Assembly (NCBI RefSeq): GCF_006861795.1
Contig: NZ_VDGH01000007.1
Location: forward strand, 186,001-250,000
Length of the DNA stretch: 64,000 bases
From: Psychrobacillus lasiicapitis
Lineage (GTDB): Bacteria > Bacillota > Bacilli > Bacillales_A > Planococcaceae
Reading direction: 5' to 3'
Shown: positions 1 to 64,000 of the stretch, one piece after another
Numbering within the stretch: the stretch's first letter is position 1
Layout: every line of letters begins with the position of its first letter
Notes under the pieces: model-generated
Databases searched by the model: none
Told to the model about the DNA's origin: nothing
What the model saw: the letters and a program-made list of their open reading frames with translations, nothing else
Program-made: the position numbers and the translations under genes

Positions 1-1299
1 AGATCAAAAGAAAACTTTAAAATTGGTAATGAAAAAATGCCGATTGGTGTTGTTCATGGACTTGCCCTATTGAAAAAATCTGCCGCAATAGTTAGTCACT
101 CTCTAGGAAATTTATCAGAAGCAAAAAAAGATGCGATCGCAGCAGCAGCAGACGAAATTCTAACAGGAAAACTAGATGACCATTTTCCATTAGTCGTATG
201 GCAGACAGGTAGCGGTACACAATCGAACATGAATGTAAATGAAGTAATTGCTCATCGTGGAAATCAACTCCTTGAAGAAAAGGGAAGCGAGGAACGACTT
301 CATCCAAATGATGATGTTAACAAATCTCAAAGTTCAAACGATACATTCCCAACAGCTTTACATATTGCAGGAGTGCTAGCTGTAGAAAAGCAGCTTCTAC
401 CAGCAATTGATATATTAAAAGAAACACTAGGTAAGAAGTCAGAACAATTTATGGATATTGTGAAAATCGGACGTACACACTTGCAAGATGCAACGCCTCT
501 TTCACTAGGACAAGAGTTTAGCGGTTGGCATCGTATGCTCGAAAAATCAGCTAAAATGATTACGCAAAGTGTGCAAGACATGAAAGAACTTGCGATCGGT
601 GGAACAGCAGTAGGTACGGGACTAAACGCACCAAAAGGATTTGGTGATTTAGTAGCAGCTGAAATTTCTAAAGCATTAAGTATTGAATTTACTTCAGCAA
701 AAAATAAGTTCCACTCTCTAACAAGCTATGACGATGTTGTATACGTGCATGGTGCAGTAAAAGCACTTGCTGCGGACTTGATGAAGATCGCCAATGATGT
801 CCGCTTACTAGCAAGTGGACCACGTTCAGGAATTGGAGAAATTTCCATTCCAGAAAACGAACCAGGAAGTTCTATCATGCCAGGTAAAGTAAACCCAACG
901 CAAAGTGAAGCGATGACAATGGTTGTTGCCCAAGTAATGGGGAATGATACTACGATTAGTTTTGCTGCAAGCCAAGGTCATTATCAGTTGAATGTTTTCA
1001 AACCGGTTATTATTCATAACTTCCTACAATCTGTTCGCTTATTAAGCGATGCGATTATTAGCTTTAATAATAATTGTGCAGTTGGCATTGAACCAAACTT
1101 AGAAACAATCGAACACCATGTAAATAATTCACTAATGTTAGTTACAGCATTAAATCCATATATCGGCTATGAAAATGCTGCAAAAATTGCGAAGCATGCA
1201 CATAAAAATGGTACTACATTGAAAGAAGCTGCTGTAGCCCTTGATTTATTAACTGCTGAAAAGTTCGATGAAATTGTTCGCCCAGAAAAAATGATATAA
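1..1299 (+). CDS. fumC: Fumarate hydratase class II, 5' end outside window
   Basis: Catalyses reversible hydration of fumarate to malate in the TCA cycle, in the cytosol. The frame is open from base 1. The residues before the first internal ATG at 37 (reading [14 protein letters not shown]) match the N-terminal region of FumC, so the true start lies upstream and roughly 40 residues are missing. The fumarase/aspartase signature [11 protein letters not shown] is at about nt 865-897, and the substrate-binding segments [10 protein letters not shown] and GRTHLQDA are present. The C-terminus looks complete. A lipoprotein gene follows after 21 bp without a terminator, so they may share a transcript. 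Family assignment is near certain. Confidence 0.95.
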
Positions 1300-1320
1300 G
1301 AAGAAAAGAGATTTATTCAC

Positions 1321-1812
1321 ATGAAAAAAATACTATTTATATGCCTCATTTCTATTTTAGTTCTTTCTGCATGTGGCCAGAAAGAGACGAAAGAGAATCA
1401 CGAAGGACATGAAGACCATAGTGCACATTTAGCAAATGGAGATATCCAAGAAACAACTGCCTCAACAGACGTGTTACCAGTATTTTTAGACAAACAGTCA
1501 GAGGATATGCAACTTGTGTATCAAGCAGCTGCCAAAGCACACGATATTTTAAAATGGATGCCTTGTTACTGCGGTTGCGGTGATAGTGCGGGGCATAAGA
1601 ACAACTTTAACTGTTTCGTTCACGAGATAAAAGAAAATGGAGAAGTTGTGTGGGATGACCACGGAACACGCTGTGCGGCTTGTTTAGAAACCGCGGTTAC
1701 TTCTATCAAAATGGTCCAAGAAGGTAAGTCATTAGTAGAAATTCGTAACGCAATTGACGAAGCTTATAAAGAGGGCTATGCAACACCAACTAAAACACCA
1801 ATGCCGTCTTAA
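1321..1812 (+). CDS. PCYCGC-motif lipoprotein with His-rich N-terminus
   Basis: A 163-residue predicted lipoprotein. Residues 1-18 form a signal peptide ending in the lipobox LSAC. A His/Glu/Asp-rich stretch (NHEGHEDHSAH, about residues 26-36) follows, and the family-defining PCYCGCG motif lies at about residues 81-87, with a second CAAC pair near 119-122. This matches the PCYCGC protein family (Pfam PF13798 by recollection), whose function is unknown to me. The cysteine- and histidine-rich make-up suggests metal or cofactor binding outside the membrane, which is inference. It sits 21 bp after fumC and is closed by a strong terminator. Confidence 0.85.
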   Translation: MKKILFICLISILVLSACGQKETKENHEGHEDHSAHLANGDIQETTASTDVLPVFLDKQSEDMQLVYQAAAKAHDILKWMPCYCGCGDSAGHKNNFNCFVHEIKENGEVVWDDHGTRCAACLETAVTSIKMVQEGKSLVEIRNAIDEAYKEGYATPTKTPMPS

Positions 1813-1818
1813 CTAGCA

Positions 1819-1862
1819 AAAACTGCTCCTACTCACGAGTTTGTGAGTAGGAGCAGTTTTTT
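1819..1862 (+). terminator. Intrinsic terminator after the PCYCGC lipoprotein
   Basis: A perfect 18-bp stem (1819-1836 with 1843-1860) has a 6-nt loop and a T-run. The A-run on the left arm means it can also work on the other strand for rsiV, which ends at 1886. Confidence 0.9.
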
Positions 1863-1885
1863 GATGGAAAAGTGAGAACCGGTCC

Positions 1886-2746
1886 CTATTTAATATAGTA
1901 GTCACTTATTAAAATATCACGTATCACTTCAGTTGGAATTTCAAACGTTACCATCCCCATATAACCAGGAGCTACCTCGTATTCGTCAAAGGATATAGTG
2001 AGTTTATTATCTGCGGTAATGTAAAATTGTTGATCAGATAAAATGGATGAAAAGCCATCTTCATCTTCTTCCAAAAAGTAAACAACTTCTTCATTTGCCA
2101 TTTGTCGTTGCATTTCTTCTTTAATATAGGCTGAGATTATCTGGATATAAGAGTCATCTTTAAATAAGCTTGGTAATGTAATGTATAATTCTTGTTCTTT
2201 ATCGATATTATCATACGTAGCAGATTCACTTCCCGAAGCCATTATCTCTAGGTTTCTATTTGCTACAACTAGTAGTGAATCTGTATCCGTAACCACTTCA
2301 TAATCTGCATTTACGGCATAATTTCCTCCACCAGCTACTTTCATTTCCTCCATTTTCTTCTGGAAGCTCTCATAAAGTGCTTTGTTTTCTGAAATATACT
2401 TGTCGTTTAGCATTTGCAATAATTCTTTATTTTCAAGTCCTGTTACATTCGGTGTTGTTATATCTGCACTGAAATTATCTTCCGCTATTTTAATCTCTTG
2501 TACGGTAACCACTTGAACGATGGACCCCACTACCGGTACAGAGGCAAGGGAATGTGCGAGCGCTGGACTTACATTTACGCTTGTTATAAATAAGGTTGCC
2601 GCTGCAACAAAGCCGATTCCCCATTGTTTAAAAGGTTTGTTCTGTTTTCTTTTGGCTTTTTTAATCGATCTTTTCACAATAAGATTTAATTCCTCAGGTA
2701 TTTCAATTTCTTCATATTTCTGTTTGGCATCTTGTAAATTCTTCAT
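1886..2746 (-). CDS. rsiV: Anti-sigma-V factor RsiV, lysozyme receptor
   Basis: A single-pass membrane anti-sigma factor of 286 residues, the same size as B. subtilis RsiV. The cytoplasmic N-terminus (about 1-44) should hold SigV inactive. A membrane segment lies at about 45-65, and the extracellular part ends in a DUF3298-type domain that in B. subtilis binds lysozyme and triggers signal peptidase and RasP cleavage. The segment ITADNKLTISFDEYEVAPGY is nearly identical in type to B. subtilis RsiV. PALA-H just outside the membrane is a plausible signal peptidase site. Its ATG overlaps the sigV stop, so the two are translationally coupled. Confidence 0.92.
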   Translation of the reverse strand: MKNLQDAKQKYEEIEIPEELNLIVKRSIKKAKRKQNKPFKQWGIGFVAAATLFITSVNVSPALAHSLASVPVVGSIVQVVTVQEIKIAEDNFSADITTPNVTGLENKELLQMLNDKYISENKALYESFQKKMEEMKVAGGGNYAVNADYEVVTDTDSLLVVANRNLEIMASGSESATYDNIDKEQELYITLPSLFKDDSYIQIISAYIKEEMQRQMANEEVVYFLEEDEDGFSSILSDQQFYITADNKLTISFDEYEVAPGYMGMVTFEIPTEVIRDILISDYYIK

Positions 2747-3240
2747 AATTCCACCTTCTCTTCCATGTTTATTCGCAGCTTTCGAAGTGCTGCATACAAT
2801 CTCGTTTTGATGGTATTTGAATTTTCGCTCTGTATCTCTGCAATTTCATCTATTTTTAAATCCTCGAAAAAACGAAGTACAATAATCGTTTTATATGGTT
2901 CATTTAGATGGTCGATGGCTTCATATAAATCATAATCTTTTTCAAGATTATGCTGCTCAGGCAATAACGAATGGAGGATATCATCGTCCATTGCTTGCAT
3001 ACGACCGTGCTTTCTGATGAAATCTATTGCAGTATTTACAACAATCCGATAAAACCATGTTTTGATATATCGTTCTTCCTCTAATCGATCTATTGAATTT
3101 AACGCTTTATAAATGCTGTCTTGAATAATGTCTAGTGCGTTCTCTTTATTTTTTACATAACTAAAAGCTAATCGATAATAATCGTTTTGATGTTCTACTA
3201 TATAGTTTTCAACTAGTTGAAACTTTTCCTTATTCGTCAT
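2743..3240 (-). CDS. sigV: ECF RNA polymerase sigma factor SigV
   Basis: An ECF sigma factor of 165 residues with region 2 (YYRLAFSYVKNKENALDIIQ) and region 4 (LRFFEDLKIDEIAEI, NTIKTRL) clear. It is most like B. subtilis SigV, which responds to lysozyme. The frame is open up to a TTG at 3285, but ATG 3240 is preferred: an AAAGGAGTT site lies at 3252-3260, and an ECF-type promoter at 3292-3316 would start transcription about where the TTG lies. It is followed by rsiV with a 4-bp overlap. The B. subtilis partner oatA is not next to it here. Confidence 0.93.
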   Translation of the reverse strand: MTNKEKFQLVENYIVEHQNDYYRLAFSYVKNKENALDIIQDSIYKALNSIDRLEEERYIKTWFYRIVVNTAIDFIRKHGRMQAMDDDILHSLLPEQHNLEKDYDLYEAIDHLNEPYKTIIVLRFFEDLKIDEIAEIQSENSNTIKTRLYAALRKLRINMEEKVEL

Positions 3241-3291
3241 GACGTATATGAACTCCTTTTTCCCGTACCCGCGATTACGTTTCAAAGATTA

Positions 3292-3316
3292 GACGGGCAA
3301 GTGTTTTGGAAAGTTT
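3292..3316 (-). promoter_or_regulatory. ECF-type promoter (probable SigV autoregulation)
   Basis: On the minus strand AAAC (3316-3313) is followed after 17 nt by CGTC (3295-3292). This is the AAC/CGTC pattern of Bacillus ECF promoters, about 50 bp upstream of the preferred sigV start. Autoregulation is inferred. Confidence 0.6.
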
Positions 3317-3422
3317 GACTATCAATAAAATATTTCTTAAGAAATTCTTCATGTTTATCCTTCCAAAATATTAAGAAACAGTAGGTACACTATGTAAGTA
3401 GCAAAAGGGAAGGAGAAAATAA

Positions 3423-4121
3423 ATGATACAAGTACAGAACGTTAATCATACATTTCTAATTGGGAAAAAGGGAAAAGAAAAGAAGGTACCTGTCCTTAAA
3501 GGATTAACCTTTGAAGTAGAGAAAGGAGAAGTCGTTGCAATTGTAGGAAAAAGTGGATCGGGTAAATCCACATTACTCCACACAATAGCAGGCTTTATGA
3601 GTCCAGAACAAGGATCCATTATCGTGAATGGTCAAGAAACTGTTCATTTGAATGAAACAGAAAGAGCAAAATTCCGTTTAAATAACTTTGGTTTTATCTT
3701 TCAAAACTTTCAACTCATGCCTCGGTTAACTGCTTTTGAAAATATAGAGCTACCATTAAAGCTAAAGGGAATTGCGGCTAAAAAAAGAAAAACGAGCGTG
3801 CAACTACTATTGAAAAAAGTAGGACTTGAGGAAGTAGCAGATCATTATCCAAATGAATTGTCAGGAGGACAACAGCAGCGCGTTAGTATTGCACGAGCAT
3901 TAATCACTAATCCTCCGATTTTGTTTGCAGATGAGCCAACGGGTAGCTTAGATTCAGAAACCGAACAAGATATTTTGTTGTTAATACAAGATCTCAATCA
4001 AACAATGGGCGTAACGTTCGTTATTATTACGCATGACGAGGAAGTCGCAAACATTGCCCATCGTAAATTCAGAATGCATGATGGGGAATTAGTGAAAGGA
4101 GATACAAGCAATGTTATTTAA
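3423..4121 (+). CDS. ABC transporter ATPase, MacB/LolD type
   Basis: A 232-residue ATP-binding subunit of a MacB-like (type VII) ABC system. It has Walker A GKSGSGKST (about 42-50), the Q-loop region, signature LSGGQQQRVSIARA (about 146-159), Walker B ILFADEPTGSLD (about 167-178) and the H-loop ITHD. Such ATPases drive FtsX-fold permeases that export peptides or lipids or transduce signals rather than import solutes. The RBS is GGAAGGAG. It overlaps the permease gene by 11 bp. It is divergent from sigV-rsiV, so a cell-envelope stress role is possible but unproven. Confidence 0.9.
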   Translation: MIQVQNVNHTFLIGKKGKEKKVPVLKGLTFEVEKGEVVAIVGKSGSGKSTLLHTIAGFMSPEQGSIIVNGQETVHLNETERAKFRLNNFGFIFQNFQLMPRLTAFENIELPLKLKGIAAKKRKTSVQLLLKKVGLEEVADHYPNELSGGQQQRVSIARALITNPPILFADEPTGSLDSETEQDILLLIQDLNQTMGVTFVIITHDEEVANIAHRKFRMHDGELVKGDTSNVI

Positions 4122-5406
4122 AGATCAAGTTGACTTTGTAAGCCAACATATTAAGAAGAATAAATTACGTGTATTTATGACCGTACTAGCCGCCACGATG
4201 GGATGTGCATTTTTAATCGTTCTTGCTTCCATAGGATTTGGCATACAGGATACGATGCGCAAGGAAATATTAGAAGATCAAGCTATTACCGAGGTAGAAG
4301 TGTATACCAATAATGGAGAAGCACTCGATATTTCTCAAATTAGCGAAGTTGAGCATGTAAATGCCATTGTGCATAGAACTAGTATGGACATAATGGCAGT
4401 TTCTCAATTAGACGAGCGTTCGCTTGAAGGAAATATGCTACTAACTAATTTTGTAGAAGAAGAAAAATCTAACCTCCAATTATCCGAAGGGCGTATGCCT
4501 ACAAAGGAAAATGAAATTGTTGTAGGGTACCAGTTTGCAGAAAACTTATTAACAGATGCGGAACGTAAAGAAATGGAAAAAATTACAGAAGAGGATGCTG
4601 AGCCAATAGGAGGTTATAAAGAATCTCTAATCGGAAAAACTATTTCCATGTCTATGCAATCTTACGAAATGGATGAAGCATTCCCTGAAAAGTGGGACTT
4701 TACGATTGTAGGGGTAACAGAGAAACCGGCAAGGGACTGGTTTGTCGACACTAATATGTTAGTAGATGAATCGTGGAAAGACAAGTTTCAAGAAGTGTAC
4801 GAGGCGAATGCGGGGAACGAGAATCCGGACTTATTCTACTCTAGCACGAAAATCTACACTTCTAGCCTAGAGCATGTTAAATCGGTAACAGAAGAGCTAA
4901 AAGAAATGGGCTACAGTGTGTATTCCGTTTCAGAACAATTGGAGCAGTTAGATGTCTTTTTCATGGCATTTAAAATAGGACTTATCTTTGTTGGGACAAT
5001 CGCAGTATTAATCGCATCGATTGGTATTTTTAACACGATGACAATGGCAGTAACTGAAAGAACTCGTGAAATCGGAGTGATGAAAGCAATAGGAGCTAGT
5101 CCTAAACTAATTCAGCGCCTATTTTTAATGGAAAGTGCATGGATCGGGATTATCGGGACTGTGCTCGCAGTCATTATTTCATATGCAGTGAGTTTCCTAG
5201 CAAACTGGATATTGCCGATGGTAGTAGGAGCAGCATTAGGGGAGGATGAGTTCCAAGATTTATCGATGACATTCTCGCTAATCCCATGGCAGCTTGTGGT
5301 CATTGCATCTGTGATTAGCATTAGTGTGGCGATGATTTCTGGATGGAGACCAGCACGAAAAGCAACAAAAATTGATGTCATTCACGCATTAAGACAAGAG
5401 TTATAA
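4111..5406 (+). CDS. ABC transporter permease, FtsX/MacB fold
   Basis: A 431-residue permease with one membrane segment near residues 20-42, a large extracytoplasmic domain (about 45-265), and three C-terminal membrane segments (about 280-305, 340-365, 395-415). The conserved FtsX-family motif TERTREIGVMKAIGAS lies on the cytoplasmic side and contacts the ATPase. The ATG is preceded by AAAGGAG inside the ATPase gene and overlaps it by 11 bp. This is an obligate pair with the upstream ATPase. The substrate is unknown. Confidence 0.88.
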   Translation: MLFKDQVDFVSQHIKKNKLRVFMTVLAATMGCAFLIVLASIGFGIQDTMRKEILEDQAITEVEVYTNNGEALDISQISEVEHVNAIVHRTSMDIMAVSQLDERSLEGNMLLTNFVEEEKSNLQLSEGRMPTKENEIVVGYQFAENLLTDAERKEMEKITEEDAEPIGGYKESLIGKTISMSMQSYEMDEAFPEKWDFTIVGVTEKPARDWFVDTNMLVDESWKDKFQEVYEANAGNENPDLFYSSTKIYTSSLEHVKSVTEELKEMGYSVYSVSEQLEQLDVFFMAFKIGLIFVGTIAVLIASIGIFNTMTMAVTERTREIGVMKAIGASPKLIQRLFLMESAWIGIIGTVLAVIISYAVSFLANWILPMVVGAALGEDEFQDLSMTFSLIPWQLVVIASVISISVAMISGWRPARKATKIDVIHALRQEL

Positions 5407-5409
5407 GAA

Positions 5410-5452
5410 AAGCGCAAGCGCCTATGTCTGACCCTGAGGGGCAAGGCGCTGG
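5410..5452. repeat. GC-rich repeat remnant with AGCGCAAGCGCC core
   Basis: The segment AAAAGCGCAAGCGCC ... GGCGCTGGAGCT forms an AGCGCC/GGCGCT hairpin and differs in composition from its surroundings. A related core, AAAAGCGCTAAGCGCCTGTC, is on the minus strand at about 17484-17505. I recognise this as a type of intergenic repeat seen in Bacillaceae but know no formal name. Confidence 0.5.
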
Positions 5453-5490
5453 AGCTAGGTTCATACTGAGTAAAAAGTTTCTATTCTTAT

Positions 5491-5530
5491 AAAAAAGAGG
5501 TCGTCCCCGTTATGGAGACGACCTTTTATT
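5491..5530. terminator. Bidirectional terminator between the ABC permease and a small membrane gene
   Basis: AGGTCGTC (5498-5505) pairs with GACGACCT (5517-5524). There is an A-run before it and a T-run after it, so it serves both convergent genes. Confidence 0.85.
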
Positions 5531-5789
5531 GTGAAATGGTGAAATAAGCGAAGAATAGAACTAGTACAACTGCTACGTTTAATAAGTTGTAATTCATCCT
5601 CGAAATTTTTCTATCCATTTTCTCCGATTTGTTGATGAATGTGATCCCAACAAAGGTGATGAGGATAGCTAAGATTAAGGCCAGAATCGGTTGCATATTA
5701 TATACGCGTGCATCGATAAAATGGACAAGGATGATAGCGATGGCCATTGCCATACCATATGCCACTTTTTTTAGTGTTGGTTCTTTCAT
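5526..5789 (-). CDS. Small membrane protein of unknown function
   Basis: An 87-residue protein with three probable membrane helices (about 8-25, 33-52, 66-84) separated by a short charged loop NKSEKMDRKISR. I do not recognise the family. The ATG overlaps the stop of the upstream methyltransferase gene by 4 bp (ATGA), so it is translationally coupled to it. Its stop lies inside the terminator hairpin region. No function can be proposed from the sequence alone. Confidence 0.7.
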   Translation of the reverse strand: MKEPTLKKVAYGMAMAIAIILVHFIDARVYNMQPILALILAILITFVGITFINKSEKMDRKISRMNYNLLNVAVVLVLFFAYFTISQ

Positions 5790-6973
5790 TGTCTACTCCT
5801 ATCTGGGGAATAAGGTATCATTTCTTTCAATTCATTCTCCAAAAACGGCTCTGCATTTAGCATTTGCTTAAATTGCTTATAGCTTTCCATTTGTTCAGCA
5901 GTCGCTATTTTCCCGCTCTTATAAGCCCGTATCAAAATGTTCTTTGGTGTATTTTCCATATCGATAAACTCAACTAATTGTGCCTCATAACCGACCATAT
6001 TAAGTATTTCCGCTCGAATCGAATCCGTAGCAAGTGCCGCAAAACGTTCTTTTATAAGTCCATGCTTTAGCAAAATGTCTAGCCCGGGTGCGTCTAGCTG
6101 TCGATTTAGCTCATGCTGACAGCAGGGGACACTTAAAATAACACTCGCTCCCCATTTTACTGCACGGGAAAGCGCCATGTCTGTTGCAACGTCACAGGCA
6201 TGTAGAGTGACAACCATATCGACAGCCGATTCATCGTTGTAATCATTAATATCACCAACTAAAAACTCGAGCTCATCATATCCTAAATCATCCGCAATCT
6301 TTGCGCATTCCTCAATAACTTCTTTTTTCAAATCGAGCCCTGTTACACGAATATCGAGACCTTTTTCGATTTTTAAATAGTGATAAAGGGCAAATGTCAG
6401 ATACGATTTCCCAGATCCAAAATCTAGTATACGCACGGGTTTATCCTTTGGTAAATGGGCAAGCGTGTCGTCGATAAATTCCACAAAACGATTGATTTGC
6501 TTAAATTTATCATACTTTTGTTTTTTTACTTTTCCTTCCTCTGTTTGTACTCCTAAACGAATAAGGAAGGGATAGGGAGTGTTTTCATCTAACAAATAAT
6601 TCTTTTTCCGATTATGAGAAAGGTTCACTGTTTTTGTACCCGCTGCTTTCTCCGATTTCAACATCACTTTGTTTTTCTTAGAAAGCTGGACTTGTACTTT
6701 TTCTGTTACGAAGTCCGCATGAATTTGGCGGAACTGTTCTAACAGCTCATCCAGTGTATTTGCGAATTCGTCTAATTGCACATTTTCATGCTTTAAAATG
6801 CGTTCATATTGGTATTCCAGTTGGATATGATACATATTTTTTATTTCGATTGGTTTAAGTTTTACACGCTTTATTTCATTCGACTTTGCACGTGGTTGAC
6901 TGATAGTTGCAGCAACCAACTGCTTGTTTGTGATTTGATCTATTAGATATGCTTTCATTTCTTGAAATTCCAT
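5786..6973 (-). CDS. Class I SAM-dependent methyltransferase (PF13679 type)
   Basis: A 395-residue protein. The N-terminal 150 residues are lysine-rich and may bind RNA or protein. The Rossmann methyltransferase domain begins with motif I ILDFGSGKSY (182-191), followed by an acidic loop GDINDYND and the distinctive LSVPCCQHELN segment at about 280-290. These features fit the Methyltransf_32 group (also found in eukaryotic METTL25-like proteins). The substrate is not known to me. It is co-transcribed with the small membrane protein downstream. The region upstream contains a three-unit 21-bp array. Confidence 0.8.
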   Translation of the reverse strand: MEFQEMKAYLIDQITNKQLVAATISQPRAKSNEIKRVKLKPIEIKNMYHIQLEYQYERILKHENVQLDEFANTLDELLEQFRQIHADFVTEKVQVQLSKKNKVMLKSEKAAGTKTVNLSHNRKKNYLLDENTPYPFLIRLGVQTEEGKVKKQKYDKFKQINRFVEFIDDTLAHLPKDKPVRILDFGSGKSYLTFALYHYLKIEKGLDIRVTGLDLKKEVIEECAKIADDLGYDELEFLVGDINDYNDESAVDMVVTLHACDVATDMALSRAVKWGASVILSVPCCQHELNRQLDAPGLDILLKHGLIKERFAALATDSIRAEILNMVGYEAQLVEFIDMENTPKNILIRAYKSGKIATAEQMESYKQFKQMLNAEPFLENELKEMIPYSPDRSRQ

Positions 6974-7036
6974 AAGTTTCGCCTTCTTTTTCCGTAATAT
7001 ACTTGGAAATAGTGTAACATATCGGCGTTATTTTAG

Positions 7037-7095
7037 GTTAGTTGGAAAAATGAAAGCTTTAGTTGTAAAAATCAAAAATTTAGTTGTATAGGAAA
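7037..7095. repeat. 21-bp-period array, three units, TTTAGTTG core
   Basis: TAGTTG starts at 7039, 7060 and 7081, a period of exactly 21 bp, with A-rich linkers. It lies between the nhaC stop and the methyltransferase start, where no hairpin terminator is visible. The same core occurs at 42670-42760. Confidence 0.8.
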
Positions 7096-7106
7096 TGAAC
7101 TGGAAA

Positions 7107-8486
7107 TTATTTCACGTAAGTAAGCGTCTTCCCAGTCCACCCAAATAAAATAGTCAGAATTGGACTCAACAAGCAGAAAAAGGCAAATGGCAAGTAATCA
7201 ATCGTTGAGACAGCTAACACATTCGTGATGAATATGCCGCATACACTCCAAGGGACGAGTGGATTCACGACTGTACCAGCGTCTTCCATGACACGTGCCA
7301 AGTTTTTATTGGCCAGTCCTACTTTTTTAAACTGTGCCTGAAAGGATTCCCCTGTTAGTAATATCGATAAATATTGCTCACCTATAAGCGTGTTAACGCC
7401 TATTCCAGCGAAGGCAGCCGCTGTAATAACAGAGCCTACGCTTTTCAATATACTTTCCATTTTTGAGAGTAGACATTGCACTATACCTAGGGTAAATAAT
7501 AGTCCTCCCATACTTAATGCAAGTATGACAAGTCCTACCGTGAACATCATGCTATTTATACCGCCACGAGTAAGCAGCGAGTCGATTGCTTCGACTCCTA
7601 TACTAGATGTATAGCCGTTAAACAATATATTCAGTACATCCTCAAAAGGTGTATATTGAAAGAAATAAGAAATACAAATAGCTGCAATAGAAGTTAATGC
7701 TAAGGCGATAATTGCAGGTACTTTTTTAATAGAAAGTATAAAGAGTAGAACAATTGGAAGTAGCGTATACCAGTGAACCATACCTGTTTGAAGGAGTCCT
7801 TCTTGAAAGACCTTAATCTGATCCAATCCCTTGAATTCTTTATTGGGCGATAAAATACCGTATCCAATGAGCGAGATGAAAAATGCCGGAATGGTCGTCC
7901 ATCCCATATTGCGAATATGTTCAAATAAATCTACTTGAACAATCGCAGATGCAAGATTCGTCGTATCAGACAAAGGGGACATTTTATCTCCAAAAAACGC
8001 ACCAGACACAATCGCACCGGCAGTAATGGCTAATGAAATATCCATTGCGCTCGCCATCCCGATAAACGCTACACCAACTGTTGCAACTGTTGTTAAGGAA
8101 CTCCCAATAGATAACCCAACAATACAAGTAACTAAAAATACAATCGCAAAGAAGAAATGTGGTGTGATAAATTGAAAGCCTAAGTAGATAAGTGTAGGAA
8201 TAGTACCGCCCATCATCCAGCTACTTATCAATATACCTATAAAGAAAAAGATAAAGATGGCCCCAAGTCCAGCTTTTGAGCCTTCTACAAGTCCTTCCTC
8301 TAACTTTTTGAAAGGAACTTTTTTAAATAATCCATAAGTGATCAATATTAAAATAGCCAGCAAAATAGGCATATGTGGAACTGCATCAAATTGAACAATA
8401 CAAACTGCCATTAATGCAATAATCGTAAACGTAATAAGAACAGCCTCTATAAAAGAAGGCGTAATTGTCGAACGAATTCGAAACAT
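7107..8486 (-). CDS. nhaC: Na+/H+ antiporter, NhaC family
   Basis: A polytopic membrane protein of 459 residues (about 11-12 hydrophobic segments) that exchanges external H+ for internal Na+, or a related organic substrate. The family hallmark GAFFGDKMSPLSDTTNLAS (about 163-181) is intact, and the C-terminal EDAGTVVNPLVPWSVCG segment is typical of NhaC and of the malate/lactate-linked MleN subgroup. Which substrate is exchanged cannot be told from the sequence. The start is ATG with a TGAGGAGG-type RBS. A leader hairpin and a SigA-like promoter lie upstream. Confidence 0.88.
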   Translation of the reverse strand: MFRIRSTITPSFIEAVLITFTIIALMAVCIVQFDAVPHMPILLAILILITYGLFKKVPFKKLEEGLVEGSKAGLGAIFIFFFIGILISSWMMGGTIPTLIYLGFQFITPHFFFAIVFLVTCIVGLSIGSSLTTVATVGVAFIGMASAMDISLAITAGAIVSGAFFGDKMSPLSDTTNLASAIVQVDLFEHIRNMGWTTIPAFFISLIGYGILSPNKEFKGLDQIKVFQEGLLQTGMVHWYTLLPIVLLFILSIKKVPAIIALALTSIAAICISYFFQYTPFEDVLNILFNGYTSSIGVEAIDSLLTRGGINSMMFTVGLVILALSMGGLLFTLGIVQCLLSKMESILKSVGSVITAAAFAGIGVNTLIGEQYLSILLTGESFQAQFKKVGLANKNLARVMEDAGTVVNPLVPWSVCGIFITNVLAVSTIDYLPFAFFCLLSPILTILFGWTGKTLTYVK

Positions 8487-8519
8487 TGTAAATCCTCCTC
8501 AATGAAAATCTTTTCAAAC

Positions 8520-8553
8520 ACTTTCGCACTTCAACGCTTTGAAGTGACGAAGT
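8520..8553 (-). other. Hairpin at the 5' end of the nhaC transcript
   Basis: 8520-8534 pairs with 8539-8553 around a 4-nt loop (13 of 15 positions, one of them wobble). It falls almost exactly at the predicted transcription start. It could stabilise the mRNA or act as an operator. Confidence 0.5.
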
Positions 8554-8560
8554 AATTAGG

Positions 8561-8588
8561 ATTTTATCATGTTTTATTATTAAGTCAA
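8561..8588 (-). promoter_or_regulatory. SigA-like promoter for nhaC
   Basis: On the minus strand TTGACT (8588-8583), a 16-bp spacer and TAAAAT (8566-8561) lie about 75 bp upstream of the start codon. Confidence 0.55.
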
Positions 8589-8670
8589 TTAGTTAATAAA
8601 TAGTCTATTTCGTCAGAATTTTGTGATAGAATGATAGAAAAAGAAATAACAATCAAAAGGGGAGATTTGT

Positions 8671-10302
8671 TTGTTAAACGAAAAAACAATTGGGCAGATT
8701 GTAAAAGAAGCAGCGAGAAAGTTTCCAGAAACAGAAGCATACGTATATCCCGAGCAAGGGATTCGTAAAACATATAAAGAATTTGACGAAGAAACGGACG
8801 AGCTTGCAAAAGCGTTCATTGGAATGGGTATTCAAAAAGGGGAACATGTTGCAATTTGGTCTGATAACAAAAGGGAATGGTTACTAAGTCAGTTTGCAAC
8901 AGGAAAAATGGGTGCTGTTCTTGTAACTGTCAATACGAATTATCAGGAAAGTGAATTGGAGTATTTACTACAACAGTCTGATGCAACAACGCTTATTTTA
9001 TGTGAATCTTATAAAGGAACATCTTATCTGGATATTATAAGTGCTGTTTGCCCAGAAATCGAGAACTCAGAAAAAGGTAAAATACAATCTGAGAAATTAC
9101 CACATTTTAAACGTGTCATCGTTATGAGTGAAAATGAATATACAGGAATTTATACTTGGTCTGATTTGCTAGCTCACGCGGAAAAGGTATCGGATGAAAC
9201 ATTAGCACAACAATCGAATTCCCTTCATAATGACGATGTTATTAACATGCAGTATACATCGGGTACAACTGGGTTTCCAAAAGGGGTAATGCTAACGCAT
9301 AAGAATGTGGTGAATAACGGACAACTTGTTGGTGATTATATTCATCTCACGGAAAATGATCGTCTATGTATTCCCGTTCCGTTTTTTCATTGCTTCGGAT
9401 GTGTCATGGGAACCATTGCTTCTGTAACGCATGGGACAACCATGGTCATTATTGAACAGTTTAACCCAGAAAAAGTATTACAAATGGTGCAGGACGAAAA
9501 ATGTACTGCATTACATGGTGTACCAACAATGTTTATAGCGGAGTTAAATCACCCGGATTTTGCTCAGTTTAATTTAAAATCATTGCGTACTGGAATAATG
9601 GCAGGATCCATTTGTCCAATCGAAGTGATGAAAAAGGTAATAGAAGATATGGGATTGTCTGAAATAACTATTGCATATGGACAAACAGAATCATCACCCG
9701 TGATTACACAAACGAAGACAGATGATGCGATTGAAAAACGAGTTTCTACTGTTGGAAAAGCACATCCGGGAGTAGAAGTGAAAATCATTGATCCGGTAAC
9801 TGGTGAAGATACACCTGCAGGGGTTCCGGGTGAGTTATGTACGAGAGGTTACTTAGTGATGAAAGGTTATTATAAAAATGAAGAAGCGACAAAATCTGCG
9901 ATTGATGCAGAAGGATGGCTTCATACCGGGGATATCGCGGTTATGGATGAGGAAGGGTATATCGATATAACTGGTCGTATGAAAGACATGGTCATCCGTG
10001 GCGGGGAAAATATTTATCCAAAAGAAGTAGAGGAATTTTTGTATCAGCATCCATCCATTCAAGATGTCCAAGTAGTAGGAGTTCCTGATCCAAAATACGG
10101 AGAGGAGCTCATGGCATGGGTTATATTAAAAGCAGGAGAAAGCCTAACCATTGAACAACTAAAGGATTTTTGCAAAGGGAAAATATCACATCATAAAATC
10201 CCGAAATACATTGAATTTATCGATGCGTATCCAATGACAGCATCCGGTAAAATTCAAAAGTTCCTACTTCGGGAAATGTCGAAAGAAAAAGTCTTAGTAT
10301 AA
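8671..10302 (+). CDS. Medium/long-chain acyl-CoA synthetase (AMP-binding)
   Basis: Activates a fatty acid to its CoA thioester via an acyl-AMP. The 543 residues contain the P-loop [12 protein letters not shown] (about 195-206), the adenine motif YGQTESSP (about 336), the hinge [17 protein letters not shown] (about 434-450) and the catalytic C-terminal lysine segment TASGKIQKF. It closely resembles the YngI/FadD group of Bacillales. The start is TTG with AGGGGAGA 6 bp upstream; no ATG fits. It is divergent from nhaC and monocistronic, with a terminator at 10325-10358. The exact chain-length range cannot be read from the sequence. Confidence 0.9.
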
Positions 10303-10305
10303 GAT

Positions 10306-10319
10306 ATTTCCCGGGAAAT
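10306..10319. repeat. Perfect 14-bp palindrome after the acyl-CoA synthetase
   Basis: ATTTCCCGGGAAAT lies directly after the stop codon and before the terminator. Its role is unknown. Confidence 0.5.
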
Positions 10320-10324
10320 CGACA

Positions 10325-10360
10325 AAAAGAGATGACATATTTCTTGTTCATCTCTTTTGT
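10325..10360 (+). terminator. Terminator after the acyl-CoA synthetase
   Basis: AAAAGAGATGA (10325-10335) pairs with TCATCTCTTTT (10348-10358), followed by a T-rich tail. Confidence 0.75.
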
Positions 10361-10394
10361 TCTTTTATAACAGATAGAAAGAAGGACTGGCAAT

Positions 10395-11138
10395 ATGTAT
10401 TTAGATCATATCGTTCATCACGTTACAAAGACGCCAAGTCAAGTAACACTAGAGTGGAATAAGGCTGGTATTCATGCAGTTATTGGAGGTCAGCATACAT
10501 TTTGGGGTACATATAATGCACTTTTATACACGAAAAATAGCTATATAGAGTGGTTAGCAATTGAACATAAAGAAGTTGCTGAAAATGCCAAACATCCATT
10601 AATTAATCTATTATTACATGATTTGAGATCAGCTCCTGGGTTTGGAACGATTTGTATTCGTACGACATCCATTGACGAATTACATAAGCAACTGGAAGCA
10701 AAAGGTATAGAAACCTCAGGAGTATTACATGCTGAAAGAAAAACAACCAGTGGTCTAATACGTAAGTGGAAGATGCTGTTTGTTAAAGAAGAAATAAGTG
10801 ATGCCCTCCCTACGCCATTTTTCATTGAATGGGAGGAAAGTGATGAGGAACGCTATCAATCACTACGAGAAGATGGCACAATTAACGAAAGTAATTTACA
10901 ATTAAGCATCTCAGCATGTGAGTTTCATGTGCGTAATCCAAGGGATATAATAAATAAATGGAAAAGGTATTTTGATTTGGTAGAAGAAGATGAACACATA
11001 CTTCTATTAAACAATACAAAGCTAGTCTTCAAACAGTTAGATAACGGAACGAAAGAAAGACTAAAAGCAGTTCATATAGAAGGACTCAAGGATAAAGAAA
11101 CTCTTGTGTATGAACAGGCAACGTATCACTTCCATTAG
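10395..11138 (+). CDS. Glyoxalase-like (VOC) domain protein
   Basis: A 247-residue protein that opens with MYLDHIVHHV, the first beta strand and metal-ligand His typical of the Glyoxalase_3-like family (PF13468). The substrate is unknown. It ends 15 bp before hflX with no terminator between, and the hflX RBS overlaps its stop, so the two are co-transcribed. The RBS is GAAGGAC. The N-terminal third is the best-conserved part, and the C-terminal half has no motif I can name. Confidence 0.75.
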   Translation: MYLDHIVHHVTKTPSQVTLEWNKAGIHAVIGGQHTFWGTYNALLYTKNSYIEWLAIEHKEVAENAKHPLINLLLHDLRSAPGFGTICIRTTSIDELHKQLEAKGIETSGVLHAERKTTSGLIRKWKMLFVKEEISDALPTPFFIEWEESDEERYQSLREDGTINESNLQLSISACEFHVRNPRDIINKWKRYFDLVEEDEHILLLNNTKLVFKQLDNGTKERLKAVHIEGLKDKETLVYEQATYHFH

Positions 11139-11153
11139 GAGGAGGAATTATTT

Positions 11154-12428
11154 TTGGAGGAATTTTTAGAAAAGGCGATCATTGTTGCGGTTAATTTGCA
11201 GCATGATGAGCATTTTGAATATGGATTAGAAGAATTACACAATTTAGCAGAAGCGCTAAATGTCGAAGTAGTGGGAGAGGTTACACAAAATCTAGAGCGT
11301 GTGACGAATTCGCATTATGTTGGAACAGGTAAAGTGGAAGAGATTAAAAACTTTTATGAAGAAGCTGGTGCCAATCTTGTTATTTTTAATGACGAACTAA
11401 GCCCTTCACAAATTCGAAATCTAGAGAGTGACTTAGAATGTAAAGTAATCGATCGAACGATGCTTATTTTAGACATTTTTGCCAGACGAGCAAAATCGAA
11501 TGAGGCACAAATGCAAGTAGAATTAGCGCAGCTTCAGTATATGCTTCCACGACTAGTTGGACTCCGTGCTTCTCTAAGCAGACAAGGTGGAGGCACAGGT
11601 GGCGGTTTTAAAAACCGTGGTGCAGGGGAAACAAAGCTAGAGCTAGATAGACGTAAAATTGAAGACCAAATTGCCAAACTAAAACGAGAGCTAGAGCAAG
11701 TTAAATATCAGCGAGAGACGCAAAGAAAACAGCGTAAGAAAAATGCAATTCCAGTTGTATCACTAGTAGGATACACAAATGCAGGTAAGTCCACTATTAT
11801 GAATCAATTACTTCATAAAGTAGGGCAGACAGATTCCAAGCAGGTGTTTGAGAAGGACATGCTATTTGCTACACTTGAAACTTCTGTTCGTCAGATTAAG
11901 TTACCAGACCAAAAAGAGTTTTTATTAACAGACACAGTTGGATTTGTTAGCAAGCTACCTCACCATTTAGTGAAAGCATTCCGTTCTACTTTAGAAGAGG
12001 CAAGAGATGCAAGCTTACTGCTACATGTAGTTGACGTTTCGAATGCCGAGCATCGTTATATGATGGACGTTACGAACGAAACGTTGCTCGCTGTTGGCGT
12101 AGAGGATATTCCGACTATTTATGTATACAATAAATCAGATTTGGCAGATATGAAATACCCTTATGTATCAGGGGAAAACATTTGGATTTCTGCTAAAGAA
12201 GGAGCAGGTCTAGACGAACTACTAGGGATGATTAAAAAGCAGATTTTTTCTGACTACGTTGTGTGCAGCATGTTAATCCCTTTTGACAGGGGAGATATTG
12301 TCTCGTATTTAAATGAACATGCGTCTGTAGAGTCAACTACTTATGAAGAAGAAGGTACACTTGTGAAAGTTGAATTAAAGAAATCCGATTATGATCGACT
12401 ACAACAATTTGTCTTCGTAAAAGAATAA
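11154..12428 (+). CDS. hflX: Ribosome-associated GTPase HflX
   Basis: A 424-residue GTPase that splits or rescues ribosomes under stress. The N-terminal HflX domain contains the glycine-rich loop GGGTGGGFKNRGAGETKLE (about 147-165). The G domain has G1 GYTNAGKST (about 205-213), G3 DTVGF (about 261) and G4 NKSD (about 326-329). The start is TTG, 8 bp after an AGGAGGAGG site; no ATG is available in frame nearby. It is the second gene of a two-gene operon and is closed by a long bidirectional terminator. Confidence 0.95.
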   Translation: MEEFLEKAIIVAVNLQHDEHFEYGLEELHNLAEALNVEVVGEVTQNLERVTNSHYVGTGKVEEIKNFYEEAGANLVIFNDELSPSQIRNLESDLECKVIDRTMLILDIFARRAKSNEAQMQVELAQLQYMLPRLVGLRASLSRQGGGTGGGFKNRGAGETKLELDRRKIEDQIAKLKRELEQVKYQRETQRKQRKKNAIPVVSLVGYTNAGKSTIMNQLLHKVGQTDSKQVFEKDMLFATLETSVRQIKLPDQKEFLLTDTVGFVSKLPHHLVKAFRSTLEEARDASLLLHVVDVSNAEHRYMMDVTNETLLAVGVEDIPTIYVYNKSDLADMKYPYVSGENIWISAKEGAGLDELLGMIKKQIFSDYVVCSMLIPFDRGDIVSYLNEHASVESTTYEEEGTLVKVELKKSDYDRLQQFVFVKE

Positions 12429-12467
12429 AAAGAAGCTTATCGCGTGTGCGATAAGCTTCTTTTTATA
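12428..12467. terminator. Bidirectional terminator between hflX and an ABC exporter
   Basis: A perfect 17-bp stem, 12428-12444 with 12449-12465, has a 4-nt loop with A- and T-runs. It serves both convergent genes. Confidence 0.92.
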
Positions 12468-14184
12468 CTTCCTGGAACTGGATATTATGCAACCTAGCAA
12501 AAATGCCATCTTGCGCAACTAATTCATTATACGATCCATCTTCTGCGATTCCGTCTTCGGTTACAACTAACACGCGGTCAGCATCCCGAATAGTCGCAAG
12601 TCGATGTGCAATAATAAGCGTAGTGCGATTTTCTGCAAGCTCCATTAATGATTTTTGAATTATTTTCTCTGTTTCCGTGTCAAGGGCAGAGGTAGCCTCG
12701 TCCAATATTAAAATGGGAGGATTTTTTAAAAACATACGAGCAATGGCAAGACGTTGTTTTTGCCCACCGGATAATTTAAGTCCTCTTTCACCGATTTGCG
12801 TATCATAACCTTGTGGTAGGCCGGCGATAAAGTCTTCTAAATGCGCTTTTTTTGCTGCCTCTCGAATTTCTTCGGTAGTAGCATCTTTTTTCCCGTACGC
12901 AATATTTTCTTCAATTGTTCCAGTAAATAAAAAGACATCCTGTTGTACAATTCCAATTTGAGAACGTAATGATTTCATTGTAACGTCTTGAATATTAAGA
13001 CCATCAATTGAAATGGCTCCTTCATTCACTTCATAAAAACGTGGAATAAGTGAACAAATAGTTGTTTTTCCGGCTCCAGACGGCCCGACAAATGCCACTG
13101 TTTCCCCGGCTTTGATAGATAAATTGATATCATCTAATACAGATTTATGCTCATCATATCGGAAACTGACATTATCAAATTCAATATTTCCATTTAAATG
13201 AGTGACACTTAAAGCATTTGGTCGATCTTTAATCTCGGGTTCTTGTTCCATAAGATCCAAAAAGCGTTTAAATCCAGCCATCCCTTTTGGATATAGCTCA
13301 AGCAAAGCAGTGATTTTATCCACTGGTTTGATCAATACATTGACGTATAGGATAAAACCGACCAGTTCTCCTGGTTTAAGTGCTCCCTTATAAGTAAACC
13401 AAGCTCCCACAACAAGTACTACTAATGTTACAAGACGAGTCATCATATAAATACTCGAATGTGTGCCTGCCATTACTTTATAGGCTTTGAGTTTTGCAAG
13501 TCGAAATTGACCATTGTCTTGTTTAAAACGAGCTATCTCAAAACTTTCATTTGTAAATGATTGGACCACACGTACACCGGACACACTATCTTCAACACGT
13601 GCATTTACATCGGCGATTTTGCCATACATGTTTTTCCATGCCTTGTTCATCATGATGTTTCCATATGTAGCCACAATCGCTAAGAAAGGAACCATCACAA
13701 TCGCAATAACGGCAAGCTCGGGATTGAGATTGAACATAATTATAAAAGCACCGATAAGGGTCATAATAGCGATGAATAAATCCTCAGGTCCGTGATGGGC
13801 AAGCTCACCGATATCAAATAAATCATTCGTAATACGGCTCATAACATGTCCGGTTTTTGTATTATCAAAAAAACGGAATGACTGTCTTTGCACGTGATTG
13901 AACAATTGCTGTCGCATATCCGTCTCGATATTAATACCGAGCTTATGCCCTAAATAACTCACGATATAATTTAGAAAAGTGCTCAAAATATAGACAAGCA
14001 ACAGTAAAACACTAACTTTTACAATCATATCCCAATCGTTAGTTGGTAATAGATCATCAATAAACCATGACACAGCCATAGGAAATGCTAGCTCTAAGAT
14101 GGCTACAAATACCGCACTACTAAAATCGATGACGAATAACCGTTTATGTGGTTTATAGAATGAAAAAAACTTCTTTAGCACCAA
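12463..14184 (-). CDS. Homodimeric-type ABC exporter (Sav1866/BmrA class)
   Basis: A half-transporter of 573 residues: six membrane helices (about 1-310) fused to an ATPase domain with Walker A GPSGAGKTT (about 365), signature LSGGQKQRLAIARM (about 467), complete Walker B ILILDEATSALD with catalytic Glu, and H-loop IAHRLAT. All catalytic residues are present, so it can act as a homodimer, as Sav1866 and BmrA do in drug or lipid export. The start is TTG at 14184 with GTG at 14181 equally possible; GGGAG lies just upstream. The substrate is unknown. Confidence 0.88.
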   Translation of the reverse strand: MVLKKFFSFYKPHKRLFVIDFSSAVFVAILELAFPMAVSWFIDDLLPTNDWDMIVKVSVLLLLVYILSTFLNYIVSYLGHKLGINIETDMRQQLFNHVQRQSFRFFDNTKTGHVMSRITNDLFDIGELAHHGPEDLFIAIMTLIGAFIIMFNLNPELAVIAIVMVPFLAIVATYGNIMMNKAWKNMYGKIADVNARVEDSVSGVRVVQSFTNESFEIARFKQDNGQFRLAKLKAYKVMAGTHSSIYMMTRLVTLVVLVVGAWFTYKGALKPGELVGFILYVNVLIKPVDKITALLELYPKGMAGFKRFLDLMEQEPEIKDRPNALSVTHLNGNIEFDNVSFRYDEHKSVLDDINLSIKAGETVAFVGPSGAGKTTICSLIPRFYEVNEGAISIDGLNIQDVTMKSLRSQIGIVQQDVFLFTGTIEENIAYGKKDATTEEIREAAKKAHLEDFIAGLPQGYDTQIGERGLKLSGGQKQRLAIARMFLKNPPILILDEATSALDTETEKIIQKSLMELAENRTTLIIAHRLATIRDADRVLVVTEDGIAEDGSYNELVAQDGIFARLHNIQFQEV

Positions 14185-14257
14185 ATCTCCCTCTTCCTTT
14201 TATACATAGTGACTATTATAGCGAACAATTTCATAAAACGAAATAATTGGATAATTT

Positions 14258-14286
14258 TTGACAGGGAAAAGAGAGGGCGTTATAAT
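14258..14286 (+). promoter_or_regulatory. Consensus SigA promoter for dtpT
   Basis: TTGACA (14258-14263), a 17-bp spacer and TATAAT (14281-14286) match the consensus at every position, about 30 bp before the start codon. Confidence 0.85.
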
Positions 14287-14317
14287 GAATGTCTCAATTT
14301 AGAAAAGAGGTAAAAGC

Positions 14318-15805
14318 ATGTTTTCAAAAGAAGAGATAGTAAAGTCAGTCCCTCAAAAAGGATTCTTTGGGCATCCCAAAGGGTTAATGTCCTTGTTTTT
14401 TACGGAATTTTGGGAGCGTTTTTCATACTACGGTATGCGCGCAATTCTAATCTATTATATGTACTACGAAGTAACACAGGGAGGATTAGGACTAGACCGA
14501 ACCACTGCTAACTCGATAATGGCAGTATATGGTTCCCTTGTTTATATGTCAGGAATTATTGGAGGCTGGATAGCCGACCGCCTATTTGGTACGACAAGAA
14601 CTGTATTCTATGGTGGAGTTTTAATAATGCTCGGGCATGTCGTATTGTCGTTTCCAGGTGGAATTACGCCACTATTTATTTCGATGGCGCTGATCATCAT
14701 AGGAACAGGGTTATTGAAGTCTAATATCTCCACAATTGTTGGTGATTTATATTCGGAGAAAGACGCTCGTCGTGACTCTGGATTCAGTATTTTTTATATG
14801 GGTATTAACATGGGTGGATTCCTTGCACCTTTAATCGTTGGTACTATTGGTCTGGAGTATAATTTCCATTTAGGTTTTGGACTAGCAGCAGTTGGAATGG
14901 CATTGGGATTAATCGTCTTTTTACTAACTAAGAAAAAAAATCTTGGATTAGCTGGTTCGTATGTGCCGAATCCAATGTCTAAAGAAGAACGTAAAAAGGT
15001 ATTTAGTAGAATTGGTATTGTCATTGTAATCGTATTAGTTCTTGGCTATATTTTAGTGCAACAAGGGATTATGACAATCGATGTATTTACAATGACGGTA
15101 TCTATTTTAGGTATTGTTATTCCTACTTTGTATTTCATCGTAATGTATAGAAGCGATCGAACAACGGATGATGAGAAGTCAAGATTGCTTGCTTATATCC
15201 CGTTGTTTTTAGCGGCAATGATGTTCTGGGCAATACAAGAACAAGGATCGAATATACTGGCCCAGTATGCAGATGAGCGTGTTAATCTAATGATAGGATC
15301 TTTTGAGATTTCACCAGCATGGTTCCAATCGTTAAATCCGTTATTTATTATTGTGCTTGCACCTCTTTTTGCTTGGATGTGGCTAAAACTTGGCGATAGA
15401 CAACCATCTACACCTAAAAAGTTTGCTTTCGGATTATTCTTTGCAGGGATGTCGTTTATTGTAATGATCATTCCAGCGTATATAAATGGAACAGAGACAC
15501 TTGTTAATCCATTTTGGCTTGTACTTAGCTTCTTCTTAGTAGTGCTGGGTGAGTTACTACTATCTCCAGTTGGTTTATCTGCAACAACGAAGCTGGCACC
15601 AGGTGCGTTTGCCGCTCAAACAATGAGTTTATGGTTTATGACGAACGCATCTGCACAAGCAATCAATGCACAAGTGGTTAAACTGTATTCACCAGAAAAT
15701 GAAGTTTTATACTTCGGTGTAATCGGTGTTATCGCACTTGTAATTGGGTTGTTATTGTATTTAATGACGCCTTTAATCCAAAAGTACATGCGTGGAGTGA
15801 AATAA
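14318..15805 (+). CDS. dtpT: Proton-dependent di/tripeptide transporter (POT/PTR2)
   Basis: A 495-residue MFS-type peptide importer with about 14 hydrophobic segments. The POT signature FFTEFWERFSYYGMRAIL (about 27-44) carries the ExxER-like region that couples proton binding. The segment GTGLLKSNISTIVGDLY and the substrate-cavity motif AIQEQGSN (about 305) are also typical. Peptides of two or three residues are the expected substrates. It has its own consensus promoter and is followed by a terminator. Confidence 0.92.
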   Translation: MFSKEEIVKSVPQKGFFGHPKGLMSLFFTEFWERFSYYGMRAILIYYMYYEVTQGGLGLDRTTANSIMAVYGSLVYMSGIIGGWIADRLFGTTRTVFYGGVLIMLGHVVLSFPGGITPLFISMALIIIGTGLLKSNISTIVGDLYSEKDARRDSGFSIFYMGINMGGFLAPLIVGTIGLEYNFHLGFGLAAVGMALGLIVFLLTKKKNLGLAGSYVPNPMSKEERKKVFSRIGIVIVIVLVLGYILVQQGIMTIDVFTMTVSILGIVIPTLYFIVMYRSDRTTDDEKSRLLAYIPLFLAAMMFWAIQEQGSNILAQYADERVNLMIGSFEISPAWFQSLNPLFIIVLAPLFAWMWLKLGDRQPSTPKKFAFGLFFAGMSFIVMIIPAYINGTETLVNPFWLVLSFFLVVLGELLLSPVGLSATTKLAPGAFAAQTMSLWFMTNASAQAINAQVVKLYSPENEVLYFGVIGVIALVIGLLLYLMTPLIQKYMRGVK

Positions 15806-15842
15806 GTTATAACCAAAAGTAATCTAATAGAGATTTTTGATG

Positions 15843-15882
15843 CGAAAGGGATGCGACAGATTGCATCCCTTTCGTATTTTTT
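15843..15882 (+). terminator. Terminator after dtpT
   Basis: CGAAAGGGATGC (15843-15854) pairs perfectly with 15863-15874, followed by a T-run. Confidence 0.88.
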
Positions 15883-15996
15883 ATATAGCATGGATTAATG
15901 ATTGTATTGGAAATGGATATTCATAAAAATAAATGAAACCTTTCTGAAACTTTACTCGTATAATAATTATTAAAGCATGAAGGGATGATAACTAAT

Positions 15997-16848
15997 ATGA
16001 AGAAATGGACAACGCTTATCGCGGTAGCCACATTATCATTAGGTTTAGCTGCATGTAACGAGACTGCTAAACCAGCAGAAAAGACAGAGGTAACAGAAAA
16101 GAGTAATTTAACACTTCAAGAAGTATATGATAAATCTATTGCTGCATCAGAAGAACTGAAGAGTGTACGAGCAGTAATGGATCTAAATCAAAAAATGAAT
16201 ATACCGAATGAAGAAAATGAATTAGAAATTAGCTCGAAGATGGATATGGAATATATAGTAGACCCTATGCAGATGCATCAAAAAGGGACTTCGACTGTAA
16301 GTGGATTGGTGGAAGGTATGTCTGATCAAACATCTAAAACTGAGAGTTACATGACTGCAGATAATTTTTATGTATACGATGAGTCTACTGGTACTGGACA
16401 GTGGATGAAGCTTCCACAAGAAATGATGGCGGGGATTATGAACGCTTCGGAACAAGCGAATGCGTCTGACCAGTTGAAGCAGATTGAAGGATATTTAGAT
16501 GAATTTAAATTCGAACAAGATAATGATAACTATATTTTAACGCTTGAAGCTTCAGGTGAAAAATTCACAGAATTAGTAAAAACGCAAGTTGATGAAGTAA
16601 TGCAATCAATGGGTATGGGAGAAGAGGTTCAAATGGATTTCGATATTCACTCAGTAAACTATTTGATTCACATTGATAAAGAAACGTTCCAAACGAATAA
16701 ATTAGATGTTGTCTTTGATATGGATATGGATATAGACGGTGAAAAAATGAACATCGTACAAGATGTAAAATCTACTTTCTCTGGTTTCAATGAAGTAGAA
16801 GAAATCGTCATTCCACAAGAAGTAATCGATAACGCTGTAGAATTATAA
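15997..16848 (+). CDS. Lipoprotein of the DUF6612-like family
   Basis: A predicted lipoprotein of 283 residues. The signal peptide ends in lipobox GLAAC (Cys20 counting from ATG 15997). The mature part has the beta-rich pattern of the LolA/LppX-like fold: alternating strands with many Met, Asp and Thr and repeated 'MDMDID'-type turns. Such proteins are thought to carry a hydrophobic ligand outside the membrane, but the function here is unknown. An ATG at 15985 is in frame, but 15997 is better placed after GAAGGGAT. It is monocistronic with a very strong terminator. Confidence 0.8.
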   Translation: MKKWTTLIAVATLSLGLAACNETAKPAEKTEVTEKSNLTLQEVYDKSIAASEELKSVRAVMDLNQKMNIPNEENELEISSKMDMEYIVDPMQMHQKGTSTVSGLVEGMSDQTSKTESYMTADNFYVYDESTGTGQWMKLPQEMMAGIMNASEQANASDQLKQIEGYLDEFKFEQDNDNYILTLEASGEKFTELVKTQVDEVMQSMGMGEEVQMDFDIHSVNYLIHIDKETFQTNKLDVVFDMDMDIDGEKMNIVQDVKSTFSGFNEVEEIVIPQEVIDNAVEL

Positions 16849-16867
16849 GATGAAATAAGCTAATAAG

Positions 16868-16919
16868 ACTGCTCCCAGCTGTTGTTGTTATAAAAACAAC
16901 AGCTGGGAGCAGTTTTTTT
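16868..16919 (+). terminator. Strong terminator after the DUF6612-like lipoprotein gene
   Basis: A 19-bp perfect stem, 16868-16886 with 16895-16913, is followed by seven T. Confidence 0.93.
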
Positions 16920-16985
16920 ATTGGTTAGGAAACTATAGAAGATTTAGAGATGTGGAAACTTTTTTAAGTAACAGTATAGAAAAAA

Positions 16986-17419
16986 TGCGCGGTAAATTGT
17001 CCTATTAGGAGTTCACTATGATTTTCGCTTCAGGCGGACGCTTTCCGCCTGCATGGCTTCAATCTCCTCGTCGCTAACGCTCTGCGGGGCTTTCAGCTCA
17101 TGCTATTCCGGCAGGAGTCGCCGCCTTCCGCTTCAATCATTATGGATGGGCTGCTAATTTGGTGTCTGCAGTTATCAAAGTTATAAATTTATCAAGTTTA
17201 CCACTGCAAATAATTAAACCAAACTAGTAAAGGCTATCACCAAATAAGTAGCTCGTTTATTAGGATAAAGCTCGGTTCATCTTTTTCAACTAGTTATTGG
17301 TATCACATCTCCTCTTGTTCCATAATATTTCACATTTCTCTTATCGCTCACCCTCGCGGAAAGCGTCCACCCTGTAGCGAAAATCCCAGCGGACACTTCA
17401 TTCAACTCACTACCGCGCA
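16986..17419. repeat. Inverted-pair element, copy A (right half decayed)
   Basis: Terminal inverted repeat TGCGCGGTA (16986-16994) matches 17411-17419. The left GC-rich unit runs from about 17018 to 17155, with CAGGCGGACGCTTTCCG at 17030-17046. The right half survives only as 17350-17393 (GCGGAAAGCGTCCACCCTG in inverted orientation). The AT-rich centre has no gene. It belongs to the same family as copies B (34410-34861) and C (55772-56366). Confidence 0.8.
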
Positions 17420-17629
17420 GTTTCCCTATTAAGTGCGTTATTTTATTTTATCGTTCCCATAAGCTTAATTGGGCATGTGACAGGCGCTTAGCGCTTTTGT
17501 TCTTGGAGCCTCATTTTAAATAAAACTGCTTTGAATAAAAAATCTGTGGCTCTATCAATTTAATAAAATTACACAGTCAAAAACTGTTTAAGCAAGTTGA
17601 GACTGAATAAAAAGGTACTTTTCTTTGTT

Positions 17630-17697
17630 TTTCACTGCAGGCGGTGGGGTGGACGCTTCATTCATTTAACACACTTAGTCGCAGTTTCTCTACAATG
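17630..17697. repeat. Solo end remnant of the inverted-pair element (copy D)
   Basis: The sequence GGACGCTTCATTCATTTAAC...CGCAGTTTCTCTACAATG aligns with the right ends of copies A and C (GGACACTT.ATTCAACT.ACTACCGC.CAGTTTCCCTA). A degenerate GCAGGCGGTGG lies just before it. Between copy A and the promoter at 17821 I see no gene. Confidence 0.55.
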
Positions 17698-17820
17698 TGC
17701 AAACTCTTATTTTAGTGAGCGGATTTTATAAATTTTAATCTAATCTATAGTAAGATTGTATTAGAGTAACATATCTTATATATAGTATATTGTTAATTGA
17801 AAACCGTTTTCATTCTTTGG

Positions 17821-17848
17821 TTGACTTGTATATGCAAGATGCTATAAT
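17821..17848 (+). promoter_or_regulatory. SigA promoter of the siderophore uptake operon
   Basis: TTGACT (17821-17826), a 16-bp spacer and TATAAT (17843-17848). It lies about 240 bp upstream of the yclN-like start and just ahead of a Fur box. Confidence 0.8.
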
Positions 17849-17865
17849 AAAATGGGTGAGTAAAT

Positions 17866-17884
17866 GATAATGATTTTCACTATC
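17866..17884 (+). promoter_or_regulatory. Fur box upstream of yclN
   Basis: GATAATGATTTTCACTATC differs from the 19-bp Fur consensus GATAATGATAATCATTATC at only a few positions. It overlaps the start of transcription, so iron-loaded Fur should repress the operon. Confidence 0.88.
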
Positions 17885-17946
17885 GTAAACTCCTAAATAG
17901 GACTTAATAGATAGAAATAAATAAAGCTATCCAGTAGCACTTTGTC

Positions 17947-17980
17947 CTTATCTTCCTTTGTCGGAGGAAGATAAGTTTTT
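17947..17980 (+). terminator. Terminator-like hairpin in the yclN leader (attenuator or sRNA end)
   Basis: An 11-bp perfect stem (17947-17957 with 17965-17975) is followed by TTTTT. It lies about 125 nt after the promoter and 108 nt before the first gene. TATCCAG (about 17928-17934) can pair with CTGGATA (17993-17999), and CCAGC/GCTGG (17981-17996) forms a second small hairpin. Confidence 0.7.
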
Positions 17981-18087
17981 CCAGCGTACTTGCTGGATAA
18001 GAATATCAGAACTTCTATGTAAAACAAATTGAATACTCAGTGTTGGCAATAATTTTCACTGAGAATAAAAGAAATATGGGGTTTAAA

Positions 18088-19044
18088 ATGAGACTGTGGA
18101 TGTTGATTATTGCAGTAATCATCCTATCGTTTATTTCGCTATTTATTGGTGCGATTAACATAAAGCCAAGTGATTTGCTTAATTGGGAATCGTTAGAAAC
18201 ACAAATTTTCTTAATTAGTCGTTTACCAAGATTATTAGCTATTATTTTAGCTGGCGCAGGGATGGGCATTGCAGGTTTAATTATGCAAAGTTTAAGTAGA
18301 AACAAATTTGTATCGCCAACAACGGCTGGTACGCTCGATGCAGCAAAACTAGGAATTATTATATCCATGATATTCTTTACCGGAATGTCTTATATCGGGC
18401 AAATTGTTTTCAGTTTTGCTTTTGCTTTAATCGGTACATTTATTTTTATGCAATTACTTGAACGAATTAAGTTTAAAGATGCAGTATTTGTTCCACTTAT
18501 CGGGATTATGTATGGAAATATTGTTGGTGCAATATCTACCTTCTTAGCATATGAAGCCGATATTTTACAAAACGTAGATACATTTTTCCAGGGTAGTTTC
18601 ACACTAGTTGTCTCTGGACGTTATGAGCTTCTTTACGTAGCTGTACCGGCGATTATTATTGCTTATATCTATGCAAATAAATTTACTGTAGCAGGTATGG
18701 GTGAGGATTTTGCTAAAAATGTAGGCTTAAGCTATCGAACGGTATTAAATATTGGACTAATTATTGTCGCTGTTATTTCAACGACAGTCATTTTAACTGT
18801 TGGTGTCATTCCATTTTTAGGGTTAATTGTACCAAATCTTGTTTCCCTATATTTGGGGGATAATTTACGTAAAACTATTCCACATACTATTTTTATGGGT
18901 GCAGCATTCTTGTTAATCTGCGATATTATTAGCCGCTTAATCGTACATCCATTTGAAATTCCAGTAAATACAACTGTTGCAGTAATCGGTAGTGCGATCT
19001 TCTTAATTATGTTATTTAGGGGGAAAGCATATGCGAAAAAATAG
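18088..19044 (+). CDS. yclN: Siderophore ABC transporter permease (YclN-like)
   Basis: A FecCD-family inner-membrane permease. Counting from ATG 18088 it has 318 residues, as in B. subtilis YclN, with about nine helices. RNKFVSPTTAGTLDAAKLGI and the GRYELLYVAVPAIIIAYIYA region are near-copies of YclN, part of the petrobactin importer YclNOPQ. An open frame extends to GTG 18040 with an ATG at 18076, but 18088 best matches YclN. Cognate permease YclO follows with overlap. A Fur box upstream implies induction by iron limitation. Petrobactin as the substrate is inferred from family. Confidence 0.9.
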   Translation: MRLWMLIIAVIILSFISLFIGAINIKPSDLLNWESLETQIFLISRLPRLLAIILAGAGMGIAGLIMQSLSRNKFVSPTTAGTLDAAKLGIIISMIFFTGMSYIGQIVFSFAFALIGTFIFMQLLERIKFKDAVFVPLIGIMYGNIVGAISTFLAYEADILQNVDTFFQGSFTLVVSGRYELLYVAVPAIIIAYIYANKFTVAGMGEDFAKNVGLSYRTVLNIGLIIVAVISTTVILTVGVIPFLGLIVPNLVSLYLGDNLRKTIPHTIFMGAAFLLICDIISRLIVHPFEIPVNTTVAVIGSAIFLIMLFRGKAYAKK

Positions 19045-19987
19045 TACGAAGCTAATTATATTGGCAGTTATTGCTATCATATGTATGTTGTTATTTGCGT
19101 TTTACAATATTCAAGGTGGTTTTAGTTATGCTTTTCCGAAACGTTTAGAGCGATTATTTGCAATGGTTATTACCGGTACTGCAATTGCCTATGCGACAGT
19201 GGCATTTCAAACCGTAACCCACAATCGATTATTAACACCATCGGTTATGGGAATTGACTCCATGTATGAGATCGTTCAAACGATTATTTACTTTTCTTTA
19301 GGATCGTCTTCGATCTTTGTTGTCAGCCGATACTTAAACTTTGGCGTGTCTATTATTGCAATGGTTTTATTTGCTTTAGTTTTATATCGCTTCTTGTTCC
19401 GTGCAGATAAGCATCCGATCTTCTTATTACTTTTAGCAGGTATGATTATCGGTACACTACTTGGAAGTTTAGTTACCTTTATGCAAGTAATTATTGATCC
19501 AGTAGAGTATGAAAGCTTACAGGCCCGATTGTTTGCTAGCTTTATGAACGTCAAAACAGAGCTGCTATTTATATCAGCAGGTATTGTAATTTTAGCGTTT
19601 CTTTATGGTACACGAATATTACATAAGTTAGATGTTATGTCTTTAGGACGTGACAATGCCATTAACTTAGGTATCAACTATGACAAAATGGTTTTACGTA
19701 TATTAATTTTGTCGTCCATTTTAATTGCAGTATCTACAGCTTTAGTAGGGCCGATTACGTTTTTAGGATTAATTGTTTCCAACTTAGCGTATCAGTATTT
19801 TGCTACATATAAACATTGGGTCTTGATTGTAGGTGCAAGTTTAATAAGTATTATTGCATTAGTCGGCGGACAATTTTTAGTGCTTCATGTATTCCATTTA
19901 TCTACAACGATTAGTGTAATTATCAACTTTATCGGTGGTCTTTACTTTATTTACTTATTACTAAAGGAAAGTAGGAAAGCAGGATGA
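19031..19987 (+). CDS. yclO: Siderophore ABC transporter permease (YclO-like)
   Basis: The second FecCD permease of the importer, 318 residues, about nine membrane helices. The coupling region containing GRDNAINLGINYDKMVLRIL contacts the ATPase. Its ATG lies 14 bp inside the end of yclN after GGGGGAAA, and its stop overlaps the yclP start (ATGA), so all three are translated from one mRNA. It forms the heterodimeric channel with YclN. Confidence 0.9.
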   Translation: MRKNSTKLIILAVIAIICMLLFAFYNIQGGFSYAFPKRLERLFAMVITGTAIAYATVAFQTVTHNRLLTPSVMGIDSMYEIVQTIIYFSLGSSSIFVVSRYLNFGVSIIAMVLFALVLYRFLFRADKHPIFLLLLAGMIIGTLLGSLVTFMQVIIDPVEYESLQARLFASFMNVKTELLFISAGIVILAFLYGTRILHKLDVMSLGRDNAINLGINYDKMVLRILILSSILIAVSTALVGPITFLGLIVSNLAYQYFATYKHWVLIVGASLISIIALVGGQFLVLHVFHLSTTISVIINFIGGLYFIYLLLKESRKAG

Positions 19988-20751
19988 TTGAGATTAAAGG
20001 GCTTTCTAAAAGCTTTGGGAAAAAAACAGTTGTCGAAGATGTTACATTGAAAATCCAAGCAAAAGCCATTACGTCCTTTATTGGACCTAATGGTGCGGGG
20101 AAATCAACGTTATTATCGATGGTAAGTCGTTTATTAGATGCGGACACTGGTGAGGTATTGTTAGATCAATCAGATGTAAAAAAAATGAAATCAGATTCAT
20201 TTGCGAAACGTGTAGCAATTTTAAAGCAAACTAACCATTTGAACATTCGTTTAACGGTTAGAGAGCTTGTTTCTTTTGGACGTTATCCATATTCAAAAGG
20301 TCGTTTAAACGAAGCAGATCATAAGTTTGTGGACCAAGCGTTAGAGTATATGAATTTAACTGACATGCAAGATAAGTTTTTAGATGAGCTTTCAGGTGGT
20401 CAAAAGCAGCGAGCATTTATTTCTATGGTTATAGCGCAAGATACTGATTATATTTTACTCGATGAACCTTTAAACAACCTAGATATGAAGCATTCTGTTC
20501 AAATCATGAAAATCTTGCGTAAACTTGTAGATGAATTAGGTAAAACGGTTGTTATCGTATTGCACGATATTAATTTTGCCTCTGTCTATTCTGATCGTAT
20601 TGTTGCGTTGAAAAATGGACGTCTAGTAAAAGATGGTCCAACGCATGAAATTATTAATTCAACGGCTTTACGTGAAGTTTATGATATGGACATTCCTGTT
20701 CAAGTACAGGATGGTTGTCGAATTTGTGTATATTTTAATTCACATAATTGA
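19984..20751 (+). CDS. yclP: Siderophore ABC transporter ATPase (YclP-like)
   Basis: An ATP-binding subunit of 255 residues with Walker A GPNGAGKST (34-42), signature LSGGQKQRAFISMV (about 134-147), Walker B YILLDEPLNNLD (about 154-165) and switch His in VLHDIN. It is a FecE/FhuC-type importer ATPase and the third gene of the overlapping yclNOP cluster. No clear terminator lies between it and yclQ, but yclQ has its own promoter and Fur box. Confidence 0.9.
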   Translation: MIEIKGLSKSFGKKTVVEDVTLKIQAKAITSFIGPNGAGKSTLLSMVSRLLDADTGEVLLDQSDVKKMKSDSFAKRVAILKQTNHLNIRLTVRELVSFGRYPYSKGRLNEADHKFVDQALEYMNLTDMQDKFLDELSGGQKQRAFISMVIAQDTDYILLDEPLNNLDMKHSVQIMKILRKLVDELGKTVVIVLHDINFASVYSDRIVALKNGRLVKDGPTHEIINSTALREVYDMDIPVQVQDGCRICVYFNSHN

Positions 20752-20779
20752 TATTAATTTTTTATAAATTTAAAAGTGA

Positions 20780-20808
20780 TTGACAATTGTAGTAGACTCA
20801 TTTAGAAT
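20780..20808 (+). promoter_or_regulatory. SigA promoter of yclQ
   Basis: TTGACA (20780-20785), a 17-bp spacer and TAGAAT (20803-20808), directly before a Fur box. Confidence 0.8.
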
Positions 20809-20823
20809 ATGACTTAGTTAATT

Positions 20824-20842
20824 GATAATGATTATCACTATC
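20824..20842 (+). promoter_or_regulatory. Fur box upstream of yclQ
   Basis: GATAATGATTATCACTATC matches the Fur consensus at 17 of 19 positions and sits just downstream of the -10 element. Confidence 0.92.
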
Positions 20843-20877
20843 AAATAAGGAAGATATATTAGGAGGAGAAATTTAGC

Positions 20878-21921
20878 ATGAAGAATTGGAAGTTTTTAAC
20901 CGCTGCATCTGCGTTAGTATTAATGCTAGCTGCATGTGGATCAGAGGAAGCAGAAACACCAAAAACAGATGATACAAACCAAGCAACAGAAACAGAAAAA
21001 GAAGAGGTAGCGGAAGAGTCAGCATTCCCAATGACAGTATCTTCGTTAAGTACGAATCGTGAAACAGAAGAAGGAGCTTCTATTACATTTGAAGATATTA
21101 CTTTAGAGGAAGAGCCAGAGCGCATCATCTCTTTTGACTACGGGTTCTTAGATACACTGGATGCTTTAGGTGTTGAAGGTATCGTAGGTGTAGCAGCTAA
21201 CGGCGGTAAAGGAAACATTCCAGAACACTTAAAAGAAAAATATGCACCAAGCGATGAGATTACAGACGTTGGTACATTAAAAGAAATCAACTTCGAAGCA
21301 GTAGCAGCTGCTGACCCGGATATCATTTTTATCTCTGGTCGACAAGCTCCATACTATGAAGAATTAAAAGAAATTACGCCAAATGTAGTATTTATTGGTT
21401 CGGATAACACGAACTATATTGATGCAGTTTATGAAACAGTTGACCTAGCAGCTGAAATCTTTGATAAAGCTGATAAAGCGGAAGAGCTAAAAGCTGCATT
21501 ACAAGAAAAAGTGGATGCTGTAAAAGAAAAAGCCGCTGGCTATGAAAATGCATTAGTTGCGATGTATAACGACAAAAAAATCTCTGGCTTTGATAATGGT
21601 GCAGATTCTCGTTTCGCTTATGTATATAATGACTTCGGTTTTAAACCATCAACAACTGATATTAAAGCATCGTCACACGGATCTGACTTTTCTTATGAAT
21701 CCGTACTTTCTGTAGACCCGGAAGTATTATTAATCGTTGACCGTACAGTTTCAGATGAAGCAACGATTAAAGCAGATATCGAAAACGATATTATTAAACA
21801 AACTCGTGCTTACAAAGAAGGCAAAATCGTATACTTAGATGGCACGAACTGGTATTTCTCAAGCAACGGTGTAACAACTGAAGCAGCTAAATTACAAGAA
21901 ATCTTAGATGAATTAAAATAA
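20878..21921 (+). CDS. yclQ: Siderophore-binding lipoprotein (YclQ-like)
   Basis: The substrate-binding component of the importer, a lipoprotein of 347 residues with lipobox LAAC (Cys20), an acidic linker, and a class III (PBP-like, helical hinge) binding fold from about residue 60. The segment RIISFDYGFLDTLDALGVE and the C-terminal YLDGTNWYFSSNG are typical of FpuA/YclQ petrobactin binders. It has its own promoter and Fur box, so the binding protein can be made in excess over the permease. The RBS AGGAGGAG is strong. The ligand is inferred. Confidence 0.9.
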   Translation: MKNWKFLTAASALVLMLAACGSEEAETPKTDDTNQATETEKEEVAEESAFPMTVSSLSTNRETEEGASITFEDITLEEEPERIISFDYGFLDTLDALGVEGIVGVAANGGKGNIPEHLKEKYAPSDEITDVGTLKEINFEAVAAADPDIIFISGRQAPYYEELKEITPNVVFIGSDNTNYIDAVYETVDLAAEIFDKADKAEELKAALQEKVDAVKEKAAGYENALVAMYNDKKISGFDNGADSRFAYVYNDFGFKPSTTDIKASSHGSDFSYESVLSVDPEVLLIVDRTVSDEATIKADIENDIIKQTRAYKEGKIVYLDGTNWYFSSNGVTTEAAKLQEILDELK

Positions 21922-21932
21922 TTTATCCTCAA

Positions 21933-21982
21933 AAGGAGCTATTCTATTCGTTTATACGAATAGGGTAGCTCCTTACTTTTTT
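21933..21982 (+). terminator. Terminator after yclQ
   Basis: 21933-21950 pairs with 21957-21974 (AAGGAGCTA...TAGCTCCTT, one mismatch region), followed by a T-run. Confidence 0.9.
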
Positions 21983-22214
21983 ATATTAAGGGTTTTATAG
22001 GTCGCGAACTGTTATGGTCAAATGTTCATTCGCCGGTAATTTGGAGGCATGGAAAAGGCCACCAACTTCAGAATGTGTATTTACATGGAGCATGCAAACT
22101 ATACCATTGTAGAATAAATAATTAAATAATGCTGTAAGTATAATAATCTACAAGGAATTAAGCCTCGTGGATTTTTTTTATTTCTTCTCATATTATAAGT
22201 TTAAAACAAGATCG

Positions 22215-22277
22215 TTTGGTGGCTTTCACTAGTAATTTGGTTGCTTTCCATGACTGATTGATTGCTCTTAGTCATTA
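22215..22277. repeat. 21-bp-period array, TTTGGTTGCTTTCC type
   Basis: Units start at 22215 (TTTGGTGGCTTTCAC), 22236 (TTTGGTTGCTTTCCA) and, more decayed, 22257 (ATTGATTGCTCTTAG). The spacing is 21 bp each time. Confidence 0.6.
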
Positions 22278-22336
22278 AATGGATAAGAATGTAGTGATAT
22301 ACTTCGTATTATGGGATATTGCGTAGTAAATAGCCG

Positions 22337-22382
22337 CCAATCTATGCTCTATTGCTAAAAGAGCATCCGCTAGATTGGTTTT
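22337..22382 (+). ncRNA. Isolated two-step hairpin, possible ncRNA 3' end
   Basis: CCAATCTA (22337-22344) pairs with TAGATTGG (22371-22378), and inside it TGCTCT (22345-22350) pairs with AGAGCA (22360-22365). Four T follow. No gene ends just upstream, so it may close an unannotated small RNA. Confidence 0.35.
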
Positions 22383-22547
22383 GTCGCGTTCGAAGCATTA
22401 TATCTCATTCAACCAGATTTAGCTATTCGCTAATAACAGGTTTTTATCAAGAACAGTTGGAACCAAGCAAGTGCTTCCTGCAATTGTGTATTGTATTTAT
22501 GTAGTCTATACTTTTGTCATGAATAATTTTGAGAGGAGTGGGGTACA

Positions 22548-23159
22548 ATGAAAAAATGGTTTTATCCACTTGGACTTGTAACACTACTTGGATTTGCTGC
22601 ATTATATATAACTTTTACATCAGAAGAAATGGTGCAACTGGATCGTAAAATGAGCGAACTTATTTATGGCAACCAATTCATCACGTTATTTCATTATATA
22701 GGAGAACAGAAATTTATAGTCATTATGATGTTAATCTTGTTCGCCTACTTATGGATACGCTCGAAAAATTATCGTGGTATGTTATTTGGATTGTTTTCGG
22801 TTGGTGTAGGGAACGTACTCAACCAGCTTATGAAAAAGTGGGTGGAAAGAGAGCGTCCAGATATTCCGAATCAGCTAGAAAGCTTTAGTTTTCCGTCTGG
22901 GCATGCGATGGTTGGATTATTGTATATATTTACGATTGCTTATCTCTTAGCCGAACATCAAACGAATAAAAAAGTTCGTGTGTCCATATGGATTGGTGCA
23001 CTTATACTTACCGTTCTCATCGGATTATCGAGAGTTGCAGAAAGTCGCCATTATGCTACAGATGTGTTTGCAGGCTGGATGGCAGGGTATACATGGTTTA
23101 TCCTCGTAGTATTATGGTACGAGTTTCGAAGTAATATTTTTAAAAAGAATAGTCCCTAG
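22548..23159 (+). CDS. PAP2-family lipid phosphatase
   Basis: A membrane phosphatase of 203 residues with about six helices. The three PAP2 motifs are intact: KKWVERERP (about 103-111), PSGHAM (about 122-127) and SRVAESRHYATD (about 161-172), with the catalytic His pair. Members of this class (BcrC, YodM, PgpB) dephosphorylate undecaprenyl pyrophosphate or phosphatidylglycerol phosphate. Which lipid is used here is not shown. The RBS is GAGGAGTGGGG. A terminator separates it from the glycosylase gene. Confidence 0.88.
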   Translation: MKKWFYPLGLVTLLGFAALYITFTSEEMVQLDRKMSELIYGNQFITLFHYIGEQKFIVIMMLILFAYLWIRSKNYRGMLFGLFSVGVGNVLNQLMKKWVERERPDIPNQLESFSFPSGHAMVGLLYIFTIAYLLAEHQTNKKVRVSIWIGALILTVLIGLSRVAESRHYATDVFAGWMAGYTWFILVVLWYEFRSNIFKKNSP

Positions 23160-23190
23160 AATCCTTTCCTCCTCTTGGAAAGGATTTTTT
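23160..23190 (+). terminator. Terminator after the PAP2 phosphatase
   Basis: AATCCTTTCC (23160-23169) pairs with GGAAAGGATT (23177-23186), followed by T4. It ends 20 bp before the next start codon. Confidence 0.85.
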
Positions 23191-23209
23191 CAAAAGGAGT
23201 GTAAGAAGT

Positions 23210-23857
23210 ATGTTTGAACTACCGGATGAACTAGTCACACTTGGCAAAAAAAGAATAGAAGGATTTCCAGTGGAAGGCTTTGTGAGAGGGAAAGGACCTA
23301 AAAATCCTACTATCCTGCTAATAGGAGAAGCACCAGGTGAGAATGAAGCAGTCCAAGGTATGCCATTCGTAGGCAGAGCAGGGGATGAATTAGTGAAATC
23401 TCTTGCAAGCATCGGTTTAACAAGAGATAACGTCTATATGACAAGTGCGGTGAGAAGTCGTCCGTATATATGGAAAGACAAGAAAACAAGAAATGGTGAA
23501 ATAACAAAGAAAAAATACAATCGTCCTCCTACTAAACAAGAAATATTTGCCCATGCACCTGTACTCGATTATGAACTAACCCATATAGCGCCAGTCGTCA
23601 TTGTTACGTTAGGCAATGTGGGACTGCAACGGTTACTTGGCAAAGATGCAAAAGTATCTGCTTTACATGGGCAGTTAATCGAGCATGAGGTACAGCATTT
23701 AGCGTCGCTAGAAGAAAATAAATTTATATGGTCTGAGGAAAAGTATTTAATCATTCCAACGTACCATCCCGCTGCTGTATTTTATCGTCCTTCCAATCGG
23801 GATATATTAGAAGAGGATTGGGCGAAAATAGGGCAATATATTGATTTAGTAAATTAA
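23210..23857 (+). CDS. Uracil-DNA glycosylase family protein without cysteines
   Basis: Should excise uracil from DNA in base excision repair. The 215 residues contain motif 1 GEAPGENEAVQGMPFVGRAG (about 39-58), the family 4/5-like VTLGNVGLQRLLG segment and the leucine-loop motif YHPAAVFYRPSNR (about 184-196). Family 4 enzymes normally carry four cysteines for an iron-sulfur cluster, but this protein has no cysteine at all. It is therefore either a cluster-free branch or has changed activity. The start has AAGGAGTG. Confidence 0.82.
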   Translation: MFELPDELVTLGKKRIEGFPVEGFVRGKGPKNPTILLIGEAPGENEAVQGMPFVGRAGDELVKSLASIGLTRDNVYMTSAVRSRPYIWKDKKTRNGEITKKKYNRPPTKQEIFAHAPVLDYELTHIAPVVIVTLGNVGLQRLLGKDAKVSALHGQLIEHEVQHLASLEENKFIWSEEKYLIIPTYHPAAVFYRPSNRDILEEDWAKIGQYIDLVN

Positions 23858-23934
23858 AATTTCTTAAGTCTAAAAGAATTGCACATGGGAAACTTAATGC
23901 GTATAATAAATGAAAATCGTTATTTAGAAAGAAG

Positions 23935-24753
23935 TTGGTACAGGTGGACGGGAATGTTGTCTTTGCATTATTACTTACGTTATTTGCAGGTCTAGCAACA
24001 GGGATAGGTAGCTTACTATCATTGTTAACGAAACGTACAAATACGAAGTTTTTATCTATGGCATTAGGTTTTTCTGCAGGAGTAATGATTTATGTCTCAT
24101 TAGTGGAAATATTTGTGAAAGCTAAGGATTCGTTAACAGAAGAACTCGGTACAACAAACGGGTATTGGATGACAATTGTTGGTTTTTTTGCCGGGATGAT
24201 TTTTATTGCAATAGTAGATCGTTTACTGCCGAAAATAGGAAACCCACATGAAGTAAAAAGTGTAGAGGACATGGACAATGGACCTTCTAATGCGGAGTAT
24301 ACGAAGCTGATGAAAATGGGGGTCTTTACTGCGTTAGCAATAGGAATTCATAATTTCCCCGAAGGTATTGCTACATTTGCATCCGCATTGCAAGATCCTA
24401 GCTTAGGAATTGCAATTGCGATAGCAGTTGCCATTCATAATATTCCGGAAGGTATCGCTGTAGCTGTACCGATATACTATGCAACTGGTAATAGAAAAAA
24501 AGCATTTAAATTATCCTTTCTTTCAGGGCTTGCTGAACCGGTCGGAGCATTTGTTGCATATTTAGTATTAATGCCATTTTTAAACGGGGTTGTTTTTGGA
24601 GTAGTTTTTGCTGCAGTCGCAGGTATTATGGTGTTCATTTCTTTAGATGAATTACTACCGGCAGCTAAAAAGTACGATGAAACACATTCTTCTATATATG
24701 GTGTAGTAGCTGGAATGCTAGTGATGGCACTAAGTTTAGTATTAATGGCATAA
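23935..24753 (+). CDS. zupT: ZIP-family metal transporter (ZupT)
   Basis: An eight-helix divalent metal importer (Zn2+, also Fe2+/Mn2+ in E. coli ZupT) of 272 residues. The two metal-binding signatures HNFPEGIATF (about 143-152) and HNIPEGIAVAVP (about 169-180) are both present. The start is uncertain: TTG 23935 gives the best frame, and GTG 23944 is possible. The RBS is weak (AAAGAAG). No clear Zur or MntR box is visible upstream. Confidence 0.9.
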   Translation: MVQVDGNVVFALLLTLFAGLATGIGSLLSLLTKRTNTKFLSMALGFSAGVMIYVSLVEIFVKAKDSLTEELGTTNGYWMTIVGFFAGMIFIAIVDRLLPKIGNPHEVKSVEDMDNGPSNAEYTKLMKMGVFTALAIGIHNFPEGIATFASALQDPSLGIAIAIAVAIHNIPEGIAVAVPIYYATGNRKKAFKLSFLSGLAEPVGAFVAYLVLMPFLNGVVFGVVFAAVAGIMVFISLDELLPAAKKYDETHSSIYGVVAGMLVMALSLVLMA

Positions 24754-24765
24754 ACGCAAAAGCTA

Positions 24766-24817
24766 AAAAAGCAGTGCAGTTCTCAATTAGAGAAGACTGC
24801 ACTGCCATTTTTATTTT
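24766..24817. terminator. Terminator shared by zupT and thrB
   Basis: GCAGTGCAGT-TCTC (24771-24784) pairs with 24790-24805. T-rich sequence follows on the plus strand and A-rich sequence precedes it. The thrB stop codon (24783-24785) lies inside the stem. Confidence 0.85.
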
Positions 24818-25706
24818 TTACAACAATCCCTGTTCGGTTCATCTCCACTGGTACAAGCTGAAAGTTAGGGAAAATCCCATCTAGCTTAGAAATGAACTCC
24901 TGCTCTGAACCTTTTTGAACAAGTGAAAGAAGGGTAGGACCTGCTCCGCTTATACAAGTACCAAATGCTCCTGCATTTTTGGCTGCTACCTTAATCTCTC
25001 TACTCTCTGGGATCAGATCAAGACGATATGGTTCGTGAAACAAATCCTGCTCCATGTATACGCCAGCCTGCTCAAATGATTGAGAGAGAAAAGCAGCAGT
25101 AAGTAAACTAGCAGTTGCGCTTGCTTGTGCGGAGACCTGACGTGTGTAACTATCTGGTAGTACATTTCTAGCCGCTTCTGTTTTTAGCTCGAAGTTAGGA
25201 ATAAATAAAACAAAAGAAGCATCAATATGATATGCATGAAACACATGGATTTCTCCGTTATCTGCACTTGATGAAATAGTAAAGCCACCAAATATAGAAG
25301 CTGCTGCGTTATCGGGATGACCTTCCATTAAGGTTGCCACTTTTAACTTGTCTTGTGCAGTTAGCTCAAGTTCAAGTACTTGATTGGCAAGTTCAACTCC
25401 CGCAACAATGGCAGATGCACTGCTCCCCATCCCACGAGCGAGTGGGATTTCACTTTTCACTGATAGATGGCAAGGGAGAAGGCTTTGACCATATAATTCC
25501 GCTGTTTTCTCGGCAGCTTGAATTATTAAATGGTCTTTTGGGTTGGGAACGTCCGGTAAGTTCTCGGATAAGTTATCAATCTTCCACGCAGAAGCTAGTT
25601 CAACCTCTAACTCCAAGTATTTATCCAAAGCAATCCCAATCGAATCAAAACCAGGTCCTAAGTTCGCTGTACTTGCGGGAATGGAAATAGACCATCTTTT
25701 ACTCAT
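24783..25706 (-). CDS. thrB: Homoserine kinase
   Basis: Phosphorylates homoserine to O-phosphohomoserine, the substrate of ThrC, in threonine synthesis. It is a GHMP kinase of 307 residues with N-terminal [18 protein letters not shown] (about 6-23), the ATP-binding loop [12 protein letters not shown] (about 89-100) and the C-terminal [12 protein letters not shown]. Its ATG overlaps the thrC stop by 4 bp (ATGA). Its 3' end is built into the terminator hairpin. Confidence 0.95.
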
Positions 25707-26758
25707 AGCACACCCTCAATATATGCGCGAATTTCGTCTTCGTCATTTTTTAATGATACTAAGTCAACTGTTGAAACTTCCATCGCAGTATCTGGATCCT
25801 TCAAACCGTTTCCTGTAAAAACAGTTACAACTTTGCTTCCTGCAGAGATTTTACCGCTTTTCACTGATTTAATAACTCCTGCTAAGGAAGCGGCGGAACC
25901 TGGCTCAACAAATATCCCTTCACGACTAGCAATCATTTGATAAGCTTGTAGAATTTCATCATCCGTAACAGCATCGATTAACCCACCAGACTCATCACGA
26001 GCAGCTTCAGCTAGTGCCCAGCTTGCTGGATTTCCAATACGAATAGCAGTAGCGACTGTTTCGGGATTAGCGATTGGTTTACCTTGTACAATTGCTGCAG
26101 AGCCTTCTGCTTCAAAACCAAACATTTTTGGTAAGCCAGACTGTTTTACTTCATCATACTCTTTGAAACCTTTCCAATAGGCACTGATGTTTCCAGCGTT
26201 TCCAACTGGTATACATAAATAATCAGGAGAAGAACCGAGAGCATCTACAATTTCAAAAGCAGCTGTTTTTTGTCCTTCCAAACGATATGGATTTACAGAG
26301 TTAACAAGCGCAACCGGTGATGTTTCACTAACTTTACGAACGATTTGTAACGCATCATCGAAGTTGCCGTCGATTTCAATAATCTTGGAACCATACATAC
26401 ATGCCTGTGCCAACTTGCCAAGTGCCACTTTTCCTTTTGGAATGACAACAATCGATTTTATGCCTGCGCGAGCAGCGTAGGCAGCAGCGGCAGCAGAAGT
26501 GTTTCCAGTAGATGCACAAATAACACATTGGCTTCCTTCTTCTATAGCTTTTGCTACAGCAAATACCATCCCTCTATCCTTAAATGAACCGGTAGGGTTC
26601 GCGCCTTCTACTTTTCCATAAAGCTCGATTCCAAGTTCTTTCGATAAGTTTTCTAATTTAATAAGAGGCGTATTTCCCTCGTGTAATGATAGTTTAGGTG
26701 TTTTGTCTGTTACAGGTAAAAATTCTTTATATTGTTCGATTAGTCCTTGCCATGCCAT
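25703..26758 (-). CDS. thrC: Threonine synthase
   Basis: A PLP enzyme of 351 residues that converts O-phosphohomoserine to threonine. The PLP lysine lies in [11 protein letters not shown] (about 55-65), the phosphate-binding loop is [17 protein letters not shown], and a second PLP contact is [12 protein letters not shown]. It is the first gene of thrC-thrB. The usual upstream partner hom is absent; the neighbour is the divergent niaP gene, so homoserine dehydrogenase must be encoded elsewhere. No T-box is visible in the leader. Confidence 0.95.
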
Positions 26759-27086
26759 GATGTAATCCGCCTCTCTGTTCTTCTTGAATAAACATATGTA
26801 TTTCTATAATGGACATTTTACCGTAATAAAGCGAAAAAAACAAGTAGATTTTTCTGAAGAGTTAATAACTCTACGGAAAAAATGCCTCCGCGGATGTACA
26901 AATTTTGTAAGAAGTCGAGGAATCCAGTCCGAGTTCGCGACGTCCTGCAAGCCTCGAGCTCAATTTAAAGTTTAGAATCAATTACGCTCGAGGTGTAATT
27001 GATTTTACTATTGTAAGTTCCTTAATCTATGGGTATACTAATCATGTAAACATTAAACATTACATGTGTAAAGACAGGGGTAAACT
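26759..27086. other. Structured intergenic region between thrC and niaP
   Basis: It contains hairpin TTTTTC...GAGTTAATAACTC...GAAAAA (about 26853-26885), a GC-rich block around 26890-26965, and a perfect 10-bp stem AATCAATTAC/GTAATTGATT (26977-27005). The loop GCTCGAGG of that stem is complementary to CCTCGAGC at about 26953-26960. No T-box or classic riboswitch was recognised. Confidence 0.5.
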
Positions 27087-28298
27087 ATGACTACTAAAAA
27101 TGTTCAAAAACCACTATCTAAAAATAAATTACTAGGCATTGCAGGTCTTGCTTGGATGTTCGACGCGATGGATGTGGGTATATTATCTTTTGTTATAGCA
27201 GCACTCGCGGTTGAATGGAATCTGACACCGGGAGAAATGGGTTGGATAGGAAGTATTAACTCGATTGGAATGGCAGTAGGAGCTCTTGTGTTTGGAGTTT
27301 TTGCAGATAAAGTAGGACGGAAAAAGATATTCATGCTAACGCTGTTAATGTTTTCGATTGCAAGTGGGTTATCTGCGCTAGCTACTGGTCTAGTTGTATT
27401 TTTAATCTTTCGTTTCTTTGTTGGTATGGGTCTTGGCGGTGAGCTACCAGTTGCCTCTACACTTGTATCTGAAAGTGTGGAAGCAAAAGAAAGAGGACGT
27501 GTTGTCGTACTATTGGAAAGCTTCTGGGCTGCTGGTTGGATTGTGTCTGCACTCATTGCTTACTTTATCATTCCTGATTACGGCTGGAGAATTGCTTTAT
27601 TAATAACAGCATTACCTGCATTTTATGCTATTTATTTGCGTATCAAATTACCAGATTCACCGCAATATACAGCGAAGAAAACAGAATCCAGATCCATCAT
27701 GCAAAATATGCAAGAAGTTTGGTCGAGGAAGTATGCAAAGCGAACGCTTATGCTTTGGATTGTTTGGTTTATGGTTGTATTTTCATACTACGGGATGTTC
27801 TTATGGCTTCCGAGTGTAATGGTGATGAAAGGATTTACACTTATTAAAAGCTTTGAATATGTGTTAATCATGACTTTAGCACAATTGCCAGGATACTTTT
27901 CAGCGGCATGGTTAATTGAGAAAGCTGGACGAAAGTTTGTATTAGTTACCTACTTGCTTGGGACAGCTGCCAGTGCTTTTGTTTTTGGGGCTGCAGAAAC
28001 GACTGCGCTATTAATCATATCTGGTATGTTCCTCTCTTTCTTTAACCTAGGTGCTTGGGGAGCTTTATATGCCTATTCTCCAGAGCAATACCCAACCGTT
28101 ATTCGGGCAACTGGTTCAGGTATGGCGGCTTCTGTAGGACGTATCGGTGGTATTCTCGGACCACTATTGGTTGGCTCTCTTGTGGCAGCTGGGTATGAGA
28201 TAGGGTATATTTTCGGTATTTTCTGTGGTGCCATCGTGATTGGCGTATTATCCGTTTTATTTCTTGGTACAGAGACGAAACAAACAGAACTTGAATAG
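27087..28298 (+). CDS. niaP: Niacin transporter NiaP (MFS)
   Basis: A 12-helix MFS transporter of 403 residues whose sequence follows B. subtilis NiaP (YceI) almost throughout, including GLAWMFDAMDVGILSFVIAA at the start, FGVFADKVGRKK (the MFS loop 2-3 motif), GMGLGGELPVASTLVSE and the C-terminal TETKQTELE. NiaP imports nicotinate or nicotinamide for NAD synthesis. A possible NiaR operator (ACATGTGTAAAGACAGG) lies just before the start codon, but the match is only suggestive. It is monocistronic with a terminator. Confidence 0.85.
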   Translation: MTTKNVQKPLSKNKLLGIAGLAWMFDAMDVGILSFVIAALAVEWNLTPGEMGWIGSINSIGMAVGALVFGVFADKVGRKKIFMLTLLMFSIASGLSALATGLVVFLIFRFFVGMGLGGELPVASTLVSESVEAKERGRVVVLLESFWAAGWIVSALIAYFIIPDYGWRIALLITALPAFYAIYLRIKLPDSPQYTAKKTESRSIMQNMQEVWSRKYAKRTLMLWIVWFMVVFSYYGMFLWLPSVMVMKGFTLIKSFEYVLIMTLAQLPGYFSAAWLIEKAGRKFVLVTYLLGTAASAFVFGAAETTALLIISGMFLSFFNLGAWGALYAYSPEQYPTVIRATGSGMAASVGRIGGILGPLLVGSLVAAGYEIGYIFGIFCGAIVIGVLSVLFLGTETKQTELE

Positions 28299-28302
28299 CG
28301 GT

Positions 28303-28341
28303 AAAACCTGTTTCCTAAAGTAGGGGACGGGTTTTATTTTG
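28303..28341 (+). terminator. Terminator after niaP
   Basis: AAAACCTGTTTCC (28303-28315) pairs with GGGGACGGGTTTT (28323-28335), including wobble pairs, followed by ATTTTG. Confidence 0.8.
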
Positions 28342-28409
28342 TTTACGTTAGTAAAACATAGTAAAATGAAAGATAGAAGTAAAATGGAAAGCTGTAGGTG
28401 CTAATTAAC

Positions 28410-29681
28410 ATGAAATATAAACAACTATCAGATAGCCAAGTAATCGATTTAATAGAACAAGAAGCAGATATTATACTTCCATTAACAAATGGAGAACCAT
28501 ATAAATTACTCGACATACTAGAAGCAAATGTGGATAGCTTAAAGAACGTGAAAATACATCAGCTATTAGCACTGCAACAAAGAGCCTATATGGAAGGAGC
28601 ATATCCAGGTAAACTTAAGCATGTATCTTATTTTTTGAGTGGTGCTACACGAAAAATGTTCTACCAAGGGCTGGTAGATCTTGTTCCGAATCATTTTCAT
28701 GAGATGCCCAGAATATTAAGACAGTCAACAAACCTATCAATGATTATGGCAGTTGCCTCTCCAATGGACGAGTTCGGCTATTTCTCTTTAGGTACACAAG
28801 CTGACATCGTAAGTGAATTTATTGGTACTGTTCCGTTTATACTAGAGGTGAATGAGCATATGCCTCGTACATTTGGAGAAAACCAAATTCACATTAGTCA
28901 AATTGCTGGTTTTGTAGAAAATGATCGTCCTTTGTTCGAAGTAACTGCGCCTCCTATTGGAGAAAAAGATATGCAAATTGCCACATATGTAGCGGAGAGA
29001 ATTCACAATGGGGACACATTACAAATCGGGATAGGCTCGATTCCAAATGCAGTAGTGAGTTTATTGAAAGACCATCGACATTTAGGTATCCATACGGAAA
29101 TGTTCGTAGATGGAATTGTTGACTTAGTGGAAGCAGGTGCAGTGGACGGTACACAAAAATTTACGAATAAAGGAAAAATCATTGCAACGTTTGCACACGG
29201 TTCCAATAAAATTTATAACTTTTTACACAATAATCCAGCTGTGCAATTTTTACCGGTAAGTATCGTCAATGATCCGCGTGAAATTGCCAAAGAAGAGCGT
29301 ATCGTATCTATTAATGCGACCACAGAGGTCGATCTATTCGGTCAATGTGCATCTGAAACCGTTGCAGGTAAATATTATTCCTCTACTGGAGGACAAGCAG
29401 ATTTTGCACGTGGCGTTCGATTTGCTAAAGAAGGAAAAGGATTTGTGTGTATGACATCTACTGCTAAAAACGATGAAATTTCACGTATCAAACTGAGCTT
29501 AGCACCGGGTTCTGTTGTAACAACTTCTAAAAATGATGTGGACGCAATCGTAACGGAGTATGGTATTGCTAAAATGTACGGTAAGCCTATTTCGGAACGA
29601 GCAAAACAGCTTATTTCGATTGCACATCCGAAATTTAGAGAAGAATTAACTTTTGAGGCAAAGAAAATGGGGTTTATCTAA
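28410..29681 (+). CDS. Acetyl-CoA hydrolase / CoA-transferase family protein
   Basis: A protein of 423 residues from ATG 28410 (a GTG at 28398 is in frame but less well placed). The family is acetyl-CoA hydrolase/transferase (PF02550 with PF13336), related to 4-hydroxybutyrate and succinyl-CoA:acetate CoA-transferases. Supporting segments are QIGIGSIPNAVVSLL (about 208-222), TEMFVDGIVDLVEAG, YSSTGGQADFARG (about 325-337) and the C-terminal VTEYGIAKMYGK. It transfers or hydrolyses a short acyl-CoA; the acyl donor cannot be read. The next gene starts 1 bp after its stop. Confidence 0.85.
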   Translation: MKYKQLSDSQVIDLIEQEADIILPLTNGEPYKLLDILEANVDSLKNVKIHQLLALQQRAYMEGAYPGKLKHVSYFLSGATRKMFYQGLVDLVPNHFHEMPRILRQSTNLSMIMAVASPMDEFGYFSLGTQADIVSEFIGTVPFILEVNEHMPRTFGENQIHISQIAGFVENDRPLFEVTAPPIGEKDMQIATYVAERIHNGDTLQIGIGSIPNAVVSLLKDHRHLGIHTEMFVDGIVDLVEAGAVDGTQKFTNKGKIIATFAHGSNKIYNFLHNNPAVQFLPVSIVNDPREIAKEERIVSINATTEVDLFGQCASETVAGKYYSSTGGQADFARGVRFAKEGKGFVCMTSTAKNDEISRIKLSLAPGSVVTTSKNDVDAIVTEYGIAKMYGKPISERAKQLISIAHPKFREELTFEAKKMGFI

Positions 29682-29682
29682 A

Positions 29683-30267
29683 TTGAACATAGTGGAAAGA
29701 GAATTCTTTTATCAGCCGACTTTAGACTTAGCGAAAGACTTATTAGGTAAATACATTGTACACGAACATAGTAGTGGACTTCTCATCGGTAAAATCGTGG
29801 AAACAGAAGCGTATATGGGACCGGAAGATAGAGCTGCTCATAGTTTCGGTAATAGAAGAACAAAACGAACAGAAGTAATGTTCGGTGAGCCAGGGCTGAT
29901 CTATACGTATCAAATGCACACACATACGCTGATCAATGTTGTTGCAGCACCTGTTGATACTCCTAATGCCATTTTAATACGTGCGGTGGAACCAATCGAA
30001 GGAATGGAACTAATGAAGGAATTTCGTAAAAACCAACCAATGAAGCAATGGACGAATGGACCAGGTAAATTAACAAAAGCCTTAGGAATTACCATGGAAT
30101 CCTATGGCAAGCATTGGACGGAAAAACCATTGTATCTGACAGAAGGGGAAAAAGTAACCGCCATTTCTGCAGGCCCAAGAATAGGGATTGAAAATAGCGG
30201 GGAAGCGGTGCATTATCCTTATAGATTTTGGGAAACTGGCAATCCATTTGTATCAAAAACAAGATAA
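29683..30267 (+). CDS. 3-methyladenine DNA glycosylase (AAG/MPG family)
   Basis: A base-excision repair enzyme of 194 residues that removes alkylated purines, orthologous in type to B. subtilis YxlJ (Aag). Motifs are GKIVETEAYMGPEDRAAHSFGNRRT (split as VETEAYMGPEDRA and AHSFGNRRT), the YTYQMHTHTLINVV strand and NGPGKLTKALGI. TTG 29683 (MNIVEREFF) is chosen because it aligns with the family start; an open TTG at 29653 would lie inside the upstream gene. It follows the CoA-transferase gene by 1 bp, so they are co-transcribed. Confidence 0.9.
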   Translation: MNIVEREFFYQPTLDLAKDLLGKYIVHEHSSGLLIGKIVETEAYMGPEDRAAHSFGNRRTKRTEVMFGEPGLIYTYQMHTHTLINVVAAPVDTPNAILIRAVEPIEGMELMKEFRKNQPMKQWTNGPGKLTKALGITMESYGKHWTEKPLYLTEGEKVTAISAGPRIGIENSGEAVHYPYRFWETGNPFVSKTR

Positions 30268-30280
30268 GTTCTTCATAATA

Positions 30281-30318
30281 AAAGATCGACCCATTAAATT
30301 ACCTGGGTCGATCTTTTT
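30281..30318. terminator. Bidirectional terminator after the glycosylase
   Basis: AAAGATCGACCCA (30281-30293) pairs perfectly with 30304-30316. T- and A-runs on the two sides serve both convergent genes. Confidence 0.9.
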
Positions 30319-31135
30319 AAATTAGTTTACCCATATAGTATTCATCAACAAAATGTCCATTAATAATAAGAGCATTTTTACGGTCACCTTCATTTTCAAA
30401 GCCGAGCTTTCTATATAGCTTTTGAGCATTCAAGTTTTCTTTTATAACGCTAAGCTCAAGCTTAGAAATTCCAGCTTCTTTTGCCCATTTTTCCCCGTGA
30501 AGCATGAGGGAAGAGGCGATTCCTTTTTTGGAGAACTCTTGGGTTACACCAATTACAACAGATGCTCTATGTAGGGCACGTGGAGCGGGACCTCCCGTGA
30601 ATTGAACATAACCTGCATATTGCCCATTCATAATGGCTAGTAAAAGAATAGAATTGGATTCGTTTTTCCAAGAAGTGAAATTTTTTCGAATACGTTGTAC
30701 GGTCATTTGAATATCCGATTTCCCATACAACATAAAGTCAGTCTCTGAAAAAATGGTTTCTTGTAATTTGATAAAAGGACGAGCGTCTTCTAGCTCCGCC
30801 TCTCGAATAATTAGAATATCTTTTTGTTTGTTTTCATCGGCAATACGTTCATCTGTTTCATGCACAACACTATGGAAATGAACGGACTTTCCTAACTCAA
30901 CATCTCGGATGGAGTAACCAGAATCCATCCATGCAAAATAATGTAAAGCAGGTGGCTTCGTTTTTTTCCACCAGCTACTACTTAAATAAGCAGCATTGGG
31001 TAAAGCTTGTCCGATAATCGCTTCTATTTCGTTAAATGTCAAAGTAATTTCTTTACTTGTCAATTGTTTGAAAAAGGTGGCAAGCGGAATATATTTATTT
31101 TCAAAGTGTTTGGTCATAGTAACAACTTCACTCAT
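30317..31135 (-). CDS. Two-domain protein: DUF7662-like N-terminus and GNAT acetyltransferase
   Basis: A 272-residue protein. Residues about 8-80 (KYIPLATFFKQL, LTFNEIEAIIGQALP, SSSWW) match a small domain I associate with DUF7662, found alone in many bacteria. Residues about 108-272 are a GNAT acetyltransferase with acetyl-CoA loop VTQEFSKKGIASSLM (about 205-219) and C-terminal LYRKLGFENEG. The acceptor is unknown. The start may be ATG 31135 or ATG 31117; neither has a strong RBS. Confidence 0.78.
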   Translation of the reverse strand: MSEVVTMTKHFENKYIPLATFFKQLTSKEITLTFNEIEAIIGQALPNAAYLSSSWWKKTKPPALHYFAWMDSGYSIRDVELGKSVHFHSVVHETDERIADENKQKDILIIREAELEDARPFIKLQETIFSETDFMLYGKSDIQMTVQRIRKNFTSWKNESNSILLLAIMNGQYAGYVQFTGGPAPRALHRASVVIGVTQEFSKKGIASSLMLHGEKWAKEAGISKLELSVIKENLNAQKLYRKLGFENEGDRKNALIINGHFVDEYYMGKLI

Positions 31136-31249
31136 TTCTACTTTGATAAAGAATTATAGGCTAATTATAGCACTACCCTCCAATTATGCACACTACTTAA
31201 AGCATATTCAAACGTCAAAAAATACCTGTGGATTAGTGGACGCGAAAAA

Positions 31250-31540
31250 AGTGATACTTCAGCTAGAAGTACCACTTTTCAATATTTATCCCGCATTAAC
31301 GGGCAGTAAGACTCCCACTTCAAGTTTTAAGAATAGCGAAAAGATAAGTGGGAGATCGACTGCTGGCATGCGCCCGATGAAATGATCCTAGACTAAGTAC
31401 GCAACGTCGTGTTGCTCCTGCGCAAAGCTCGTCGCAAAATAAAAGAGCTTTTGCAACGTCTGTGTGACCCACATCGTGTGGGTCACAACTAACAATCAGT
31501 GGGGGATGAAGACCCCCCCTGATTGAAGTTTCACTTTATC
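31250..31540. repeat. Hairpin-rich intergenic repeat, long form
   Basis: It contains CCCGCATTAACGGG (31290-31303), CTCCCACTT (31312-31320) pairing with AAGTGGGAG (about 31344-31352), a GCAACGTC...GACGTTGC-type block around 31401-31480, a perfect GTGACCCACA/TGTGGGTCAC hairpin near 31470-31492, and CAATCAG-GGGGG/CCCCC-CTGATTG at about 31493-31526 next to the hmp stop. Its two ends reappear fused at 52864-52905. Confidence 0.7.
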
Positions 31541-31542
31541 AA

Positions 31543-32730
31543 TTATGCATTTGCTAGCTCTAGTTGCATAGCTGGACCGAAGAATTCATAGTGAATTTGT
31601 TCATTTGAATATCCTAGTTCCAGTAAGTAATTAATCATGGCTTCCATAAATCCAACTGGTCCACAAACATAGACATCTCCATTTTGGATTGCGTTCGCTG
31701 CAAGAACATCTTTTGTGATAAATCCATCTTCTGTATCAGAGTAAAGTGAAACGTATTTCGCATCTTCCATCGATTCCAATAAAAACTTAATGTCTTTATC
31801 AAAAGGATGTAAACTTTCATTGCGAGCGCTGTAGATGAAAGAAACTTTTCGAGAAGGTTGGTTTTTCGCAATTGTTTCGAACATACTCATCATAGGAGTG
31901 ATTCCAACTCCGCCACTTATAAATGTAACAGGTGTTGACTTCTCTGGATCTAAAATGAACTCCCCAGCTGGTGCAGTAAGCTCTACTGTATCTCCGACGT
32001 TCACATTATTGTGCAGGTGAACGGAAACTTTACCTTCAGGATCATGCTCATCTTCTTTTTTCACCGAAATACGGAATGTTTCTGGATCAGAAGCTTTTGA
32101 TAGACTATATTGTCTGTTTAATAAGTACTTCTCACCTGGAATACTTACTCGAATAGTAATAAATTGGCCTGGTGTATAAGCTGGTACTTCTTTTCCATCA
32201 GCTGGTTTTAAGTAGAATGAAGTAATATTTTCACTTTCTTTTTCTTTATGAACTACTGTGAAGTCTTTAAAGAATCTCCATCCACCTTGTTTTGACTCGG
32301 CAGCCACATACATTTCTTCTTCAATGCCTATGAATGCATCCGCGATTACGCCATATGCTTCACCCCACGCATTGATAATATCGTCAGTTGCAGCGTCTCC
32401 AAGTACTTCTTTAATAGCCCCAAGTAAATGTTCTCCAACGATTGGGTAGTGTTCTGGTTTAATGCCAAGGCTTACGTGTTTTTGTCCGATTTGTTTTACA
32501 GCAGGGATAATTGCAGCTAGATTGTCGATGTGTACAGCCGCTGCATAAACAGTATTTGCTAGAGCAGTTTGCTGACGACCTTTTGCTTGGTTTGCATGAT
32601 TAAATATATTTAATAGTTCTGGGTGTGCTTCGAACATATTTTTATAAAAAGCGGTAGTAATAGCTACTCCGTGTACTTCTAATACTGGAGCTGTAGATTT
32701 AACGATATCGATTGTTTGTTGAGATAACAT
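31543..32730 (-). CDS. hmp: Flavohemoglobin (nitric oxide dioxygenase)
   Basis: Detoxifies nitric oxide to nitrate using O2, NAD(P)H, FAD and haem. The 395 residues comprise a globin domain (about 1-137; distal helix [10 protein letters not shown], proximal His in [14 protein letters not shown]), an FAD-binding domain (RQYSLS at about 205-210) and an NAD domain ending [14 protein letters not shown] probable NsrR operator lies upstream and nsrR itself is divergent, the classic NO-responsive pairing. The RBS is AAAGGACG. Downstream hairpins in the repeat region may terminate it. Confidence 0.95.
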
Positions 32731-32798
32731 ATCATGACACGTCCTTTTTTTGTTTTGTTATTTACACTTATTACAATACTCCTGCCTTTTCTTTAAAG

Positions 32799-32815
32799 CA
32801 ATATTTAAAATACAT
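32799..32815 (-). promoter_or_regulatory. Probable NsrR operator before hmp
   Basis: On the minus strand ATGTATTTTAAATATTG resembles the B. subtilis NsrR motif (ATRTATYTTAAATATAT as I recall it), matching at 15 of 17 positions. It lies about 70 bp upstream of hmp and between the divergent genes. Confidence 0.65.
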
Positions 32816-32903
32816 CTTTAAGATAGCTTTAATAAATCGGACACATTTCTTTCACGAGTTTGTCAATATCGTTATAATAAGAAGGTAGAATGGCGGTGGC
32901 AAT

Positions 32904-33353
32904 ATGAGATTGACTATGTATACAGATTTCTCACTTCGAGTGTTAATATACTTGGGAGCAAAAGAAAAGAACGAACTATCCACAATTCAAGCTATTTCAG
33001 ATGCATATGGTATTTCTAAAAACCATTTGATGAAAGTGACACATGAATTGGGGAAACTTGGCTATATTGAAACAATCCGTGGACGAGGCGGTGGAATTCG
33101 TTTGGCAATGGATCCAAAAGACATTAATATAGGACAAGTAGTTCGCCATACGGAAGACGACTTCCACCTAGTAGAATGCTTTGACTGTAAAACAAATACA
33201 TGCGTTATTTCGCCTGTTTGTGGACTAAAAGGTGCTTTGAATCGTGCATTATTTGCGTATTTAAAAGTATTAGATGGATACACACTGGCAGACTTTTTGC
33301 AACAAAAGTATAAAATAGCGAATTTACTTTTCAATGAACAAATGGATATATGA
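32904..33353 (+). CDS. nsrR: Nitric oxide-sensing repressor NsrR (Rrf2 family)
   Basis: A winged-helix Rrf2 repressor of 149 residues. The iron-sulfur ligands Cys92, Cys100 and Cys106 fall at the canonical NsrR positions (Cys95 is extra). The recognition helix region is ISKNHLMKVTHELGKLGYIET and the wing is RGRGGGIRLA. NO destroys the cluster and relieves repression of hmp, which is divergently transcribed 170 bp away. The RBS is weak (GGTGG). It is followed after 46 bp by ppaC without a visible terminator. Confidence 0.92.
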   Translation: MRLTMYTDFSLRVLIYLGAKEKNELSTIQAISDAYGISKNHLMKVTHELGKLGYIETIRGRGGGIRLAMDPKDINIGQVVRHTEDDFHLVECFDCKTNTCVISPVCGLKGALNRALFAYLKVLDGYTLADFLQQKYKIANLLFNEQMDI

Positions 33354-33399
33354 TAAAATAAGTTCGGATATTGTTTAACTTGATTAGGAGGATTTTATA

Positions 33400-34329
33400 A
33401 TGGAAAAAGTATTAGTTTTTGGACATAAAAACCCGGATACAGACACAATTACTTCAGCGATTGTATACGCACATTTAAAGAATGAAATAGGAGTAGAAGC
33501 TGAGGCAGTCCGTTTAGGCGAAGTAAACAATGAAACAAAATTCGCTTTAGAAAAGTTCGGATATGAAGCGCCAAGATTGATCGAGAACGTTGCAACAGAA
33601 GCGAAAAAAGTAATTTTAGTAGACCACAATGAAAAACAACAAAGCGCAGATGGAATCGAGGAAGTACAAGTAACAGAAGTAATCGACCATCATCGTATTG
33701 CAAACTTCGAAACGGCTGAGCCTTTATACTATCGCGCCGAGCCAGTAGGATGTACAGCAACCATTTTAAACAAAATTTACAAAGAAAAAGGCGTAGAAAT
33801 CCCAGCAAGTATTGCAGGACTTATGCTTTCTGCAATCGTTTCCGATTCATTATTATTTAAATCGCCAACATGCACAGAGGAAGACATCATGGCAGCACGT
33901 GAGCTAGAAAAAATTGCTGGTGTAAATGCGGAAGAGTATGGGATGGCTATGCTTAAAGCTGGAGCAGATTTAAGCGATAAGAGCTTAGAAGACTTACTTT
34001 CACTAGACGCTAAAGAATTCAGCATGGGTGATAACAAAGTAGTCATTGCTCAAGTGAATGCAGTAGATGTAAATGACGTAATGGGTCGACAAGAACAACT
34101 AGAGGAACTAATCCATCGTGCAATCGAAGAACAAGAATTAGATCTATTCTTCTTCGTCGTTACAGATATCTTAAACAATGACTCAGTAGTTTTAGCGCTT
34201 GGGAAATTAGCATTAAAAGCAGAAGCTGCTTTTGGAGTGAAATTCGCCAACAATACAGCTTTACTTAAAGGTGTTGTTTCTCGTAAAAAACAAGTAGTAC
34301 CAGCGTTAACTGAAGCATTAGCAAACTAA
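33400..34329 (+). CDS. ppaC: Manganese-dependent inorganic pyrophosphatase (family II)
   Basis: Hydrolyses pyrophosphate in the cytosol. The 309 residues contain the DHH phosphoesterase motifs [14 protein letters not shown] (about 7-20), DHN (VILVDHNE, about 73-76) and DHHRIANFE (about 97-105), followed by the DHHA2 domain with the substrate-binding SRKKQVVP near residue 297. The RBS AGGAGGA is strong. It ends in a terminator, after which comes the inverted-pair element copy B. Confidence 0.95.
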
Positions 34330-34331
34330 TT

Positions 34332-34373
34332 AAAAAGACTTCCTGACTTTTACTAGTCGGAAGTCTTTTTATT
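34332..34373 (+). terminator. Terminator after ppaC
   Basis: AAAAAGACTTCC-TGACT pairs with AGTC-GGAAGTCTTTTT, ending in a T-run at about 34370. Confidence 0.9.
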
Positions 34374-34409
34374 TTAGGAAACTATAATATTGAGGATATG
34401 TTACTGTTT

Positions 34410-34861
34410 AGGGATAATGCGTCATAAAGAGATACTAAGATGTCTGCCATGATTTCCGCTCCAGGCGGACGCTTTCCGTGGGGCGATCGGTGAGCCTCCT
34501 CCTCCGCTAACGCTACGTGCGGGGTCTCACCTGCCTCGCTAATCCCACAGGAGTCGCCGCCTTGCGCTTCAATCAATCGAACTTGCTAATAATTGCTAAA
34601 GTTTGTCTCATTCAATTATTCATAGGTTTTCCCTATAGAAAACAATATAGTACGAAATCTAGTACATCATTTCTTAGTAATTAGCAAACTCTACTGGATT
34701 GTAGCGAAAGGGTGGCGACTCCAGCGGGAAAAGCACGAGCTGAAAGCCCCGCAGGAGCGTGAGCGACGAGGAGATTGAAGCCGTGCCCGCGGAAAGCGTC
34801 TACCCTGTAGCGAAAATCCCAGCGGACACATAATAGCTCTGTCTTAAGACGCATTATCCCT
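34410..34861. repeat. Inverted-pair element, copy B (452 bp)
   Basis: A perfect 14-bp terminal inverted repeat AGGGATAATGCGTC (34410-34423) matches 34848-34861. The left unit is about 34450-34590 and the right unit, in inverted orientation, is about 34681-34825; the AT-rich centre is 34591-34680. Each unit folds into a long hairpin. It lies wholly between the ppaC terminator and the DsbA-like gene; short ORFs across it are not credible. Confidence 0.9.
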
Positions 34862-34964
34862 TTATTGTGCCAAATCCCGATTACAAGCAAAGCACTGTAT
34901 GTTTGCAGGCAATTATTTTGAAATCAAAGCAAACTCCCATTACAATGAACGAGAGGTGATGGAG

Positions 34965-35618
34965 ATGAAAATTGAAGTATGGTCCGATTTCGTGTGTCCG
35001 TTTTGTTATATAGGAAAAAGAAGACTAGAAGAAGCGTTACAACAAGCAGGTTTTGAAAGCCAAGCAGAAGTTGAATTCAAAAGTTTTGAATTAGATCCTA
35101 CTTCGCCAAAAACATCTGATAAATCGATGGTAGAAGTACTTGCGGAAAAATACGGACAAAGCGTAGAAGCTGCAAAACAAATGACAGCGGGCGTTGCCGA
35201 GCAAGCAAAAACAGTTGGATTGAATTATAATTTCGATGCCATGAAACCAGCCAATACACTAGATGCACACCGCTTAGTAAAATGGGCGTCTGAGCAAGGC
35301 AAAGCAAAAGAAGCAAATGAACTATTGTTACATGCTTATTTCATCGAAGCAAAAGAAATTGGCAAGCATGAAGTGCTGCTAGACTTAATCGAGTCATTAG
35401 GGCTATCTAGAGAAGAAGCGGAAAAAGTATTGAATTCGGATGCTTATTTGACAGAGGTTCGATTAGATATCGCTCGTGCTGGCCAAATTGGCGTTCGCGG
35501 CGTACCATTTTTTGTATTAAATGATAAGTATGCAATTTCTGGAGCACAGCCACTAGAATCGTTCATAGGTGCACTGAACAAAGTAGCGGAAGAAGAAGGC
35601 ATTTCTCCTGCACATTAA
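34965..35618 (+). CDS. DsbA/FrnE-family thiol oxidoreductase
   Basis: A protein of 217 residues with a thioredoxin fold and helical insertion (DSBA-like, PF01323). The active site CPFC is in SDFVCPFCYIGKRRLEEAL (about residues 8-26). It resembles YwbO/FrnE-type proteins and 2-hydroxychromene-2-carboxylate isomerases. There is no signal peptide, so it is cytosolic; FrnE relatives act in oxidative stress. ATG 34965 is preferred (GGTGATGGAG upstream) although the frame is open from 34899. The cis-Pro segment GVRGVPFFV is intact. Confidence 0.88.
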   Translation: MKIEVWSDFVCPFCYIGKRRLEEALQQAGFESQAEVEFKSFELDPTSPKTSDKSMVEVLAEKYGQSVEAAKQMTAGVAEQAKTVGLNYNFDAMKPANTLDAHRLVKWASEQGKAKEANELLLHAYFIEAKEIGKHEVLLDLIESLGLSREEAEKVLNSDAYLTEVRLDIARAGQIGVRGVPFFVLNDKYAISGAQPLESFIGALNKVAEEEGISPAH

Positions 35619-35621
35619 AGT

Positions 35622-35664
35622 AAAAAGTTCTCTTCCTAACCAATATGGAAGAGAACTTTTTTAT
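35622..35664. terminator. Bidirectional terminator after the DsbA-like gene
   Basis: 35622-35636 (AAAAAGTTCTCTTCC) pairs with 35647-35661 with A- and T-runs; it also closes the convergent DUF2500 gene. Confidence 0.9.
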
Positions 35665-36014
35665 TTTGTTCTTTCGAAACTTAGAAATCTAGTTCCCTGG
35701 AATGTCAAAATACCAAGATCATCTTCTGCTAACATACCATATTCCTGTCCGCTTAGTTGAAGCTCCATTCGATCTCCACTTTCCACTTGAAAAGTTGTGT
35801 AATAGGAAGTAAAGGCGGAACTATCTCCTGAACCTCCCTGTGTATGAGAACGTTTGGTTACTACTTGAGCGGGTACTGAAAGCTTAGGAGAATTATTATT
35901 TTTATTCCACTGGGCACCTTTTTTCACAATGGAAAAAATAATAAAACCAGCTACTACAAGAAAAAATAATGCAAAAAATGGAGGTATTCCACCAAAGAAG
36001 CCGTAACTATCCAT
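35661..36014 (-). CDS. DUF2500-family membrane-anchored protein
   Basis: A protein of 117 residues: one N-terminal membrane helix (about 10-30), then a soluble beta-rich domain with VPAQVVTKRSHT, TSYYTTFQVESGDRMELQL and the C-terminal YGMLAEDDLGILTFQGTRF. This layout matches the DUF2500 family of unknown function. It is monocistronic, divergent from the Rieske oxidoreductase gene and convergent with the DsbA-like gene. Confidence 0.82.
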   Translation of the reverse strand: MDSYGFFGGIPPFFALFFLVVAGFIIFSIVKKGAQWNKNNNSPKLSVPAQVVTKRSHTQGGSGDSSAFTSYYTTFQVESGDRMELQLSGQEYGMLAEDDLGILTFQGTRFLSFERTK

Positions 36015-36117
36015 CTAAAAAACACTCCTCTTGAAAAACAGTTTTCTTTTATACGCTTCAGATTGAATAAAGTTTCACAAATGGATAGAGAATAGAAGAA
36101 ACAGGAGGGAATTAAAC

Positions 36118-37650
36118 ATGACGCAGAAAATTTTACCTAGTGAATCGGAATCATACTGGCTTGCAAATAAGGAACTTCCGCTTTTTCCTAAACTAATTGA
36201 AGATATAGAAGTAGATGTAGCCATTGTTGGGGCAGGACTAACTGGAATTACGGCAGCCTATTTGCTTAGTCAAAGTGGTCGAAAAGTAGTCGTTATAGAA
36301 GGAAGTAATATTTTAAAAGGGACTACAGGCTTCACTACAGCTAAGGTGACTGTCCAGCATGGACCGATTTACCAACAGCTAATCAATACTTTTGATGAGC
36401 AAAAAGCTCGCTTATACTATGATGCAAATACGGAAGCGAAAAATTTTATAAAACAAACGATTGAACAATTGAATATCCATTGCGATTTCGAAACATTGCC
36501 AGCTTATCTATATGCGGATACAGAAGAAGGAATTGAAGAAGTTGAAAAAGAGATGGATGCATATAACACCCTAGGTATAGAGGGAGCAACGTTGACGAAG
36601 GACACAGGACTTCCTTATACAGTGAAGCAAGCTCTTAAGTTAGAAAACCAAGGCCAGTTCCATCCAGTAAAATATGCAAAAGCATTAATGGAAAAAGCAA
36701 TAGAAAATGGTGTGCAGTTTTATGAAGAGACTCGTGCGAAAACAGTTAAATCAAACACAGTAGAACTGATGGAAGGTCAGGAAATCCGGGCAAACAAAAT
36801 ACTGGTGTGTAGTCATTTCCCCTTTAATGACGGAGATGGCTTATATTTTGCACGGATGCATTCAGAACGTTCGTATGCCCTGGCTTCTGTTGCACCGACT
36901 AACTATCCAAAAGGTATGTATATAAATGTAGAGAAGCCCACACGCTCTGTACGAACTGCAATGGGGAATGATGGGAAAAGGTATTTACTTATTGGCGGAG
37001 AAGGACATGTAACTGGTCGCTTTGAAGGCGATACGAATGCCAATTACGAAACCCTTGCAGCTTTTGGACGAGAACAATTTAAGGTAAGTCACTACGATTA
37101 TCGCTGGTCTGCTCAGGATCTGGTCACTTTAGATCAACTACCCTATGTCGGTACAATGACAGCAGGAAAGACAGATGTATTGGTAGCGACAGGATATGCA
37201 AAATGGGGAATGACTAACAGTACGGTTGCCGCAAAGATTATGGCTGATCTTGTATTGGAAAAAGAGAACCGCTATATAGATCTCTATAATCCAGCGAGAT
37301 CCAAAATGAAAAAAGAAGATATAAAAAGCTTCGCAAAAAATAATGCAGGTGTTGCAAAGGAGCTTGTGAAAGGAAAGACAGAGATACCTGATTTGAAACT
37401 TGAGGATATTCAATCTGGTAGTGGAGACATAATCATGCTGGATGGCAAAAAGGTAGGGGCTTATAAGGATGATCAAGGAAAAGTCTATCTAGTAAAACCC
37501 GCTTGTACCCATATGGGCTGTAATGTCTCCTTTAATAGTGCGGAAAGCTCATGGGATTGTCCATGTCATGGTTCACGTTTTAGTTATAATGGGGATGTTA
37601 TAGAGGGACCAGCATTTGAACCATTAGAAAAGGTTGAGTATACGGATTGA
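36118..37650 (+). CDS. yhfW: FAD-dependent oxidoreductase with C-terminal Rieske domain (YhfW-like)
   Basis: A 510-residue fusion. The N-terminal DAO-type FAD domain has DVAIVGAGLTGITAAYLLS (about 32-50) as dinucleotide-binding motif. The C-terminal Rieske [2Fe-2S] domain (about 420-508) has both ligand pairs, CTHMGC (about 462-467) and CPCHGSRF (about 481-488). The architecture and length equal B. subtilis YhfW (509 residues). The substrate is unknown; small amines are likely from the DAO fold. The RBS is GGAGGG. It is monocistronic with a terminator. Confidence 0.88.
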   Translation: MTQKILPSESESYWLANKELPLFPKLIEDIEVDVAIVGAGLTGITAAYLLSQSGRKVVVIEGSNILKGTTGFTTAKVTVQHGPIYQQLINTFDEQKARLYYDANTEAKNFIKQTIEQLNIHCDFETLPAYLYADTEEGIEEVEKEMDAYNTLGIEGATLTKDTGLPYTVKQALKLENQGQFHPVKYAKALMEKAIENGVQFYEETRAKTVKSNTVELMEGQEIRANKILVCSHFPFNDGDGLYFARMHSERSYALASVAPTNYPKGMYINVEKPTRSVRTAMGNDGKRYLLIGGEGHVTGRFEGDTNANYETLAAFGREQFKVSHYDYRWSAQDLVTLDQLPYVGTMTAGKTDVLVATGYAKWGMTNSTVAAKIMADLVLEKENRYIDLYNPARSKMKKEDIKSFAKNNAGVAKELVKGKTEIPDLKLEDIQSGSGDIIMLDGKKVGAYKDDQGKVYLVKPACTHMGCNVSFNSAESSWDCPCHGSRFSYNGDVIEGPAFEPLEKVEYTD

Positions 37651-37692
37651 TAGGAGTTGTAATACAGCTCCTTGTAAAATAGTTGCATCACT

Positions 37693-37740
37693 AAGGAGTT
37701 ACCCAAATCATTTATTGGGTAACTCCTTTACTATTGTTTT
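37693..37740 (+). terminator. Terminator after the YhfW-like gene
   Basis: AAGGAGTTACCCAA (37693-37706) pairs perfectly with 37715-37728; the downstream T-run is interrupted. Confidence 0.85.
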
Positions 37741-37748
37741 TATTCGAT

Positions 37749-37771
37749 ATATCGATTAAAATTATCGATAT
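37749..37771. promoter_or_regulatory. Perfect palindromic operator before padR
   Basis: ATATCGAT, a 7-bp spacer and ATCGATAT (37749-37756 and 37764-37771), 21 bp upstream of the start of the PadR regulator. It is probably its autoregulatory site. Confidence 0.65.
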
Positions 37772-37792
37772 AGATTAAAGGAGAGGATCTAC

Positions 37793-38254
37793 TTGAAAAA
37801 GCGAAGAGGTTTTATGCAAATAGCCATTTTGCATTTGCTAAAGGAAGGCTCAATGCATGGCTATCAAATAATGAAAGAATTAGAAAGTCGCTCTGGTGGA
37901 CTTTATTCAGCAAGTGCAGGGACAGTATACCCGGCGCTTCAGGAATTGACGGAGAAAGAAATGATCGGTTTAGATCCTGATTCGGACAAAAAGACATATG
38001 AGATAAAAGAAAAAGGGAATGAAAAATTAGAGGAATTCGCCACTCGTAGAGAAGGAGAGTTTTGGGAAGAGTGGAAAGCACGCTGGGTTTGGCAAAATTC
38101 CGATGAAGCAACAATGCTAAAGTCAGCACTCGATTTATGGGAAGTGGAAATCCATAAAGCGGTTAAACAGTCACGTAAAAGCACTGAAAAAACGACTAAG
38201 TTAATAGAGTTTGTGAAAGAAATAACCGAACGTTTACAAAAAGAAAATAGATAG
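37793..38254 (+). CDS. PadR-family transcriptional regulator
   Basis: A winged-helix repressor of 153 residues. The N-terminal PadR domain reads LHLLKEGSMHGYQIMKELE, then SAGTVYPALQELTEKEMI (recognition helix). A helical C-terminus (about 100-150) should mediate dimerisation. TTG 37793 is the start, with GGAGAGGA upstream. It lies 13 bp before a heterodimeric ABC exporter pair and therefore probably represses that operon until a drug or other ligand binds, as LmrR does for LmrCD. The ligand is unknown. Confidence 0.88.
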   Translation: MKKRRGFMQIAILHLLKEGSMHGYQIMKELESRSGGLYSASAGTVYPALQELTEKEMIGLDPDSDKKTYEIKEKGNEKLEEFATRREGEFWEEWKARWVWQNSDEATMLKSALDLWEVEIHKAVKQSRKSTEKTTKLIEFVKEITERLQKENR

Positions 38255-38267
38255 AGAGGGAAATGCC

Positions 38268-40010
38268 ATGAGATCCCTAGGAAAATTATTTCCGTATATT
38301 AAGCCATATACACTATTTGCAATTTTAGCTCCGTTATTAATGTGTGTGGAAGTGGCAATGGACTTACTACAACCGACCATTATGCAGCATATTATCGATG
38401 TGGGAATTGCCAATAATGATAATGCATATGTGATTAAGCTTGGATTACTAATGCTGTTAACTGCTGTTATTGGCTTGATCGGTGGGGCTGGTTGTACAAT
38501 TTATAGTACGAAGACTGCAGTTAATTTTGCAGCAGATATACGTCGTGATATTTTTAAAAAGACGGAGCAGTTTTCTAGTAAAAATACGGACACATTTGGA
38601 GCGGGAAAACTAATTACAATAGTAACGAATGATGTAACAGCGGTTCAGCAAGCTTTAATGATGACATTGCGGATTTTTGTACGCGGTCCACTATTGTTTA
38701 TTGGCTCGGTAGCAATTGTTTGGTTTACTGCGCGTGAGTTGTTTCCAGTACTATTAGTAGCGATCCCGATTTTAATGGTTTGTATTTATTATTTTTCGGC
38801 TAAATCGGGACAGTTATTTGCAAAAGTCCAAAAAGCGATGGATCAGGTGAATACAAAACTACAAGAGACGTTTGCAGGTATACGGGTTATTAAAGCATTC
38901 AATCGTCAAGATTATGAGATTAAAACGTTCCGAAAGGTAAATGATCTGTTAACGAAACGAAATATGTCTGCTGAACAAGTCATTTTAACACTAATGCCGA
39001 TTATGCTATTTGTGGTGAATTTAGGTGTCGTTGCAGGTATGTGGATGGGTGCAATCAAGGTAAATGAAGGGACACTTCAAGTTGGTGTTATTTTAGCCTT
39101 TATTAACTACTTGAATATTATTATGAACGGACTTATGACAAGTAGCCATGTATTAATGCAAATTGCTCGTTCCTTTACTTCTGCTAATAGAATCGGGCAA
39201 GTGCTTGATACGGAAATCGATATTCAGGAACCTGAAATTCCTACTTTGCTTCCACAAGCAAAAGGGGAAGTGGAGTTTAAAGAGGTTTATTTTAGCTATA
39301 GTAAGAACGGGGAATATGTCCTGAAAAACATCTCATTCCGAGCGAAAGCGGGTGAGACGATTGGAATTATTGGTTCTACCGGTAGTGGAAAATCAACGCT
39401 TATTAAACTGATTCCAAGGTTGTATGATCCGGATTCGGGTTCGATTTTGATCGACGGAGTGAATGTAAAGGAATATCCACTTGAACGTTTAAGAGGAATG
39501 ATTGGTTTTGTGCCCCAAAAGGCGACCTTATTTTCCGGAACAATTGAAGAGAATTTACACTATGGAAAAGAGGAAGCAAGTCTTTCGGAAATGGAAGAAG
39601 CAGCTAAATCAGCAGCAGCAATAGAGTTTATCGATAAGCTTGAAGATAAATATGAATATGAGCTTATGCAAGGAGCAACGAATCTATCTGGTGGTCAAAA
39701 ACAGCGTCTATCAATGGCTCGTGCCTTTATCCGTCAGCCGAAAGTTTTAATATTAGATGATTCCACTTCCGCCATCGATGCTTTGTCGGAAGCTTCCGTA
39801 CAACAAGCTTTACATCAAAACCATGCGGATACCACTGTGTTTATTATTTCAGCCAAGATTTCTTCCATCATTAACGCAGATCAGATTCTCGTGATTGAAG
39901 ATGGCATGCTGGAAGCGAGTGGTACACATACTGAGCTGCTAGAAAACAGCAGTGTTTATCGTGGTATTTACGAAACGCAAACAGGGAAGGAGGTCTATTC
40001 ATATGAATAA
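38268..40010 (+). CDS. Heterodimeric ABC exporter subunit with degenerate ATPase site (YfiB-like)
   Basis: A half-transporter of 580 residues with six membrane helices and an ATPase domain: Walker A GSTGSGKST (about 368-376), signature LSGGQKQRLSMARA (about 473-486). The Walker B end reads VLILDDSTSAID, with Asp in place of the catalytic Glu, and the switch-loop His is replaced (IISAKISS instead of IIAHRLS). These changes mark the non-catalytic site of asymmetric heterodimers such as BmrC or LmrC. Its partner is encoded immediately downstream. Confidence 0.9.
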   Translation: MRSLGKLFPYIKPYTLFAILAPLLMCVEVAMDLLQPTIMQHIIDVGIANNDNAYVIKLGLLMLLTAVIGLIGGAGCTIYSTKTAVNFAADIRRDIFKKTEQFSSKNTDTFGAGKLITIVTNDVTAVQQALMMTLRIFVRGPLLFIGSVAIVWFTARELFPVLLVAIPILMVCIYYFSAKSGQLFAKVQKAMDQVNTKLQETFAGIRVIKAFNRQDYEIKTFRKVNDLLTKRNMSAEQVILTLMPIMLFVVNLGVVAGMWMGAIKVNEGTLQVGVILAFINYLNIIMNGLMTSSHVLMQIARSFTSANRIGQVLDTEIDIQEPEIPTLLPQAKGEVEFKEVYFSYSKNGEYVLKNISFRAKAGETIGIIGSTGSGKSTLIKLIPRLYDPDSGSILIDGVNVKEYPLERLRGMIGFVPQKATLFSGTIEENLHYGKEEASLSEMEEAAKSAAAIEFIDKLEDKYEYELMQGATNLSGGQKQRLSMARAFIRQPKVLILDDSTSAIDALSEASVQQALHQNHADTTVFIISAKISSIINADQILVIEDGMLEASGTHTELLENSSVYRGIYETQTGKEVYSYE

Positions 40011-41811
40011 ATCTTCCACATCTAGCGCGATTGGCCGAGCACGTGGACCACGAGGATTCAGCGGACCAGTGGAAAAGGCAAAGGATAGAAAAGGTACGCT
40101 CAAACGAATATGGCAGTACATGGAGAAGCAAAAAGTAGCAATGGTTGCATCGGTTATTTTTGTCATCATTTCTACGCTTTTGAACTTACTCGTACCTTAT
40201 ATGATTGGTGTCATTATCGATCAATATATCATTCCAAAAGATATGAATGGCACCCTTCGATTTTTAGTGATACTGGCCATTGTGTATGTAGCTGCTTCTA
40301 TTTTTACTTGGTTGCAAACGTTTTTGATGGTGCGAGTATCGCTGAAAACAATTCGAATTTTACGCCAGGATTTATTTAATAAGTTTCAGACATTGTCTTT
40401 ACGCTTTTTTGATAAACGAACGCATGGCGATTTAATGAGTCGTGTGACCAATGATATTGAGAGTTTGAATAATGCACTGAGTCAAAGTGTGATTCAAATT
40501 ATTTCCTCTATACTAATGGTGTCAGGTGTGACGATAGCGATGTTTTTACTGAATTGGATGCTTGCTATTGTATCTTTATTGGTCATTCCATTAATTATGT
40601 TTACAACGAAGAAAGTGATTAAATATAGCAGTAGTAATTTTATCAAAAGACAGCGTGATTTAGGGGAACTGAACGGCTTTATCGAGGAAGCTATTTCCGG
40701 AAATGAAGTCATTACGATTTTCGGACAGGAAGAAAAAACGTTCACAAAGTTTTCTATAGTGAATGAAAGACTAAGACATTCTGCAATGGCAGCTGATACG
40801 GTATCTGGCTTTTTAGGACCGATTAATAACTTCATCAATAACTTAGGGCTTGTGCTAATCATAGCGGTTGGTGCTGTTATGACGGTGCAAGATATGGCAA
40901 CAGTCGGAATTATTGCCGCATTCGTTACGTATTCCCGCCAATTTTTCCGACCGATTAACCAACTATCCAGTCTATTCAACACATTCCAGTCGGCTATAGC
41001 TGGTGCAGAACGAGTATTTGAGATTATGGACGAAACACCGGATTTAACGGATAAAGAAAATGCCATTGAAGTCGACTCTTTCAGAGGAGATGTCACGTTC
41101 ACCAATGTAAATTTTGCATATGAAAAGGGTAAACCAATCTTAAAAGACATTAGCTTTGAGGCAAAAGCAGGGGAGAAAATTGCATTAGTAGGTCCGACTG
41201 GTTCTGGAAAAACAACCATTATTAATTTATTAATGCGTTTTTATGACATCGATTCTGGAGAAATTAAAATCGATGAGCGATCAATTAAAGACTACCAGAT
41301 CAGTAAACTCCGTGAAAAAATTGGAATCGTACTTCAAGATACATTCTTATTTTCCGGAACCATAATGGAAAATATCCGCTACGGTCGCCTAGAAGCAACA
41401 GACGAAGAAGTCATTGCCGCTGCCAAAATGGCTTCCGCACATAGGTTCATTAAGCATTTGCCAGAACGCTATGAAACGCTTATAACCTCAGGCGGGTCAA
41501 GCCTGAGTCAAGGGCAGCGCCAACTACTAGCGATTGCTCGAGCGATATTAGCCGATTCCGATATACTGATACTAGATGAAGCGACATCAAGCATTGATAC
41601 GAGAACCGAAATAGAGATCCAGCAAGGGCTGAATCGATTGTCGGAAGGTAGAACAAGCTTCGTCATTGCACACCGATTAAAAACAATCGAAAATGCGGAT
41701 CGGATATTAGTTATTAACCAAGGGGAACTGATCGAGTCTGGTACTCATGAAGAACTGTTAAAGCAACAAGGTTTTTACGCTGAATTGTATGAGAGTCAGT
41801 TTAATATTTGA
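40003..41811 (+). CDS. Heterodimeric ABC exporter subunit with canonical ATPase site (YfiC-like)
   Basis: A half-transporter of 602 residues: a soluble N-terminal tail (about 1-45), six membrane helices, then an ATPase with Walker A GPTGSGKTT, signature variant LSQGQRQLLAIARA, Walker B ILILDEATSSID with Glu intact, and H-loop VIAHRLKT. ATG 40003 is chosen (AAGGAGG 9 bp upstream); it overlaps the upstream subunit by 8 bp. Together with that gene it forms a YfiBC/LmrCD-class multidrug exporter, probably under PadR control. Confidence 0.9.
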   Translation: MNKSSTSSAIGRARGPRGFSGPVEKAKDRKGTLKRIWQYMEKQKVAMVASVIFVIISTLLNLLVPYMIGVIIDQYIIPKDMNGTLRFLVILAIVYVAASIFTWLQTFLMVRVSLKTIRILRQDLFNKFQTLSLRFFDKRTHGDLMSRVTNDIESLNNALSQSVIQIISSILMVSGVTIAMFLLNWMLAIVSLLVIPLIMFTTKKVIKYSSSNFIKRQRDLGELNGFIEEAISGNEVITIFGQEEKTFTKFSIVNERLRHSAMAADTVSGFLGPINNFINNLGLVLIIAVGAVMTVQDMATVGIIAAFVTYSRQFFRPINQLSSLFNTFQSAIAGAERVFEIMDETPDLTDKENAIEVDSFRGDVTFTNVNFAYEKGKPILKDISFEAKAGEKIALVGPTGSGKTTIINLLMRFYDIDSGEIKIDERSIKDYQISKLREKIGIVLQDTFLFSGTIMENIRYGRLEATDEEVIAAAKMASAHRFIKHLPERYETLITSGGSSLSQGQRQLLAIARAILADSDILILDEATSSIDTRTEIEIQQGLNRLSEGRTSFVIAHRLKTIENADRILVINQGELIESGTHEELLKQQGFYAELYESQFNI

Positions 41812-41972
41812 ATGAAAAAGTAGGCGGTACCCAAGGAAAGTGGAGTACTGCCTGCTTGTATTATGTAAGGACTATTTTAAGGGGGATCCTCAAATAGAAG
41901 TAATCTTTCTTGTTACGTAACCTTTTACTTTTTGATACGTATGTCTATTGGAAACAAAGGAGAGTGATCCTA

Positions 41973-42188
41973 TTGAAAAATACAAAGTTAAGAATGGTAT
42001 GGATATTAAACAATATCTTTTGTTACTTAATGTTTATCGGTTTTTCAATATTTGTGGTTATAAACAAAGAGGATTTGCTATTAATAAATAGATTGTCAAT
42101 ATGGGTAATAGCAATGCTTCTCCTTTTAATGCTCTCTATGTTTGGTACTTATCGAATTTATGGATGGATAAAAGAAGGGAAATTATAA
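41973..42188 (+). CDS. Small two-helix membrane protein
   Basis: A protein of 71 residues from TTG 41973 (AAAGGAGAG 10 bp upstream); the frame stays open further upstream but without an RBS. It has two hydrophobic helices (about 11-31 and 42-61) with a charged loop NKEDLL. I do not recognise the family. It lies after the ABC exporter pair but 160 bp away with its own RBS, so it may or may not belong to that operon. Confidence 0.6.
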   Translation: MKNTKLRMVWILNNIFCYLMFIGFSIFVVINKEDLLLINRLSIWVIAMLLLLMLSMFGTYRIYGWIKEGKL

Positions 42189-42246
42189 TGACCTCTATAT
42201 ATGTTCATTGAAATGATTAAGTTTAGATAGTGAATTAGGCAATAAA

Positions 42247-42286
42247 AAACAATCGTGCGGAGTAATCTCTGCACGATTGTTTTAGA
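42247..42286. terminator. Bidirectional terminator between two small membrane genes
   Basis: AAAACAATCGTGC (42247-42259) pairs with GCACGATTGTTTT (42272-42284). Confidence 0.88.
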
Positions 42287-42578
42287 AAGAAGAAGTTTTC
42301 GTTTCTGCTGGTACACGTTTTTGTAAATCTAAAATAATTGGATCAGCAGAGGACTCTAGTAAATCTGTTTGTTTTTGTTGTAGGTCTAATCGCATTTTTT
42401 CAGTTTCGATTAAAAAGTTATTATATTTCAGTTTTTCAAGTTCAATTTCATCTTTGACAATTTGAGCCTTAAACTTTTGTGTTTTTCGTAAATGAGTTGT
42501 CCAAATTGCGGTAAGTGGTATAGAAAAAATCATTACTATAGCCACTAAGCCAATCCCTAGTGCGAACAAATCCTCCAT
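42282..42578 (-). CDS. Membrane-anchored coiled-coil protein
   Basis: A protein of 98 residues: one N-terminal membrane helix (about 6-28), then a charged helix rich in Lys, Glu and Leu (about 34-75: KDEIELEKLKYN, TEKMRLDLQQKQTDLL) that looks like a coiled coil, and a short C-terminal tail. The layout resembles phage-shock or YtxH-type small proteins, but I do not recognise the family. The RBS GGAGGGA lies just before the ATG. Its stop is next to the terminator stem. Confidence 0.65.
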   Translation of the reverse strand: MEDLFALGIGLVAIVMIFSIPLTAIWTTHLRKTQKFKAQIVKDEIELEKLKYNNFLIETEKMRLDLQQKQTDLLESSADPIILDLQKRVPAETKTSSF

Positions 42579-42666
42579 TTATATCCCTCCGTAGCTATTT
42601 TCTTAAGTATATACGAAAAAAGAAAGAAATAGTTTCACAAATATGGATTATTCTGAGTATTGATGA

Positions 42667-42768
42667 GTTTAGTTGGAATTTTAGCTCATTTAGTTGGAAA
42701 AAATGAAGTTTTAGTTGGAAAAAATCTGAGTTTAGTTGGAAAAATCGTCATTTTAGTTGGAAAACCAT
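42667..42768. repeat. 21-bp-period array, five units, TTTAGTTGGAAAAA core
   Basis: TAGTTGG starts at 42670, 42691, 42712, 42733 and 42754: every step is exactly 21 bp. It lies between a small membrane gene and the terminator of the amidohydrolase operon. The linkers differ in sequence but keep the length. Confidence 0.92.
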
Positions 42769-42775
42769 CCGAAAA

Positions 42776-42808
42776 CGAAAAAAGCTCCCCCGAACAACTT
42801 CGGGGGAG
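42776..42808 (-). terminator. Terminator of the amidohydrolase operon
   Basis: CTCCCCCGAA (42785-42794) pairs with TTCGGGGGAG (42799-42808). On the minus strand it is followed by CTTTTTTCG. Confidence 0.92.
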
Positions 42809-42816
42809 TCAATAAA

Positions 42817-43992
42817 TCATTTATTCAAATAAGCCCAAGCATACTGAGCATACAATTCCGCACCAGTTACAAGTGCATCTTCGTCGATATCGAAGTTTCC
42901 GTGGTGATGTGCCCACTCTGTATCTTTTTGAGGATTTCCACTACCAACAAGTGCAAAACTTCCTGAAGCTTTCGTTAAATAAGCGGAGAAGTCTTCCGCA
43001 CCCATTGTTGGTTTTTCATCATACACCGAATCAGATCCAAATGCTTCAGTAGCCACTTTTTGAACAAGTTGTGCGCTTTCTTCCTCATTTACTACCGTAT
43101 CTGTGCCGCGAATATATTCCACTTCTGCAGTAGCACCGTAAGTAGAGGCAATACTTTCCGCATATTGCGTAATACTTTTCTCTATATGATTGCGGGTTTC
43201 TGGATGGAATGTGCGAACTGTTCCTTCGATTTCGGCATTTTCAGCGATTACATTAAATCGTGTTCCGACGACCATTTTCCCGATAGTAAGAACAGCAGGA
43301 CTTTGCGGGTCAATCGTTCTAGAGACAACTGTTTGGACATTCATCACAAATGAAGAAGCGACAATTGCTGCATCGATACAAGCTTCTGGCATCGCAGCAT
43401 GTCCACCCTTTCCTTTGAATCTCACTTTAACGATATCCGCTGCAGCAAATGAAGGGCCTGGTGAGCAGGCTACTTTATTTGTTGGCATTTGAGACCAAAT
43501 GTGAATACCAAATACATTGTCTACGCCGTCCATTGCACCTTGAGCAACGATTGCTTTTGCTCCAGCCGCTGCTTCTTCTGCTGGTTGGAATAAGAAACGA
43601 ACATTTCCTGGAAGTTGTTCTTTTACATCATTCAAAGCTTTGGCTGCTATTAAAAGCATCGAAGTATGTGCGTCATGTCCACAAGCATGCATTTTTCCTT
43701 CCACTTTAGAAGCATAGGGTACATGTGTGTTCAGTTGTTGAACTGGAAGAGCATCCATATCCGCTCTAAGCGCCACTGTTTTCCCACCAGGAACTGCCTG
43801 GATTTCTGCGATTACACCAGTTGGCTCCGTTTTTCGGTAAGGAATGCCAAGCTCGTCTAAATACTCGCAAACGAAAGCAGTTGTTTTGAATTCTTCAAAT
43901 GATAACTCAGGCTCACTATGTAGTTTACGACGCAGCACAGTCAATTCTTCACTATTATTTGTAATGGATTCTTTTATTTTTTGGTTAATCAT
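42817..43992 (-). CDS. M20-family amidohydrolase (N-acyl amino acid / hippurate hydrolase type)
   Basis: A zinc or manganese amidohydrolase of 391 residues. Metal ligands are in HACGHDAHTSML (about 101-112) and in the acidic pair of PAEEAAAGAKAIVAQGA; the final His is in WAHHHGNFDID near the C-terminus. Such enzymes release free amino acids from N-acylated forms. The start overlaps the stop of the preceding gene (TAATG), so the two hydrolases are translated together. It is the last gene of a three-gene operon with a transporter. Confidence 0.9.
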   Translation of the reverse strand: MINQKIKESITNNSEELTVLRRKLHSEPELSFEEFKTTAFVCEYLDELGIPYRKTEPTGVIAEIQAVPGGKTVALRADMDALPVQQLNTHVPYASKVEGKMHACGHDAHTSMLLIAAKALNDVKEQLPGNVRFLFQPAEEAAAGAKAIVAQGAMDGVDNVFGIHIWSQMPTNKVACSPGPSFAAADIVKVRFKGKGGHAAMPEACIDAAIVASSFVMNVQTVVSRTIDPQSPAVLTIGKMVVGTRFNVIAENAEIEGTVRTFHPETRNHIEKSITQYAESIASTYGATAEVEYIRGTDTVVNEEESAQLVQKVATEAFGSDSVYDEKPTMGAEDFSAYLTKASGSFALVGSGNPQKDTEWAHHHGNFDIDEDALVTGAELYAQYAWAYLNK

Positions 43993-45224
43993 TATTTATT
44001 TCCCTCCGTTAACTTTAAGGCTGTCTGAAATACAATATTTGCACCGCTCGCCAGATGACTTCCATCCGACCATTCTTCGGGACAATGACTAAGCCCATCT
44101 TTACTAGGAATGAAAATCATCCCACAAGCAGTAAAATCGGAAAATACCATTGCATCGTGACCAGCTCCACTGTTGATCGAGCAGTAAGGGATAACTAAAT
44201 CATTACTCGTTTCCTTAAAGATAGATTGAATATGTTGATCCATCTCTTTCGGCGAAATATATAATAATTGTTCCGTTGAAGTAAGAATGTCGGTAGTCTG
44301 TTTAGAAGCAATCAGTTCTTCCACTTTTTCCACTGCATTTTGAACGTGCTGCTCTTTACCAGAACGTATATCTACGGAGAATACCACTTTATCAGGTATT
44401 ACATTGGAACCATTTGGGAATACCTGGAGCTGTCCAGTAGTGATTACTGTCCCATTTCCTTCCTCTATCGCTAGCTTCGGAAAAGCGGCAATTATCTCAG
44501 CGGCTGCAACCAAAGCATCAGACCGACGATTCATCGGTGTGGTACCAGCATGTCCTGCTTTCCCTTGAATTGTTACTTCTAATTGCGTTAATCCAACAAT
44601 TGCTTCCACAATGCCAATTGGAATATCTTTTTCTTCTAATATAGGTCCTTGTTCGATATGGAGCTCGAGAAATGCTTTTATTGTTTTGGGATCACGAAAT
44701 TTTTCTTTTGAAGGATCCAGACCTATGCTAATCATTGCATCTTCAGCTAATACGCCGTCTTTATCCGCAAGTACTTTAAAGTCTTCATTTGTCAATAAAC
44801 CCATCATACCTCTTGAGCCCATTAACCCACCGCCCCAGCGGGATCCTTCTTCTTCCACAAGTGCAATGATTTCGAGAGGATAAGCAGGCTGACAATTATT
44901 CTCTTGAAATAACGCAGCTACTTCTAGCCCAATTATCACACCTGCAGTACCGTCGAAAGCTCCTCCGTTCGGAACGGAGTCAAAATGAGAGCCAACAATA
45001 ACAGAAGGGGCGTTTGGAATCGTTCCATCAAGCTTACCAAAAATATTTCCGAACCCATCCTCTGAAACGGTAAGTCCGTATTTGAGCATCTGCTCTTTAA
45101 TATAATTTCGAGCATTCAAATCTTCTTTCGAATAAGTTAGTCTTGTTACGCCAGCGCCAGGCGTAGAGGTAAATTGACTTAATAGTTCAATATGCTGTTC
45201 AATTCTTTGTTGATTGGCTAACAT
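43992..45224 (-). CDS. Zn-dependent hydrolase, N-carbamoyl-L-amino acid hydrolase/AllC family
   Basis: An M20 amidase of the hydantoinase/carbamoylase family, 410 residues. It has metal-binding GSHFDSVPNGGAFDGTAG (about 77-94), EEEGSRWGGGLMGSRGM, the dimerisation-domain arm with GKAGHAGTTPM, and C-terminal SINSGAGHDAM. Family members hydrolyse N-carbamoyl amino acids, allantoate or ureidoglycolate. No other allantoin genes are nearby, so an N-carbamoyl or N-acyl amino acid is the likelier substrate (inference). It is the middle gene of the operon. Confidence 0.88.
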   Translation of the reverse strand: MLANQQRIEQHIELLSQFTSTPGAGVTRLTYSKEDLNARNYIKEQMLKYGLTVSEDGFGNIFGKLDGTIPNAPSVIVGSHFDSVPNGGAFDGTAGVIIGLEVAALFQENNCQPAYPLEIIALVEEEGSRWGGGLMGSRGMMGLLTNEDFKVLADKDGVLAEDAMISIGLDPSKEKFRDPKTIKAFLELHIEQGPILEEKDIPIGIVEAIVGLTQLEVTIQGKAGHAGTTPMNRRSDALVAAAEIIAAFPKLAIEEGNGTVITTGQLQVFPNGSNVIPDKVVFSVDIRSGKEQHVQNAVEKVEELIASKQTTDILTSTEQLLYISPKEMDQHIQSIFKETSNDLVIPYCSINSGAGHDAMVFSDFTACGMIFIPSKDGLSHCPEEWSDGSHLASGANIVFQTALKLTEGNK

Positions 45225-45240
45225 TCTATCACTCCTATAC

Positions 45241-46428
45241 TTATAAGAATCCTACGAAAATACCTGCAAGAATTACAGAAACAATGGTTACGCTTATAAA
45301 TCCGCCTACAAGCATTGGTGCAAGCATATGATCGGTCAATGCTTTTCGTTCTTTTTCATCCTGTGTTAATGAGTTGATAACTTCATTTGTAATAATGTAA
45401 TCTGCTGGGAAACCATATAATGCAGTTAAAGAGATTGCGAAAGCCATATTTTTACTTACTTTTAACACTTTTCCGATGATGAAGGAGAAGATGTACATTC
45501 CGATAACCCCTAATACGATTGTTCCGATCAAAGGATATAGAATATCGATAATCATAGATGGTGTAGCAGCTTTTAGCCCGTCAAATACGAATAGCATTAA
45601 AACCATTACACATAATCCAAATCCATTTGCTTTTTGTAATACATGACGCTCCAAAAAGCCGATGCTTTTCGCAATAATACCAAATAATAAACAAAGAACG
45701 TACGGACTAACTGTTACGATTGGTGCTAACAATGTAGAAGCAAGATAAGCAAGGAAACCGACGAAAGCAAGGCGGAAAAATTTAAAGTAATCGGTATTAT
45801 ATTGTTTAGGCATTTTCCGGAACATTTTCAGCTCTTCTTCCACTTCTTCAGAAGCAGTAGAAGCTTGTCCTGTTGTGGCTAATTCTCCTTTGCGAAACTT
45901 TTCAAGAAGTACTTTCCCTTCTTTCTTCAGCGCAATAGAGGTTAATGGATAACCAGCAAAGCCTTGCATAACGTATATAACAATGGCGAAAACGGATAAA
46001 GTAGTCAGCCCTGCATTTGCAGCACCTTCTGACATGATTAAGGCAGATACAATACCTCCAACTAAAGGTGGTATAGCGACGATGATTGTTTCAATACCAA
46101 ATAAGAACGTTCCTATTCCAAATAGAGCGGCAATAATCCCTACAATCCCAGCGATGGAAATAATAATCGTCTTCCATTGTTCTTTCAATTGTTGAATAGA
46201 TAGTAAAGTACCCATATTGGTGATGAGCAGGTAAATCATCATAGTTGCTACAACTGGTGGTACCCCGGCAATCGGGACGATATCTTGTGGGAAGAATGTC
46301 CAGTAGCCGATAAGGAAGAGCACTGCAGATATAAAAACAGAAGGAATCCAAGCCTTCGTCCGGGTTGAAACTAGATCTCCTATGAATAAAATCGCGATAA
46401 CGATTACTAGTGCAAGCATTTGTGACAT
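45241..46428 (-). CDS. Polytopic membrane transporter, substrate unknown
   Basis: A protein of 395 residues from ATG 46428 (AAAGGAAT upstream; the frame is open to 46467). About ten hydrophobic helices are split by a charged cytoplasmic loop at about 180-220 (FRKGELATTGQAST...). The two-half layout and motifs such as SEGAANAGLT resemble the glutamate/organic-anion symporter superfamily (GltS/KdgT-like), but I cannot name the family with certainty. As first gene of an operon with two amidohydrolases, it probably imports the N-substituted amino acid they cleave. Confidence 0.7.
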   Translation of the reverse strand: MSQMLALVIVIAILFIGDLVSTRTKAWIPSVFISAVLFLIGYWTFFPQDIVPIAGVPPVVATMMIYLLITNMGTLLSIQQLKEQWKTIIISIAGIVGIIAALFGIGTFLFGIETIIVAIPPLVGGIVSALIMSEGAANAGLTTLSVFAIVIYVMQGFAGYPLTSIALKKEGKVLLEKFRKGELATTGQASTASEEVEEELKMFRKMPKQYNTDYFKFFRLAFVGFLAYLASTLLAPIVTVSPYVLCLLFGIIAKSIGFLERHVLQKANGFGLCVMVLMLFVFDGLKAATPSMIIDILYPLIGTIVLGVIGMYIFSFIIGKVLKVSKNMAFAISLTALYGFPADYIITNEVINSLTQDEKERKALTDHMLAPMLVGGFISVTIVSVILAGIFVGFL

Positions 46429-46613
46429 AATAATTATTCCTTTCTGACAATATAGAATTCTCAACATAATAACATGAATGGTTAGTATATAATATATTTC
46501 AGAAAAGTTAGACTTTTAGGATAGTAATGTAAGTGTTTTCTTTAGATAAACAGCACATTTCCAAATAAAAAAAGCAACTCTGGAAGTCCAAAGTTGCTTA
46601 AGAGTTATTTAAA

Positions 46614-47141
46614 TTATTGAGCTGGGTTTAACTCAAGTTCTACAGAGATTTTAATATCTTCTCCAACAAGTACGCCACCGGTTTCAAGTGCTTGGTTCCA
46701 TACTAAATCAAAGTCTTTACGATTAATTTTAGTTTCAGCAGAGAATGCTACAACTTCTTGACCCCATGGGTTTGTACCTTTACCGCCATATTCCACTTCA
46801 AAAGTGACTGGTTTTGTAACACCTTTAATTGTCATGTCACCAGTTACATCGTATTCGCCATCATCTGTTTTTTTGATATCTGTAGCTACGAATTTGATAT
46901 TTGGGAATGATTCTGTATCAAAGAAATCAGCACCACGTAAGTGATTGTCTCGATCTTCGTTGTTTGTTGTAATAGATTTTACATCGATGTCGAAGCTGAT
47001 TGTTGCACCAGTTAAATCCTCTGCATTTCCTTCCAAGTCAGCAGTAAAGTTAGTGAAAGAACCTTTTACTTTTGAAACCATCATGTGTTTTACAGAAAAG
47101 TCGATACTAGAGTGCGCTGCGTCAAGATTAAACTTTGTCAT
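46614..47141 (-). CDS. YceI-family lipid/isoprenoid-binding protein
   Basis: A 175-residue lipocalin-like beta barrel without a signal peptide. It contains FNLDAAHSSIDFSVKHMMVSK (given here in two halves: FNLDAAHSSIDF and VKHMMVSK), DIDVKSITTNNEDRDNHLRG and the C-terminal NRKDFDLVWN. YceI proteins bind long polyprenyl chains. ATG 47141 is chosen because GAGGAGG lies just upstream. It is divergent from an HxlR-type regulator, which suggests redox or quinone-related control (inference). Confidence 0.9.
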   Translation of the reverse strand: MTKFNLDAAHSSIDFSVKHMMVSKVKGSFTNFTADLEGNAEDLTGATISFDIDVKSITTNNEDRDNHLRGADFFDTESFPNIKFVATDIKKTDDGEYDVTGDMTIKGVTKPVTFEVEYGGKGTNPWGQEVVAFSAETKINRKDFDLVWNQALETGGVLVGEDIKISVELELNPAQ

Positions 47142-47395
47142 TTTAATTTCCTCCTCAGGATTTCTTGTTTTTTTCAGTATATAATAAATTAATTTTGAAA
47201 TCAAGATGTTTTATTTCAAAACAAATTGATTCTTTAAACATTTTTCTTTACCCAATTCATCTATAAAATAAACCACAAGTTACTTTATGTAACTAACTTT
47301 AGATTAATACCGAGCTTACGTCAAGTAATTAAATTACTGTTATTTTACAAAAAAATTATCTAGGCGTATAATAGGTAGTAATAGAGGTGAATGAA

Positions 47396-47701
47396 ATGAA
47401 AGAAACATTATTATGTCCACGCTTAGCAAAGGCAATGGAGTTGCTCGGAAAAAGATGGACTGCGTTAATTATTTTTCAATTAATTGATGGAGCGAAAAGA
47501 TTTAATGAAATCGAGTCGTCTCTTCCTATAAGTGGTCGTTTGCTCTCAGAGCGTCTAAAAGAACTCGAAAAAGAGGGTCTAGTAGAAAGAACTGTCTTTT
47601 CGGAAGTTCCTGTACGTGTAGAATATAATTTAACGGACAAAGGGTATGCCCTAAAAGATGTGATTGATGGAATTGAATCTTGGTCTAAAGAATGGTTCTA
47701 A
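47396..47701 (+). CDS. HxlR-family regulator, YodB/CatR-like redox sensor
   Basis: A winged-helix HxlR regulator of 101 residues. The single N-terminal Cys7 in ETLLCPRLAKAMELLGKRWT corresponds to the redox-active Cys6 of B. subtilis YodB and CatR, which sense quinones and diamide. The DNA-binding region is RFNEIESSLPISGRLLSERLKELE. ATG 47396 follows AGAGGTGA; an in-frame GTG at 47387 is less likely. It is divergent from the YceI gene, probably its target. Another quinone-related gene (MhqO-like) occurs at 56.5 kb. Confidence 0.85.
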   Translation: MKETLLCPRLAKAMELLGKRWTALIIFQLIDGAKRFNEIESSLPISGRLLSERLKELEKEGLVERTVFSEVPVRVEYNLTDKGYALKDVIDGIESWSKEWF

Positions 47702-47779
47702 CAATTTCGCTTGAAAAATTAAGAGCGAGAACGCATACTATGAAAGGATAAAGGTTAATGAAGAAAGGATTGGCTATTT

Positions 47780-48700
47780 TTGGCTAAACAGCAATGGTAT
47801 CAAGATTTAAGTGCACGAATAGATCCGAAGAACATAAAAATAGATGAAGCATTAAATTTGCATACAATGACACGAATGGGCGGTGCCGCAGATATATTTG
47901 TGACACCTGACACGGAAGACGAAGCTGCGTTTACAGTTCAATATGCATATAAAAATAATATTCCATTATTACTTCTAGGAAACGGTTCTAACATGGTCGT
48001 ACGAGATGGCGGGGTTCGCGGGATTGTACTTCGTTTGGAAAAATTGAACAAGATTACGATAAACGGCAACAGAGTGATCGCTGAAAGTGGGGCCGATATT
48101 ATCGATGTTTCAAGAGCGGCTGCAAGTGAAACACTTACAGGATTAGAATTCGCATGTGGGATTCCCGGTTCAATTGGTGGTGCAATGGCGATGAATGCTG
48201 GTGCCTATGGTGGAGAGATTCAAGATGTAATTGTTCAAACGACTGTTTTAACACCAAGCGGCGAAAAGCTTATTCTTTCAAAAGACGAGCTCGAACTTGG
48301 CTATCGTAAAAGTATTATTACGAAAAAAGGATATTATGTATTATCCGCTGAGTTTGAATTAGCACCCGGTATACAGGAAGAGATCGATGCCAAAATTGCA
48401 GACTTGACGTTCCAAAGGGAATCTAAACAGCCACTCGAATATCCTTCAGCAGGTAGCGTGTTCAAGCGTCCACCTGGTTACTTTGCCGGTAAGCTTATCC
48501 AAGATAGTGGTTTGCAAGGAAAAGGATATGGTGGAGCAGAAGTTTCCACAAAGCATGCAGGCTTTATTGTTAATAAAAACAATGCAACTGCAACCGACTA
48601 TATTAGCACGATCGAAATGGTAAAATCAGCAGTAAAGAAAAACTTTGACATAGAGCTTGAACTCGAAGTGAAAATCGTCGGAGAAAATGTGGACCTGTGA
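47780..48700 (+). CDS. murB: UDP-N-acetylenolpyruvoylglucosamine reductase
   Basis: A cytosolic FAD enzyme of 306 residues that reduces UDP-GlcNAc-enolpyruvate to UDP-MurNAc in peptidoglycan synthesis. FAD-contact segments are LGNGSNMVVRDGG (about 72-84) and GIPGSIGGAMAMNAGAYGGE (about 128-147). The catalytic Ser is in PSAGSVFKRP (about 228-237), typical of type II MurB. The start is TTG, after AAAGGA. The stop codon lies inside the terminator palindrome. Confidence 0.95.
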   Translation: MAKQQWYQDLSARIDPKNIKIDEALNLHTMTRMGGAADIFVTPDTEDEAAFTVQYAYKNNIPLLLLGNGSNMVVRDGGVRGIVLRLEKLNKITINGNRVIAESGADIIDVSRAAASETLTGLEFACGIPGSIGGAMAMNAGAYGGEIQDVIVQTTVLTPSGEKLILSKDELELGYRKSIITKKGYYVLSAEFELAPGIQEEIDAKIADLTFQRESKQPLEYPSAGSVFKRPPGYFAGKLIQDSGLQGKGYGGAEVSTKHAGFIVNKNNATATDYISTIEMVKSAVKKNFDIELELEVKIVGENVDL

Positions 48701-48727
48701 ATATATATTCACAGGTTCTTTTTTTAT
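48693..48727 (+). terminator. Terminator overlapping the murB stop codon
   Basis: A perfect 24-bp palindrome ACCTGTGAATAT/ATATTCACAGGT (48693-48716) is followed by TTCTTTTTTT. The murB TGA is at 48698-48700, in the left arm. Confidence 0.9.
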
Positions 48728-48852
48728 GCCTTAAGGAAATTAGCAGGCTGCTTTAAAATACAATAAGGGAGAAAGTGCGTCTTGGTGAATTACTGCAGAG
48801 CATACACATTCACCGGAGTGAGCAATGAGCATTCTTCGCCATTTGATAGTAA

Positions 48853-49092
48853 TTTGGACAATCCCTCCAAATAGGTGGACAATCTCTATCGAAAGTTGGA
48901 CAATCGCCTCCGAAATCTGGACAATCGTTTCAAGTTTGGACAATCCCGCTCGAAAGTTGGACAATCACATCTGAAATCTGGATAATCGTTTCAAGTTTGG
49001 ACAATCACTCCCCGAAGTTGGACAATCTTTCTCGAAAGTTGGACAATCACCTCTGAAACTTGGACAATCGTTTCAAGTTTGGACAATCTCTC
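48853..49092. repeat. 21/19-bp-period array, twelve units, TTGGACAATC core
   Basis: GGACAATC (one copy GGATAATC) starts at 48856, 48877, 48898, 48919, 48938, 48959, 48980, 48999, 49020, 49041, 49062 and 49081. Steps are 21 bp except three of 19 bp, each of which follows the same unit ending CGTTTCAAGTTT. It lies between the murB terminator and the cad promoter and contains no gene. Confidence 0.95.
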
Positions 49093-49192
49093 CTCCACCC
49101 ATCGCAATTATCTTTTCCCATATTGAGTCTACTATCCCTTATCATGTCACTTCCTTTATTAAAAATCAGACCACTATTAAAAGAAAAACAAC

Positions 49193-49212
49193 ATTCAAAT
49201 ATCTGTTTGAAT
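49193..49212. promoter_or_regulatory. CadC-type operator, distal
   Basis: ATTCAAA-TATCTG-TTTGAAT is an inverted repeat upstream of the -35 element. It matches the TCAAAT/ATTTGA half-site style of CadC/SmtB operators. Confidence 0.6.
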
Positions 49213-49216
49213 TACC

Positions 49217-49245
49217 TTGCTATTCGAATAGTTTGAACATATAAT
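49217..49245 (+). promoter_or_regulatory. cadCA promoter
   Basis: TTGCTA (49217-49222), a 17-bp spacer and TATAAT (49240-49245). It lies between two inverted repeats that fit CadC binding. Confidence 0.7.
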
Positions 49246-49256
49246 GATGGTAATAA

Positions 49257-49272
49257 TCAAATGGACATTTGA
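49257..49272. promoter_or_regulatory. CadC-type operator, proximal
   Basis: TCAAAT-GGAC-ATTTGA is a perfect inverted repeat over the transcription start region, 14 bp before the cadC start codon. Confidence 0.75.
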
Positions 49273-49285
49273 ATGAGGTGGGAAA

Positions 49286-49660
49286 ATGCAAACGAATGAT
49301 ATGTGTGAGGTAACGAAAGTAAATGAAAATGTAGTGATTTCTGTCAAACAGCAACTTCCTGATGTAACGAACGTCGCGAAGATTTTTAAAGCATTAGCAG
49401 ATGAAACACGTTTGAAAATTGCATATGCACTAACAATAGAAGAAGAGCTTTGTGTATGTGATGTGAGTGAAATAATTGATTCCTCTACAGCTACGGCCTC
49501 ACATCATTTACGATATTTACGAGATTTGTCATTGGCCAAATCAGAACGCAAAGGCAAGTTAGTTTATTATGCATTAGCGGATCATCATGTGAATCAGTTA
49601 GTTAAAATTGCGTACGAACACGCCATAGAAGAGAGTGAGAAGATTGGAGAAAGCAATTAA
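49286..49660 (+). CDS. cadC: Cadmium/lead/zinc-responsive repressor CadC (ArsR/SmtB family)
   Basis: A winged-helix ArsR-family repressor of 124 residues. The alpha-3N metal site uses Cys56 and Cys58 in EELCVCDV plus N-terminal Cys7 in NDMCEV. The second N-terminal cysteine of S. aureus CadC (Cys11) is absent (Lys here). The alpha-5 site DHHVNQLVKIAYEHAIEE keeps the Asp/His/Glu zinc ligands. Metal binding releases it from the two operators upstream. Its 3' end overlaps cadA by 26 bp. Confidence 0.9.
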   Translation: MQTNDMCEVTKVNENVVISVKQQLPDVTNVAKIFKALADETRLKIAYALTIEEELCVCDVSEIIDSSTATASHHLRYLRDLSLAKSERKGKLVYYALADHHVNQLVKIAYEHAIEESEKIGESN

Positions 49661-51740
49661 AAAAGAGTATCGCTTAGAAAATCTATCATGCGCCAACTGT
49701 GCGATGAAGTTTGAAAATAATATAAAAAGCCTGCCGAATGTGGAAGAAGCATTGGTGAATTTCGGCGCATCTAAAGTTGCTGTTATTGGTAATGTTACTG
49801 TAGAGGATATTGAAAAGGCCGGCGCTTTTGACGGGATTAAAGTGGCACCGATTAAACAGCGGAAACAAGACACAACGCCATTTTTAAAACGAAAAGAAAA
49901 TGTTGTAACGGCTATTTCCTTTGTTTTTCTAGTAATTGGGATTATCGCGTCTTTTATGTATGAAGAAACACATCCATTTGCAATTGGTTTATTTGTCATC
50001 GCAATTATAGTTGGCGGATACGATATGTTCAAAAGTGGATTGTTTAATTTGTCTCGTTTTTATTTTGATATGAAAACGCTTATGACAATTGCGATTATTG
50101 GGGCAGCAATAATTGGTGAGTGGCGTGAAGGGGCTGTTGTTGTCTTTTTATTCGCAGTTAGTGAAGCATTAGAAGCATACTCGATGAATAAAGCACGTCA
50201 ATCGATTAGTCAGTTAATCGATATAGCACCTCCTTCTGCAACCGTTCGTCGAGGTGTTCAGTTGGTAGAGGTTGATACGGAATTTATTGAAATAAATGAT
50301 GTGTTAATCATAAAACCAGGACAAAAAATTGCCATGGATGGAATTGTGGTAAAGGGAGCTTCATCGGTCAATCAGGCGTCTATTACAGGTGAGGCTGTAC
50401 CTGTTTATAAAGCGAATGGTGATGAAGTGTTTGCTGGTACGTTAAATGAAGAAGGTTCTTTGGAAGTAAAAGTAACCAAAAGAGTAGAAGATACGACGAT
50501 TGCGAAAATTATTCATTTAGTAGAGGAAGCGCAAGCGGAAAAAGCACCTTCTCAGAAGTTTGTAGATCAGTTTGCAAAATATTATACACCTATCATTATA
50601 GCCATCGCTTTTTTTGTGGCCATCGTGCCACCGTTATTTGGTGGTGACTGGCAAACATGGATTTACCAAGGACTTGCGGTATTAGTAGTAGGGTGTCCAT
50701 GTGCATTGGTTGTATCCACACCTGTAGCGATCGTAACGGCCATTGGAAATGCTGCCAAGCAAGGTGTGCTGATAAAAGGTGGGATTCACTTAGAAGAAAT
50801 TGGTCGTATACGAGCGATTGCTTTTGATAAGACAGGTACATTAACGAGAGGATACCCTGAAGTAACAGTTGTAGAGACTGAAAATCCCCATGATTTCATA
50901 CAAAAAGTGATGTCGATTGAAACATACTCCCAGCACCCACTTGCACAAGCAATTGTGAAATACGGCAAGACAGAACATATACATGCCTTGACTGTTGATC
51001 ATTTTAAATCCATTACAGGCAGTGGTGCGGAAGGGATAATAGATGGAAATAAATGGTCAGTAGGTAGTGTTTCTTGGATTCTTTCGATCAGTGCCGTTTC
51101 AGCTGAAGTAATTGAACGTGTCAAACAATTGCAATCAGAAGGAAACACGGTAATGCTTGTAGCAGAGGATGGAGTATACAAAGGATTTATCGCAGTTGCC
51201 GACCCGGTTCGTACAACTAGCATGCAGGTGCTCCAAAATCTTAAGAGTGTAGGTATCAAACACACCGTGATGCTTACTGGCGATGATACAAGAACTGCAA
51301 ACGCTATTGGGGCTAAACTTGGTATGACAGATGTTGAAGCAGGCCTGATGCCAGAACAAAAACTAACAGCTATTAAAGCGTTAAAAGAAAAATATGGAGC
51401 AGTTGCAATGGTTGGGGACGGAGTAAATGATGCACCTGCTCTCGCAGCGGCATCGGTTGGGATTGCGATGGGTGGAGCGGGAACAGATGCCGCACTCGAA
51501 ACGGCAGACGTTGCACTGATGGCGGATGACTTAGAAAAACTTCCATATACGATTCGATTAAGTCGAAAAGCATTGCATATTATTAAAGAAAATATTATGT
51601 TTGCTTTAGGACTAAAGATAATTGCACTATTGCTCATCATTCCAGGGTGGTTAACTTTATGGATTGCCATTTTTGCAGATATGGGGGCAACCTTACTCGT
51701 AGTGCTGAATTCATTGCGACTTTTAAAAGTGCATAAATAG
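49635..51740 (+). CDS. cadA: Cadmium/zinc/lead-exporting P1B-type ATPase
   Basis: A metal efflux pump of 701 residues. The N-terminal metal-binding domain has SCANCAMKFE (about 15-24). The membrane CPC motif is in VGCPCALVVS (about 352-361), the phosphorylated Asp is in DKTGTLT (about 394-400), and ATP-binding and hinge motifs include SQHPLA and MVGDGVNDAPAL. It follows S. aureus CadA closely through its length. GTG 49635 lies within cadC, so translation is coupled; TTG 49644 is an alternative. No terminator separates it from the GNAT gene 19 bp downstream. Confidence 0.93.
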   Translation: MRRLEKAIKKEYRLENLSCANCAMKFENNIKSLPNVEEALVNFGASKVAVIGNVTVEDIEKAGAFDGIKVAPIKQRKQDTTPFLKRKENVVTAISFVFLVIGIIASFMYEETHPFAIGLFVIAIIVGGYDMFKSGLFNLSRFYFDMKTLMTIAIIGAAIIGEWREGAVVVFLFAVSEALEAYSMNKARQSISQLIDIAPPSATVRRGVQLVEVDTEFIEINDVLIIKPGQKIAMDGIVVKGASSVNQASITGEAVPVYKANGDEVFAGTLNEEGSLEVKVTKRVEDTTIAKIIHLVEEAQAEKAPSQKFVDQFAKYYTPIIIAIAFFVAIVPPLFGGDWQTWIYQGLAVLVVGCPCALVVSTPVAIVTAIGNAAKQGVLIKGGIHLEEIGRIRAIAFDKTGTLTRGYPEVTVVETENPHDFIQKVMSIETYSQHPLAQAIVKYGKTEHIHALTVDHFKSITGSGAEGIIDGNKWSVGSVSWILSISAVSAEVIERVKQLQSEGNTVMLVAEDGVYKGFIAVADPVRTTSMQVLQNLKSVGIKHTVMLTGDDTRTANAIGAKLGMTDVEAGLMPEQKLTAIKALKEKYGAVAMVGDGVNDAPALAAASVGIAMGGAGTDAALETADVALMADDLEKLPYTIRLSRKALHIIKENIMFALGLKIIALLLIIPGWLTLWIAIFADMGATLLVVLNSLRLLKVHK

Positions 51741-51759
51741 TACGTTCGGAGGGAATAAA

Positions 51760-52866
51760 ATGAAGCTAACAGAATGGACAATGGAAGAGCAGGAACAGCT
51801 GATCCATTTCATGACTACTAATACTTGGCCATATCATGGAAATGCACATCCAGCTAGAGAATTGATCGAAAAAACAATTGAAGAAGGCGGTTATCAATCC
51901 GACGAAGTAAAAACGTTTTGGGTGGAAAACGAAGACGGAGAACAGGTTGGTATCGTTAAAATTTATGACTTGCGTGATGAGATTCCTTTATTCGATTTGC
52001 GAATTGCAGATGAAGCGCGAGGAAGAGGCTATGGTCCACGTGCATTAAAAATGATAGCTGAATATGTTTTCCAATTACCACAGGCAAAAATTCGTTTAGA
52101 AGGACATACAAGACAAGATAATTTTGCTATGCGTAAAACATTTGAACGGGCTGGCTTTGTAAAAGAAGCCCAGCTTCGTCAAGCGTGGTTTTCTCCGAAA
52201 GAGGAATCTTATTATGATGCAGTCACGTATGGCATGACAAGAGAGGACTTCTTAAAAGGTACGTCAACACCAGTAAAGTGGGATGATGATTCCCATCCAG
52301 AAGTGACTAAAAAGGAAGACTATTCTTTTTCGGAAGAACTTCATACGGAACGGCTAATTATTCGTGCACCTAAAGTAGAGGATGCCGAAGTAGTCTGGAA
52401 AGCAATTGTAAGCTCCCATGATGCATTAAAAGAATGGATGCCATGGGCGCAATCGAAGCAAACGCTAGAACAGACTACAACTAATTTGCGGCAAGCGGTT
52501 GCGGATTTTATTACAAGAAAAGATTTAAGGCTGCATTTGTTCTTAAAAGAGACAGGAGAGTTTGTAGGTTCCTCGGGCTTACACCGAATCGATTGGAATG
52601 TACGAAAATTCGAAATTGGCTATTGGATTGATAGTAAGTTTGAAGGAAAAGGACTAATGACCGAAGCGGTTGAACGGATTACCGAGTTTGCGTTTGAAGA
52701 GTTACATGCAAATCGAGTAGAAATTCGTTGTGATAGCGAAAATGTACGAAGCCGCTCTGTTGCAGCAAGGTTATCCTACACATTAGAAGGCACACTTCGC
52801 CATGATTCCCTCTCTGCTGATAACAAAAAGTTAAGAGATACTTGCATTTACGCAAAAATAAAGTGA
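51760..52866 (+). CDS. Double-domain GNAT acetyltransferase
   Basis: A 368-residue protein with two GNAT domains in tandem. The first (about 1-165) has an acetyl-CoA loop RGRGYGPRALK. The second (about 190-368) is RimL/YdaF-like, with TERLIIRAPKVEDAE, WIDSKFEGKGLMTEA and CDSENVRSRSVAARL. B. subtilis YdaF-like enzymes acetylate ribosomal or other protein N-termini, but the substrates here are unknown. The RBS GGAGGGA is strong. It is placed 19 bp after cadA with no terminator, so it is probably induced by metal together with the pump. Confidence 0.85.
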   Translation: MKLTEWTMEEQEQLIHFMTTNTWPYHGNAHPARELIEKTIEEGGYQSDEVKTFWVENEDGEQVGIVKIYDLRDEIPLFDLRIADEARGRGYGPRALKMIAEYVFQLPQAKIRLEGHTRQDNFAMRKTFERAGFVKEAQLRQAWFSPKEESYYDAVTYGMTREDFLKGTSTPVKWDDDSHPEVTKKEDYSFSEELHTERLIIRAPKVEDAEVVWKAIVSSHDALKEWMPWAQSKQTLEQTTTNLRQAVADFITRKDLRLHLFLKETGEFVGSSGLHRIDWNVRKFEIGYWIDSKFEGKGLMTEAVERITEFAFEELHANRVEIRCDSENVRSRSVAARLSYTLEGTLRHDSLSADNKKLRDTCIYAKIK

Positions 52867-52905
52867 AACTTCAACCAGTGGGGTGCCCGTTAATGCGGGA
52901 TAAAA
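52864..52905. repeat. Hairpin-rich intergenic repeat, collapsed short form
   Basis: TGAAACTTCAACCAGTGGGG is joined directly to TGCCCGTTAATGCGGGATAA. Both halves occur, separated by about 230 bp, in the long form at 31250-31540 (read on the minus strand). CCCG/CGGG forms a small hairpin. Confidence 0.65.
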
Positions 52906-52918
52906 GAATAAAACATAT

Positions 52919-52953
52919 TAAAAAAGGTGCTGCCGATTGGCAACACCTTTTTT
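52919..52953. terminator. Bidirectional terminator between the GNAT gene and a 51-codon gene
   Basis: GGTGCTGCC (52926-52934) pairs with GGCAACACC (52939-52947) with one wobble, between an A-run and six T. Confidence 0.88.
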
Positions 52954-53109
52954 CTAGAGCGATCGTCTTCCTGTCACAAGTTGAATGACAAAAATAATAC
53001 CCGCAATGATTAATAGTGTGTGGATAAGTCCACCGCCTATTTTTAATACTAAACCTAATACCCATAGTACGATTAGTATGACGATAATCGTCCATAAAAT
53101 TTTACCCAT
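52954..53109 (-). CDS. Lmo0937-family small membrane protein
   Basis: A protein of 51 residues that is easy to overlook. It starts with MGKILWTIIVILIVLWVLGL, continues with a GGGLIH turn and a second hydrophobic helix, and ends VTGRRSL. This pattern (two helices joined by a Gly-rich turn) is that of the lmo0937 family of small membrane proteins, common in Bacillales and linked to general stress in some species; the function is unknown. The ATG at 53109 is preceded by AAAGGATG. The stop abuts the terminator. Confidence 0.85.
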   Translation of the reverse strand: MGKILWTIIVILIVLWVLGLVLKIGGGLIHTLLIIAGIIFVIQLVTGRRSL

Positions 53110-53349
53110 ATGGAACATCCTTTCCATCAATATATGTTGTTATGTGTTGTTATTAAAAAGTTACCCTTTAAGATGGTGCATTAAACATTTTATCTTACTG
53201 GAAAATAGCTCCAATAACCAAACCTGTCTTCATATATCCCCAAAAACGAGCATTAAGTTCCTGAAACTACGGTAGGAAATAGGTCTTGAATTGTGATAGG
53301 TAACAGTATGTAGTAAAATGAACAAAGAAGTGATGAAAGGAAGATGTAA

Positions 53350-53769
53350 ATGCCAACACCAAGCATGGAAGACCATATTGAACAAATATATATATTAATC
53401 GAGCAGAAAGGATATGCTCGTGTGTCTGACATAGCAGAAGCATTATCGGTATTACCGTCTTCCGTTACAAAAATGGTGCAAAAACTAGATAAAGATGGTT
53501 TCTTAATATACGAAAAATATCGTGGTCTAACCCTTACAACAAAAGGTATGAAACTTGGTAAAAAACTAGTGAAACGACATGATTTACTGGAAGACTTTTT
53601 GCGATTAATTGGAGTAGAAGAAGAAAATATTTATGCGGATGTTGAAGGTATTGAACATCATTTAAGCTGGAATTCAATCGATCGAATTGCTGATTTGGTT
53701 TTATTTTTGGAAGAAAATCCAGAGCTGCAATCGAGACTTATTGCATTAAAAGAAGAAACAAAAGACTAA
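53350..53769 (+). CDS. mntR: Manganese transport repressor MntR
   Basis: A DtxR-family Mn2+-dependent repressor of 139 residues. All six B. subtilis metal ligands are at the expected positions: Asp8, Glu11, His77, Glu99, Glu102 and His103. The winged helix is at about 20-65. With Mn bound it represses Mn importers and activates exporters. No Mn transporter gene is adjacent; zupT at 24 kb is a conceivable target, but I see no MntR box there. The RBS is GGAAGATG. The downstream gene follows after 41 bp. Confidence 0.95.
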
Positions 53770-53810
53770 GAACAAAACCATATAACATGGATATAAGGAG
53801 AGCGATACAT

Positions 53811-54671
53811 TTGTCAGAACTAGCATCAGGAGAGATTGTGAAATTACAAGTGACGTCACAAGAGGGATCAAAATGGATTCTTCAGCATAATACAACGGAA
53901 ATTTCATTGAACGCATCAGAGGCACCAGAAAATTTACAAGTGGATGATACGATTGAGGTATTTTTATTCGTAGATCGAAGAGGAAATTTATCTGCCACAA
54001 CTGCACTTCCTACTATACAAAAAGGAACTTATGGATGGGCAAAAGTGATTAAGGTTTCTGAAAAAGAAGGTGCTTTTGTGGATATCGGTACTTCCAAAGA
54101 AGTGCAAGTAAAAGCAGAGGACTTGCCGAAGATAAAAGAACTTTGGCCAGTAAACGGCGATCATTTATACATGACTCTTCGTACAGACAAAGACGGACAA
54201 TTATTTGGACGTTTGGCAACAGAGGATCGAGTAGAAGAGCTATATATAGATGCCCCAACTACATTATTCAACCAAAATATTCAGGCAAGACCGTATAGAT
54301 TATTGCCAATTGGAACTTTCTTACTAAGTGTACCAGAGAACTATCGAATTTTCGTGCATCAATCAGAACGTACAGAAGAGCCAAGACTAGGACAAGATTT
54401 AACAGTTCGTATTATCGATACGAAAGAAGATGGCTCTTTGAACGGATCGCTTCTTCCTCGTAATCACGAACGTTTAGGAGACGACGCGGAATCTATCTTC
54501 CGCTACTTAAATGATGTAGGTGGTAAAATGCCATTTACAGATAAATCTACACCCGAGGAAATACAAGAAATGTTCTCTATGAGCAAGGCGGCATTCAAGC
54601 GGGCGTTAGGAAAGTTAATGAAAGAAGGAAAAATTGTTCAAGCCGATGGTTGGACACAATTGAAATTATAA
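53811..54671 (+). CDS. cvfB: S1-like RNA-binding protein CvfB (YitL)
   Basis: A 286-residue protein of the CvfB family: several small OB/S1-type beta barrels (about 1-60, 65-130, 135-205) and a C-terminal winged helix (about 215-286, MSKAAFKRALGKLMKEGKIV). In S. aureus CvfB affects virulence gene expression by binding RNA. TTG 53811 is chosen because AAGGAG lies 9 bp upstream; an ATG at 53787 would place that RBS inside the gene. Confidence 0.9.
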   Translation: MSELASGEIVKLQVTSQEGSKWILQHNTTEISLNASEAPENLQVDDTIEVFLFVDRRGNLSATTALPTIQKGTYGWAKVIKVSEKEGAFVDIGTSKEVQVKAEDLPKIKELWPVNGDHLYMTLRTDKDGQLFGRLATEDRVEELYIDAPTTLFNQNIQARPYRLLPIGTFLLSVPENYRIFVHQSERTEEPRLGQDLTVRIIDTKEDGSLNGSLLPRNHERLGDDAESIFRYLNDVGGKMPFTDKSTPEEIQEMFSMSKAAFKRALGKLMKEGKIVQADGWTQLKL

Positions 54672-54763
54672 AGAGATAGGGGTAAAAAGAATCGATTCAT
54701 TCGGAACTTTTTACTCCTTTTTACGTACTAATGGAAGAGCCAACTGGAAGGGAGTTTGATAAA

Positions 54764-55681
54764 ATGAAAAGGTTTTTGCAAACAATAATGGCTATAGTAT
54801 TAGTAATAGGAGCATTTATTGCCCCGTCCATTGCACTAGCAGACTCAGATGGATCGACGACCGAAGAAGTGGTAAATGAGAAATTTGGTGCACCCATCGT
54901 TGTTTACGGTGGCAATCTAACAGAAGAACAAAAGAATAGTGTAAAAGAAAGCTTAAAAATAACAGATAGCTCTGATATTCAAGAAATTGAAGTAACAGGA
55001 CAAGATCTAGTAACCTATTTAAAAGATGGAGATGCATCTGCGCGAATGTTTTCTTCTGCTAAGATTACAAGAAAAGATGCAGGAAAAGGGTTAGTCATTA
55101 ATATTGTTACACCAGATAATATTACAGAAGTAACATCTGAAATGTATGCCAATGCCATGCTGACAGCTGGTATTCAAGATGCAGTTGTTGAAATTGCAGC
55201 TCCTAAACCAGTTACTGGTCATTCAGCATTAGTTGGTATATATAAAGCTTATGAAGTAACAGGTGGAAAGCTAGATACGGAGCGTACAGATGTAGCAAAT
55301 GATGAGTTGTCTGTAGCGACCATTCTTTCAGAAGAAGCAGGTATTGATGAAGCGAAAGTAAGTGAGCTACTTACAGAAATTAAAAAACAAATTGCTGAGC
55401 AAAACCCTGTGACGCGAGAAGAAGTAGAAAAAATCGTATCGGAGCAGCTCTCCAAGTTACAAATTGAGCTTTCTGAAAAAGACCGTCAGTTATTAATCGA
55501 TATTATGGATCGTATTCGTCAATTAGATATCGATTTTAGTAAATGGTCCGATCAGTTAAATGATTTAAGTAAAACAATTGAAGAAAAGGTCGGTAATCTT
55601 GTGGATAATGAAGGCTTTTGGCAAAGCGTTAAAAACTTCTTTAATAATTTAATCGATTCTATTCGTTCTCTATTTAACTAA
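54764..55681 (+). CDS. ypuA: Secreted DUF1002 protein (YpuA-like)
   Basis: A 305-residue exported protein. Residues 1-26 are a signal peptide (MKRFLQTIMAIVLVIGAFIA, cleavage near ALA-DSD). The DUF1002 region (about 40-200) contains GGNLTEEQKNSVKESL and NAMLTAGIQDAVVEIAAP. The C-terminal third (about 210-300) is a long charged, probably coiled-coil helix. B. subtilis YpuA is its counterpart; the function is unknown, and the Bacillus gene is cell-envelope-stress related. ATG 54764 follows GAAGGGAG. Confidence 0.85.
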   Translation: MKRFLQTIMAIVLVIGAFIAPSIALADSDGSTTEEVVNEKFGAPIVVYGGNLTEEQKNSVKESLKITDSSDIQEIEVTGQDLVTYLKDGDASARMFSSAKITRKDAGKGLVINIVTPDNITEVTSEMYANAMLTAGIQDAVVEIAAPKPVTGHSALVGIYKAYEVTGGKLDTERTDVANDELSVATILSEEAGIDEAKVSELLTEIKKQIAEQNPVTREEVEKIVSEQLSKLQIELSEKDRQLLIDIMDRIRQLDIDFSKWSDQLNDLSKTIEEKVGNLVDNEGFWQSVKNFFNNLIDSIRSLFN

Positions 55682-55686
55682 AAAGC

Positions 55687-55728
55687 ACATCCTAATTGTC
55701 CATAAGCGACAGTTAGGATGTTTTTATA
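55687..55728 (+). terminator. Terminator after the YpuA-like gene
   Basis: ACATCCTAATTGTC (55687-55700) pairs with 55708-55721, followed by T5. Confidence 0.88.
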
Positions 55729-55771
55729 TCTATTTGGATAATATACACAATATACAGGGTTGGGTGCTGTT

Positions 55772-56366
55772 TAGGGAAACTGCGAGGTAAAGAGATACGG
55801 CAAAGGCATTTGATTTCCGCTCCAGGCGGACGCTTACCGCGGGGCGGGCGGTGAGCCTCCTCGTCGCACGCTCCTGCGGGGTCTCACCTGTCCCGCTGAT
55901 CCCGCAGGTGTCGCCGCCTTGCGCTTCAATCAATAGAACTTGCTGACTAATCCATAATTAAATGCAAAAAAGCTCTTTCATTTATTTACCACTGTCAAGC
56001 AGTTCTTATTTAAAATCATTTTATGTACAGTATAAATTATAGGGAAGGTTGCTATTAGCCATTCAAGCAATGGGTCCCAACAATAGATAACAATCGCTTG
56101 ATAGTATATCTTTTCAACTAATAAAAGGTTTTCACCCATTGAAAATGCAACATAGTACTAAATTTAGTGTCTCATTATGGAGTAATTAGCAAACTCTATT
56201 GGATTGTAGCGAAGGGGTGGCGACTCCGACGGGAACAGTACGGGCTGAAAGCCCCGCAGGAGCGAGAGCTCCGAGGAGATGGAAGCCGTGCCCGCGGAAA
56301 GCGTCCACCCTGTAGCGGAAATCCCAGTGGACACTTTATTCAACTTACTACCGCACAGTTTCCCTA
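55772..56366. repeat. Inverted-pair element, copy C (595 bp)
   Basis: An 18-bp terminal inverted repeat TAGGGAAACTG.G.GGTA (55772-55789) matches 56349-56366 with two mismatches. The left unit is about 55812-55935, the inverted right unit about 56188-56325, and the AT-rich centre about 55936-56187. It lies between the ypuA terminator and the MhqO-like promoter. Short ORFs over it reflect the repeat, not genes. Confidence 0.9.
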
Positions 56367-56427
56367 TAATGCTCATATTATTTCCATAGAAAACAGAATA
56401 TCCTTAAAGACACGTCTGCTTTATTAT

Positions 56428-56456
56428 TTGCATACAAAATAAATCTTTGATATTAT
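56428..56456 (+). promoter_or_regulatory. SigA-like promoter of the MhqO-like gene
   Basis: TTGCAT (56428-56433), a 17-bp spacer and TATTAT (56451-56456), directly before the palindrome at 56467. Confidence 0.7.
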
Positions 56457-56466
56457 ATAACTAATA

Positions 56467-56484
56467 TATCTCGAATTCAAGATA
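56467..56484 (+). promoter_or_regulatory. MhqR-like palindromic operator
   Basis: TATCTCGAATTCAAGATA is a near-perfect 18-bp palindrome (one mismatched pair) at the transcription start. It resembles the TATCTCGAATTCGAGATA-type MhqR site of B. subtilis as I recall it. Confidence 0.75.
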
Positions 56485-56502
56485 AATAAGGAGGACATAA
56501 AA

Positions 56503-57471
56503 ATGAAATTAGCGGGTATACACCATGTATCAGCCATTACGGGAGATGCAGATAAAAATCATGATTTCTTTACAAGAATATTAGGAATGCGTTTAGTGAA
56601 AAAGAGTGTAAATCAGGATAGTACCTCCTCGTATCATTTGTTTTACGCAGATGCAGTAGGGACACCTGGTACAGATATGACGTACTTTGACATTCCGATG
56701 GCAGGCAGAACATATCCTGGAGTATCTAGTATTAGTAATACTGGATTTCGTGTGCAAAGCGATGATGCATTAACATTTTGGAAAGCAAGATTTGAAAAAT
56801 ATGAAGTACCTCACGAACAGATAGTAGAAAAATACGGTAGAAACACGCTTTACTTTGAGGATTTTGAAGGCTCCAGAATGATGCTTGTAGTAGATGATGG
56901 CCAAGGGATTCCTTATGGAAAACCATGGGTAAAGGATGAAATCTCTGCTGAAAACGCACTAGTAGGTTTAGGACCAGTTACACTAACAGTAAGAAAATCG
57001 GCTGCAACAGAAAAGGTACTTCAAAGTATACTCGGATTTACACTAGCAGGGTCGTATCCATCCAAAATAGAAAATATGCCTGATATTCTTGTATATACTA
57101 CAGGAGAAGGTGGACCAGCAGGAGAAGTGCATATCGAAACACGCACAGATTTGCCTATTGAACGACCAGGACGTGGAAGCGTCCATCATGTAGCATTTCG
57201 TGTACCGTCAATGGAAGATTACCCAAAATGGGAAGAATTACTGCGCTCTCATGGATTTACTACTTCTGGGTTGGTCGATCGCTATTATTTTAAATCTATT
57301 TACTTTAGAGAGCCGAACGGTATTTTATACGAATTGGCAACAGATGAACCGGGGTTCGATTCTGATGAACCGATGGAAACCCTTGGAGAAAAACTTGCAT
57401 TACCGCCTTTTTTAGAACCAAAAAGAGCACAAATAGAAGCCAAGTTGCGTCCGTTGTCAATTAACAAATAA
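56503..57471 (+). CDS. Ring-cleaving dioxygenase, MhqO/MhqA type (VOC family)
   Basis: A 322-residue enzyme with four vicinal-oxygen-chelate modules. It starts with GIHHVSAITGDADKNHDFF, whose His is the first metal ligand, has GSVHHVAFRVPS (about 226-237) for the second and GILYELATDEPGF (Glu near 275) for the third. B. subtilis MhqA, MhqE and MhqO are hydroquinone-specific dioxygenases induced by quinones through MhqR. The operator-like palindrome upstream supports the same control here, though no mhqR gene is in the window. Confidence 0.88.
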   Translation: MKLAGIHHVSAITGDADKNHDFFTRILGMRLVKKSVNQDSTSSYHLFYADAVGTPGTDMTYFDIPMAGRTYPGVSSISNTGFRVQSDDALTFWKARFEKYEVPHEQIVEKYGRNTLYFEDFEGSRMMLVVDDGQGIPYGKPWVKDEISAENALVGLGPVTLTVRKSAATEKVLQSILGFTLAGSYPSKIENMPDILVYTTGEGGPAGEVHIETRTDLPIERPGRGSVHHVAFRVPSMEDYPKWEELLRSHGFTTSGLVDRYYFKSIYFREPNGILYELATDEPGFDSDEPMETLGEKLALPPFLEPKRAQIEAKLRPLSINK

Positions 57472-57504
57472 ATGTGATAAAATTCAGAAAAGGAGTGGTA
57501 GACA

Positions 57505-57786
57505 ATGGATTTTCAATACAAAGAATTAGGCAATGACGTTTTTGCGTACGAGTATACGCAAGAGGGAGAGAAACTTGGAGAGATAACGTGGACATTATTG
57601 GGAGACATTATGGTAATGGATCACACTTACGTTTCTGATAAGTTAAGAGGTCAAGGTATAGCAAAAAAACTACTGGATGCTGCCTCTTCCTATGCCCGCC
57701 AAAATAATTTGAAAATGGAAGCTGTATGCTCCTATGTTGTAGCAGTCTTCAATAAATCTGATGAATATAATGATGTAAAAGCCTAG
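57505..57786 (+). CDS. Small GNAT-like acetyltransferase (YjdJ type)
   Basis: A 93-residue minimal acetyltransferase of the Acetyltransf_CG group (PF14542). The acetyl-CoA motif is VSDKLRGQGIAKKLLDAASSYAR (given as VSDKLRGQGIAKKLLD), and the C-terminal Cys/Tyr pair CSYVVAVF is typical. The function is unknown. The RBS is AAAGGAGTGG. It lies 33 bp after the dioxygenase gene with no terminator between them, so it is probably co-transcribed. Confidence 0.85.
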   Translation: MDFQYKELGNDVFAYEYTQEGEKLGEITWTLLGDIMVMDHTYVSDKLRGQGIAKKLLDAASSYARQNNLKMEAVCSYVVAVFNKSDEYNDVKA

Positions 57787-57792
57787 TAATAC

Positions 57793-57836
57793 AAAAAGGC
57801 AATCCGCTTTATAGATAAGTGGATTGCCTTTTTATT
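57793..57836. terminator. Terminator after the YjdJ-like gene
   Basis: A perfect 17-bp stem, 57793-57809 with 57817-57833. It can also close the 32-codon gene on the other strand. Confidence 0.92.
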
Positions 57837-57845
57837 TTTTGTTTA

Positions 57846-57944
57846 TTAAATCTGTGTAAAGAATACCAAAATACCTGTTAATACCGAAGCACCTGCCAAT
57901 GTGTAAAAGAAATCAGTCTGGTTGAATATCAATTTTTTCTCCAT
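57846..57944 (-). CDS. Putative 32-residue membrane peptide
   Basis: The frame reads MEKKLIFNQTDFFYTLAG and ends in a hydrophobic helix ILVFFTQI. It has a good RBS (GAAGGGATG 7-12 bp before the ATG) and ends just before a bidirectional terminator, as a real gene would. One membrane helix covers most of residues 12-31. I know no family. Without comparison to relatives it remains a candidate. Confidence 0.5.
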   Translation of the reverse strand: MEKKLIFNQTDFFYTLAGASVLTGILVFFTQI

Positions 57945-58106
57945 CTAATCATCCCTTCTAGAATAAGTGTTAGTATATAAATACCCAATTACAAAATAAT
58001 ATAAACAGGTTTAACCCAAAAGGTTGCGGGAAGATGAAAAAAGACGAAACTTTTAGGAGCGGTATTCGTAGAATAATTATATTAAAATTTTATGGAGGTT
58101 ATCTAT

Positions 58107-58571
58107 ATGTCACGTACTGGAGAAATAGTTTTAGGAGTAATTAGTGCGGTTTTTACTATTATCGCAATTATAGGAGTATCTATTCTTGTAGTTAGTGGAA
58201 GTGCTGCAATTCAAGACGAGTCAGTAAAGTCTGATATACAACAAGAAATCTTGAATGATCCGAATTTTACAGGAGAGGAAGCTGAAATGGTTGTCCAATT
58301 TTTGGACGTATTACCAGGAATGTTCAGCACTTTTGGGTGGGGATTTGTTATCGTTCTTGTGATTAGCCTTGTATTGAATATCGTAGGAATTGTTGCTGTT
58401 ACTAAAAACAAAAAACCGAAGCTTGCAGGTGCTATGTTTATAATAGCTGGACTATTTGCGGGAATTATTTCATTGACTTCGATCTTATTGTACATCGCTG
58501 CTATTATGTGTTTTGTTCGAAAAGCACCTGTACAATTCAATGATCAAGAAGAATACTACAAATCAGTATAA
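58107..58571 (+). CDS. DUF4064-family membrane protein
   Basis: A protein of 154 residues with four probable helices (about 7-30, 78-100, 110-128, 130-145) and an extracellular loop rich in Asp and Glu between the first two (DESVKSDIQQEILNDPNF). It matches the DUF4064 family, whose function is unknown. ATG 58107 follows GGAGG; an upstream in-frame ATG at 58092 lacks an RBS. The terminator follows at once. Confidence 0.82.
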   Translation: MSRTGEIVLGVISAVFTIIAIIGVSILVVSGSAAIQDESVKSDIQQEILNDPNFTGEEAEMVVQFLDVLPGMFSTFGWGFVIVLVISLVLNIVGIVAVTKNKKPKLAGAMFIIAGLFAGIISLTSILLYIAAIMCFVRKAPVQFNDQEEYYKSV

Positions 58572-58573
58572 TT

Positions 58574-58606
58574 AAAAAACACTAGCTTAGTAAGCTGGTG
58601 TTTTTA
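58574..58606. terminator. Bidirectional terminator overlapping the end of a GNAT gene
   Basis: AAAAACACTAGCTTA (58575-58589) pairs with TAAGCTGGTGTTTTT (58591-58605). The stop of the convergent GNAT gene (58587) lies in the loop. Confidence 0.85.
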
Positions 58607-59078
58607 ATAGGTACATGTATTTTGCAGTGGTTAATGGATGACCCTCAAAATATTCGTCAAATTCTTCTAAGCATTCAAATCCAAATTTTTCATAAAAAAA
58701 CCGAGCTTTTTGATTTGCACCTTCTACATAAACGAATAATTGGCGACCAGTATGCATTTCTTCTAATCCAGCTAGAAGTAGCTTTTTACCGTAGCCAAGC
58801 TGTTGATATTCGGGCAATATGTAAATGGCAGTTAGTTCTGCATCACCATCTTCATCTACATATGTAAAGCTTGCAAATCCAACTGGTTGCCCTTTATATT
58901 CGGCGATTAAGAAAATAGTTTTTTCCATTCGTTTCGCAAGCATTGTATTCGAATATGCCTTTTCTAGAAAAAGGGATTGTATATTATCAGGGATAATACC
59001 CTTATATGTTTCGTTCCAACTGATCTTTGCGATTTGTTGTACAGTTGAAATATCTTCTAACGTCGTCGCCCTAATCAT
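58587..59078 (-). CDS. GNAT-family N-acetyltransferase
   Basis: An acetyltransferase of 163 residues: MIRATTLEDISTVQQIAKIS (N-terminal strand and helix), the acetyl-CoA loop LPEYQQLGYGKKLLLAG (about 88-104), and VYVEGANQKARFFYEKFGFE near the C-terminus (given here as the single conserved region). The acceptor is unknown. The RBS is GAGGTGAG. It is monocistronic and convergent with the DUF4064 gene. Confidence 0.85.
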   Translation of the reverse strand: MIRATTLEDISTVQQIAKISWNETYKGIIPDNIQSLFLEKAYSNTMLAKRMEKTIFLIAEYKGQPVGFASFTYVDEDGDAELTAIYILPEYQQLGYGKKLLLAGLEEMHTGRQLFVYVEGANQKARFFYEKFGFECLEEFDEYFEGHPLTTAKYMYLLKTPAY

Positions 59079-59257
59079 TCGAACTCACCTCTAAATTCTT
59101 TTAGTTATCATATCAAAAATACGAACAATCTTCTACCAATAAGTAGAATAAAAATGCTAGCTTTTAATGTTTGGAGAAAAAGATTGAAGTTTAAGCGTTG
59201 TAAAAGAGGGTATATATTAACAGGTAATAGAATAAGAAAAACTCGGAGGTAATTTAA

Positions 59258-59554
59258 ATGGCAAAAAACAAATCATTACTATTAGCAGGTCTTGCAGCGG
59301 GGGCATATGCCTATTTTAGAAAAAAAGAAAACCGAGATAAAGCAATGGTAGCGTTTAATAATACAAAAGCAAAAGTAAATTCCTTTATGGAAGCTCAGCA
59401 ACATAATAATTCAGATTTAACTGCAGCCGGTAACCCGGATCCCCAGGATATCCAAGATAACAAAATGGTATCTGAAGGGGCAATGACAAGTGTTCAGTAC
59501 TATAACGAAGAAGTACAAGACAACACTAAAAAACCTCAAGAAAAAACAAATTAA
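59258..59554 (+). CDS. Small hypothetical protein with N-terminal hydrophobic segment
   Basis: A 98-residue protein. A short hydrophobic stretch (LLLAGLAAGAYAYF, about 7-20) is followed by a basic patch RKKENRDKA, a helical region, and a polar Gln/Asn/Asp-rich tail. The start pattern MAKNKSLLLAGLAAGAYAYF recalls YtxH-like general stress proteins, but I cannot place it in a family. The RBS GGAGG is strong and a terminator follows directly. Confidence 0.7.
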   Translation: MAKNKSLLLAGLAAGAYAYFRKKENRDKAMVAFNNTKAKVNSFMEAQQHNNSDLTAAGNPDPQDIQDNKMVSEGAMTSVQYYNEEVQDNTKKPQEKTN

Positions 59555-59581
59555 AAAGTGCCTATTACGGGCACTTTTTAA
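59553..59581. terminator. Terminator after the 98-residue gene
   Basis: AAAAAGTGCC (59553-59562) pairs with GGCACTTTTT (59570-59579); it works in both directions. Confidence 0.85.
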
Positions 59582-59594
59582 TTTGGCTGATCCT

Positions 59595-60731
59595 TTACTT
59601 TTTAGAGATTAAAATAGATAAACTAGATGTTATGAGTAAAACAATTCCCGTTAGAAAAAAGCCGTCATTGGCAGTTAGCTCTAAATAGCCAGTCACACTC
59701 GAGCCAGCTACAACTCCAATAGAGAAAAATGCATAAAAATAACCATATGCTTTGCCTCGGTTAGAAGAATGGGTAGAATCGATTAATAGTGAATTAATAG
59801 AAGGGAATAAAAAAGCAAAGCCGACCCCATATAAACCCATCCACATATACATAAACAACAATATCTCCGTTTGTCCTAAAAGCAACATGCTTGTACCCAT
59901 AAGAGCCATTCCAAAAGCAAGTGTCTTCACTGGTTTTACCTGATCGAAAATACGATTGGTTGGCATAATAAAAATCAGAATTGCGACAAATCCGAAAATA
60001 CTTAATAGCAAACCGCTAGTTTTTGTATCAAATCCGAGATGTAAAATCTTTAAAGGGAGCATATAAGCTAATACACCTTGCGAAAACATTAAGAAAAATG
60101 CTCCTGCAAAAGCTTTTACAAGTCCGGCTTCTTGAAAAAATTGACGAATAGAAATAGTAGAAGTTGACTTGGTAATGGTGGTTTGTCTACGAATTGTAAT
60201 GGATTTTAAGAGAACAACCGATAAAACGCTTAACAAAAGCATGATGGAAGCCGTAATACTAAGTACAAATACTTCGCTTTTCTTACTGGCAATAATCCCA
60301 CTCATAGCTGGACCTACTATAGCAGCTAATCCAACAAAGGCACCAGACAGTGCGACACCTTTCCCACGTTTATCACTAGCTGTTTGGTTAGCGGAAAAAG
60401 TAAAAGCAGCAGGTACGATAAATCCTGCAACCAAACCGTGGATAAATCGTATGAATAATAATCCAATTGGTTCTGTTACCAAATGATACAAAAATAATGC
60501 ACCGCTAGTGGCAAACAAACCAAATAATAAAACATAATAGGGTCCTTTTTTATCAGTTAAGACACCAGAAATAACGTTACCAATTGTATTGGCGAAGGAA
60601 TACATACCTACAACTAAGCCGGTTATAAATGGAGTTGCACCAAGTTTATTAGCATAAGGGCTCATGATCGGCAATTGTGTAAACAGATCAAAAAAGGAGA
60701 AAAAGATAATGAGATAAACAAATGAGCGCAA
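59595..60731 (-). CDS. MFS transporter
   Basis: A major facilitator protein of 378 residues with 11-12 helices. The loop 2-3 motif is GVLTDKKGPYYVL and helix 5 carries GAFVGLAAIVGPAMSG, a motif typical of drug/H+ antiporters, so efflux is more likely than uptake. The substrate cannot be assigned. TTG 60731 follows AGAGGAAC. It is divergent from the AraC-type gene 312 bp away, which may regulate it. Confidence 0.82.
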   Translation of the reverse strand: MRSFVYLIIFFSFFDLFTQLPIMSPYANKLGATPFITGLVVGMYSFANTIGNVISGVLTDKKGPYYVLLFGLFATSGALFLYHLVTEPIGLLFIRFIHGLVAGFIVPAAFTFSANQTASDKRGKGVALSGAFVGLAAIVGPAMSGIIASKKSEVFVLSITASIMLLLSVLSVVLLKSITIRRQTTITKSTSTISIRQFFQEAGLVKAFAGAFFLMFSQGVLAYMLPLKILHLGFDTKTSGLLLSIFGFVAILIFIMPTNRIFDQVKPVKTLAFGMALMGTSMLLLGQTEILLFMYMWMGLYGVGFAFLFPSINSLLIDSTHSSNRGKAYGYFYAFFSIGVVAGSSVTGYLELTANDGFFLTGIVLLITSSLSILISKK

Positions 60732-61043
60732 TTCAGTTCCTCTTTTCTATATCGAACTATTCCTTATATTAGCATTTAGATGTGATTCACACTAGAAACG
60801 GAAAAGAATATTTGGACAGTATAAAAATTTACAGAAGATAATTGAAAAATAGTGGAAAATGACGAAATAAACTATAGTATCAATACAATTATGTTTATAT
60901 AATAACGAAGGAAATTTATGTGAAAAACTTCACCTATTTTAAGTGATAATATTTTAAACTTCCAGTATAATGATATAAAATGATTCTGTATTCCTAAAGT
61001 GCGAATTCCAAAAGTACTAGAAGAAAAGAAAGATGAGGTTTGT
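60732..61043. other. AT-rich divergent promoter region
   Basis: These 312 bp lie between the MFS and AraC-type genes. They hold no ORF with an RBS and no strong hairpin. Several AT-rich -10-like boxes are present (for example TATAAT at about 60965), but no promoter can be singled out. Confidence 0.5.
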
Positions 61044-61835
61044 ATGTATAGCAAAGAGAAAATATTTTTGGAGTATTTCTCCAAGTCTTATAACAAAGAA
61101 ATGGGAGTCACCAATAGAATTGAAGGTTTAGATCAATTTTTCGAATTAGAGAAGAAGTTATTTCTACATATGTTTTCATATGAAATAGAAGAAGCAAAAG
61201 CGGTACTAAGAAAAATGATCGACTTAATTATCGCCAGAACTGGAAAACAAATGATATTAAATGTGAAAAATTACTACATTCAATTAGCATCCATTATGGC
61301 GAGAAAGCTTTACGAAAACCAAGTACCTACAGATAAAGTAATGGCCTTTAATATTGCAAGCGTTGATATTATCGATACACAAATGAATGATGCTCAATTT
61401 CTCCAATGTGCAGATGAGCTAGTAGAATTTTTTGTTTTAGTAATTACAGAAAGGAAAAAACCTTCCTTCGGTCACCAAACAGTGAATAAAGTAATATTAT
61501 TTATCAACGACGGGATTGAGACTAGCTTAACGGTGGAAGATATTGCAAATCATTTCAATATTAGTACAAGTCATTTGTCTCGTATATTCAGAGAACATAC
61601 TGGTGTAACTTTAGTAGAGTATTTAAATATTCGTAAAGTCGAAGAATGCCAATTTTTTTTACGGCACACGAATAAAGCTATTTTGGATATTTCAGATGCA
61701 TTCCATTTTTGCAACCAAAGTTACTTCACGCGTATTTTTAAAAAGTATACAGGTGTAACACCTAAACAATTTAGAAATCATTTGGAACATCCAACCTTTA
61801 AATATGTTTTCCCTAACGAGCCTAAATCACTTTAG
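61044..61835 (+). CDS. AraC-family transcriptional regulator
   Basis: A protein of 263 residues. The N-terminal part (about 1-155) is helical with no recognised ligand domain. The C-terminal double helix-turn-helix is complete: SLTVEDIANHFNISTSHLSR (about 172-191) and ILDISDAFHFCNQSYFTRIF (about 218-237), ending YTGVTPKQFRNH. ATG 61044 follows GATGAGG; the frame is open to GTG 60999. Targets are unknown; the divergent MFS gene is a candidate. Confidence 0.88.
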   Translation: MYSKEKIFLEYFSKSYNKEMGVTNRIEGLDQFFELEKKLFLHMFSYEIEEAKAVLRKMIDLIIARTGKQMILNVKNYYIQLASIMARKLYENQVPTDKVMAFNIASVDIIDTQMNDAQFLQCADELVEFFVLVITERKKPSFGHQTVNKVILFINDGIETSLTVEDIANHFNISTSHLSRIFREHTGVTLVEYLNIRKVEECQFFLRHTNKAILDISDAFHFCNQSYFTRIFKKYTGVTPKQFRNHLEHPTFKYVFPNEPKSL

Positions 61836-61898
61836 ATTTGATAAATAGCTTCATAGTGATGTATACTCTGTATAGTTTGATAATTGTAGGTGAATGAA

Positions 61899-62666
61899 TT
61901 GAAAAAGAAGATTAGTTTACTTTCTATTCTTGTGTTCGCAGCCCTTGTATTAGGGGGATGTGCAGGAGTAGAAAACAAAGAGGGTACTTTTTACAATATA
62001 TTTGTTCGACCTTTTGAATTTTTGATACATTTCTTTGGTGAAATGTTCAATGGTAGCTATGGGCTAGCGATTATCGCAATCACAGTTATCATCCGTTTTG
62101 CGCTTATGCCATTAATGCTTAGAAACTATAAGCACCAGCAAGGCATGAAAGAAAAAATGGATAAATTGAAGCCAGAAATGGATGAAATTCAAAAGAAATT
62201 AAAAGAAACAAAATCTAAAGAAGAACAAATGGCTTTACAGCAAGAAATGATGGGGCTATATCGCAAACATGGTGTAAATCCATTGAATATGGGTTGTTTG
62301 CCAATGCTTATTCAAATGCCTATTGTCATGGGATTATACTTTGCTATTTCGCATTCAACAGAGATTAAAGCCCATCCATTTTTATGGTTTAACTTAGGCT
62401 CTCCTGATATCGCGATGACACTTATAGCCGGAGCAGTGTATTTCATACAAGCGAAAGTATCATTATGGACAGTACCAGAACAACAAAAGCAACAAATGAA
62501 GATGATGATTTATATTTCTCCTATTATGATCATGTTCATCTCGTTCAGCTCAATGGCAGCATTGCCACTTTACTGGGCAGTTGGTGGGCTTTTATTAATA
62601 TTCCAAACATACTTAGGACGAAAATTCTATTCTAATCATCCAGAGAAAGCGAAAGAATCAGTATAA
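61899..62666 (+). CDS. yidC2: Membrane protein insertase YidC2 (OxaA2/YqjG-like)
   Basis: Inserts and folds membrane proteins. It is a lipoprotein of about 255 residues with lipobox LGGC, five membrane helices, and the conserved hydrophilic-groove Arg in ITVIIRFALMPL. A positively charged coiled-coil loop follows (about 95-130: KEKMDKLKPEMDEIQKKLKE), then NPLNMGCLPMLIQMPI. TTG 61899 after AGGTGA is preferred over GTG 61890. In B. subtilis yqjG is controlled by the MifM arrest peptide; no such leader ORF is visible here. Confidence 0.92.
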   Translation: MKKKISLLSILVFAALVLGGCAGVENKEGTFYNIFVRPFEFLIHFFGEMFNGSYGLAIIAITVIIRFALMPLMLRNYKHQQGMKEKMDKLKPEMDEIQKKLKETKSKEEQMALQQEMMGLYRKHGVNPLNMGCLPMLIQMPIVMGLYFAISHSTEIKAHPFLWFNLGSPDIAMTLIAGAVYFIQAKVSLWTVPEQQKQQMKMMIYISPIMIMFISFSSMAALPLYWAVGGLLLIFQTYLGRKFYSNHPEKAKESV

Positions 62667-62697
62667 AAAACGAAGCTTCTATAGCTTCGTTTTTTCT
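62665..62697 (+). terminator. Terminator after yidC2
   Basis: AAAAAACGAAGCT pairs with AGCTTCGTTTTTT (62683-62695). Confidence 0.9.
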
Positions 62698-62712
62698 TGT
62701 GAGGTGTATGCA

Positions 62713-62958
62713 ATGAAAAGAAATTGGATTTTTGGTGTTTTAATTGTAGGAGCAGCAATTACTGCCTTAGTGTTTATCGTCCTAGGTAATTTAAATTTAG
62801 CAGTTTTATTTATGACAGCTATTTTTGCACTTAGTAATGGCTACCGAGCAATCAGTTTTAAAGAAAAAGGATTTCCACGTGAGGCAAAGTGGATGAGGAC
62901 CATGGCGATTATCTTTACTGTTCTGTTTTTTGTCGTGTTAGGATTAATACTATTTTAA
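62713..62958 (+). CDS. Small three-helix membrane protein
   Basis: A protein of 81 residues from ATG 62713 (GAGGTG upstream). It has hydrophobic segments at about 5-24, 27-42 and 60-80, with a basic/charged loop SFKEKGFPREAKWMR between the second and third. I do not recognise the family. Its gene sits between two terminators, so it is probably transcribed alone or by read-through from yidC2. Confidence 0.65.
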   Translation: MKRNWIFGVLIVGAAITALVFIVLGNLNLAVLFMTAIFALSNGYRAISFKEKGFPREAKWMRTMAIIFTVLFFVVLGLILF

Positions 62959-62996
62959 AAATGCGTTTACCTGAGAAAGGTAGACGTATTTTTTAA
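62959..62996 (+). terminator. Terminator after the small three-helix membrane gene
   Basis: 62959-62972 pairs with 62978-62991 (with wobble pairs), followed by a T-run. Confidence 0.8.
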
Positions 62997-63079
62997 TTAA
63001 AGGAAGATAGTCTAGCGAATTATTCAGGAAAAAATGGTAAACTAGAAGTATCGTTAGTGGAAAGAAGGAAGACGAGTAC

Positions 63080-63904
63080 ATGAAGTCAAGATATAGTATG
63101 TTGCAAAAAAAGAAAAGAAAATGGCCTTATATTGTTTCAGGATCTATTTTAGGCGTTTTAATAGTGGCAGTTGTCGGGTGGATTTGGTGGAATGACTGGG
63201 ATATAGATAAAAGTATAGCTGCATTAGGAATTTCCCTTAAAACAGAGGAGTCTGTTCCTGTAGAAGAAAAACCTGTAGAAGAACCGGTAGAAGAAGAACC
63301 AGTGGTAGAAACCCCAACTGTTGTGGAACCTGAAGTTGATATGTCAGGAGCAAAAGGGTATGTGGGCAACGAAACATTGCCGGCAGAACCAACTTATGTG
63401 GAAGGGATATTGATTGCAAGTAAAAAATATCCATTACCATCTACTTATGCACCAGGGGAAAGCAAGGAAGCAAGAGCAGCTTTTGAGGAAATGGCAGCAG
63501 AAGCAAAACTTTCTGGTTATGAACTGGTTGCATTTAGTACGTATCGTTCGTTTGAATATCAAACAACTTTATATGAAAAGTATGTAAGTAACGATGGTCA
63601 AGAGGCAGCCGATCGCTATAGCGCTAGACCGGGATATTCTGAGCATCAAACAGGACTTGCTTTCGATATAGGAGAAAAGCATTTTGAACAACATTTTGCT
63701 AGAGAGAGCTTCGGAGAAACAGAAGCTGGCAAATGGGTGGCTGCCAACGCCTATAAATATGGTTTTATCATGCGCTATCCAAATGGAAAAGAAAAAATTA
63801 CTGGTTATATGTACGAACCATGGCATTTCCGATATGTAGGTAAAGAGCTTGCCCCAAAGGTTTTTGAAGCAGGAATAACGTTAGAAGAATATTTCAACTT
63901 ATAA
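63080..63904 (+). CDS. D,D/L,D-carboxypeptidase of the VanY/LdcB family
   Basis: A membrane-anchored peptidoglycan carboxypeptidase of 274 residues. It has an N-terminal basic tail and one membrane helix (about 16-38), a Pro/Glu/Val-rich linker (about 58-90, repeats of VEEKP/VEEP type), and a VanY domain (about 110-270). Zinc ligands are His and Asp in SEHQTGLAFDIG (about 192-203) and His in EPWHFRYVG (about 251-259). It trims the terminal D-Ala from stem peptides, as YodJ or LdcB do. The RBS is GGAAGGA. Confidence 0.9.
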   Translation: MKSRYSMLQKKKRKWPYIVSGSILGVLIVAVVGWIWWNDWDIDKSIAALGISLKTEESVPVEEKPVEEPVEEEPVVETPTVVEPEVDMSGAKGYVGNETLPAEPTYVEGILIASKKYPLPSTYAPGESKEARAAFEEMAAEAKLSGYELVAFSTYRSFEYQTTLYEKYVSNDGQEAADRYSARPGYSEHQTGLAFDIGEKHFEQHFARESFGETEAGKWVAANAYKYGFIMRYPNGKEKITGYMYEPWHFRYVGKELAPKVFEAGITLEEYFNL

Positions 63905-63907
63905 ATG

Positions 63908-63942
63908 AAAAGAGGTTTCCGACTTTGGAAACCTCTTTTTTA
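63908..63942 (+). terminator. Terminator after the VanY/LdcB gene
   Basis: AAAAGAGGTTTCC (63908-63920) pairs with GGAAACCTCTTTT (63927-63939), followed by T. The remaining bases to 64000 show nothing I can assign. Confidence 0.9.
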
Positions 63943-64000
63943 TAATATTGGAGATAGCAATCGAGCAAGTGATTCTTTAAACTTAATCATTTTAGTACGT

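Follow-up and report, generated by a model that had tools for sequence, protein, structure and literature searches.

A covarying hairpin repeat inside MITE-like elements of Psychrobacillus lasiicapitis and upstream of presumed IS1182-type transposase genes in other Bacillales

The question raised by this locus is why the two arms of a repeated intergenic hairpin change together. The analysed DNA (the window) is a stretch of 64,000 nucleotides from Psychrobacillus lasiicapitis (assembly GCF_006861795.1, contig NZ_VDGH01000007.1, positions 186,001 to 250,000, forward strand), for which the initial annotation had reported compensatory base changes among half units and had suggested selection on structure in RNA or single-stranded DNA. 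The half units belong to three elements whose ends could be located, A (16977–17428), B (34409–34862) and C (55772–56366), and in each of them two half units in inverted orientation, separated by a spacer, are enclosed by terminal inverted repeats. B contains a 34-nt inverted repeat. Its left terminal repeat (34409–34426, plus strand), a variant of TAGGGAAACTGCGCGGTA, and the right one (34845–34862, minus strand) also have exact 13-mer matches. Between the upstream gene and B lies an inverted repeat followed by a T run (34328–34374, plus strand), which is probably a terminator. No transposase ORF was found in A, B or C; the three elements are short and non-coding, have terminal inverted repeats, are present in many copies and are polymorphic in presence and absence, which are properties of MITEs.

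Re-reading of the letters recovered all of the stems described earlier. In the left half unit of B (34451–34574, plus strand; profile match and fold), the outer stem pairs AGGCGG (34463–34468) with CCGCCT (34557–34562), the middle stem pairs GTGGG (34478–34482) with CCCAC (34544–34548), GCGA (34483–34486) lies opposite TCGC (34536–34539), and the inner stem places GGTGAG (34489–34494) opposite CTCACC (34526–34531). The right half unit of B (34697–34818, minus strand; profile match and fold) contains AGGGT:ACCCT and GCACG:CGTGC on the reverse strand, with an A.C mismatch next inwards from the former. GCATG:CATGC is present in the left unit of A (17020–17138, plus strand), GCGGG:CCCGC in the left unit of C (55812–55931, plus strand) and GGGTGG:CCACCC in the right unit of C (56202–56323, minus strand), all three units having been delimited by profile match and fold. 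Two features were absent from the initial annotation: the inner stem of C right reads GCACG:CGTAC and so contains one C.A mismatch, which the alignment shows in a whole subfamily of right units, and the right unit of A (17352–17385, minus strand) is a remnant of ~34 nt that matches positions 1–34 of the profile.

Folded alone as RNA, the units gave z scores of −2.35 for B left (4 of 200 shuffles equally good), −1.67 for B right (13 of 200), −1.85 for A left (8 of 200), −2.60 for C left (2 of 200) and −3.93 for C right (0 of 200), and the opposite strands of B left and B right gave −3.39 and −3.48. Single units of the window thus fold modestly beyond chance, and it is the comparison across copies that carries the case for structure. 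The minimum-energy fold of the whole of B pairs its left half with its right half (z −11.07); in these predictions the local hairpins therefore compete with a long-range fold, a point that the earlier reading did not contain.

The comparison was made on 54 diverse units (56 chosen for diversity, from which two overlong ones were excluded), aligned as a hairpin of ~120–135 nt. Changes on both sides were found at 18 of the 25 consensus pairs, against 12.5 in shuffles, and 91.2% of all cells paired, against 77.6%. The number of double-changed cells was 179, compared with 46 in shuffles and 36–64 when the structure was slid along the alignment, and the covariation score of 0.375 (0.132 in shuffles) was reached by none of 500 shuffles. 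Within the window genome itself, one T:A pair of the core appears as A:T in 13 of the 93 readable units. Since relatedness can imitate covariation, substitutions were also simulated with our own script on a tree of 155 units, combining the genome's own units with those of relatives. Of the rows gathered for these analyses, 16 of 115 own units were dropped as not full length, and relatives when below 50 bits or not nearly full length, with a later reduction from 132 to 128 at 95% identity. Against 100 simulated alignments from this tree, which ignores exchange between unit types, eight column pairs were significant at E<0.05, six of them inside the predicted structure; of the two outside, 49:98 exhibited all four Watson-Crick types, and 55:91 adjoins a true pair and is itself unpaired. 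The larger alignment thus revealed no independent change at paired positions and more pairs than in shuffled sequences, and the statistical test bore out the original suggestion; the covariance model that had also been proposed, built from the 54 units, found the hairpin across the genus. These alignments support the view that selection would keep the fold rather than the letters, the unit being structured as RNA or as single-stranded DNA. The earlier reading did not recognize the hairpin as a repeat that extends across Bacillales and forms part of transposable elements.

In the window genome, three DNA searches, each scoring the best 40 candidates and therefore yielding lower bounds, recovered at least 115 unit matches in 60 stretches, which comprise 54 plus-then-minus pairs and seven unpaired units. 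Both ends could be located for 49 of the 54 pairs, giving elements of 249–662 bp (median 513). The TAGGGAAACTGCGCGGTA ends occur 150 times in this genome within three mismatches, whereas the reversed control pattern does not occur at all. Only short elements were seen among the ends inspected (100 of the 150 listed), with no autonomous copy bearing these ends in the readable contigs (three small ones were unreadable), and for five of those inspected no partner lay within 4 kb. Three elements traced from end to end (L331, L334 and L336) share these terminal repeats yet contain no hairpin unit, which indicates that unit and ends are separable. TA was present at both ends of 48 of the 49 elements, with four letters shared in 12, and may represent a target duplication, although TA is palindromic and part of the search pattern. 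With respect to genes, 25 of the 49 lie between codirectional ORFs, 22 between convergent and one between divergent ones (one could not be placed), and this avoidance of divergent gaps is as would be expected of a repeat tolerated downstream of genes.

Many elements sit mid-way in a second repeated sequence, as seen in the flanks of element A (16880–16976 and 17429–17520). Flanks of two types are found on opposing sides of an element, and the site at which they join is roughly a palindrome, as in GCACAGTA/TTATGTGC; this may be a preferred target, and the flanks form clusters of 11, 10, 7 and 5. Contigs C4, C7 and C16 of this genome start, and contig C3 ends, inside these elements, and near-identical copies may have broken the assembly.

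Comparison across the genus revealed that B is polymorphic between species. Its site could be compared on both flanks in 16 of the 19 genus genomes, and B itself was present in two of these, the window genome and G013, with copies 97% identical. One further genome (G007) carries a different insertion with similar ends, and the remaining 13 lack B, a solitary unit being readable in the gap of one of them (L251). The gaps have diverged across species, and no clean empty site was seen among them. The ends of the window's elements are amplified in the window genome and in G013 (145 times) and were at chance level in the six other genus genomes in which exact ends were counted. In six of the orthologous gaps (L240, L241, L243, L247, L248 and L252), quite different short spaced repeats were observed; repeats in such gaps include ATCTCAGAAAATC, GAAAGCAACTAA, TTACTTGC and CACGACAAA.

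The hairpin itself is distributed far more widely than these ends. Covariance model searches found units in all 19 genus genomes, with 47 to at least 150 copies each, and in 82 of 299 Bacilli genomes, representing 26 of 118 genera, the best 11 candidates per genome being scored in the class scan so that its counts are minimum values. In named genomes, a pattern scan gave at least 115 stretches, with 24 genus names among the matches listed, including Arthrobacter; this pattern fixes 22 letters, and the conservation of those letters in named relatives is in part a product of the search. Information content was 1.11 bits per column inside the unit and 0.10 and 0.14 outside, and this sharp drop at the edges marks the unit as a discrete object. 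Solitary copies between ordinary genes are common, and in many relatives such a copy has one further stem on the outside, which varies in sequence from genus to genus and, by eye, is still complementary. Six plasmid records matched; of four regions opened, three were units near ordinary genes and one was a short record. Phages gave no match to the unit. Rfam gave none at the gathering threshold for the window's units or for 13 stretches of other genomes; at a permissive threshold nothing usable appeared, a NEAT1_2 match of 15.7 bits (threshold 60) being a chance one. The sole gathering-level Rfam match of the window is a Bacillaceae-1 RNA (RF01690, 45.5 bits) at 31377–31482 on the plus strand. 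Four 15-letter core strings did not occur in the open papers searched, and no description of the unit was found among the papers listed on MITEs of Lysinibacillus, on IS1182 and MITEs, on repeats of Lysinibacillus or B. halodurans, or on Psychrobacillus.

Several single records deserve mention in their own right. Three units form a direct tandem with a period of ~209 bp in Jeotgalibacillus campisalis (L115, 2911–3449). A unit of Bacillales type occurs in a record named Arthrobacter beigongshangensis, an actinobacterium (L124, 4557–4677), by contamination, mislabelling or transfer. At five loci (L127, L189, L199, L208 and L251), units were seen by eye to lie within a longer sequence that the loci have in common, which has GTGAACACTGG-like text upstream and may be a further carrier element.

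A second type of carrier emerged from the genes beside the units. Of the families that recur among 251 adjoining ORFs, the two largest include a transposase, whose representative at L132 matched PF13751 (DDE_Tnp_1_6; E 3.5e-31) and PF05598 (DUF772; E 2.2e-23); this transposase, with both domains, we take to be IS1182-type. This transposase was present in seven of the 115 pattern-found stretches listed, and most sampled units are not beside it. PF13751 had no match in the readable part of the window genome, and the window's elements encode no transposase of this type. With the L132 protein as query, 101 of the family's 151 genomes gave a match; one locus was examined in each of 30 genomes, and 24 of these 30 loci could be judged (the contig of L272 ends upstream of the gene, and L274, L277, L279, L284 and L285 lack its 5′ part). 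A unit was located 38–79 nt upstream of the transposase gene and on the same strand in 19 of these 24 loci, or 18 of 23 without L257, which is the query's own locus; L265, L268, L271, L273 and L275 had none. An inverted second unit lies beyond the gene at L272, L286, L168, L206 and L214.

Other arrangements were also observed. In Planococcus halocryophilus, a transposase-free element (L126, 3550–4100) with two inverted units and TGTAGACAAA-type ends is laid out as the window's elements are, apart from the ends; the same whole terminator stem-loop stands on both of its sides, as if duplicated on insertion. The L132 element likewise lies between repeated terminator stem-loops, and L188 has one unit between CACTGAAAAAGT-type ends. 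Flanking inverted repeats scoring at least 14 surrounded 11 of 124 units, compared with 0.04% in simple letter shuffles.

The units also carry information on which strand folds. If the transposase-sense RNA were the selected molecule, G.U-making steps should outnumber A.C-making ones on that strand, and the opposite was observed: about 76 against 118 over all pairs, and 22.7 against 73.7 in the lower stems. The upper stems exhibited no significant wobble asymmetry, and unpaired columns showed no matching mutation bias. In 125 of 155 units the strand opposite the transposase sense gave the more stable fold, and in 100 of 155 it was better beyond composition (p=5e-5), with strand p values that are generous, related sequences being treated as independent and CpG context standing outside the model. 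The asymmetry suggests that the molecule which folds, whether RNA or single-stranded DNA, is the strand opposite the transposase sense.

Beyond what was observed directly (anatomy, copy numbers, covariation, differences between species in presence, and a constant position and orientation ahead of transposase genes), we tentatively favour, at a probability of roughly 45%, a reading in which transposable elements carry the hairpin as a structured subterminal module that is selected for its folding and acts as DNA during transposition. The half unit would be a conserved module of ~120–135 nt riding just inside element ends: in the window genome, in pairs of inverted copies within short non-autonomous MITE-like elements that have terminal inverted repeats of their own; in related genera, inside the left end of presumed IS1182-type insertion sequences and ahead of the transposase gene, where some of these sequences hold another copy, inverted, past the gene, and many further copies stand alone between genes. 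Its fold would work as DNA, extruded or single-stranded, in a structure-dependent transposition in which the strand opposite the transposase sense probably does the folding, and the module would spread with its carriers and may have switched between them. A structural role in DNA while the carrier moves is the most likely one. Weighing against this reading are the lack of an autonomous copy among the window-type ends inspected, the five judged loci with no unit, the small share of sampled stretches that hold the transposase, the upper stems without wobble asymmetry, and the long-range fold in which the halves of B pair with each other.

The main rival places the same hairpin at the level of RNA, as an insulator at the ends of insertion sequences, where transcription entering from outside would produce a folded leader that ends or blocks transposase expression. 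The fixed position and orientation at 19 of 24 judged loci would suit this role, as would the inverted second copies at five loci, which would meet transcription from the opposite side in an equivalent orientation, and at L166 the unit precedes, by eye, a further hairpin and a promoter-like stretch. The substitution steps run opposite to its prediction, however, in the 125 of 155 units already counted the sense strand folds less stably, and solitary copies between ordinary genes are common, all of which leaves the insulator unlikely. Somewhat different is the proposal that paired changes are mutational in origin, template switching during replication having turned one arm of the imperfect palindrome into a copy of the other, with no selection on structure. 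Direct steps from one Watson-Crick pair to another (226) exceed the intermediates (76 G.U plus 118 A.C, pair 38:115 being excluded from these totals), as arm copying would produce, although selection gives the same pattern and exchange between unit types could inflate the count. Arm copying should, on the other hand, erase fixed mismatches, yet a T.G was kept in 93 of 93 readable own-genome units (six of 99 being unreadable), at a position where the search motif required the T and left the G free, and where in named relatives the letters are partly fixed by the pattern. Bulges are conserved as well, and a symmetric copying process would not be expected to yield strand asymmetry, so that this origin is disfavoured and distinctly unlikely.

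A structured non-coding RNA or cis-regulator present in many copies would account for the conserved core, the sharp edges and the strong covariation. Against it stand the 47 to at least 150 copies per genome, the presence or absence at one and the same site and the failure of Rfam to match; moreover, no gene family lies beside more than five loci among the 251 neighbouring ORFs, and codirectional units show no clear bias in orientation (30 against 21), all of which makes such a role quite improbable. Least credible of all is a REP-like hairpin moved by a resident Y1 transposase of the RAYT type. High copy number, intergenic place and hairpin form are shared with such repeats, and Y1_Tnp genes are present at one to three copies in 18 of 19 genus genomes, but a unit lies within 1.5 kb of only one of 27 Y1 loci, whereas RAYT genes are described, in the part of the report cited, as always flanked by two inverted REPs (PMC2817692). 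No head tetranucleotide such as GTAG is common at either edge of 128 units, and with adjacency and head motif both failing, a REP/RAYT system was rejected. One Y1_Tnp locus of the window genome (L288, contig C22, 31344–34682) is adjoined by repeated GTGCCTTG-like text, and the low-copy Y1_Tnp may serve that different short repeat. A last alternative departs from the carrier-bound module in making the hairpin self-standing: a mobile sequence across Bacillales that would be recognized by its folded single strand rather than its letters, and would move between intergenic sites and unrelated transposon families that adopt it as a subterminal part. We regard this as doubtful.

Among the known repeats closest in general character are bcr1–bcr18 of the Bacillus cereus group, which the sections of the reports cited here describe as short intergenic repeats in tens of copies per genome, some MITE-like and some conserved in structure, with about half seen in transcripts (PMC6542083, PMC3446304). 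The unit resembles them, as so described, in being short, intergenic, multicopy and structured. By the same descriptions it is set apart from them: bcr1–bcr18 are specific to the B. cereus group and have a TTTAT motif, whereas the unit occurs in many genera of Bacillales, has edges without TTTAT and is found inside IS1182-type elements. Bhal-1 of Bacillus halodurans, a stem-loop family of 74 nt in 36 copies according to the account cited (PMC2267715), is likewise a repeated structured intergenic sequence in Bacillales and, compared by description only, is shorter. The likeness to REPs and BIMEs extends to high-copy intergenic palindromes, some in inverted pairs; REPs measure 20–40 bp in the source cited (PMC3733652), whereas the unit is ~120–135 nt long, has no conserved head and does not stand beside Y1 genes.

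A further comparison is with IS1272 of Staphylococcus, which is reported, in the portion of the source cited, to choose inverted repeats as targets (PMC5678879). The transposase adjoining the unit has the DUF772 and DDE_Tnp_1_6 domains, and the elements at L132 and L126 lie between repeated terminator stem-loops, which recalls that behaviour. The window's elements differ in having no transposase and other ends, in a genome where PF13751 went unmatched, and the descriptions of IS1272 in the cited portion mention no internal hairpin of this kind (PMC5678879).

The hairpin is abundant in many Bacillales genomes and has no match in Rfam. Its fixed place upstream of IS1182-type transposase genes points to a part in control or mobility that the cited descriptions of IS1272 do not mention. 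Its many copies provide a large natural set of covariation data on whether hairpins in transposable elements are maintained at the level of DNA or of RNA, and the strand comparison with which that question was approached here can be sharpened.
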